Positions 1 through 24,473 of a stretch of DNA of 24,473 nucleotides are shown here, in pieces; within the stretch, counting starts at the first letter, position 1; the number at the start of each line of letters is the position of its first letter. The stretch is from the IMG/VR virus record IMGVR_UViG_3300044645_000512, positions 1-24,473 of that record; one strand, written 5' to 3'. The DNA is from a virus. Below the pieces are notes generated by a model. That model worked only from the letters and a program-made list of their open reading frames with translations. It did no database searches and was not told the DNA's origin. Made by a program: the position numbers and the translations under genes.

Positions 1-131
1 GCCTCTTCAACAACATCAGGCGTGTCAAGAGTATATCGTGTCCAGCCATTTCTTTCATCGTTCTCGGCTTCAAGTTCCATCGACGCAATCTTTGCGCCGT
101 GGACGGGGTGAGACATGTAAATGATAGGCAT
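1..131 (-). CDS. Small hypothetical phage protein, 3' part outside window
   Basis: The minus-strand frame opens at an ATG at 131 and runs off the left edge without a stop, giving at least 43 codons. It begins MPIIYMSHPVHGAKIASM and continues with a charged, polar stretch. The ATG overlaps the stop of the preceding gene by one base (TAATG), which supports translational coupling and this start. I recognise the N-terminus as a type seen in uncharacterised small proteins of phages, but I know of no function. No membrane segment or catalytic motif is visible in the part present. Confidence 0.65.
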   Translation of the reverse strand, partial: MPIIYMSHPVHGAKIASMELEAENDERNGWTRYTLDTPDVVEE

Positions 132-292
132 TATTCTTCCGTGGGTGTTGGTTCTGGCTCATCCAATCTACGAGCAAGCATTTGATAGGCGTTCAAAACC
201 GCTTGAGCTTGAGTCAGAAAGGTTTGCGCCTTTTTAATCTCTTGCTCAAGCGATTGAATTTCCCCAATGAGAAATTCTTTGGTGATTACCAT
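131..292 (-). CDS. 53-residue coiled-coil-like hypothetical protein
   Basis: This short frame (MVITKEFLIGEIQSLEQEIK...) is almost entirely predicted helix. It is rich in E, Q, K and A with heptad-like leucine/isoleucine spacing, then ends in a proline-rich acidic tail (EPEPTPTEE). Its ATG overlaps the stop of the 198-residue gene upstream (TGATG), and its own stop overlaps the next ATG (TAATG), so it sits in a coupled late operon. Small helical proteins at this place, after head and decoration genes, are common in phages but usually without known function. No DNA-binding or catalytic motif is visible. Confidence 0.65.
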   Translation of the reverse strand: MVITKEFLIGEIQSLEQEIKKAQTFLTQAQAVLNAYQMLARRLDEPEPTPTEE

Positions 293-888
293 CAGGCAAT
301 CGTGCTGACCATGATGTAGTACGTCGTACCGCCGCTAACCACGGGGATGGTATGGCTGACCACGGGCGAACCCACCTTAGCGCGGAACACACCAGTTGCA
401 CTGACCGCAGGCATCAGCGCAAAATTGCCCACTTCGCCCGTGCCTGAGTTGGTCACGCGCAAGAAGGATGCATTGCTCCAAGTACCGCCAGAGGCAAAGT
501 CAGAGTCCAGTTGCAAGGCCGCCAAGGTGCCGCCGGGGTTGGTAGACGTGCCACCAATGGTTGCACGAATGGCGTTGGCCGCGCCGCTAATGGTGCCGCC
601 AGTGTTGACCGATGTGCTGACGTGTGCGCCGTTGATTGTGCCGGCAGTGGCAGCGTTTGCGCCAGTTACACGGGTCAAGAAACGGGCAGTTTCACCAGAG
701 CCAGTCGAAGTGAAGGTTAGCCGGTTAAAGTTAAGGCGAGTGTCGCCCGACGTTGCCGAAGTGGTGGCATACGCGCCGTTGAGGACACCAGCAGAAGTGA
801 TCGCAATTGGATCGTTAGCTGCGCCAATTTGAAACGAATCCAGTTGGGGATCGGCGTATGCAACGCCAATGGGTTTGTTATTTGCCAT
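292..888 (-). CDS. Gly/Ser/Thr-rich probable virion (decoration or fibre-like) protein
   Basis: A 198-residue protein with a strong Shine-Dalgarno (AAAGGA, 8 bases before the ATG). The first 30 residues are followed by a long G/S/T/A/N-rich stretch with recurring short units (AATAGTINGAH, NTGGTISGAANAIRAT, TSTNPGGTLAAL) that look like turns of a beta-rich or solenoid fold. The C-terminus (VVSGGTTYYIMVSTIA) is hydrophobic. It has no signal peptide, membrane helix or enzyme motif. Its place directly downstream of coat and a probable capsid accessory gene suggests a structural virion component. Decoration protein, head fibre or minor tail protein are all possible; I cannot tell which. Confidence 0.6.
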   Translation of the reverse strand: MANNKPIGVAYADPQLDSFQIGAANDPIAITSAGVLNGAYATTSATSGDTRLNFNRLTFTSTGSGETARFLTRVTGANAATAGTINGAHVSTSVNTGGTISGAANAIRATIGGTSTNPGGTLAALQLDSDFASGGTWSNASFLRVTNSGTGEVGNFALMPAVSATGVFRAKVGSPVVSHTIPVVSGGTTYYIMVSTIA

Positions 889-917
889 GATTAAATTCCT
901 TTATCAGTTCCAAAAGG

Positions 918-943
918 GAAAAATGGGGGCAAACGCCCCCATT
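918..943 (-). terminator. Rho-independent terminator after the 136-residue gene
   Basis: Positions 922-930 (AATGGGGGC) and 935-943 (GCCCCCATT) are perfect 9-bp inverted arms with a 4-base loop. Read on the minus strand the stem is followed at once by a run of T (ATTTTTCCC). It lies just past the stop at 948 and before the 198-residue gene, so it probably ends or attenuates the high-level coat-region transcript. Confidence 0.75.
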
Positions 944-947
944 AGGT

Positions 948-1358
948 TTAGGCCATTTTGTACACAGTGTACGCAGCGTCGCCGGTTTTAAGGAACCGGA
1001 ACATTGCGCTAGTTGTGATCGCCAGCGCAACGAAAGCGTTGCCGCCGTCGGTGATGCCGGTAGCGGTTGCCAGTGCTGCGGTGCCCGAACTGGTGCCGAT
1101 GTTAACCAGCGACAGATCAAACGTGCTGCCAACGGTGGCGTTGGGCACGGCGGCGTCGATCAACGCTGCGGTGGGCAAAGTGTAAACGGCGGGAGCACCA
1201 GAACCGGGGTTTGCAACCAGCATCTGGTTGACCACTTGAGCGGCGGTCAAAGTTGCGGTTGTAGTTGCGGTTTGCGGTGCAGCCATTGCACTCATAAGGG
1301 TTTCTTGACGGTTGCCAGCACCGACTTGATAACCACCTGCGCCATTAGGTAAAGCCAT
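948..1358 (-). CDS. Probable capsid accessory / decoration protein
   Basis: A 136-residue protein (MALPNGAGGYQVGAGNRQ...) immediately downstream of the coat gene. The Shine-Dalgarno AGGA lies 8 bases before the ATG. The N-terminal third is flexible and A/T/Q-rich. The remainder alternates hydrophobic and small residues as in a beta-rich fold, with a VYTLPTAALIDAAVP segment and a C-terminal FRFLKTGDAAYTVYKMA strand pattern. It has no cysteines and no catalytic motif. A small beta-rich protein right after the coat gene commonly decorates or cements the capsid. That role is inferred from place and composition only. Confidence 0.6.
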   Translation of the reverse strand: MALPNGAGGYQVGAGNRQETLMSAMAAPQTATTTATLTAAQVVNQMLVANPGSGAPAVYTLPTAALIDAAVPNATVGSTFDLSLVNIGTSSGTAALATATGITDGGNAFVALAITTSAMFRFLKTGDAAYTVYKMA

Positions 1359-1385
1359 GATAAATTTCCTTCAAAAAGATGTTAC

Positions 1386-1406
1386 GAAGAAAGGGGCCAA
1401 AGCCCC
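1386..1406 (-). terminator. Hairpin after coat gene, weak terminator or attenuator
   Basis: GGGGC at 1393-1397 and GCCCC at 1402-1406 form a 5-bp stem with a 4-base loop. On the minus strand it is followed by TTTCTTC. It sits between the coat stop (1415) and the next gene. The tail is interrupted, so partial termination or mRNA stabilisation is more likely than complete termination. Confidence 0.45.
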
Positions 1407-1414
1407 GTTTCAGA

Positions 1415-2614
1415 TCAACCCCAAATGCGGCAGGCCATCTGAGGACGAATGGTGGAAAAACCGTACAACACGTCGATACGGCAAGGCATACGGTCGTTGT
1501 TGATGTCGTACTGGCGAACCACACGCAAGCTGATGCCGTTGTGGACGGCACGCGCGGCCATGTCTACGCCCTGGGGCAGCAACAAGTCAGCGGTAGCGAA
1601 CGTGATAGCGTCCTTGTGGTAGACCAAGTTTTGGGGGTACTGGGTTGAGGCAGCACCCACAAACACCACGGCCTTAGCGTTAGCTGGCAAAGTCAGCATG
1701 GTAGCCAGAGCATGGTTGGCCGAGTACATCGGAGCCACGGTCACGGTAGCGGTGGTAGTGGAGGTCGTTGATGCCAAAGCCACAAACTGGAACAGCGAGC
1801 CGGTGGACTCACGGGTCTGTGGGTTCACAGCAAAGCAGTCAGCAATCGTGAACACGTCACCAACGGCGATGGTTTCACCAGTACCAACAGTCAGCGTCAG
1901 CGTTGCAGAACCTTCAGCGGTCACAGCGGCAGCAGTAACGGTGCCGGTAGCAACGCGAGTGCCGGTGGTGTGCTGCTTGATTGACTGAGACATGTTGATC
2001 TCGTCAAAGCCCAACACGCCCATGCCCATCATGCCGTTTTTGAATTGGCGGCTGATGGTGTCGGTGGGGTTAAACAGACCTTTCATGCCTTCGACCAAAC
2101 CAGCGTTAGCGGCGGGGTTGACGGTGGCATAACGGGGGCTCATCACAGCGGCGTTCTCGTTGAGCTTCTGCTGGGCTTGCAACAGCACCAAAGAAGTCGA
2201 AGGAGTGGTGCCAGGGGTGCCCACAGTGTTACCGATGCTCTTGTAAGCATTGGCGACATCAGCGTCGATGGAACTGGCCAACTGGCTAATACGAGGCTTC
2301 AACACACGCTCTGCGAAGTCATCCAATTGCATGGTCAATTCAGCAGATGTGAAGTTGACACCGATGTGCTTTTGGCTGGCCACGGTCAAGGTGGTGAATT
2401 GCTCGTTGTCGTCTTGAACTTGCAAGGCGGCACCGTCGGTCACCAAAGCGCGATCAGGCAGGCGAATGCGCAGGGTCGAACCAATCTTGGCACCTTCAAC
2501 AGCAAAGCTGTCGTCGTACTGACGGTTCACGTTACGGGTCAACACAAGGTTGTTTTCGAGAATCTCAAGCGCTTTGCGCGTGATCATGTCGATGGTTAAG
2601 ATACTGTTAGCCAT
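1415..2614 (-). CDS. Major capsid protein, P22 coat-like (HK97 fold)
   Basis: A 399-residue protein beginning MANSILTIDMITRKALEIL, with AAAGGA 8 bases before the ATG. The N-arm, the segment NVNRQYDDSF, and the C-terminal pattern LRVVRQYDINNDRMPCRIDV...RPQMACRIWG match my memory of the P22 coat family (gp5 of P22 is about 430 residues). A T/A/G/V-rich beta segment at about residues 215-290 corresponds to the inserted domain of P22-type coats. The protein assembles the icosahedral head around the scaffold encoded just upstream. The order scaffold then coat is the usual one. The family call is strong; domain limits are approximate. Confidence 0.9.
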   Translation of the reverse strand: MANSILTIDMITRKALEILENNLVLTRNVNRQYDDSFAVEGAKIGSTLRIRLPDRALVTDGAALQVQDDNEQFTTLTVASQKHIGVNFTSAELTMQLDDFAERVLKPRISQLASSIDADVANAYKSIGNTVGTPGTTPSTSLVLLQAQQKLNENAAVMSPRYATVNPAANAGLVEGMKGLFNPTDTISRQFKNGMMGMGVLGFDEINMSQSIKQHTTGTRVATGTVTAAAVTAEGSATLTLTVGTGETIAVGDVFTIADCFAVNPQTRESTGSLFQFVALASTTSTTTATVTVAPMYSANHALATMLTLPANAKAVVFVGAASTQYPQNLVYHKDAITFATADLLLPQGVDMAARAVHNGISLRVVRQYDINNDRMPCRIDVLYGFSTIRPQMACRIWG

Positions 2615-2634
2615 GGAAAAAGTCCTTTAAAAAT

Positions 2635-3420
2635 TTAGCGGGTTGCCTGCATCTTTTTCATCTGTCGGGCTCGTTCGGCGTCAATCCACTCTGAGGCACT
2701 CATGGTCTTGGTAGACCGAGGATCAGTCGTGTCATAAGCCGGCGCTCCAGAGGAGCGAGCCGTCACGGGAGAAATCGGTGCTGGCGCGGATGTCGTTTTC
2801 TTCACTGGTGGATCGCTGGCCAATTTGGCCTCAATCCTTCCAATTTCCTTGGCCTGCAAGATAGGTGCAAGACGGGAGATTCGATCTGCTTCCTTGGGGT
2901 TTGCACCGAGGTAGTAAGCTACTTCAGGGCCAACGTCCGAGGCTTGAATCGACTGAGCCATCACGGTCGTGATTGGAAGTTTCGGGTTGTACGCGACTTG
3001 TTCAAAGTCATCGTATTTGTTCCGAGCTTCTTCTTCCTTCTCGTGGTAGGTCTCAAGAATTTCAGATTGCTGCCGGGCATGTTCACGCTGGGCAAGCAGC
3101 TCTTCAGCCTTTTTGTAAGCCAATGCGTCTGCATAGGCTTCGGGGCTTTCAAACTGATCAACCGGCGGGATGTCTGCTGGCGCTCTCAATGCCTGCGTTT
3201 CCGCTTGCCTTTGAGTCTGCTCTCTTTCCCACTTACGCTGTTCTCTCGCAAGCCGCTTACCGATGGCTGCATCCAGTTCTTCTTGGGTAAAAACCCTTGA
3301 AGGTTCTTTTTGCTCATCAGCGACTACCGGCGCATTTTCTACAGTCTCAGGAGTGGCCGTCACTTCCGTTGCTGGCGCGGAGTCAACTTCCGCTAGGTTT
3401 TGTTGGACTTCTTCAGTCAT
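2635..3420 (-). CDS. Capsid scaffolding protein
   Basis: A 261-residue, highly charged and mostly helical protein located directly upstream of the coat gene. Residues 1-40 are acidic and disordered (E/A/T/P). Residues about 46-140 are rich in E, Q, R, K and A with coiled-coil character (EELDAAIGKRLAREQRKWE). A P/A/S-rich linker near 205-235 precedes a basic C-terminal helix (SEWIDAERARQMKKMQATR). In P22-type systems a basic C-terminal helix binds the coat and the protein leaves the head after assembly. The Shine-Dalgarno AGGA lies 9 bases before the ATG, within a small inverted repeat (3427-3440). Confidence 0.82.
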   Translation of the reverse strand: MTEEVQQNLAEVDSAPATEVTATPETVENAPVVADEQKEPSRVFTQEELDAAIGKRLAREQRKWEREQTQRQAETQALRAPADIPPVDQFESPEAYADALAYKKAEELLAQREHARQQSEILETYHEKEEEARNKYDDFEQVAYNPKLPITTVMAQSIQASDVGPEVAYYLGANPKEADRISRLAPILQAKEIGRIEAKLASDPPVKKTTSAPAPISPVTARSSGAPAYDTTDPRSTKTMSASEWIDAERARQMKKMQATR

Positions 3421-3532
3421 TTCAATGAATCCTAAGATTCCCCGGTGAACCTCGCCGGTAAGGGTTTGTCAGCATTATGCTGGAATTTGAGATGTTTGGT
3501 AAGTGGCAATTACTTCATGCGTTGATCTTCTT
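3421..3532 (-). other. Intergenic region between tailspike and scaffold genes
   Basis: This 112-base stretch is the longest gap within the late module and carries no ORF worth calling. It holds two inverted repeats: CAGCAT-t-ATGCTG (3470-3482) and GAATC-ctaa-GATTC (3427-3440). The second overlaps the scaffold Shine-Dalgarno and could modulate initiation. No clear promoter or T-run is visible. Confidence 0.5.
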
Positions 3533-5044
3533 TTAGTCTCCAACCCAAACACCGTTAAGTCGTTTAGCCAGACAACCTGTACCGCCACCCGCTACAGGGT
3601 TTGCAATTGTTCCATCAGGACAGTAGATCATTGAACCGTTAGCTGGAGCGCCAAGGTTTGCAAACGTAATGTTATTAACAAAATCAATTGTTTTGCCTCT
3701 AGACGGAACTGCCGATAAACCAACATTATTTTCCATAAAAATAGTGTCGTTCGTGGCACTATTGAAAATAGCAATGTCACCAGCGTTTCCGTTGAAAGTG
3801 TTATTGATAAATTGATTATTACCGCAATTTGCACCCCCTACGCTAATTGCATTGCCAGAAAAACCTTGCAATATGCAATCTCTAATAAGTAGATTTGTTG
3901 AAGTAGTTATTGTTATTCCTGATAATAAGAATATGCCGCCTTTGATTTGACCGTATTGCGTTTCATTTAATACAATATTTGTTTGAATATAAGTGCAGTT
4001 ACTAAATTGCCAACGTGTAAATAAATCAGCGCCGCTTGCTTTTGAAATTACAATAGCACCGCCAGTAAATCTACAATTAGATACTTGTAAGGTATTGGTA
4101 GCACCTACATAGTAGCCAGCAATATAAAAATGATACGTATTCGTATTGCTATTAAAAGAAAAAAGAACCCCTTCAAATATTAAACTTAAAACTGGTGCTG
4201 AACTTGCATTAGTTACGGTAATATGTTGAGTATTAGATTGTGTTCCTGCAAAAGTCCCACCAGAAACATTTACCTCGTAACTTGGCCCCACACCAAAAGC
4301 CATTCCAGATACATGAGCAAAAAATACACATCCAAAAAATTGAGCCGATTGGCTAATTGGAACAACTATATTTAATGCCCAATTTATATCAGTAGTATTT
4401 GATTCAAACCTTGTTTGATAAAAATAAGCGTCATTTAAAGCACAGGAATAAAAACCGCTTACAAAAGAATAGAACGTACATCTTGACATTTCAACGCCGC
4501 TAACGTTTTGCCCAGTACCATCGGTTTCGTAAGAAATCCCTGTTACCGCAACGCCGCCAGATGAGCCCCATTGGATACCTGTACTGCCGTTACCTGTTAA
4601 TTGACCTGTGCCAACTAATTGTAAATCTCTAAAAGTTACATCGCCTGTTGCAACATAAAATAACGTGCCACGCGGATTTGTTGAAGCGTTATATATGGCC
4701 GTAGTTGCTCTTAAGATAGTTCCCCTTGAATCTGGGTATGAACTTGTTGGTGCATTTGGACTTGAATCAACTGTAGTTGATCTTACCCCTACATAATTAA
4801 CAAAAGGCTGGATAGCAAGAGTTGAAGAAATAACATAAACACCAGCGGGAAAAAATAACGTTGTCCTAGCATTTCCCGTTGAGCCAGACGATGAACTTCC
4901 TACTGGAGTTGCGGCAGAAGCAGCGTTAATCGCATTTTGAATTGCGGTTGTGCTATCTGTCTGCCCTGTTGGGTCAGCACCAAAGTCTAAAATGTTAAAT
5001 GGCGAACCATTTATCATTGAGTAACTAACTTTAGTAAGTGCCAT
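3533..5044 (-). CDS. Tailspike-like protein with right-handed beta-helix (pectate-lyase-3 type)
   Basis: Residues about 15-60 (INGSPFNILDFGADPTGQTD followed by STTAIQNAINAA) are the classic N-terminal signature of phage pectate-lyase-3 / right-handed beta-helix tailspikes. A long series of asparagine- and glycine-rich coils (LQVSNCRFTGGAI, LLIRDCILQGFSGN, NQFINNTFNGNAGD) follows to about residue 450, then a short C-terminal region ending NGVWVGD. It probably binds or cleaves a host surface polysaccharide. A TTG two codons upstream is possible, but the ATG at 5044 has AAAGG 9 bases upstream and gives 503 residues. No catalytic residues can be named from sequence alone. The DNA is markedly AT-rich compared with the coat and portal genes, consistent with exchange of receptor-binding modules. 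Confidence 0.85.
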   Translation of the reverse strand: MALTKVSYSMINGSPFNILDFGADPTGQTDSTTAIQNAINAASAATPVGSSSSGSTGNARTTLFFPAGVYVISSTLAIQPFVNYVGVRSTTVDSSPNAPTSSYPDSRGTILRATTAIYNASTNPRGTLFYVATGDVTFRDLQLVGTGQLTGNGSTGIQWGSSGGVAVTGISYETDGTGQNVSGVEMSRCTFYSFVSGFYSCALNDAYFYQTRFESNTTDINWALNIVVPISQSAQFFGCVFFAHVSGMAFGVGPSYEVNVSGGTFAGTQSNTQHITVTNASSAPVLSLIFEGVLFSFNSNTNTYHFYIAGYYVGATNTLQVSNCRFTGGAIVISKASGADLFTRWQFSNCTYIQTNIVLNETQYGQIKGGIFLLSGITITTSTNLLIRDCILQGFSGNAISVGGANCGNNQFINNTFNGNAGDIAIFNSATNDTIFMENNVGLSAVPSRGKTIDFVNNITFANLGAPANGSMIYCPDGTIANPVAGGGTGCLAKRLNGVWVGD

Positions 5045-5062
5045 AATCAATTACCTTTTTGC

Positions 5063-5245
5063 TTATTCATTAATTGCGTCAAGTTGTATTTGCGTAGGCT
5101 TTGACAATACAGGGTGATTCCATTCTTTAATGTAATCGCCTTTACCATCACTATCATTTTGCAAGACAATTGTTCCAGTAACTGGATAAAAGTCGGCTGG
5201 ATTAAGTGTTGGATATATGCGGACAATTTTATCGTATAAAATCAT
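5063..5245 (-). CDS. 60-residue tail-associated protein, XkdW-like
   Basis: A short protein starting MILYDKIVRIYPTLNPADFY with a GTIVLQNDSDGKGDYI core and a KEWNHPVLSKPTQ segment. I associate this pattern with small XkdW-like proteins encoded beside phage tail-fibre genes. Their function is unclear, and a fibre-linked or chaperone-like role has not been settled to my knowledge. AAAGGA stands 7 bases before the ATG. It lies between two fibre/spike genes with short spacers, so it is surely co-transcribed with them. Confidence 0.65.
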   Translation of the reverse strand: MILYDKIVRIYPTLNPADFYPVTGTIVLQNDSDGKGDYIKEWNHPVLSKPTQIQLDAINE

Positions 5246-5261
5246 TTTAGTTTCCTTTGTG

Positions 5262-6338
5262 TTAGGCGGCGCGAACCATTACAGCGTTGAAATAATTTAC
5301 GTCAGGTCTAGATGAATAACCATTTATTGATGTGCTACCACCACCATTAGAAGCGGTAGCATAAATTTCAATGTAATCAGTAGAACCGTTTAAGTAAACA
5401 AGGTTTGAACCAGTCATAGTAAAATCTGTGTGACTAGCAATAGCAGCACCACCATTGTAATCAGTGTATAAATTTTGATATACAGCACCATTTTTATATA
5501 TAGCTAGTTGTAACGATGATGTTAAAACTATTGAGCATGATGCCAAGCAATTAACTTGATAGTACCCTGCAACTGTTGGGGTAAATCTTGCATTTGCTGT
5601 GCTGTAATTTGAATTGGTATCAAATACAGATACATTGTAAGCAACTTTTGTTGCCGTATTATTTGCCAAACTTTGAATAGCATCGCCATACGCACTGAAA
5701 GCTGGGGCTAAAGCGAAACCGCCAGCAGGAACTGGATAAGAAATTCCTTTGCCAGATGTGCCAATGACTAGGTTGTCAGACAGTTTAATCTTACCTACAA
5801 CATCTAATTTTTCAGCAGGGCTTACTGTGCCAATACCTACACGACTATTTGTTGCATCGGTATAAAACAAGTTTGCATCTGTGTCGCCTTCAATCCGCAC
5901 GTTAAAGACTGCACCGATCTCGTTAATCACAAGATTGGTCGTGCCAATAATCATCTTTTCAGTCAATGCACCGGCAGTTGCAGTCTCAAAGTGAAGCTGT
6001 CCTTGTTCGGCGGTTGAAGTTGGGCTGAGAATAGATGCGTGAATTAGACCGTAGGATTGCTTGTTGCCAGCAGAATCTTCACCATTAAATTCAATTTCAC
6101 CCAGTGTGTCGGATGCCGCTGGACTTGCTGAATCTCTATACAGATCAAGTATTGGTGCGGCGGCGGCGCCTGCATCTGTTGACGTCAAGGTCATACCCAA
6201 AGCATCAAAAGATCGACCAGCAGTCAAGTTAGCAACTGAAACTTGTTTGGTTGAGCTGCTCTGAACAATAGGCAGAACTTCGGTGCCCGCAAGCGGGGTT
6301 GTTGACGCGGGTAATGCTGAGATTTTTGTATCTGCCAT
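5262..6338 (-). CDS. Tail fibre protein with C1q/TNF-like C-terminal domain
   Basis: A 358-residue protein. The N-terminus (MADTKISALPASTTPLAGTE) is a segment I know from many phage fibres, probably virion-attaching. Residues about 165-185 carry SRVGIGTVSPAEKLDVVGKI, a motif common before trimerising fibre tips. Residues about 210-358 (FTPTVAGYYQVNCLA, SLQLAIYKNGAVYQN, LNGSTDYIEIYATAS, FNAVMVRAA) have the alternation of a C1q-like jelly roll, a typical receptor-binding trimer. The upstream stop merges into its Shine-Dalgarno (TAAGGA, 6 bases before ATG). The 3' part of the gene is strongly AT-rich while the 5' part is not, so the gene looks mosaic. Confidence 0.78.
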   Translation of the reverse strand: MADTKISALPASTTPLAGTEVLPIVQSSSTKQVSVANLTAGRSFDALGMTLTSTDAGAAAAPILDLYRDSASPAASDTLGEIEFNGEDSAGNKQSYGLIHASILSPTSTAEQGQLHFETATAGALTEKMIIGTTNLVINEIGAVFNVRIEGDTDANLFYTDATNSRVGIGTVSPAEKLDVVGKIKLSDNLVIGTSGKGISYPVPAGGFALAPAFSAYGDAIQSLANNTATKVAYNVSVFDTNSNYSTANARFTPTVAGYYQVNCLASCSIVLTSSLQLAIYKNGAVYQNLYTDYNGGAAIASHTDFTMTGSNLVYLNGSTDYIEIYATASNGGGSTSINGYSSRPDVNYFNAVMVRAA

Positions 6339-6347
6339 GATAATTCC

Positions 6348-6845
6348 TTAAACGAACATGACTTCAATGGATGAAGTATACGGCGGTGCTGTTGAAAATG
6401 TCAACGTTGTACCCGAAATGGTATACGTATTTTTTTGCTGGTATACGCCGTTAATATAAACAAAGGTAAAGTTTTCACCCAATGATGCGGAACTTAATGT
6501 AAATACTGTTTGTGATCCTGTGCCGGTAAAATTTTGAACTAAAAACTCAGCCGCGCCAATGCCAGAGATGTTGTCATAAGTCGCAATAAGCACATCTGTT
6601 GATGTGTATAACGAAAATTTATACGGGGGCGGCAACAACCATATTTCACCGCCAGGCACGCGCCCCGCAGAGTCCAAAATAATTGGGTTAGTATGCGCCG
6701 TATTACCGCTAGAAGACGTGTATGTTACTTTTGGTGTGGTTGTGCCGGCTGCGTAGGTGTATAGCTTGCCGCCAGACAGGATCACGCCGCTGTTGGTGAA
6801 GAACTGGGCCGCAGCGCCGCCCACAGGGGAAAGAAAGACGGCCAT
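6348..6845 (-). CDS. Head-binding-domain-like short tail fibre/adaptor protein
   Basis: A 165-residue protein. Residues about 10-100 (FFTNSGVILSGGKLYTYAAG, TNPIILDSAGRVPGGEIWL, YKFSLYTSTDVLIATYDNI) follow the layout of the P22 tailspike head-binding domain, which fixes the spike to the virion. The remaining 65 residues (TVFTLSSASLGENFTFVYIN...IEVMFV) are beta-rich. There is no receptor-binding or enzyme domain after it, so it may be an adaptor on which the separately encoded fibre or tailspike docks. GGAG lies 8 bases before the ATG, inside the end of the upstream gene. Confidence 0.72.
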   Translation of the reverse strand: MAVFLSPVGGAAAQFFTNSGVILSGGKLYTYAAGTTTPKVTYTSSSGNTAHTNPIILDSAGRVPGGEIWLLPPPYKFSLYTSTDVLIATYDNISGIGAAEFLVQNFTGTGSQTVFTLSSASLGENFTFVYINGVYQQKNTYTISGTTLTFSTAPPYTSSIEVMFV

Positions 6846-6850
6846 TTAGG

Positions 6851-7012
6851 TCACTCCAAAAGAATCAAACCACCGTCCTCTTGGACGAGATTGTCATTGT
6901 TTTCGCACAACAAATTGCCAATAATGATCTCGGCATGCTTTCCAGAAACCAGCGTGGCAATACCGCCAAGACCAATGGCTACTGCGTTGCGAAGAGCGAC
7001 ACCAAAACTCAT
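6851..7012 (-). CDS. 53-residue hypothetical protein
   Basis: This frame starts at an ATG overlapping the stop of the 100-residue gene by four bases (ATGA) and ends 5 bases before the next start. It begins MSFGVALRNAVAIGLGGIAT, an amphipathic to hydrophobic glycine-rich helix, followed by a polar acidic tail ending LILLE. It could be a small virion or membrane-active peptide, but no family is recognisable. Exact tiling between neighbours is the main reason to accept it. Confidence 0.65.
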   Translation of the reverse strand: MSFGVALRNAVAIGLGGIATLVSGKHAEIIIGNLLCENNDNLVQEDGGLILLE

Positions 7013-7311
7013 TGCTTGTTAATCGGTTTGCAATAGATTGCGCCGTCATCCGCAATACGGATGGCGCTTACGCGGAAAGGAGCGCCAGTGCCCATAGGCA
7101 AATAAAACGGGATCGGGGTGTATGCAGGAATTGGGGTGCTGCCAGTTGTTGCAACCGCAGCAGGGCCAATCTCTACATAGCAAGGGGTCGTAGACCAGAC
7201 CATCACGCCTTCAGGGCCAGAGCCCCAATCAGCAGTATTGCCCGCAGAACCGCTGTAAGACGCGGTGCGGCCAGGAAAACCAGTTTGTGATAGCGGATTC
7301 AGAAGTTCCAT
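7009..7311 (-). CDS. 100-residue hypothetical structural-module protein
   Basis: A beta-rich protein beginning MELLNPLSQTGFPGRTASYS, with a central GPEGVMVWSTTPCYVEIGP and a C-terminal GAPFRVSAIRIADDGAIYC. The TAA of the upstream gene forms part of its Shine-Dalgarno (TAAGGA, 6 bases before ATG). I recognise this kind of small protein beside portal and tail genes in related phages but not its role. The fold looks like a small beta sandwich, so a head-completion or tail-attachment role is possible. It has no enzyme motif. Confidence 0.68.
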   Translation of the reverse strand: MELLNPLSQTGFPGRTASYSGSAGNTADWGSGPEGVMVWSTTPCYVEIGPAAVATTGSTPIPAYTPIPFYLPMGTGAPFRVSAIRIADDGAIYCKPINKQ

Positions 7312-7320
7312 GATGCGTCC

Positions 7321-7683
7321 TTATGCCAAAAAGCGGAGTTTGTACAGAGTGCGAAGATAAATCTCAATGATGTTGTCAATGAGCTGCTGCAAAGATGAGT
7401 CGGATTTGTCAGCTACTTCATACCGGCAATCTTCAATTTCTTTTAACGAGTCTTCCAAAAACTCAATGATGTTAGCTGTCTTCTTTGCCGAATGCAAAGT
7501 AATTGGCCCCATCAAACCATGCCGGCCTTGATAGCTTTCAGCAAAGTTATCAGCAGCATCAATGATGCGCTCATAAAAGTGCGCCAAAGCCTTGTGTTTG
7601 GAATAGCTGCGGGTGTTCAAGTGAACGCTATGCGTCACATCTCGGGCAAGAAACAGCAACCCTACAAAATCGCACGCTTTCAT
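7321..7683 (-). CDS. All-helical DUF5856-like protein
   Basis: A 120-residue helical protein: FVGLLFLARDVTHSVHLNT, then SKHKALAHFYERIIDAADNF, AESYQGRHGLMG, and a C-terminal helix LQQLIDNIIEIYLRTLYKL. The His/Glu/Asp pattern in the first two helices (H18, H21, H29, H35, E38, D42) recalls four-helix ferritin/Dps-type bundles and the phage family I know as DUF5856. It is not known to me whether members bind metal. AAGGGA lies 7 bases before the ATG. The start overlaps the portal stop by four bases (ATGA). Confidence 0.68.
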   Translation of the reverse strand: MKACDFVGLLFLARDVTHSVHLNTRSYSKHKALAHFYERIIDAADNFAESYQGRHGLMGPITLHSAKKTANIIEFLEDSLKEIEDCRYEVADKSDSSLQQLIDNIIEIYLRTLYKLRFLA

Positions 7684-9872
7684 TGTGGCATCCCTTGTTG
7701 TTCGGGCATCATCTGTTGTTGAGGCATCATTTCGGGCATCATCTCACTCTGATCTCGGCCAGGCATTTCATTCACCAGGTCTCCGGATGTGATCATGCCA
7801 TGCACCGTGCCCAAGACTATATCTTGAATTTGCTCTGGTGACATGCTTGCCTGCACTTGAGCCAAACGCTTGGTCTCAGCTTCGTACGCCTTGACCTGGG
7901 CCTCAAAGTCCTTGCGCTCCATGTCTTGCGCTTCGATGGACTTGCCGACATTTTGAATCATCTGGTGCATCTGCTCCATCTCTTGGCCCATAGCCTGCAT
8001 CTGCTGCTGGGCCGCCTGCAATGCTGGATTGTCATCGCCATCTGACATGAACTTGGGATCAATGGTCTTGGCAAAACGCTTAGACATCTCTTGGGCGCCA
8101 GGCCAATCCATGTTCTTGACAAACAGGTCACCGGCCACAGCCCACAGTTGAGGGTTTCCTTGCAACAGTTGTGCCATTGCTTCCAGTGCCTCTTGACGTT
8201 TGGTCGCGTAGCCTGGGCCAGTGATCGCCACCACGTCGTATTTGCCAACGCCGGGGTTGTAGATTTTTTCCATCACAATCCCGCGCTCATCAACAATCTT
8301 GTTGACCGGCTGCTCTTGATCGGGGTTGATCTTAACCATCTTGGTCTCGCCATCTTCACCGATGATGCGAGCGATGCGCTGGGTATCGTAAATTTTGGGG
8401 ATCAAGTCCACCAACTGACGAGCCACATGGCGCACACCGCGAGCCAAATTGTCCCCATAATGGTATGTGCCCACATCGCCTTCGCGCTGGCGGGCCAGAA
8501 TGGCTTTGCCGCTGCGTTCGTTGGAGCCCATTCCCAAAGATGCGTTGTATTGACCTGTGGTGCTCTTGATGTCTTCAGACGCCCCTGCCTTGGCTTGCAA
8601 TAGGCCGCTGGATGCCATTGGAGGCTGTGCCCGCTGGGGTAGCGGCAACATGCCGCCTTGGCCGTCTGTAACGTCTGGATTGACCTCCAAATACGGCCAG
8701 TTTTGCGTGTTGGCGGTTTTCCACTGGTTCTCATAGCCCTCAAACTGGCCACCGTAGCCAATAAATGGGGCTTTGGGCGCCAAGGCCAACATCTCGGCTT
8801 CTTGGGACACCCAGTAGTTGTACATGCGCTGGGCATCTTTGGCGTTGCGCACCAAACCCGACACGTACAAACGACCGTCAACCTCAAATTCGTTGCCCAC
8901 GATGCGGATCACGGGAATGTACTTGCCCGCCCACTCGCGCTCTTCAAGAATTTCGTACCCATTGATCTTGCAGTACTTGACTTTTTGGCGGTCAGATTGG
9001 CGTGACTTCTTAGGCTTGCCGTAGATCGCCCGCAGTTGCTTGTCCTCTGGCGTACCCTCAAACGCCGTAGCGTTGCCGGGATACAGGTTCAACGTTGCGG
9101 GGTCAAAGTCAATGTAGTAGTAATCAGCAATGCGGATCGTGTCTTCATTGAGCCAGTTGCTGATCGACTGATCGCCCACACCCAGCGACTGCAAGGTGGT
9201 GATGGGCGACGCATCGGGGTACATCCGCTCAAACTCGGCTTTGGTCAAGTCTTCAGTGACAAAACAATACTTGGCGTCCGCGCCGGTCGGGTCTTGGATG
9301 GTTGGATCCATGTAGACCGAAAAGGAGTTGCGCACCCGGCCAATCTTGATGTCTTGGTCAAACGTGTTGTCGTCGCAATACTCGGTCAACAGGCGAAGGT
9401 AGCCTTCGCCGTAAGAAACTTGGTTTTCGCAGGCAGTGTCGTAGGCCACATCAGCGTCGCTGATGTACTCAATGTGCCGAATCATGCCGTTAAAAATATC
9501 GGCCACTTCCACGTCGGCGTTGTCGTCCACCGGGATGACTTTGGCGCCTGGCCGGTTCTGGCGCTGGTCGTTGGTGACCTGGCGCACATGCTGGGGCAGC
9601 TTGTTGATTGTCAGACACGGGCGGGCGTTGATGGTTTGACCTTGCACCGCGCCACGGGTGGCCAGCACATCGGCGGGCCACTGCCAGTGGTTGTCGGGCG
9701 AGCCGGCATAAAAGCGCAGGTCGTCGATCTCATCTTCGCGGCTCTCGGCAAGCGCGGACACCGCCATATCCAGCCTAGCACGGGCTGTGGCCAGGATGTC
9801 AGACGCGCTTTTCTTGGGTTTACCGCCTTCGGCCACTGCGCCAGCAGCCGCAATGCCTGTGAAGTCTGCCAT
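7680..9872 (-). CDS. Portal protein, P22-like
   Basis: A 730-residue protein, close to the 725 residues of P22 gp1. Residues 101-114 (NDQRQNRPGAKVIP) and the following VDDNADVEVADIFNGMIRHI are diagnostic of P22-type portals. Middle motifs such as GYLRLLTEY, WLNEDTIRIADYYYIDFD and GMGSNERSGKAILARQREGD fit the family. A coiled, Q/M/E-rich region (about residues 625-690) leads to a Met/Gln/Pro-rich tail, probably the helical barrel region. The dodecameric ring sits at one head vertex and is the docking site for terminase and tail. Its ATG overlaps the stop of the 58-residue gene upstream (TAATG). Confidence 0.92.
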   Translation of the reverse strand: MADFTGIAAAGAVAEGGKPKKSASDILATARARLDMAVSALAESREDEIDDLRFYAGSPDNHWQWPADVLATRGAVQGQTINARPCLTINKLPQHVRQVTNDQRQNRPGAKVIPVDDNADVEVADIFNGMIRHIEYISDADVAYDTACENQVSYGEGYLRLLTEYCDDNTFDQDIKIGRVRNSFSVYMDPTIQDPTGADAKYCFVTEDLTKAEFERMYPDASPITTLQSLGVGDQSISNWLNEDTIRIADYYYIDFDPATLNLYPGNATAFEGTPEDKQLRAIYGKPKKSRQSDRQKVKYCKINGYEILEEREWAGKYIPVIRIVGNEFEVDGRLYVSGLVRNAKDAQRMYNYWVSQEAEMLALAPKAPFIGYGGQFEGYENQWKTANTQNWPYLEVNPDVTDGQGGMLPLPQRAQPPMASSGLLQAKAGASEDIKSTTGQYNASLGMGSNERSGKAILARQREGDVGTYHYGDNLARGVRHVARQLVDLIPKIYDTQRIARIIGEDGETKMVKINPDQEQPVNKIVDERGIVMEKIYNPGVGKYDVVAITGPGYATKRQEALEAMAQLLQGNPQLWAVAGDLFVKNMDWPGAQEMSKRFAKTIDPKFMSDGDDNPALQAAQQQMQAMGQEMEQMHQMIQNVGKSIEAQDMERKDFEAQVKAYEAETKRLAQVQASMSPEQIQDIVLGTVHGMITSGDLVNEMPGRDQSEMMPEMMPQQQMMPEQQGMPQ

Positions 9873-10048
9873 TATTTGATCTTATTAAGGACTTTGTCCA
9901 CCGTTGCCTTGACATTGTTGCCCGATGGAATTGTGGCATTGCAGTTGGCAGTGGGTGAACGGGTCTCTTTGTTGCGGTCAGGCATACCGCCGCCCGACAT
10001 TTTGGGTTCGCGGCTGTTCAATTTGGCAATGGGTGCAAGAGTTTTCAT
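9872..10048 (-). CDS. 58-residue basic hypothetical protein
   Basis: A small lysine- and asparagine-rich protein beginning MKTLAPIAKLNSREPKMSGG and ending VDKVLNKIK. AAAGGA precedes the ATG by 5 bases. The ATG overlaps the previous stop (ATGA) and its stop overlaps the portal ATG (TAATG), so it is tightly tiled. It is the last of four tiny basic proteins between terL and portal. No known motif is visible. A DNA-binding, virion-packaged or terminase-portal accessory role is possible but unproven. Confidence 0.65.
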   Translation of the reverse strand: MKTLAPIAKLNSREPKMSGGGMPDRNKETRSPTANCNATIPSGNNVKATVDKVLNKIK

Positions 10049-10182
10049 TTCTTTCCTTTCGGGGCTGCACGTTTGACTGCGTATGCAATGGCCACGGCCT
10101 GCTTGACGGGCTTGCCCGCTTTGACTTCGGCCTTGACGTTCTTGCGGAATGCTTCGGGGGATTTGGATTTGACAAGCGGCAT
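10045..10182 (-). CDS. 45-residue Lys/Ala-rich basic protein
   Basis: The sequence MPLVKSKSPEAFRKNVKAEV continues with a lysine-rich stretch ending KQAVAIAYAVKRAAPKGKK. The motif KQAVAIAYAVKR is one I have seen in very short phage proteins near terminase and portal genes, where it forms an amphipathic helix. Net charge is strongly positive. Its stop overlaps the next ATG by four bases. The Shine-Dalgarno is weak (GAAG), so translation may depend on coupling. Function is unknown. Confidence 0.65.
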   Translation of the reverse strand: MPLVKSKSPEAFRKNVKAEVKAGKPVKQAVAIAYAVKRAAPKGKK

Positions 10183-10183
10183 G

Positions 10184-10336
10184 TTACTTCTTCTTTGCAG
10201 TTTTGGCCGACTCTTTAAACGCTTTGGCAGTGGGCGCGCCGGGCGAGCCAGGCTTCCTCATCTTCTCTTTACTGCCAGCGGCGATACGTGCCTGTTTTGC
10301 GTGGATATTACTATACAAGCCGGGTTTGGTAGCCAT
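10184..10336 (-). CDS. 50-residue basic hypothetical protein
   Basis: It starts MATKPGLYSNIHAKQARIAA and continues KEKMRKPGSPGAPTAKAF with a KESAKTAKKK tail. The N-terminal GLYSNIHAKQARIAAGS and PGSPGAPTAKAF elements are of a type I know from small uncharacterised phage proteins between terminase and portal. I chose the ATG at 10336 because GGAAG lies 7 bases upstream and it begins 2 bases after the previous stop. A longer in-frame start at 10393 would overlap the preceding gene heavily. Function is unknown. Confidence 0.65.
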   Translation of the reverse strand: MATKPGLYSNIHAKQARIAAGSKEKMRKPGSPGAPTAKAFKESAKTAKKK

Positions 10337-10337
10337 A

Positions 10338-10595
10338 TTAACACTTCCATCGTTTGAGTGACGCTTTGGCGCGTTCAGCATCGCCTTTGGCATGCTTGAC
10401 TACGCCTTCCATGCGGGCGCAGAAACTGGCTTTGCGGCCAGCATCTGCTTTGGTCTTGGGGCTGGGTGCTGGCGCCTTGAGGTTGGAGCCTGTGGCGGCG
10501 TTGTACTTAGCGCGGCCCTTCTCAGTCAGACCTGCGCCCTTGGACACCGGCAACTTTTCGCCGCGACCCACGCTTAAAGAAACACCTTTTTTCAT
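10338..10595 (-). CDS. 85-residue basic protein, DUF6321-like
   Basis: Residues about 1-45 contain SVGRGEKLPVSKGAGLTEKG and RAKYNAATGSNLKAPAP. The C-terminal half has SFCARMEGVVKH and ends ASLKRWKC. This arrangement (GLT..GRAKYN..TGSNLKAP, then K-SFCARM, then KRW-C) fits the phage family I recall as DUF6321, of unknown function. The ATG at 10595 overlaps the terL stop by four bases (ATGA). An in-frame ATG at 10607 is also possible but has a poorly spaced ribosome site. The protein is very basic; nucleic-acid binding is a reasonable guess only. Confidence 0.7.
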   Translation of the reverse strand: MKKGVSLSVGRGEKLPVSKGAGLTEKGRAKYNAATGSNLKAPAPSPKTKADAGRKASFCARMEGVVKHAKGDAERAKASLKRWKC

Positions 10596-12115
10596 GCGCC
10601 CATCCATCCTGTAGACACTGCGCTACCGTAGCTTCTAGCGGTGCGCTTGGGTTCAGCATACTCACGATGTGCCACTGGAAAGGCAAATGTGACGCAGATA
10701 GCGTCAGCAGCGTCGGGTGAGGCAAGACCGCGAGCTTTCATTTCTTTTTTGCTTTCCAAGAAGATTGTTCCCCGTGAATCAGGCTTCATCATAGGCGAAA
10801 TCAAGTCCGTCTTCAAGAACCTGTCGCTAGGAATACTAGCAGATTTCAGCCATTCTCGCATATCTCCCCACATCTGCGCGCGCATATTACCGTACATGAT
10901 CGGGTTTTTGGCTTTATTTCCAAAGTTTATGCCCTTGACCTTGTACCGCTGCTCTTTGAGCCTGTCCACAATACCCGCGCCCAGCCCGCCTTCGTCAATC
11001 ACGACCAGCGCAGGCTTAAATTCCTCAATTGCTTCGATCACATACCCCACCACCGTCATGGTGTCGTCGCCTCTGTGCCGCATTATCTTGACAATATCCC
11101 GCCCTTGCCTGACCGCGATCACCGTAGCGTCCGCTCCGAACCGCGCTGGGTCTACGCCGATTACGATTGGCGCCGACTGATCCTTGTACTTGGGCCGGGC
11201 CATGGCGTCGTCCACTATGTCGGCGCCGATGAACTGGTCATCCCCCGCACTGGGGAACATGCCGTAAACCTCAACGTGCGCTTGTGATGAGTCAGGCCCA
11301 TATTCGTCAATGATTCGGTTGTAAACCGCCTTGTCGGTGCCCTCGACCGTCCTGGCGTCCACAATCCTGGTGCGCCAGAACGCCCGTTTGCTGTTAAACG
11401 CTTCGTAAAAGTACCCGGTGTTGCGCCGTGGGTTGGAAAAAGCCAACCAGAAGCGGTTTGGCGTGTTTTCTGTAAAGAAACCGCCGGTCACCGCCCAGAT
11501 TGAGTCGTCGATACCGGACGCTTCGTCAAAAACCACCAGCACACCGTCAAAGTTGTGCACACCAGCGTAAGCGTCAGGGTTCTCGGCCGACCACAACCGC
11601 CCTTCCACGCCCCAGTACCGCGTGCCTTTTTTCAAATCCCGCTCAACAAGCTCAGTCAGCCACTTGGCCGGCATGACGCGGGTGGCTGACACCTCAAACC
11701 AGTGCGAGTTGATGGCCATGGCCAGCCATTTGGTGATCTCGGCCCAAGTGATTGACCTGAGTTGTGACTCGGAGTTAGCCGATATGATAGTCGTCGAGCC
11801 GATGCGCGTGGCCAACATCCAGATCGTGATCCATGAGACCAGCGCCGACTTGCCAATACCCCGGCCAGATGAGATAGCTTCTTGCAGCACATCAAAGTCT
11901 GCCTTGCCCTGGTTCAGTTTGATGTGCTCGGCAATGTCCAGCAACACCTCGCGCTGCCATTTGCGCGGCCCTTGGAAGTTTTCCAGTGGCGTGCCCTTGA
12001 CGCCCCAGGGAAAAGCAAACATCACAAACGCCAGCGGGTTGTCCTTGATCGCTGGGCTCCACAGCCGGGCCATCAACTCTTGTTCGTCTTCAGCGCTGTA
12101 CTTGGTGCTCTGCAT
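10592..12115 (-). CDS. terL: Terminase large subunit
   Basis: A 507-residue packaging motor. The ATPase half shows Walker A at residues 82-91 (SSGRGIGKSA), coupling-type ISANSESQLR (111-120), Walker B VLVVFDEAS (192-200, with D197 and E198) and motif III-like LAFSNPRRNTG. The nuclease half has the RNase-H-like acidic sites in VIGVDPARFGADATVIAV (D322 and neighbours), VVIDEGGLGAG (D374) and SPDAADAICV (D468/D471). It cuts concatemeric DNA and pumps it through the portal. Its start lies inside the end of terS (26-base overlap), so the two are coupled. The complete motif set argues for an intact enzyme. Confidence 0.93.
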   Translation of the reverse strand: MQSTKYSAEDEQELMARLWSPAIKDNPLAFVMFAFPWGVKGTPLENFQGPRKWQREVLLDIAEHIKLNQGKADFDVLQEAISSGRGIGKSALVSWITIWMLATRIGSTTIISANSESQLRSITWAEITKWLAMAINSHWFEVSATRVMPAKWLTELVERDLKKGTRYWGVEGRLWSAENPDAYAGVHNFDGVLVVFDEASGIDDSIWAVTGGFFTENTPNRFWLAFSNPRRNTGYFYEAFNSKRAFWRTRIVDARTVEGTDKAVYNRIIDEYGPDSSQAHVEVYGMFPSAGDDQFIGADIVDDAMARPKYKDQSAPIVIGVDPARFGADATVIAVRQGRDIVKIMRHRGDDTMTVVGYVIEAIEEFKPALVVIDEGGLGAGIVDRLKEQRYKVKGINFGNKAKNPIMYGNMRAQMWGDMREWLKSASIPSDRFLKTDLISPMMKPDSRGTIFLESKKEMKARGLASPDAADAICVTFAFPVAHREYAEPKRTARSYGSAVSTGWMGA

Positions 12116-12533
12116 GTGTTAAATCCAATTTAGGGCTGGGCGCGTGGGCGATAACGTCGATGACCCTGGACTCAGCGTCGCGCAGCGCCTGGGTAACTGA
12201 TATGCGCTGATCAACATCAATAGTGATAGATTGCTTGGCCACCCAGCCGTGGACGTTTTGGAGTATGGCTAACGCCGCCTTGGAGTCGCCCTCTCGCGCC
12301 GCCTTGTGCAAGCACTGGGACATTTCCATCTCGGCGTCTGCCTTGCCCTTTTGCGCTGCCATCTCCGCGATGGGGTCAAGCTGCACCAGTTGCCGGTACT
12401 CGGCGGGCAGCATGCCAGAGGCCAACGCCAACGAGTCGCCTTTCAGCCCCAGCTTGGCGGCTTCGTAGATGCGGTGCAAACGCGCCTCAGTCGCTTCGAC
12501 CTTGCGCGGTGCAAAAGGTAGGCTTTCAAACAT
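12090..12533 (-). CDS. terS: Terminase small subunit (probable)
   Basis: A 147-residue, mostly helical protein directly upstream of terL and overlapping it by 26 bases, the standard terS place. Residues about 13-70 (VEATEARLHRIYEAAKLGLK, GDSLALASGMLPAEYRQLV) form a helix-turn-helix-like region. Residues about 75-120 (DAEMEMSQCLHKAAREGDSK, AALAILQNVHGWVAKQS) are an oligomerisation-type helix pair. The long frame could begin at 12698, but that extension crosses the repeat region; the ATG at 12533 is preferred. It has no Shine-Dalgarno. An extended -10 lies so close upstream that the mRNA may be leaderless. The protein normally recognises the packaging start site. Confidence 0.8.
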   Translation of the reverse strand: MFESLPFAPRKVEATEARLHRIYEAAKLGLKGDSLALASGMLPAEYRQLVQLDPIAEMAAQKGKADAEMEMSQCLHKAAREGDSKAALAILQNVHGWVAKQSITIDVDQRISVTQALRDAESRVIDVIAHAPSPKLDLTHAEHQVQR

Positions 12534-12539
12534 GTGCCG

Positions 12540-12548
12540 AATATAACA
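12540..12548 (-). promoter_or_regulatory. Extended -10 promoter element for terS and the late operon
   Basis: On the minus strand 12548-12540 reads TGT-TATATT, an extended -10 (TGnTATATT). The -35 position (about 12563-12568) is not a consensus hexamer and overlaps the first 9-mer block. Initiation 6-7 bases downstream would fall at or next to the terS ATG, giving a leaderless or nearly leaderless message, in line with the missing Shine-Dalgarno. Confidence 0.45.
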
Positions 12549-12564
12549 AAAATTTTTAAAAATC

Positions 12565-12591
12565 TGTGGGTCGTGTGGGCAATGTGGGCTA
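12565..12591 (+). repeat. Three tandem 9-mers, block A
   Basis: TGTGGGTCG, TGTGGGCAA and TGTGGGCTA stand head to tail without spacers. Read on the minus strand they give NNNCCCACA units. They overlap the region where the -35 contact of the late promoter would be. Confidence 0.8.
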
Positions 12592-12716
12592 TAAAAAATT
12601 TTGTTTGTGGCCCCTCCGCTGCCGTGGCCTTCGGCGCTCGGCCCTACCCGGGGGGCATCAAGCAAACAGCAAACGGCAACCGGGCACGCAGCCAGCAACC
12701 TTACAAAAACTTACAA

Positions 12717-12757
12717 TGTAGTACTTTAGTGGGGGGCAATGTGGGCAGTGCCCACAA
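12717..12757 (+). repeat. 41-bp direct repeat, copy 1 (block B), with palindrome
   Basis: It begins TGTAGTACTTTAGTGG (12717-12732, identical to 12795-12810) and continues with GGGGCAATGTGGGCAG. Positions 12740-12756 form the perfect palindrome TGTGGGCA-g-TGCCCACA, which pairs a forward and an inverted 9-mer element. Confidence 0.8.
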
Positions 12758-12794
12758 GACCCGGTGGCTCGCTGGCCGTGGGGTTTTTTGGCCG

Positions 12795-12836
12795 TGTAGT
12801 ACTTTAGTGGAGGGTCATGTGGGCAATGTACCCACG
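12795..12836 (+). repeat. 41-bp direct repeat, copy 2 (block C)
   Basis: The first 16 bases are identical to copy 1, 78 bases downstream. The remainder (AGGGTCATGTGGGCAATGTA, then CCCAC) diverges at a few places but keeps one TGTGGGCAA 9-mer (12818-12826) and an imperfect inverted partner. Confidence 0.78.
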
Positions 12837-12847
12837 CGTTTTTTTTT
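12819..12847 (+). terminator. Terminator-like hairpin with T9 run, no gene upstream
   Basis: GTGGG (12819-12823) can pair with CCCAC (12831-12835), followed after GCG by nine T (12839-12847). It would end plus-strand transcripts arising inside the repeat region, for example a primer or small regulatory RNA. The 3-base gap before the T run weakens the call. Confidence 0.35.
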
Positions 12848-12899
12848 GCGTCTGAAACGGGGGCTTGTGAGCATTCGTGAGCCATACACCTACTGTGTA

Positions 12900-12946
12900 G
12901 CTACTTAGTATTACATACATTTTTAAATCAACTAACATCAAAACAC
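12900..12946. other. AT-rich core between the two inverted 9-mer arrays
   Basis: From GCTACTTAGTATTACATACA through TTTTTAAATCAACTAACATC this stretch is clearly AT-rich and lies between blocks C and D. If the region is an origin, this is the natural candidate for the unwinding element. That is an inference from position and composition. Confidence 0.4.
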
Positions 12947-12947
12947 C

Positions 12948-12965
12948 TTGCCCACATTGTCCACA
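12948..12965 (+). repeat. Two tandem 9-mers (block D): TTGCCCACA TTGTCCACA
   Basis: Two units abut without spacer, in inverse orientation to blocks A-C. TTGTCCACA is the DnaA-box consensus reported for GC-rich genomes such as Streptomyces and mycobacteria, one base from the E. coli TTATCCACA. Confidence 0.8.
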
Positions 12966-13003
12966 AAGTAGGTTTTTCATAGGCAAAATAACGTGCTGGC
13001 CGC

Positions 13004-13022
13004 TTGTCCACACTTGTCCACC
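13004..13022 (+). repeat. Two 9-mers (block E): TTGTCCACA c TTGTCCACC
   Basis: Two units in the same orientation as block D, separated by one base. The first is an exact TTGTCCACA; the second differs in the last base. Confidence 0.8.
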
Positions 13023-13024
13023 GA

Positions 13025-13054
13025 CTACCCACGCGCTCACCCACATTGTCCACA
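13025..13054 (+). repeat. 9-mer block F: CTACCCACG, TCACCCACA, TTGTCCACA
   Basis: CTACCCACG (13025-13033), TCACCCACA (13037-13045) and an exact TTGTCCACA (13046-13054). The last two abut, repeating the tandem arrangement of block D. Confidence 0.7.
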
Positions 13055-13086
13055 ACGCATTAGGGTTTGTCCCTATAAAATAATCC

Positions 13087-13115
13087 TTGACAAGTGCAAG
13101 GCAATGCCTTACATT
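13087..13115 (+). promoter_or_regulatory. Sigma70-type promoter of the plus-strand cassette
   Basis: TTGACA (13087-13092, perfect -35) and TACATT (13110-13115, 4 of 6 for -10) are separated by exactly 17 bases. An AT-rich stretch (TATAAAATAAT, 13074-13084) just upstream could serve as an UP element. The predicted start near 13122 leaves a leader of about 44 bases before the first ATG. Confidence 0.75.
13095..13113 (+). promoter_or_regulatory. Palindromic operator in the promoter spacer
   Basis: TGcAAGGCA-a-TGCCTTaCA is a 19-bp near-palindrome with 8 of 9 pairs matching (perfect core 13098-13110). It fills the spacer between -35 and -10 and enters the -10. A dimeric repressor bound here would block the promoter. 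The repressor gene is not identifiable in the window. Confidence 0.6.
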
Positions 13116-13165
13116 ATCTTCACCGGCGCAGATTCGCACCGGCATCAACTAAACGAAGGGTCAAC

Positions 13166-13372
13166 ATGTCCACACTTAACAAAAGCCAGCTGCGCGAAGC
13201 CACCAAAATCATCACCTACAGTGCGTCACTTGGTGATGACTACCTGGCGCGCGGATTGTCTGCGATGTATCGCAGCGCGCGCAAAACAAGCCAGCAAAAT
13301 GAAATCCTGGCGCTGGCGCTGGCGTATAAAGTGGTGTCAAACCCTGAATTCTTTATCGGCCGGCGCGCCTAA
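13166..13372 (+). CDS. 68-residue hypothetical helical protein, first gene of plus cassette
   Basis: It begins MSTLNKSQLREATKIITYSA and continues SLGDDYLARGLSAMYRSARK; almost all is predicted helix and basic. I chose ATG 13166 because AAGGG stands 5 bases upstream; an earlier in-frame start lies within the promoter. It is the promoter-proximal gene, so probably among the first made. The helical pattern could include a small DNA-binding fold, but no helix-turn-helix is convincing. No family is recognised. Confidence 0.7.
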   Translation: MSTLNKSQLREATKIITYSASLGDDYLARGLSAMYRSARKTSQQNEILALALAYKVVSNPEFFIGRRA

Positions 13373-13380
13373 TTTCAACC

Positions 13381-13403
13381 CGGCCAGGCTGCGCGCCTGG
13401 CCG
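13381..13403 (+). terminator. Strong hairpin after the first cassette gene
   Basis: CGGCCAGGC (13381-13389) and GCCTGGCCG (13395-13403) are perfect 9-bp arms with a 5-base loop, followed by TTCATTTACTC. Without a real U-run it is probably a partial terminator or a 3' stabilising stem that makes the first gene more abundant than those behind it. Confidence 0.5.
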
Positions 13404-13437
13404 TTCATTTACTCAAATAATCGAAAGGTCAAATACC

Positions 13438-14100
13438 ATGCAAGTTCACATCACAATGAAAAGCGCAAATGCGAAAACCGGCCCGATCCCTGTCAGCACC
13501 ACCGAAAAGGCATCATGCCCGCCAGACTGCGCCATGCGCGCTGAGTGCTATGCGGCCAGTGGCCCGCTGGCTTTGCATTGGGCTGCAGTCAGCGCGGGCA
13601 CGCGCGGCACGTCATGGGGTCAATTCTGCGAGACCATCGCGCAGCTGCCCGATGGCCAGCTGTGGCGCCACAATCAAGCGGGCGATCTGCCCACGGTCAG
13701 CGGGTCGATTGACGCTGTCAAGCTCGGCCAATTGGTGGCCGCGAACCAAGGCAAGCGCGGTTTTACGTATTCGCACCATCGTGACGCGGCCAGCATCGCA
13801 TGGATACGCCACGCCAACGCGTGGGGTTTCACTGTCAATCTGTCAGCCAATGATTTAGTTGACGCTGACGCGCTGGCCGATCAAAACGCGGGCCCGGTGG
13901 TGGTGGTGTTGCCTTCAACGCAAACCAGCAACACCACTACGCCAGCTGGCCGCCCGGTGGTTATCTGCCCCGCCACCCAGCGCGCTGACGTGTCCTGCGC
14001 CAGCTGCCAGCTGTGCCAGCGCCAGCGCGCGGCCATTGTGGGATTCCCTGCCCATGGCTCACGCCACCGGGTGATTAATCTGCGCCTGGCCAATGCTTGA
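13438..14100 (+). CDS. Cysteine-rich phage protein, DUF7227-like
   Basis: A 220-residue protein (MQVHITMKSANAKTGPIPVS). It has an N-terminal cysteine set CPPDCAMRAECYA (C27, C31, C37), a conserved-looking LWRHNQAGDLP (76-85), FTYSHHRD (109-116), VNLSAND (133-139), and a C-terminal set CPATQ...CASCQLCQ (C177, C187, C190, C193). I recall this layout as a phage family named DUF7227, with a faint likeness to gp88-type proteins. Eight cysteines in two clusters suggest a Zn or Fe-S site; that is inference. AAAGG lies 9 bases before the ATG. Enzyme activity is unknown. Confidence 0.75.
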   Translation: MQVHITMKSANAKTGPIPVSTTEKASCPPDCAMRAECYAASGPLALHWAAVSAGTRGTSWGQFCETIAQLPDGQLWRHNQAGDLPTVSGSIDAVKLGQLVAANQGKRGFTYSHHRDAASIAWIRHANAWGFTVNLSANDLVDADALADQNAGPVVVVLPSTQTSNTTTPAGRPVVICPATQRADVSCASCQLCQRQRAAIVGFPAHGSRHRVINLRLANA

Positions 14101-14104
14101 CCTT

Positions 14105-14128
14105 ATGCGGACCCTTTGGGGTCCGTAT
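14105..14128 (+). terminator. Hairpin directly after the DUF7227-like gene
   Basis: ATGCGGACCC (14105-14114) pairs with GGGTCCGTAT (14119-14128) with one G-U pair and a TTTG loop. No T run follows. It may act as a processing or stabilising stem, or a weak terminator separating the two upstream genes from the coupled small-gene block. Confidence 0.45.
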
Positions 14129-14177
14129 CGGGGCGCGCATTGGTGCACGTCAATCAACTAAACGAAAAGGGTAAACC

Positions 14178-14372
14178 ATGAAACACGCAAAATTACGCGA
14201 AGCGCTGCGCGCTAAGTATGGCGCACGAAATTATCGAATTGATCGAAATGATTTAGTCCACATTTATGGGGCCATGCCAAATTCTCAAAGTGTGGGCTGG
14301 TGGCTGATGGGGGACATCATCGGCGCTGAATTGTGGATGGGGTTCCATGACGATATTGGGGGTGCCAAATGA
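14178..14372 (+). CDS. 64-residue hypothetical protein
   Basis: It begins MKHAKLREALRAKYGARNYR, a basic helix, and then has an aromatic-rich centre (SVGWWLMGDIIGAELWMGF). The tail ends DDIGGAK. AAGGG lies 6 bases before the ATG, within a 14-base sequence (AAGGGTAAACCATG) repeated at 14824-14837. Its stop overlaps the next start by four bases (ATGA). No family is recognised. Confidence 0.68.
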   Translation: MKHAKLREALRAKYGARNYRIDRNDLVHIYGAMPNSQSVGWWLMGDIIGAELWMGFHDDIGGAK

Positions 14373-14593
14373 TTAAAACCATGCGCGCAAAATACAAGGG
14401 TAAAGACGCGCGCACCGGCGCGCCTATATACCCGGGTGACGAGATTCAATATTGCACGGCCACCCGGCGCGCATGGATCACGGGCGAGCCGGGCGAGATA
14501 ACCTTTTTTGGTGAAACCGGCCCGACCACGTTCTATCGAAACCCACGGGGCCGGTGCGAAGACGCGCCATGTTGCGGGTGTTGCACCATATGA
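14369..14593 (+). CDS. 74-residue hypothetical protein with Cys-rich C-terminus
   Basis: The protein opens MIKTMRAKYKGKDARTGAPI and continues YPGDEIQYCTATRRAW, a pattern suggesting a small beta-barrel. It ends with a compact cysteine group CEDAPCCGCCTI that could bind metal. Coupled to both neighbours by ATGA overlaps. A start at the inner ATG (14381) is also possible. No known function. Confidence 0.65.
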   Translation: MIKTMRAKYKGKDARTGAPIYPGDEIQYCTATRRAWITGEPGEITFFGETGPTTFYRNPRGRCEDAPCCGCCTI

Positions 14594-14745
14594 CCTACTA
14601 CACCACGAAGGGGGCCGCGCAGGCCCTGGCTGATACGCTGGCCGCTCAGGACGCGGACGCATGGTTATACGAAGTACACGCGAGCCCACGCGGGTTCTAT
14701 GTGGCCGTTTTTGATTTTGACCACTTTTTTTTGGGGAACCTATGA
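14590..14745 (+). CDS. 51-residue hypothetical protein
   Basis: MTYYTTKGAAQALADTLAAQ leads into a helix, followed by a beta-type stretch (DADAWLYEVHASPRGFYVAV) and FDFDHFFLGNL. The alternation helix-strand-strand resembles a very small alpha/beta fold. The ATG overlaps the previous stop and its own stop overlaps the next ATG, so the gene is accepted on tiling. Function is unknown. Confidence 0.65.
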   Translation: MTYYTTKGAAQALADTLAAQDADAWLYEVHASPRGFYVAVFDFDHFFLGNL

Positions 14746-14825
14746 GAGACATTTTCGCAGCCTTGATCATCGCGGCCGCGCTCACAGTGTGCGCGCTGGC
14801 TTATTTTGACGTTCTAATAAAGTAA
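14742..14825 (+). CDS. 27-residue single-pass membrane peptide
   Basis: MRDIFAALIIAAALTVCALA followed by YFDVLIK: a charged N-terminus, about 17 hydrophobic residues, and a short tail with one lysine. It starts in an ATGA overlap with the 51-residue gene and ends 9 bases before the next ATG. Such a peptide would insert in the inner membrane. It may modulate a host membrane protein or be a small holin-like or exclusion peptide; no family can be named at this length. Confidence 0.5.
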   Translation: MRDIFAALIIAAALTVCALAYFDVLIK

Positions 14826-14834
14826 GGGTAAACC

Positions 14835-15086
14835 ATGCAAACTTATAAATTAAATAATGGGGTACATGTATTAGCCCGGCCATTGAAAGACGGTAATCTG
14901 TACCCGTACACGTACATAAACCGCACGCAAGCAGAAAATTCAGCCCGTAAGCACGGGGGCGAAGTCTACCAAGGGCCAAGCAGTCGGCGGGTGTTTTATG
15001 TAACGCTAACCCATGATTCTCACTGCCCGGCTAATTATGGCTGCGCGTGTTACTGCGATTGCGTAACTTTGGAGCAAACAGCATGA
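14835..15086 (+). CDS. 83-residue hypothetical protein with terminal Cys cluster
   Basis: It starts MQTYKLNNGVHVLARPLKDG with a beta-type N-terminal half, then NRTQAENSARKHGGEVYQGP and a strand SSRRVFYVTLTHD. The C-terminus has CPANYGCACYCDC, five cysteines that could bind zinc. AAGGG lies 6 bases upstream of the ATG. Its stop overlaps the next start (ATGA). No family recognised. Confidence 0.68.
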   Translation: MQTYKLNNGVHVLARPLKDGNLYPYTYINRTQAENSARKHGGEVYQGPSSRRVFYVTLTHDSHCPANYGCACYCDCVTLEQTA

Positions 15087-15373
15087 TCACAATCGGAAAA
15101 ACCACATACAAAACCAACCGCGCGGACATTTTCGCGCATCACGCAAAATGCACCGGTAAGCATCGCAAACTAAAGAGCAAAGGCGCGGAGAAGCGCTTCT
15201 ACCCGGTCTTTGATGCAACCATGTCAACCGCCGACTATGTGCAAGCCTATGAAACGCTCAACGCTAAAAAGAACCTGACTAAGTGGGATTGGCAACCCCT
15301 GAGCACCGCGCCCACGGTGCCAAGCGGCGAAGATGCGGCATGGGAGGTGGAAGATGCTGCACCTTATATTTAA
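15083..15373 (+). CDS. 96-residue hypothetical protein
   Basis: The N-terminus (MITIGKTTYKTNRADIFAHH) is strand-rich, followed by a basic region KCTGKHRKLKSKGAEKRFY and a helix STADYVQAYETLNAKKNL. The tail is acidic and proline-rich. I chose ATG 15083 because it overlaps the preceding stop by four bases; a longer reading would lie in the upstream gene. The mix of a basic middle and acidic tail could suit nucleic-acid or protein binding; there is no motif. Confidence 0.66.
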   Translation: MITIGKTTYKTNRADIFAHHAKCTGKHRKLKSKGAEKRFYPVFDATMSTADYVQAYETLNAKKNLTKWDWQPLSTAPTVPSGEDAAWEVEDAAPYI

Positions 15374-15551
15374 GCGCGCTTTGGCGCCATGGGCGCCGCC
15401 GGCCGGGCCGGTTACGCTGGCCAGCGGCCGGGTGGTAGTGCATACGCGCGAGCCCAATGGGGCGCAGCGCGCCACGCCCACGCCGGGCGCCTATGCCATG
15501 ACGCCGGCCGAATGGGCCGAATACAAAGGGGCGCGCCATGACTCTAATTGA
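15354..15551 (+). CDS. 65-residue hypothetical protein
   Basis: MLHLIFKRALAPWAPPAGPV begins with a short hydrophobic segment, then VTLASGRVVVHTREPNGAQR and a C-terminal MTPAEWAEYKGARH. A GGAGG ribosome site just upstream supports the ATG at 15354. It overlaps the previous gene by 20 bases and the next by 14. The final helix (TPAEWAEYKGAR) resembles a short interaction motif. No function is known. Confidence 0.6.
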   Translation: MLHLIFKRALAPWAPPAGPVTLASGRVVVHTREPNGAQRATPTPGAYAMTPAEWAEYKGARHDSN

Positions 15552-15759
15552 TTTTTGCGAGACACCGCGCACCATGGTGGAGATCGAAGCGGAGGGGTTC
15601 ACGCGCGATCAAGTCTATGGCGCGGTCAAGCGGGGGGAGCTCGTAAACCAAAATCGAAAAGATGCCTGGGGGCGCATCAAGCGGGGCGCGGGGCTTTTCA
15701 CTGTGGCCTGCCCTGCCCCTGCGTATGATGCCGCGCCATTGGTGGCAGCATGGCGCTAA
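15538..15759 (+). CDS. 73-residue small protein, possibly winged-helix-like
   Basis: Residues about 10-40 (TMVEIEAEGFTRDQVYGAVK, then RGELVN) read like helix-turn-helix followed by a wing (NQNRKDAWGRIKRGAGLFTV). This hints at a small DNA-binding domain. It is the last substantial gene of the cassette and could in principle regulate it. The start overlaps the preceding gene. Confidence in the gene is fair and in the fold low. Confidence 0.6.
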   Translation: MTLIDFCETPRTMVEIEAEGFTRDQVYGAVKRGELVNQNRKDAWGRIKRGAGLFTVACPAPAYDAAPLVAAWR

Positions 15760-15809
15760 TTTGCGCGGTCATTTTGGCCGCTATACTGGCACTGCTGCTT
15801 GACCTTTAA
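15750..15809 (+). CDS. 19-residue hydrophobic peptide ORF
   Basis: MALICAVILAAILALLLDL is almost wholly hydrophobic and would span a membrane. The ATG lies inside the end of the 73-residue gene, and the stop is about 20 bases before the terminator. Its length makes it uncertain, but it is the second membrane-type mini-ORF in this cassette and fills the space exactly. Confidence 0.35.
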   Translation: MALICAVILAAILALLLDL

Positions 15810-15827
15810 GCAGTTGCCAACCCTCAC

Positions 15828-15852
15828 AAGCCCCCTCACGGGGGCTTTTTTT
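15828..15852 (+). terminator. Intrinsic terminator of the plus-strand cassette
   Basis: AAGCCCCC (15828-15835) and GGGGGCTT (15840-15847) form an 8-bp stem with a TCAC loop, followed by a run of seven T. It ends the cassette before the convergent primase gene. On the minus strand the stem lacks a T tail, so termination there is weaker. Confidence 0.85.
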
Positions 15853-15881
15853 GTGTCCACGCCGTAGGCGGGGGCACTGTC

Positions 15882-18152
15882 TTATACGGGCTCGACCATG
15901 CGCCGAAGGTCAGAGCGGGAATACTCACTAAGTTCCGGCGCGCAGAAAACGTGCTTCTTTGTGTCATGGTCGCGCGATTTAATGCGGCCCATGTCGATCC
16001 ACCCGGCCTCTTTGAAGGCGTGCAATAGCGCGGCCTGGACGACCTTGGTGCCCGTGGGGGCGATGCCTTGCAAGCGGTCGCAAAGGCCATAAAAGGGGCC
16101 ACCACAGACCCCACGCGAGAATTCACCCGCACGCCTGCGCATGAGGTCAACCAAAAACGATTCAGCGCCGCTCATGCCATGCTCGACCATGATGGACTTG
16201 GCCTCAGTCATGGGGGGCGCTGCGTTGGGGTTCCACGCGCTCACGTCACGGGTGTGCAGGTAATGGGCCACGGCCTCAAAGCCGCCCCGGTGCTGGTACC
16301 AATTCCACAGGCTCACCGCTTGAGCTTCTGGGAGCTTGGGGGCATCGGCCCAAAGGACGAACCAGCGCCGATCCTCTGAGGGGATCGAGATGGCCACGCG
16401 CTCATTGGAGAAGGCGATCACAAAAACGCGGTTCAAGGCCATGTAGGGGTGGAGCCCTTTTCGGTTGACCATGAGGAGCTCAGGGGGCGCAGCGATGATG
16501 GGCTTGAGGGTATTCTCAAGGGCGCGGCGGTCTTTGGCTTCGGCCTGCCTGAGCTCGGCGATTTCCATCACTTCGCACTCAAGCGCATAACCCCATTGGC
16601 TTGTGAGCTCTTCGTTCTTGACCAGTGAGCAATTGTGCTTGGATGGGCCACCAATGGCCCAGAAGAAGGGGGCGAACAGGGTATCTTTGCCTGACCCATG
16701 GTTGCCACCCAAAAGGATAGCGTGATTGATCTTGTGGCCTGGAAACTGGACTTTATGGGCCAGCGCGTTGAGCAGGTGCTCGCGCTCAAACCGCTCGGGC
16801 ACCATGCGTTCTACGTGCGCCAGCCACAAGGCCGGGTCACCGGCCACCGGCTGCGGGCGCGCATCGCGCCATCGGTTGCCGTAGACCTGACCCTCACGGG
16901 CCACCAGCACGGACGCGCCAGCGGCGTAGGTGATGCCGACCAGGGACTTGGCGCCCTTGCCTTGGCGGTTCTCATCAAATGATGTGGCGGCCTCGATGCG
17001 GCGCTTGGCGTTATGGATTGATTTGCAATCGATGTGCCGGTACAGAGCGTTGAAGGTGTTGCGCGAGACTTCGCGGCGGTCGGTCATGTCGAAAAAGGCG
17101 TCATCTGTCTGGACGTAGGCGAAGCGCTCGAACCATTCGTTTTTCTCGACCCGGCCCAGTTCTTTGCGCTCCACCTCGGCGATGACGCGGGCGGCTTCGT
17201 CTGGATAGTCGGCCGTGGGGGCAAGCCTGGAGAGCGCGGACTCCATGGCTTGGGTGAGCAGTTCCTCACGCAAGCCGGGGGTGTGGGCGGGGCCGCCTTG
17301 GTCAGCCACCCACGTCAAAAAGGCGCGGGAATCGAAGTCAACGCAATGCGAGTGAAGGCAGCAATAGGCCCGGTTGGCGGGCATGTAGCGCCCCTCTGGG
17401 TTGCCGTCGGTATGCTCGGCACTGTTGGGGCAGATGACGCCCGCCCAGCCCTCGCCGTTGGGCTTGGACAAGAGCAGACCTTGGCCACTGAGCCACGCCA
17501 TCACGTCATCGGCGCCATCATCAGAGATGCGAATCGGGCGCAGGGTGAGCGAATCGGGTTCGACCGGCGTCACGTCCAAGGCGGTGCAGATGTCTGTGAG
17601 GGCATATTCGCGTTCTGGATGAAAAGTCACCAGGCGCGCGGCGAAGTTGTCGCGGCCCGGTTTAAGGTTGACGCTACCAGGCAAGCGGAAGTTGCGCACC
17701 GGGTTGCAGGCGCCAGGGTCGGTGTAGCCCGCCTCGGCGATGGCTTTGATGGCCGCGCTAAATTCGGCCTTGGTCGGTTGGTCGCTGAAGGCGTAGCCCC
17801 ACTGGAACGACCCAGGGGAGGTCTCCATGATCCAGGTGGGCTCAAGCGGTGGGGTCTTGGACTTGGTGCCAATGTCGTCCAGCATCATCACCAGGATGTA
17901 CTCGCAATTGGCCGCCGACGCTGACACCCGGCCCTCGGCGAAGCGGTCGATGATGAAGCTGGCCGTGTTGCCATACCAAGCTTGATCTGCTTTGATGCGC
18001 TTGGGGTCGGGCAGGAATGCCGGCCATGTGCATTTGACTGCGCCGTCGGCGTGGAGTTGTATCTCGCCGTCTTTCAACTGTGGTTTTTGCCTGACAATTA
18101 ACGCTGTTTCGCCTGCTGGGGCAAGTTTTGTAATAAAATCCAGAAATTCCAA
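15882..18152 (-). CDS. Primase-helicase (RepB-type primase plus DUF5906/D5-like ATPase)
   Basis: A 756-residue two-part replication enzyme. The N-terminal 200 residues contain EYILVMMLDDIG (84-95) and RNFRLPGSVNLKPGR (153-167), typical of RepB-family primases. A zinc-ribbon-like part follows (CPNSAEHT...CCLHSHC, 241-270). The C-terminal helicase has Walker A GGNHGSGKD (482-490), acidic ECEVMEIAEL (525-534), and VIAFSNERVAISIPSEDRRW (578-597) with the arginine finger region of DUF5906/D5-like SF3 helicases. The start is TTG at 18152, supported by AAAGGAG 7 bases upstream; no nearby ATG fits. It probably primes and unwinds at the phage fork with the polymerase upstream. Confidence 0.88.
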   Translation of the reverse strand: MEFLDFITKLAPAGETALIVRQKPQLKDGEIQLHADGAVKCTWPAFLPDPKRIKADQAWYGNTASFIIDRFAEGRVSASAANCEYILVMMLDDIGTKSKTPPLEPTWIMETSPGSFQWGYAFSDQPTKAEFSAAIKAIAEAGYTDPGACNPVRNFRLPGSVNLKPGRDNFAARLVTFHPEREYALTDICTALDVTPVEPDSLTLRPIRISDDGADDVMAWLSGQGLLLSKPNGEGWAGVICPNSAEHTDGNPEGRYMPANRAYCCLHSHCVDFDSRAFLTWVADQGGPAHTPGLREELLTQAMESALSRLAPTADYPDEAARVIAEVERKELGRVEKNEWFERFAYVQTDDAFFDMTDRREVSRNTFNALYRHIDCKSIHNAKRRIEAATSFDENRQGKGAKSLVGITYAAGASVLVAREGQVYGNRWRDARPQPVAGDPALWLAHVERMVPERFEREHLLNALAHKVQFPGHKINHAILLGGNHGSGKDTLFAPFFWAIGGPSKHNCSLVKNEELTSQWGYALECEVMEIAELRQAEAKDRRALENTLKPIIAAPPELLMVNRKGLHPYMALNRVFVIAFSNERVAISIPSEDRRWFVLWADAPKLPEAQAVSLWNWYQHRGGFEAVAHYLHTRDVSAWNPNAAPPMTEAKSIMVEHGMSGAESFLVDLMRRRAGEFSRGVCGGPFYGLCDRLQGIAPTGTKVVQAALLHAFKEAGWIDMGRIKSRDHDTKKHVFCAPELSEYSRSDLRRMVEPV

Positions 18153-18169
18153 AATGTCTCTCCTTTAAG

Positions 18170-18193
18170 AGCCCGCCTGCCAGCGGGCTTTTT
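18170..18193 (+). terminator. Hairpin between polymerase and primase genes; T-tail on plus strand
   Basis: AGCCCGC (18170-18176) and GCGGGCT (18183-18189) are perfect 7-bp arms, followed by TTTTT on the plus strand. In the sense (minus) direction the stem has no T run. It would therefore stop antisense transcripts, while in the sense message it forms a stem just before the primase ribosome site. Confidence 0.5.
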
Positions 18194-20087
18194 ACTTACC
18201 ATATCTCGACATGATCGCCACCTCTGCGTCAAGGGGCAAGCCCTTGGCCCACTCGGGCGGCGTACACATCACCTCTTTCAATCGCACAGCCATCTCCTCT
18301 GGCCGGTCGGTCTCAATGACCACCTCGTCATGGACGTGGAGCACCACGTCGTCAAGCTGGCGCAGGGTATGGCGTAGCAAATCGTTGGCCGTTGCCTGCG
18401 TGATATTCTCACACGCCAAGCCTTTCCATAACCTTGCACGCGGCCATTCTTTTGCGTCTGCTGCTGGTTTCCATGCGGCCTTGGCGTAGCTCACACCATC
18501 GGCGTCCAGCTTGGCAAACGGATAGCACAGCACCCGCGCGGAGGGCAGAGCATACCAAAGGTGCTGGCCGTCGAATAGGTACGTAACCCGGCCCACGCTG
18601 AACTCATGGCCCTTGTTGCGCATGGCGCGGGTGTAGGCTTCCTCAAGGTTTTGCCAATACGGCACAGACCAAGGGTTTGCCCTACGCCATGCGTCTACCA
18701 TGCGCTTGGATTCAAACTCAGTGAGTTGCACGCCATAGGCGCGGCCCATGGCCGCGAAAGCGCCCACGCCACCGGCAAAGCCGCAGGCGAGCTCTTGCAC
18801 CTTGCCGATCTGGCGCTGGTCTTTCGTTACCTCATCGACCCGCACGCCAAAGGTGGCGGCAGCGTTGACCTTGTACACATCCTCGCCTTTGGCGAAGATG
18901 GCCAGCTTGTCATCCCCACGGCCAGACAACCATGGATTGGCGCGGGCCTCTATCGCCGCCCAGTCAGCCACGACCAGATGTTTGCCGGGTGCAGGAATGA
19001 GCGCGGGCCTGAGCATCCCCTTGAGGACGTCGGTGACTCGCTTGCCGTATGTTGGGACGATGGCGTGTCCCCTGACCATAGCGTTGCGTACGGCTGCGGG
19101 TTCTTCAGCGGTTTTACGGGTGAAATTGTGAACCTGGGCGCCGTAGCTAGAAGCACGGCCTGTAGCCGAGCCTCCAGCAAAGACAAACGCTCCTCGGACT
19201 CGCTCATCTTCAATATCTGCCAAAGCTGCAAGTCGACTGAATTTTGCGACTGACGAAGCCCAGAGGTCGTCTGCGCACTGGATGACTTCTTGAACATGGG
19301 GTGGGACATCCTCACAGTTTAAAAGATTGGCTCGCACAGTCTTGTCGATGCTGTACTTACCGTCCTTCTCCATGAGCTTGAGCGCTTGCGGCCCCACGCG
19401 CTCAATGACCCACTGGCGCATCTTGGGGGAGCGCACGCTGGTGATGGCGCCCTCGGTGACCTCGGCCACGATCTGCTCAATCTCGACCAACTCATCGCTG
19501 GCGTACTTGACAGCGGCCTTGCACAAGGGCACATCGACCAACACGCCTCGGTCGTTGATGCGCTCGTTGACGTGGTAGTCGAGCAGCTCTTCCTCTGACA
19601 GTGGCCGCAGCGCCTTGCTGATCGAGCGCATGGCCCTGACGTCTTGCTCGCAGTAGGCCACCATCTCGGCCATCAGTTCGGGGTCGTTGCGAAATGGCGG
19701 TATGCACAGCAAGCGGATCAACTGCGAGCCGCGATGGTCTTTCTTCATGGACGCGCCGGCAAAGCGCCCCACGTCTTCAAGCGAACCCGGCGCGCAGTTG
19801 GCGCGGGCCTGGGTGGCGGTGCAGTAGAACTGCTCCAGCTTAAAATTTATTTGTAAGACGTACCAAAAAATGAGGCGTTCAAACGCTGCGTTGTGGGCGT
19901 AAATTACACCTTTGTAATCTTTGACTTGAGCGGGAAATGGTTGGTTAGGCATCCATGTCTGGACGTCATCATCGCCAAAAGCGTAGGACATGCACAGCAC
20001 TTCGGTGCTTGCATCTTGAGCGTAGTTGTAAACGCCCGCCGCCTTCAGGTCGCAGGCGCTACGGGTTTCAAAGTCAAGCCAGAGCAT
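18192..20087 (-). CDS. Family-A DNA polymerase with 3'-5' exonuclease
   Basis: A 631-residue polymerase. Exo I DFET at residues 5-8, Exo II HNAAFE (65-70) and Exo III YCEQDV (145-150) give the proofreading domain. Palm motif A is VVADWAAIEARA (372-383), motif B DQRQIGKVQELACGFAGG (423-440) and motif C VHDEVV (585-590), all with catalytic residues present (D375, R425, K429, D587). A longer TTG start at 20105 exists, but the ATG at 20087 places Exo I at the usual distance. The start lies inside the end of the 47-residue zinc-finger-like gene. It replicates the phage genome. Confidence 0.92.
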   Translation of the reverse strand: MLWLDFETRSACDLKAAGVYNYAQDASTEVLCMSYAFGDDDVQTWMPNQPFPAQVKDYKGVIYAHNAAFERLIFWYVLQINFKLEQFYCTATQARANCAPGSLEDVGRFAGASMKKDHRGSQLIRLLCIPPFRNDPELMAEMVAYCEQDVRAMRSISKALRPLSEEELLDYHVNERINDRGVLVDVPLCKAAVKYASDELVEIEQIVAEVTEGAITSVRSPKMRQWVIERVGPQALKLMEKDGKYSIDKTVRANLLNCEDVPPHVQEVIQCADDLWASSVAKFSRLAALADIEDERVRGAFVFAGGSATGRASSYGAQVHNFTRKTAEEPAAVRNAMVRGHAIVPTYGKRVTDVLKGMLRPALIPAPGKHLVVADWAAIEARANPWLSGRGDDKLAIFAKGEDVYKVNAAATFGVRVDEVTKDQRQIGKVQELACGFAGGVGAFAAMGRAYGVQLTEFESKRMVDAWRRANPWSVPYWQNLEEAYTRAMRNKGHEFSVGRVTYLFDGQHLWYALPSARVLCYPFAKLDADGVSYAKAAWKPAADAKEWPRARLWKGLACENITQATANDLLRHTLRQLDDVVLHVHDEVVIETDRPEEMAVRLKEVMCTPPEWAKGLPLDAEVAIMSRYGK

Positions 20088-20217
20088 TTTTAGCCGCGTC
20101 TTCAATTATTTTTCGTCTGAGTTCAAACGGCGCGGCTGAATAGCAATTCGCGCATATGCAGCGGAACAGGATTGCCACCTCGGATTCCACGGCGCCGCAG
20201 TAGTTACATTTGTCCAT
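20074..20217 (-). CDS. 47-residue zinc-ribbon-like protein
   Basis: MDKCNYCGAVESEVAILFRC continues ICANCYSAAPFELRRKIIE. CNYC and CANC (C4, C7, C22, C25) form a classical four-cysteine zinc ribbon, followed by a short helix. It overlaps the polymerase start by 14 bases, so the two are coupled. Small zinc proteins next to phage polymerases may bind DNA or a partner protein; no family can be stated. The Shine-Dalgarno is weak. Confidence 0.7.
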   Translation of the reverse strand: MDKCNYCGAVESEVAILFRCICANCYSAAPFELRRKIIEDAAKNALA

Positions 20218-20224
20218 TTTTACT

Positions 20225-20335
20225 CTACTGTGTAGGTGGGGGTCTCGATTTGGGCTTCAACAAGGCGCAGGAGAAAGCCAGAAAATCCTGCGCGTCGCCA
20301 TCCTCGAACGCTGTCTTAACAACCCCCAGGCTCAA
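20225..20335 (-). CDS. 36-residue ORF with TTG start, or in-frame extension of the preceding gene
   Basis: Directly after the TAA of the 211-residue gene, and in the same frame, a TTG opens 36 codons: SLGVVKTAFEDGDAQDFLAF then SCALLKPKSRPPPTQ, ending in TAG 7 bases before the zinc-ribbon ATG. It fills the only gap in this operon. It could be a separately started mini-protein, a stop-readthrough tail, or a decayed C-terminus. There is no Shine-Dalgarno. Confidence 0.4.
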   Translation of the reverse strand: MSLGVVKTAFEDGDAQDFLAFSCALLKPKSRPPPTQ

Positions 20336-20971
20336 TTATGCAGACCGACGACGACGGCCAGCGGGAGCAGGCGCGGGTGCCTCAACAGCTACCTCAGGCT
20401 CACCGTCCATGCTGACCCATTCGACAACCTCAAACACCGGCGTGTAGATTTTGCCGTAGGACTTGTGGGCGTAGTGATCCTTTTTGAGTTTCACAATTGC
20501 CACTGGCTTTGCTTGGTCTTTTTCGACCTGCTCTGCCAACGCCACAGCCAAGGTCTGCACAGCGCGTTTGCCGCCCACTGACGTGGTGGTATACCGCGCT
20601 TCCATGCCCTTGTCTTCGCCGCTGATGCACTTAAGGCTCATGCCCACTTGTGTCTCCCAGCCTTTTTTGGCGCCGGGGGGCGCTTCGTCAAGCTCGGGCA
20701 ACGGTTGGGACACCGACGCCATCTTCTCGGCCAACACTTCACCATCACCCCAAGCAATGAAGCCGTGGACAAAGCTGAAAGGATTGATGGCCCAGGTGGA
20801 GTCGTCTTCCACTTCGGTTTGATCGGCACCGAAAACCCAGTGGCCAGTTTTATCCATTTTGAGGATGACTGTACCGGCTGGGCCAACGTCTGCTTGGATC
20901 GCGCGCAAAGCGGTTGAGAGGGTGGAGACTGCGGGCAAGCCCGCCTGAGAGAACGCAACTAAATTTGACAT
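20336..20971 (-). CDS. Probable ssDNA-binding protein or recombination accessory (unassigned)
   Basis: A 211-residue protein. Residues about 37-75 (TVILKMDKTGHWVFGADQTE, then AINPFSFVHGFIAWG) and 105-165 (ETQVGMSLKCISGEDKGM, PVAIVKLKKDHYAHKSYGK) have the strand-rich, aromatic and basic look of an OB-type fold. The C-terminus is proline/alanine-rich and ends GRRRRSA, unlike the acidic tail of classical SSBs. Place between the nuclease and polymerase supports ssDNA binding or annealing. The start follows TAAGGA formed by the upstream stop. I do not recognise a named family with confidence. Confidence 0.6.
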   Translation of the reverse strand: MSNLVAFSQAGLPAVSTLSTALRAIQADVGPAGTVILKMDKTGHWVFGADQTEVEDDSTWAINPFSFVHGFIAWGDGEVLAEKMASVSQPLPELDEAPPGAKKGWETQVGMSLKCISGEDKGMEARYTTTSVGGKRAVQTLAVALAEQVEKDQAKPVAIVKLKKDHYAHKSYGKIYTPVFEVVEWVSMDGEPEVAVEAPAPAPAGRRRRSA

Positions 20972-20979
20972 GATAGTCC

Positions 20980-22107
20980 TTATTGAAGTTTAGAAAGGGC
21001 AGCAGTGAGTTGCTTCCCGATTTGAACCACCGCCGGCCTGGGATCACTCTCAGACGCGATGGTGGTACCCGAACTGACGGCGACGACCAGATCATCGGGC
21101 AAGGCTTGCTTGCGCTTTTTGAGCGCCTTCTCAGCCTTGGCCGGTGAAATGATTGATGTCTCCATCACCTCAGATTCTGTGAGACCGAACGCGAACAGGG
21201 CGACTTTGGCCTTGTCTTCGTCAGTCCACTGTCTGATGGCACGCTTGGCCACCAACTTGTAATCAGGCAGTTTAGCACCGCTGTCCAGCATCTGAAGGGC
21301 CAGCGCGCGCAGGTCAGCGATCCACTGCTCCAGCATGTCGGCGTTCTTCAGATACGCGCTGATCTGCGGCGCGTCCAAGGACTCGATAGATGTCTTCAAC
21401 GCCCGGTCAACAGCGCCGGTCATCTGTGGGCAGATAGGTTTGGCCGCACACCAGCGGCAGTGGTCGCCGGTCTTGAGTTCGGCGTCTGGCTTTTGCGCCA
21501 GCTTGACCGCCTGCACCAACTGCAATTCAAACTCAGCGATGCGCTTGGGCGTGGTCACCCAGCGCTTGACCTGGGGCGGCTGCACGATCACGCATTCGAT
21601 CTCATCGACGCCATCAAACGCCCACTTGGCGGCTTCAGTGCGCATGGACGCAGCGGCGTAGAACATCAACTGCGGGTTCTCCTCTACTTCCACAGCAACA
21701 CCATCACCAAACTTCCAGTCAAGAACAACTGCACGGTTTCCGACACGTCCAATAAGGTCAGTAGACCCAAACACACCAGGAAGTAAATCACCAAAGCCAA
21801 CGCGAGTTTCAGCTTCAATTTCCATCTCCTTGGTTGGGTCGATCTCATCAAGCGCGGCCATGGCCACTTTGAGCTTGTTGTCGATCAACTCTTGCGTAAG
21901 AACTTGGTCTTCGTACTTGGTGCCCAGGTAATGCTCAGGTGGGTTGTCGGTCATCACAATGTCGGCGATGACGTTGTGAAGGAGCGTGCCCTCATCGGCG
22001 TATTTGTTGCTGGGCTGGGGCGGCATCTTTTGCACCAAGGCCACTGAGCCTGGGCAGTTGATGACGCGCTTGGCGGTCGAGCCGCCGACGATGTTACTGT
22101 GCTGCAT
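20980..22107 (-). CDS. DUF2800 protein, RecB/Cas4-like Fe-S nuclease
   Basis: A 375-residue protein. EGTLLH (39-44), GVFGSTDLIG (111-120; D117), VVLDWKFG (127-134; D130, K132) and NPQLMFYA (144-151; Q146, Y150) are the PD-(D/E)XK motifs of RecB/Cas4-type nucleases. C18 together with C217, C220 and C226 (CRWCAAKPIC) matches the four-cysteine iron-sulphur arrangement of Cas4/AddB enzymes. I recall this phage family as DUF2800. It likely processes DNA ends for recombination or replication. GAGGAA lies 7 bases before the ATG. Confidence 0.85.
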   Translation of the reverse strand: MQHSNIVGGSTAKRVINCPGSVALVQKMPPQPSNKYADEGTLLHNVIADIVMTDNPPEHYLGTKYEDQVLTQELIDNKLKVAMAALDEIDPTKEMEIEAETRVGFGDLLPGVFGSTDLIGRVGNRAVVLDWKFGDGVAVEVEENPQLMFYAAASMRTEAAKWAFDGVDEIECVIVQPPQVKRWVTTPKRIAEFELQLVQAVKLAQKPDAELKTGDHCRWCAAKPICPQMTGAVDRALKTSIESLDAPQISAYLKNADMLEQWIADLRALALQMLDSGAKLPDYKLVAKRAIRQWTDEDKAKVALFAFGLTESEVMETSIISPAKAEKALKKRKQALPDDLVVAVSSGTTIASESDPRPAVVQIGKQLTAALSKLQ

Positions 22108-22252
22108 CTGGTGTTTCCTCTTTAGTGAATTTGATTTCGCCGCTGTAGCTGTAGGTTTTGATCTCTACTGAATTGAAGGCATCTGGGAATTTGGCTTGCG
22201 CCCATTCCAAAAGAATTTTCTCTGCTTCGGTGGTGGTGATTTTCAGTTCCAT
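22094..22252 (-). CDS. 52-residue hypothetical protein
   Basis: MELKITTTEAEKILLEWAQA continues KFPDAFNSVEIKTYSYSGEI, forming helix then two strands, and ends in an acidic tail. AAGG lies about 10 bases before the ATG; the end overlaps the DUF2800 start by 14 bases. It is co-transcribed with the nuclease and may be a partner, but no motif shows it. Confidence 0.68.
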   Translation of the reverse strand: MELKITTTEAEKILLEWAQAKFPDAFNSVEIKTYSYSGEIKFTKEETPDAAQ

Positions 22253-22254
22253 GA

Positions 22255-22548
22255 TTAAAACGCCTTGAATTTACGATATCCGCCCATGAGCGAAAACATG
22301 TTGATGGGATAGCGACGCTTGCCTTGGCGTTCCCAGACGATGACGATTGTTTCAGCGTCGTACTTCCAGCAGCCCTCTTCAGTCAGCCCGTCACGGGTGT
22401 AAAAGTAAGCGCGGGACTGTGCTTTGTCAGCCTCGCACACGTCGGTCATTATGGTGATCTTGCCGCCCGCTTGGTTGTCGGTTTCGGCAAAGTTGTCGGC
22501 GTGCGCCACTGTGGCAGCGGCCAACAAAGTTAGGAAGAGATGTTTCAT
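22255..22548 (-). CDS. Small exported protein with signal peptide
   Basis: MKHLFLTLLAAATVAHADNF is a clear Sec signal peptide: K2/H3, a hydrophobic core, and cleavage after AHA (about residue 17). The mature part of 80 residues holds NFAETDNQAGGKITIMTDVC and a second cysteine in EEGCWKYDAETIVIVW; C38 and C60 could form a disulphide in the periplasm. Length is 97 residues from ATG 22548, which has AAAGGA 7 bases upstream; longer starts cross the divergent promoter region. It is the promoter-proximal gene of the replication operon yet is not a replication protein. It may act in the envelope, for example in superinfection exclusion; that is inference. Confidence 0.75.
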   Translation of the reverse strand: MKHLFLTLLAAATVAHADNFAETDNQAGGKITIMTDVCEADKAQSRAYFYTRDGLTEEGCWKYDAETIVIVWERQGKRRYPINMFSLMGGYRKFKAF

Positions 22549-22585
22549 CGAAGTGTCCTTTAGTTGAGTTGATGAGCCTTGACTG

Positions 22586-22610
22586 TAGCACAGAAAATAA
22601 AAGTGTGCTA
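22586..22610. promoter_or_regulatory. Inverted repeat between divergent operons (operator candidate)
   Basis: TAGCACA (22586-22592) and TGTGCTA (22604-22610) are perfect 7-bp arms with an 11-base AT-rich spacer (centres 18 bp apart). The intergenic space is only 73 bases and must hold both divergent promoters; hexamer matches are weak (TTGACT at 22579-22584). A dimeric regulator bound here could control both arms. Confidence 0.55.
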
Positions 22611-22621
22611 AACTTTTTGAC

Positions 22622-22891
22622 ATGCTTGAAAAAGAAATCGAAAAATACTTTGTTTGGACTGTGGAGCGCAGGGGCGGCAAGACGTGGAAGTTCACCTCAC
22701 CAGGGCGCAAAGGTGTGGCTGACAGGATCGCTTGTTTGCCTGATGGCACTACATGGTTCGTGGAGTTGAAAACAAAAGGCGGCAGGTTGTCGCCCTTGCA
22801 GAAAATTTTTATGTCGGACATGGCGTTGCTCAACCAGCGCTATGCGTGTTTGTGGACGAAGGAGCAAATTGATGGATGGATTCAAAAATGA
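22622..22891 (+). CDS. VRR-NUC domain nuclease
   Basis: An 89-residue single-domain protein. The motif GVADRIACLPDGTTWFVELK (residues 31-50) with D34, E48 and K50, followed by GGRLSPLQK (53-61), is the hallmark of VRR-NUC PD-(D/E)XK nucleases, which cleave branched or structured DNA. It probably resolves replication or recombination intermediates together with the SNF2-like helicase downstream. There is no Shine-Dalgarno before the ATG. The 3' end overlaps the next gene by 20 bases. Length fits stand-alone phage members. Confidence 0.88.
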   Translation: MLEKEIEKYFVWTVERRGGKTWKFTSPGRKGVADRIACLPDGTTWFVELKTKGGRLSPLQKIFMSDMALLNQRYACLWTKEQIDGWIQK

Positions 22892-23087
22892 CGCCGTTCA
22901 GTACTTGGCACCCGGCGTGCTTGATATGCAAAGCTATCGCACCGCACTAGAGATGGGGTACGAAGTGCACGCGGATGGCATGTGGTGGCCCGTGTGGCGT
23001 AAACCTGGGCATTATGTGTCGCCTAATGGCAAAAAAACCAAATTTGTTCAATGGAACGTCAACAAAAAAAATTGGGCTTGGGCATGA
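22872..23087 (+). CDS. 71-residue hypothetical protein
   Basis: MDGFKNDAVQYLAPGVLDMQ continues SYRTALEMGYEVHADGMWWP, with a tryptophan-rich, basic C-terminal half (FVQWNVNKKNWAWA). GGAG lies 7 bases before the ATG at 22872, inside the VRR-NUC gene. Its stop overlaps the helicase ATG (ATGA). The tight insertion between nuclease and helicase suggests a partner of one of them; no family recognised. Confidence 0.66.
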   Translation: MDGFKNDAVQYLAPGVLDMQSYRTALEMGYEVHADGMWWPVWRKPGHYVSPNGKKTKFVQWNVNKKNWAWA

Positions 23088-24433
23088 ACCTTCGACCCTA
23101 CCAAGAGCAAGCGGCTGACTTTTTGTTTGAGCACGACCGCGCCATGGTGCTGGCCCCAGTGGGTGCGGGCAAGACAGCAATCACGCTGACGGCCATGGAC
23201 GCCATGATCAAAGATGGCCACGTCAAGCGCTGGTTGGTCGTTGCGCCCAAGCGCGTTTGCACCGACGTGTGGCCCGTTGAAGCACTCAAGTGGAGCAAAC
23301 ACTTGAAGCTGGCCATTGCAGTCGGCACGCCCAAGCAGCGCAACGATGCGTTCAACAGCGACGCCAACGTGATTGTGATTAACTACGACAACTTGCAATG
23401 GTTGGCCGATGTATGTGGTGTAACCGGTGACGGCCTGTTGGTGGACGGACTGGTGTTTGACGAGCTCACCAAGCTTAAGAACCCATCAGGCGCGCGGTTC
23501 AAGGCGTTTGACAAGATTATCAAAGACGTGCCCATTCGCTGGGGCTTGACCGGCAGCTTCACCAGCAACGGCCTGGAGGACGTCTTCGGCCAGTGCAAGA
23601 TCATCGACCTGAGCCTGCTGGGCCGCTCCAAGGGTGCGTTCATGCAGCAGTACTTTGTTCTGATCAACAAGGAGTTTGGTGAATGGGCGCCACGGGTTGG
23701 CTCGCTGGCCAAGGTCATGGACAAGATCAAGCCGGCGACGTTTGTATTGGAGCCAGGCGAGTACAAGGACAAGTTGCCACCGCTGCATGTCGTCGAGGTG
23801 CGCTGCGACCTGAGCGACCGCAAGCCCTACGAAAAGATGAAGGCTGACTTCGTGGTCGAGTTCCCCGACGCCAAGGCCATAGCGGCCAATGGGGGTGTCG
23901 TGACCGGCAAGCTGCAACAAATGGCCAGCGGGTTCGTTTACGACACACGCAAGCAAGCGTCTGACGTACCCGGCAGATTCACTGTCACACAGACGCCGGT
24001 ATGGTTTAGCCCGCATAAGTTTGATCGCTTGGAGGAGTTGCTAGATGAGAACCAACACGCAAATACCATCATTGTTTACCAGTACCAAGAGGAGCTTGCC
24101 GAGCTCAAGCGCCGGTTCAACCCCACGACTCTTGACGACGACCGAGCCATTGAGCGATGGAATGCTGGACAAGTCAGGCTACTGGCCGTCCATCCAAAGT
24201 CAGCCGGCCACGGGCTCAACCTCCAGCACGGCGGGTGTCACATGGTGTTTCTGTCCCTGCCGTGGAGTCTGGAGTTGTACGAACAGACCATTGGTCGTTT
24301 GCACCGCTCAGGCCAAGCGCACGCTGTGTGGTGCTACGTGATGATCACCAACAAAACGGTTGACGAGAAAATTTTTGCCGCCTTGCATGACAAGCGGGCG
24401 GTGTCGGATATTGCAATGGAGGAACTTAAATGA
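23084..24433 (+). CDS. SNF2-like superfamily 2 helicase/translocase
   Basis: A 449-residue protein from ATG 23084, chosen because it overlaps the preceding stop (ATGA) and begins with the usual LRPYQ motif; an in-frame ATG at 23051 has no ribosome site. Motif I APVGAGKT (24-31), Ia VVAPKRVC (52-59), II VFDELTKLKN (124-133, DELT instead of DEAH), III LTGSFTSNG (155-163), V SAGHGLNLQ (373-381) and VI QTIGRLHRSGQ (401-411) are all present. It uses ATP to move on duplex DNA. Neighbouring VRR-NUC suggests joint work on replication forks or recombination joints. Confidence 0.9.
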   Translation: MNLRPYQEQAADFLFEHDRAMVLAPVGAGKTAITLTAMDAMIKDGHVKRWLVVAPKRVCTDVWPVEALKWSKHLKLAIAVGTPKQRNDAFNSDANVIVINYDNLQWLADVCGVTGDGLLVDGLVFDELTKLKNPSGARFKAFDKIIKDVPIRWGLTGSFTSNGLEDVFGQCKIIDLSLLGRSKGAFMQQYFVLINKEFGEWAPRVGSLAKVMDKIKPATFVLEPGEYKDKLPPLHVVEVRCDLSDRKPYEKMKADFVVEFPDAKAIAANGGVVTGKLQQMASGFVYDTRKQASDVPGRFTVTQTPVWFSPHKFDRLEELLDENQHANTIIVYQYQEELAELKRRFNPTTLDDDRAIERWNAGQVRLLAVHPKSAGHGLNLQHGGCHMVFLSLPWSLELYEQTIGRLHRSGQAHAVWCYVMITNKTVDEKIFAALHDKRAVSDIAMEELK

Positions 24434-24473
24434 CCAGACTAGACCTGTGGAAAGCGCAACTCAAAGCGGCGCG
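24430..24473 (+). CDS. Start of a further gene, cut by window end
   Basis: ATG at 24430 overlaps the helicase stop by four bases (ATGA) and gives 14 complete codons, MTRLDLWKAQLKAA, before the sequence ends. Too little remains to assign a family. The coupling indicates it belongs to the same operon. Confidence 0.55.
   Translation, partial: MTRLDLWKAQLKAA

Follow-up and report, generated by a model that had tools for sequence, protein, structure and literature searches.

What reads the 9-bp repeats in the gap from which the terminase genes and the early operon of this phage diverge, and what do they do there? The window is the whole stretch of DNA analysed, a complete viral contig record (IMGVR_UViG_3300044645_000512; 24.5 kb, 24,473 nt) of a P22-portal phage. 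Its relatives were found in environmental metagenomes and in samples of freshwater. The 9-mer region (12565-13054) fills a 632-bp gap. On one side lie the terminase large subunit (10592-12115, − strand), used as the query for finding relatives, and TerS (12090-12533, − strand), named from its position and the annotation of a homolog. On the other side the early operon starts at 13166 (+ strand), with a candidate sigma-70-like promoter, TTGACA-17-TACATT, at 13087-13115 (+ strand); this is a consensus match, of a kind expected 0.6 times by chance. The early operon encodes a DUF7227 protein (13438-14100, 2e-81), found in only some relatives. Its small ORFs were dropped as candidate readers of the units, because they are not present in all relatives and no DNA-binding family was found among them. 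The phage replication module includes a primase-helicase (15882-18152, − strand) and a family A DNA polymerase (18192-20105, − strand).

The unit is a 9-mer, TGTGGRCAA/TTGYCCACA. Arrays A to C lie on the + strand and arrays D to F on the − strand, the two sets pointing inward at an AT-rich core (∼12894-12946). Array A (12565-12591, +), located 32-58 bp upstream of TerS, consists of three abutting 9-mers, TGTGGGTCG TGTGGGCAA TGTGGGCTA. Array B (12740-12756) is a back-to-back inverted pair, TGTGGGCAG / TGTGGGCAC, with its + unit at 12740-12748 and its − unit at 12748-12756. Array C (12818-12826, +), which is TGTGGGCAA, marks the left edge of the putative origin core. The units of the region were read directly from the sequence and also scanned for. 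The core itself (12894-12946, ∼74-75% AT) is a putative melting element, and 12900-12946 is 74% AT, a value equalled by only 0.8% of the 50-mers in the window. Adjoining it is array D (12948-12965, −), a tandem pair TTGCCCACA TTGTCCACA, followed by array E (13004-13022, −), where TTGTCCACA and TTGTCCACC (13004-13012 and 13014-13022) are 10 bp apart, and array F (13037-13054, −), TCACCCACA TTGTCCACA. The original prediction had described at least eleven units with an exact 9-bp period, A to C in one orientation and D to F in the other. The repeats, the abutting 9-mers and the facing layout all stand; some units carry 1-2 mismatches, the units at 13004 and 13014 break the period, and array B contains both orientations.

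These inverted arrays around an AT-rich core are real. The gap contains all six perfect TGTGGRCAA units of the 24.5 kb, compared to a mean of 0.03 and a maximum of 1 in Markov shuffles of the gap. When one mismatch was allowed, 10 units were found in the gap, the shuffles giving a mean of 0.6 and a maximum of 5. The 9-mer TTGTCCACA is present three times in the contig, every copy inside the region.

Relatives were then compared. Among 80 loci collected via the terminase, most carry facing arrays of 9-bp period in the same gap. Spacings of 9 bp between TGTGG/CCACA cores account for 36 of ∼63 short spacings in the gap of relatives, versus 5 of ∼80 outside, and in 74 of 82 relatives the core between the facing arrays exceeds the flanking DNA in AT content. 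Most relatives have a tandem pair at the spot of array D, and counterpart tandem units of array C are also present. The unit itself is replaced wholesale: the types TGTGGACAA, TGTAGGCAA, TGTGGGTCA, TTTGGGTCA, TGTGGGCTA, TGTTGGCTA, TGTTGGCAG, TGTCGGCTA and TATGGACAA were all found in the gaps of relatives, the main-array units of any one genome matching one another. A fixed TTGYCCACA search overlooked such changed units. Units were extracted from 286 primase loci with downstream DNA by a fixed grammar requiring tandem copies, which 191 loci passed, versus 0 of 262 shuffled controls. The other 95 relatives do not have four or more tandem units of this grammar; the expected unit is often present singly among them, and some deep lineages do not have it. 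On a tree built from primase residues 1-600, the unit consensus changes ∼41 times.

Conservation in relatives, looked for as a check on the original prediction, thus concerns layout, spacing and AT-rich core, and not unit sequence. The recurrence of these three features supports an origin of phage replication in which the iterons are arranged as inverted arrays. A turn of GC skew at the region, also expected, is uninformative either way: in 7 near-complete relatives the skew is weak, inconsistent and confounded by gene orientation, with a minimum near the region in 3 of 7. As the DnaA box is conserved and the units of relatives vary, a fast-changing phage protein is indicated, and not host DnaA. 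Judged from sequence comparison, the 9-mers are most likely docking sites of the phage's own replication initiator.

The protein proposed as reader is the primase-helicase, composed of an AEP primase, a DUF5906/D5-SF3 helicase and a predicted C-terminal winged helix. Pfam detected DUF5906 at 5.3e-11, with RepB_primase below threshold, and hmmsearch against PDB sequences matched NrS-1 at E 3.4e-11. The full-length model matched in fold the AEP primases (S-2L PrimPol, RepB') and the NrS-1 helicase region, and more weakly the SaPI5 primase-helicase (E 0.012). For the C-terminal domain (residues 662-753; 15894-16169, − strand), AlphaFold was run on an alignment of 58 C-terminal regions. The predicted topology, H-S-H-H-S-wing-S with pLDDT mostly >90, is that of a winged helix. 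Foldseek with this domain alone returned no match at E <= 0.001 (best E 0.17), and a sequence search of the domain against the PDB matched nothing. In the model, the wing, residues 725-732 (KSRDHDTK; 15957-15980, − strand), sits between strands 719-724 and 733-737. S726 in the wing and K733 beside it are invariant, and positions 725, 727, 728 and 730 are variable.

Does this domain follow the unit? The primases of the window and of relative G021 are ∼99% identical over residues 1-300 and 64-76% identical at 650-750, and their main units differ. Taking G020 and G021 together, both with switched units, identity to the window is ∼84-100% over residues 1-150 and 64-78% over 650-750. Pairs with the same unit (window/G001 and G020/G021) are 96-100% identical over 650-750. 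The TerS of G021 is 97% identical to that of the window despite the switched units. Particular loops go with particular units: several divergent clades combine GR[IL]KSR..D[TS]KKH with TGTGGACAA; the loop GRVASGDFQSKKH is accompanied by TTTGGGTCA, GRLASREYQTKKH in most cases by TGTTGGCTA, GRxASR...STKKH or STRKH by TGTAGGCAA, and GRLKSSLHDTKKH by TATGGACAA. Residues ∼300-450 of the primase likewise differ where close relatives carry different units (68-84% identity, compared to ∼99% for most of 1-300), and a weaker covariation signal is found at residues 445, 454 and 455; going by these alignments, the 300-450 segment is perhaps a second DNA or partner contact.

Plain Mantel tests did not separate primase from TerS, as both proteins track the phylogeny; tests within clades and by independent contrasts took their place. 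On 106 dereplicated loci, the mutual information of primase residues with unit positions, computed within clades, peaks at residues 721-743, the top residues being K725 (z = 29.5), R727 and D730, all three in the wing. Covariation with the unit reaches z = 26 for the primase and a maximum of ∼2 for TerS. The median distance to the units is 210 bp for TerS and 2.5 kb, across an early operon of variable content, for the primase gene. The nearer gene has no signal and the farther one has it, so linkage alone is no explanation.

Residue rules were counted on 94 loci, leaving out the TerS-proximal array A. R727 goes with G at unit position 2 in 93 of 94 loci (best within-clade shuffle, 87); the exception, L128, has a consensus drawn from few scattered units. 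A at position 6 goes with K725 in 90 of 94 loci (best shuffle, 76), and with D/E730 also in 90 of 94 (best shuffle, 72). K725 is accompanied by G at position 4 in 41 of 41 cases, a one-way rule as G4 is also seen without K. On the tree of residues 1-600, which excludes the specificity loop, K725 and A6 each change ∼20 times; the independent contrasts agreed in ∼15.4 of 16 for A6 and in 10 of 10 for G2, none being contrary.

Because the rule residues had been picked on the first data, 127 further loci were fetched as a hold-out. Primases less than 97% identical to any earlier one were present in 59 of them, and 22 of these had enough units, yielding 20 distinct cases. Agreement was 20/20 for R727, 19/20 for D/E730 and 18/20 for K725, in clades related to the first set, so that independence is partial. 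One held-out loop, GRLKSREFGTKKH, has lost D730 alone and kept K725; it pairs with TGTGGGTAA, in which A6 is lost and G4 kept, as the code has it. The code is inexact: some K/D loops (window, L146, L167) carry mostly TGTGGG, and A725 can accompany G4. By covariation, the C-terminal domain of the initiator appears to set iteron specificity.

The computations establish the arrays, their conserved layout, the wholesale unit changes and the covariation with wing residues. We infer direct contact, origin firing and helicase loading, and hold it highly probable that the region is a phage origin whose 9-bp iterons are bound by the predicted winged helix of the primase-helicase, the wing mainly setting base choice. 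In the proposed mechanism, the C-terminal domain would bind the iterons, with a putative cooperativity that the 9-bp period makes plausible, and R727 would mainly specify G2, K725 G4, and D/E730, together with K725, A6. The facing arrays of bound protein would load one or more D5/SF3 helicase rings on the AT-rich core between C and D, which would melt; the N-terminal AEP domain would prime, and the family A polymerase would extend. On balance, and with less assurance, we also favour the view that this large freshwater phage family repeatedly reprograms its origin specificity via a few wing residues, the main iterons changing in concert.

Other readings have to be weighed against this one. The primase-helicase might bind the units chiefly to switch transcription between the late (terminase) and the early operon, the origin being elsewhere. 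The arrays do lie in a divergent promoter gap, next to the promoter-like site at 13087-13115. However, the proposed reader is a primase-helicase, and the facing arrays around an AT-rich core recur, as in helicase-loaded origins. We consider this reading improbable as the main function, the two roles being compatible with each other.

It is still less probable that TerS binds the units as a cos/pac site whose core is array A, adjacent to its own gene. Array A mostly stays TGTGGGTCA/TGTGGGCAA where the main arrays have switched, and follows neither the primase loop nor the code. It is, however, confined to the clade of the window, the other clades being without it, and TerS was rejected as reader of the main arrays, since it shows no within-clade covariation with the unit. 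TerS could own array A alone; array A may otherwise be a relic, or serve a promoter. Directly past array A lies a GC-rich block (12600-12656, TTTGTTTGTGGCCCCTCCGCTGCCGTGGCC...GGCCCTACCC), a candidate cos/pac site. Its conservation is good among near relatives of the window, and it can still be recognised in those more distant; 35 of 88 regions match a simple pattern for it.

Recruitment of host DnaA to a DnaA-dependent origin, as first proposed, scarcely remains credible. In its favour, TTGTCCACA has the sequence of the DnaA box in GC-rich bacteria, its three exact copies are all in this region and, as at DnaA-box origins, such units adjoin an AT-rich element. In relatives, however, the layout persists while sequences other than DnaA boxes, such as TTTGGGTCA, TGTTGGCTA and TGTAGGCAA, replace the unit wholesale, which makes host DnaA very unlikely as the reader. 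The units follow the phage primase loop and, in contrast to DnaA-box origins, have a continuous 9-bp period. The alternative offered at the time, a phage initiator, is favoured by the same tracking of the primase-helicase loop. Its supposed mimicry of DnaA boxes is better called coincidence, TTGTCCACA being one of at least 10 unit types. A phage-encoded DnaA was rejected as reader, because DnaA domain IV (PF08299) is absent from the window and from 40 of 41 other records. The one record with it, the distant relative MW202483 (L124), encodes a stand-alone domain IV protein (7083-7379, E 3.4e-19) and has different arrays in its gap (∼9800-10600), where TTGGTAGTG and CACTACCAA face each other across an AT-rich core and ATGTAAACA is also present; the primase loop in its close relatives, GMCAAEELPTKRH, falls outside the wing code.

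The reading we retain, iterons bound by the primase-helicase, probably shares its logic with known systems. P4 alpha is described (PMC4234260, citing Yeo et al. 2002) as one protein combining primase, helicase and a C-terminal winged helix that binds origin repeats. The window resembles P4 alpha and ori/crr in having a primase-helicase and repeats at a putative origin, and the model gives its C-terminal domain a winged-helix topology; it differs in that P4 has a Toprim (DnaG-type) primase and the phage an AEP-type one, in unit and spacing, and in a C-terminal domain with no significant match to solved domains. SaPI Rep and SCCmec Cch2 are self-loading initiator helicases of the D5/Primase_C type, in which the C-terminal domain recognises short iterons; SaPI5 Rep is likewise a primase-helicase fusion (PMC7581432). 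Host type and unit differ there; the putative origin of the window is ∼2.5 kb from the initiator gene, across the variable early operon, instead of directly downstream, and its family has a residue-level code readable from covariation. NrS-1 and S-2L PrimPol resemble the phage protein, in sequence (NrS-1, E 3.4e-11) and in fold, over the AEP primase and the D5-like helicase core. In the PLE satellites of Vibrio cholerae, the origin-binding domain of RepA covaries with the iterons, and the two are exchanged as a pair; an origin-directed nuclease may be among the selective forces (PMC8263062). The exchange in that system involves an entire RepA_N domain and semi-palindromic iterons ∼30 bp long, whereas the family studied here changes a few wing residues and 9-bp units, dozens of times. 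The open literature, to which our search was confined, yielded no description of this family's origin. New compared to known systems are the residue-level wing code, the frequency of independent switches, and the family itself, for whose origin the searched papers gave no description.

A repeat that looked like a DnaA box thus yields a code of protein-DNA recognition that can be tested and that is replicated many times in nature. In a D5-type initiator, the wing, besides the recognition helix, is pointed to as a seat of specificity, and one loop would allow iterons to be predicted for many uncultured phages. The family also offers a system for studying changes of origin specificity that require a joint switch of one protein and a dozen scattered sites. 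If repeated wing reprogramming is true, it would create many mutually exclusive replicon types, for which co-infecting phages, satellites or nucleases directed at origins are plausible selective agents, and the DNA recognition code of the wing would be readable from sequence.

Finally, the gap contains other repeats. In the window, a 34-bp direct repeat (TGTAGTACTTTAGTGG...) is present at 12717-12750 and 12795-12828, the copies being 88% identical and 78 bp apart, and each terminates in a 9-mer unit. A second repeat family of the same gap, the palindrome GTTAGT-n-ACTAAC, was found in 25 scanned regions (G005, G006, G010, G023, L021, L027, L031, L039, L048, L051 and others) and is absent from the window; it is present in 3-8 copies between arrays A and C of these relatives. 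Other tandem repeats in the gap are GCGCACCAGGTA in L065 and AAACAGC in G021.
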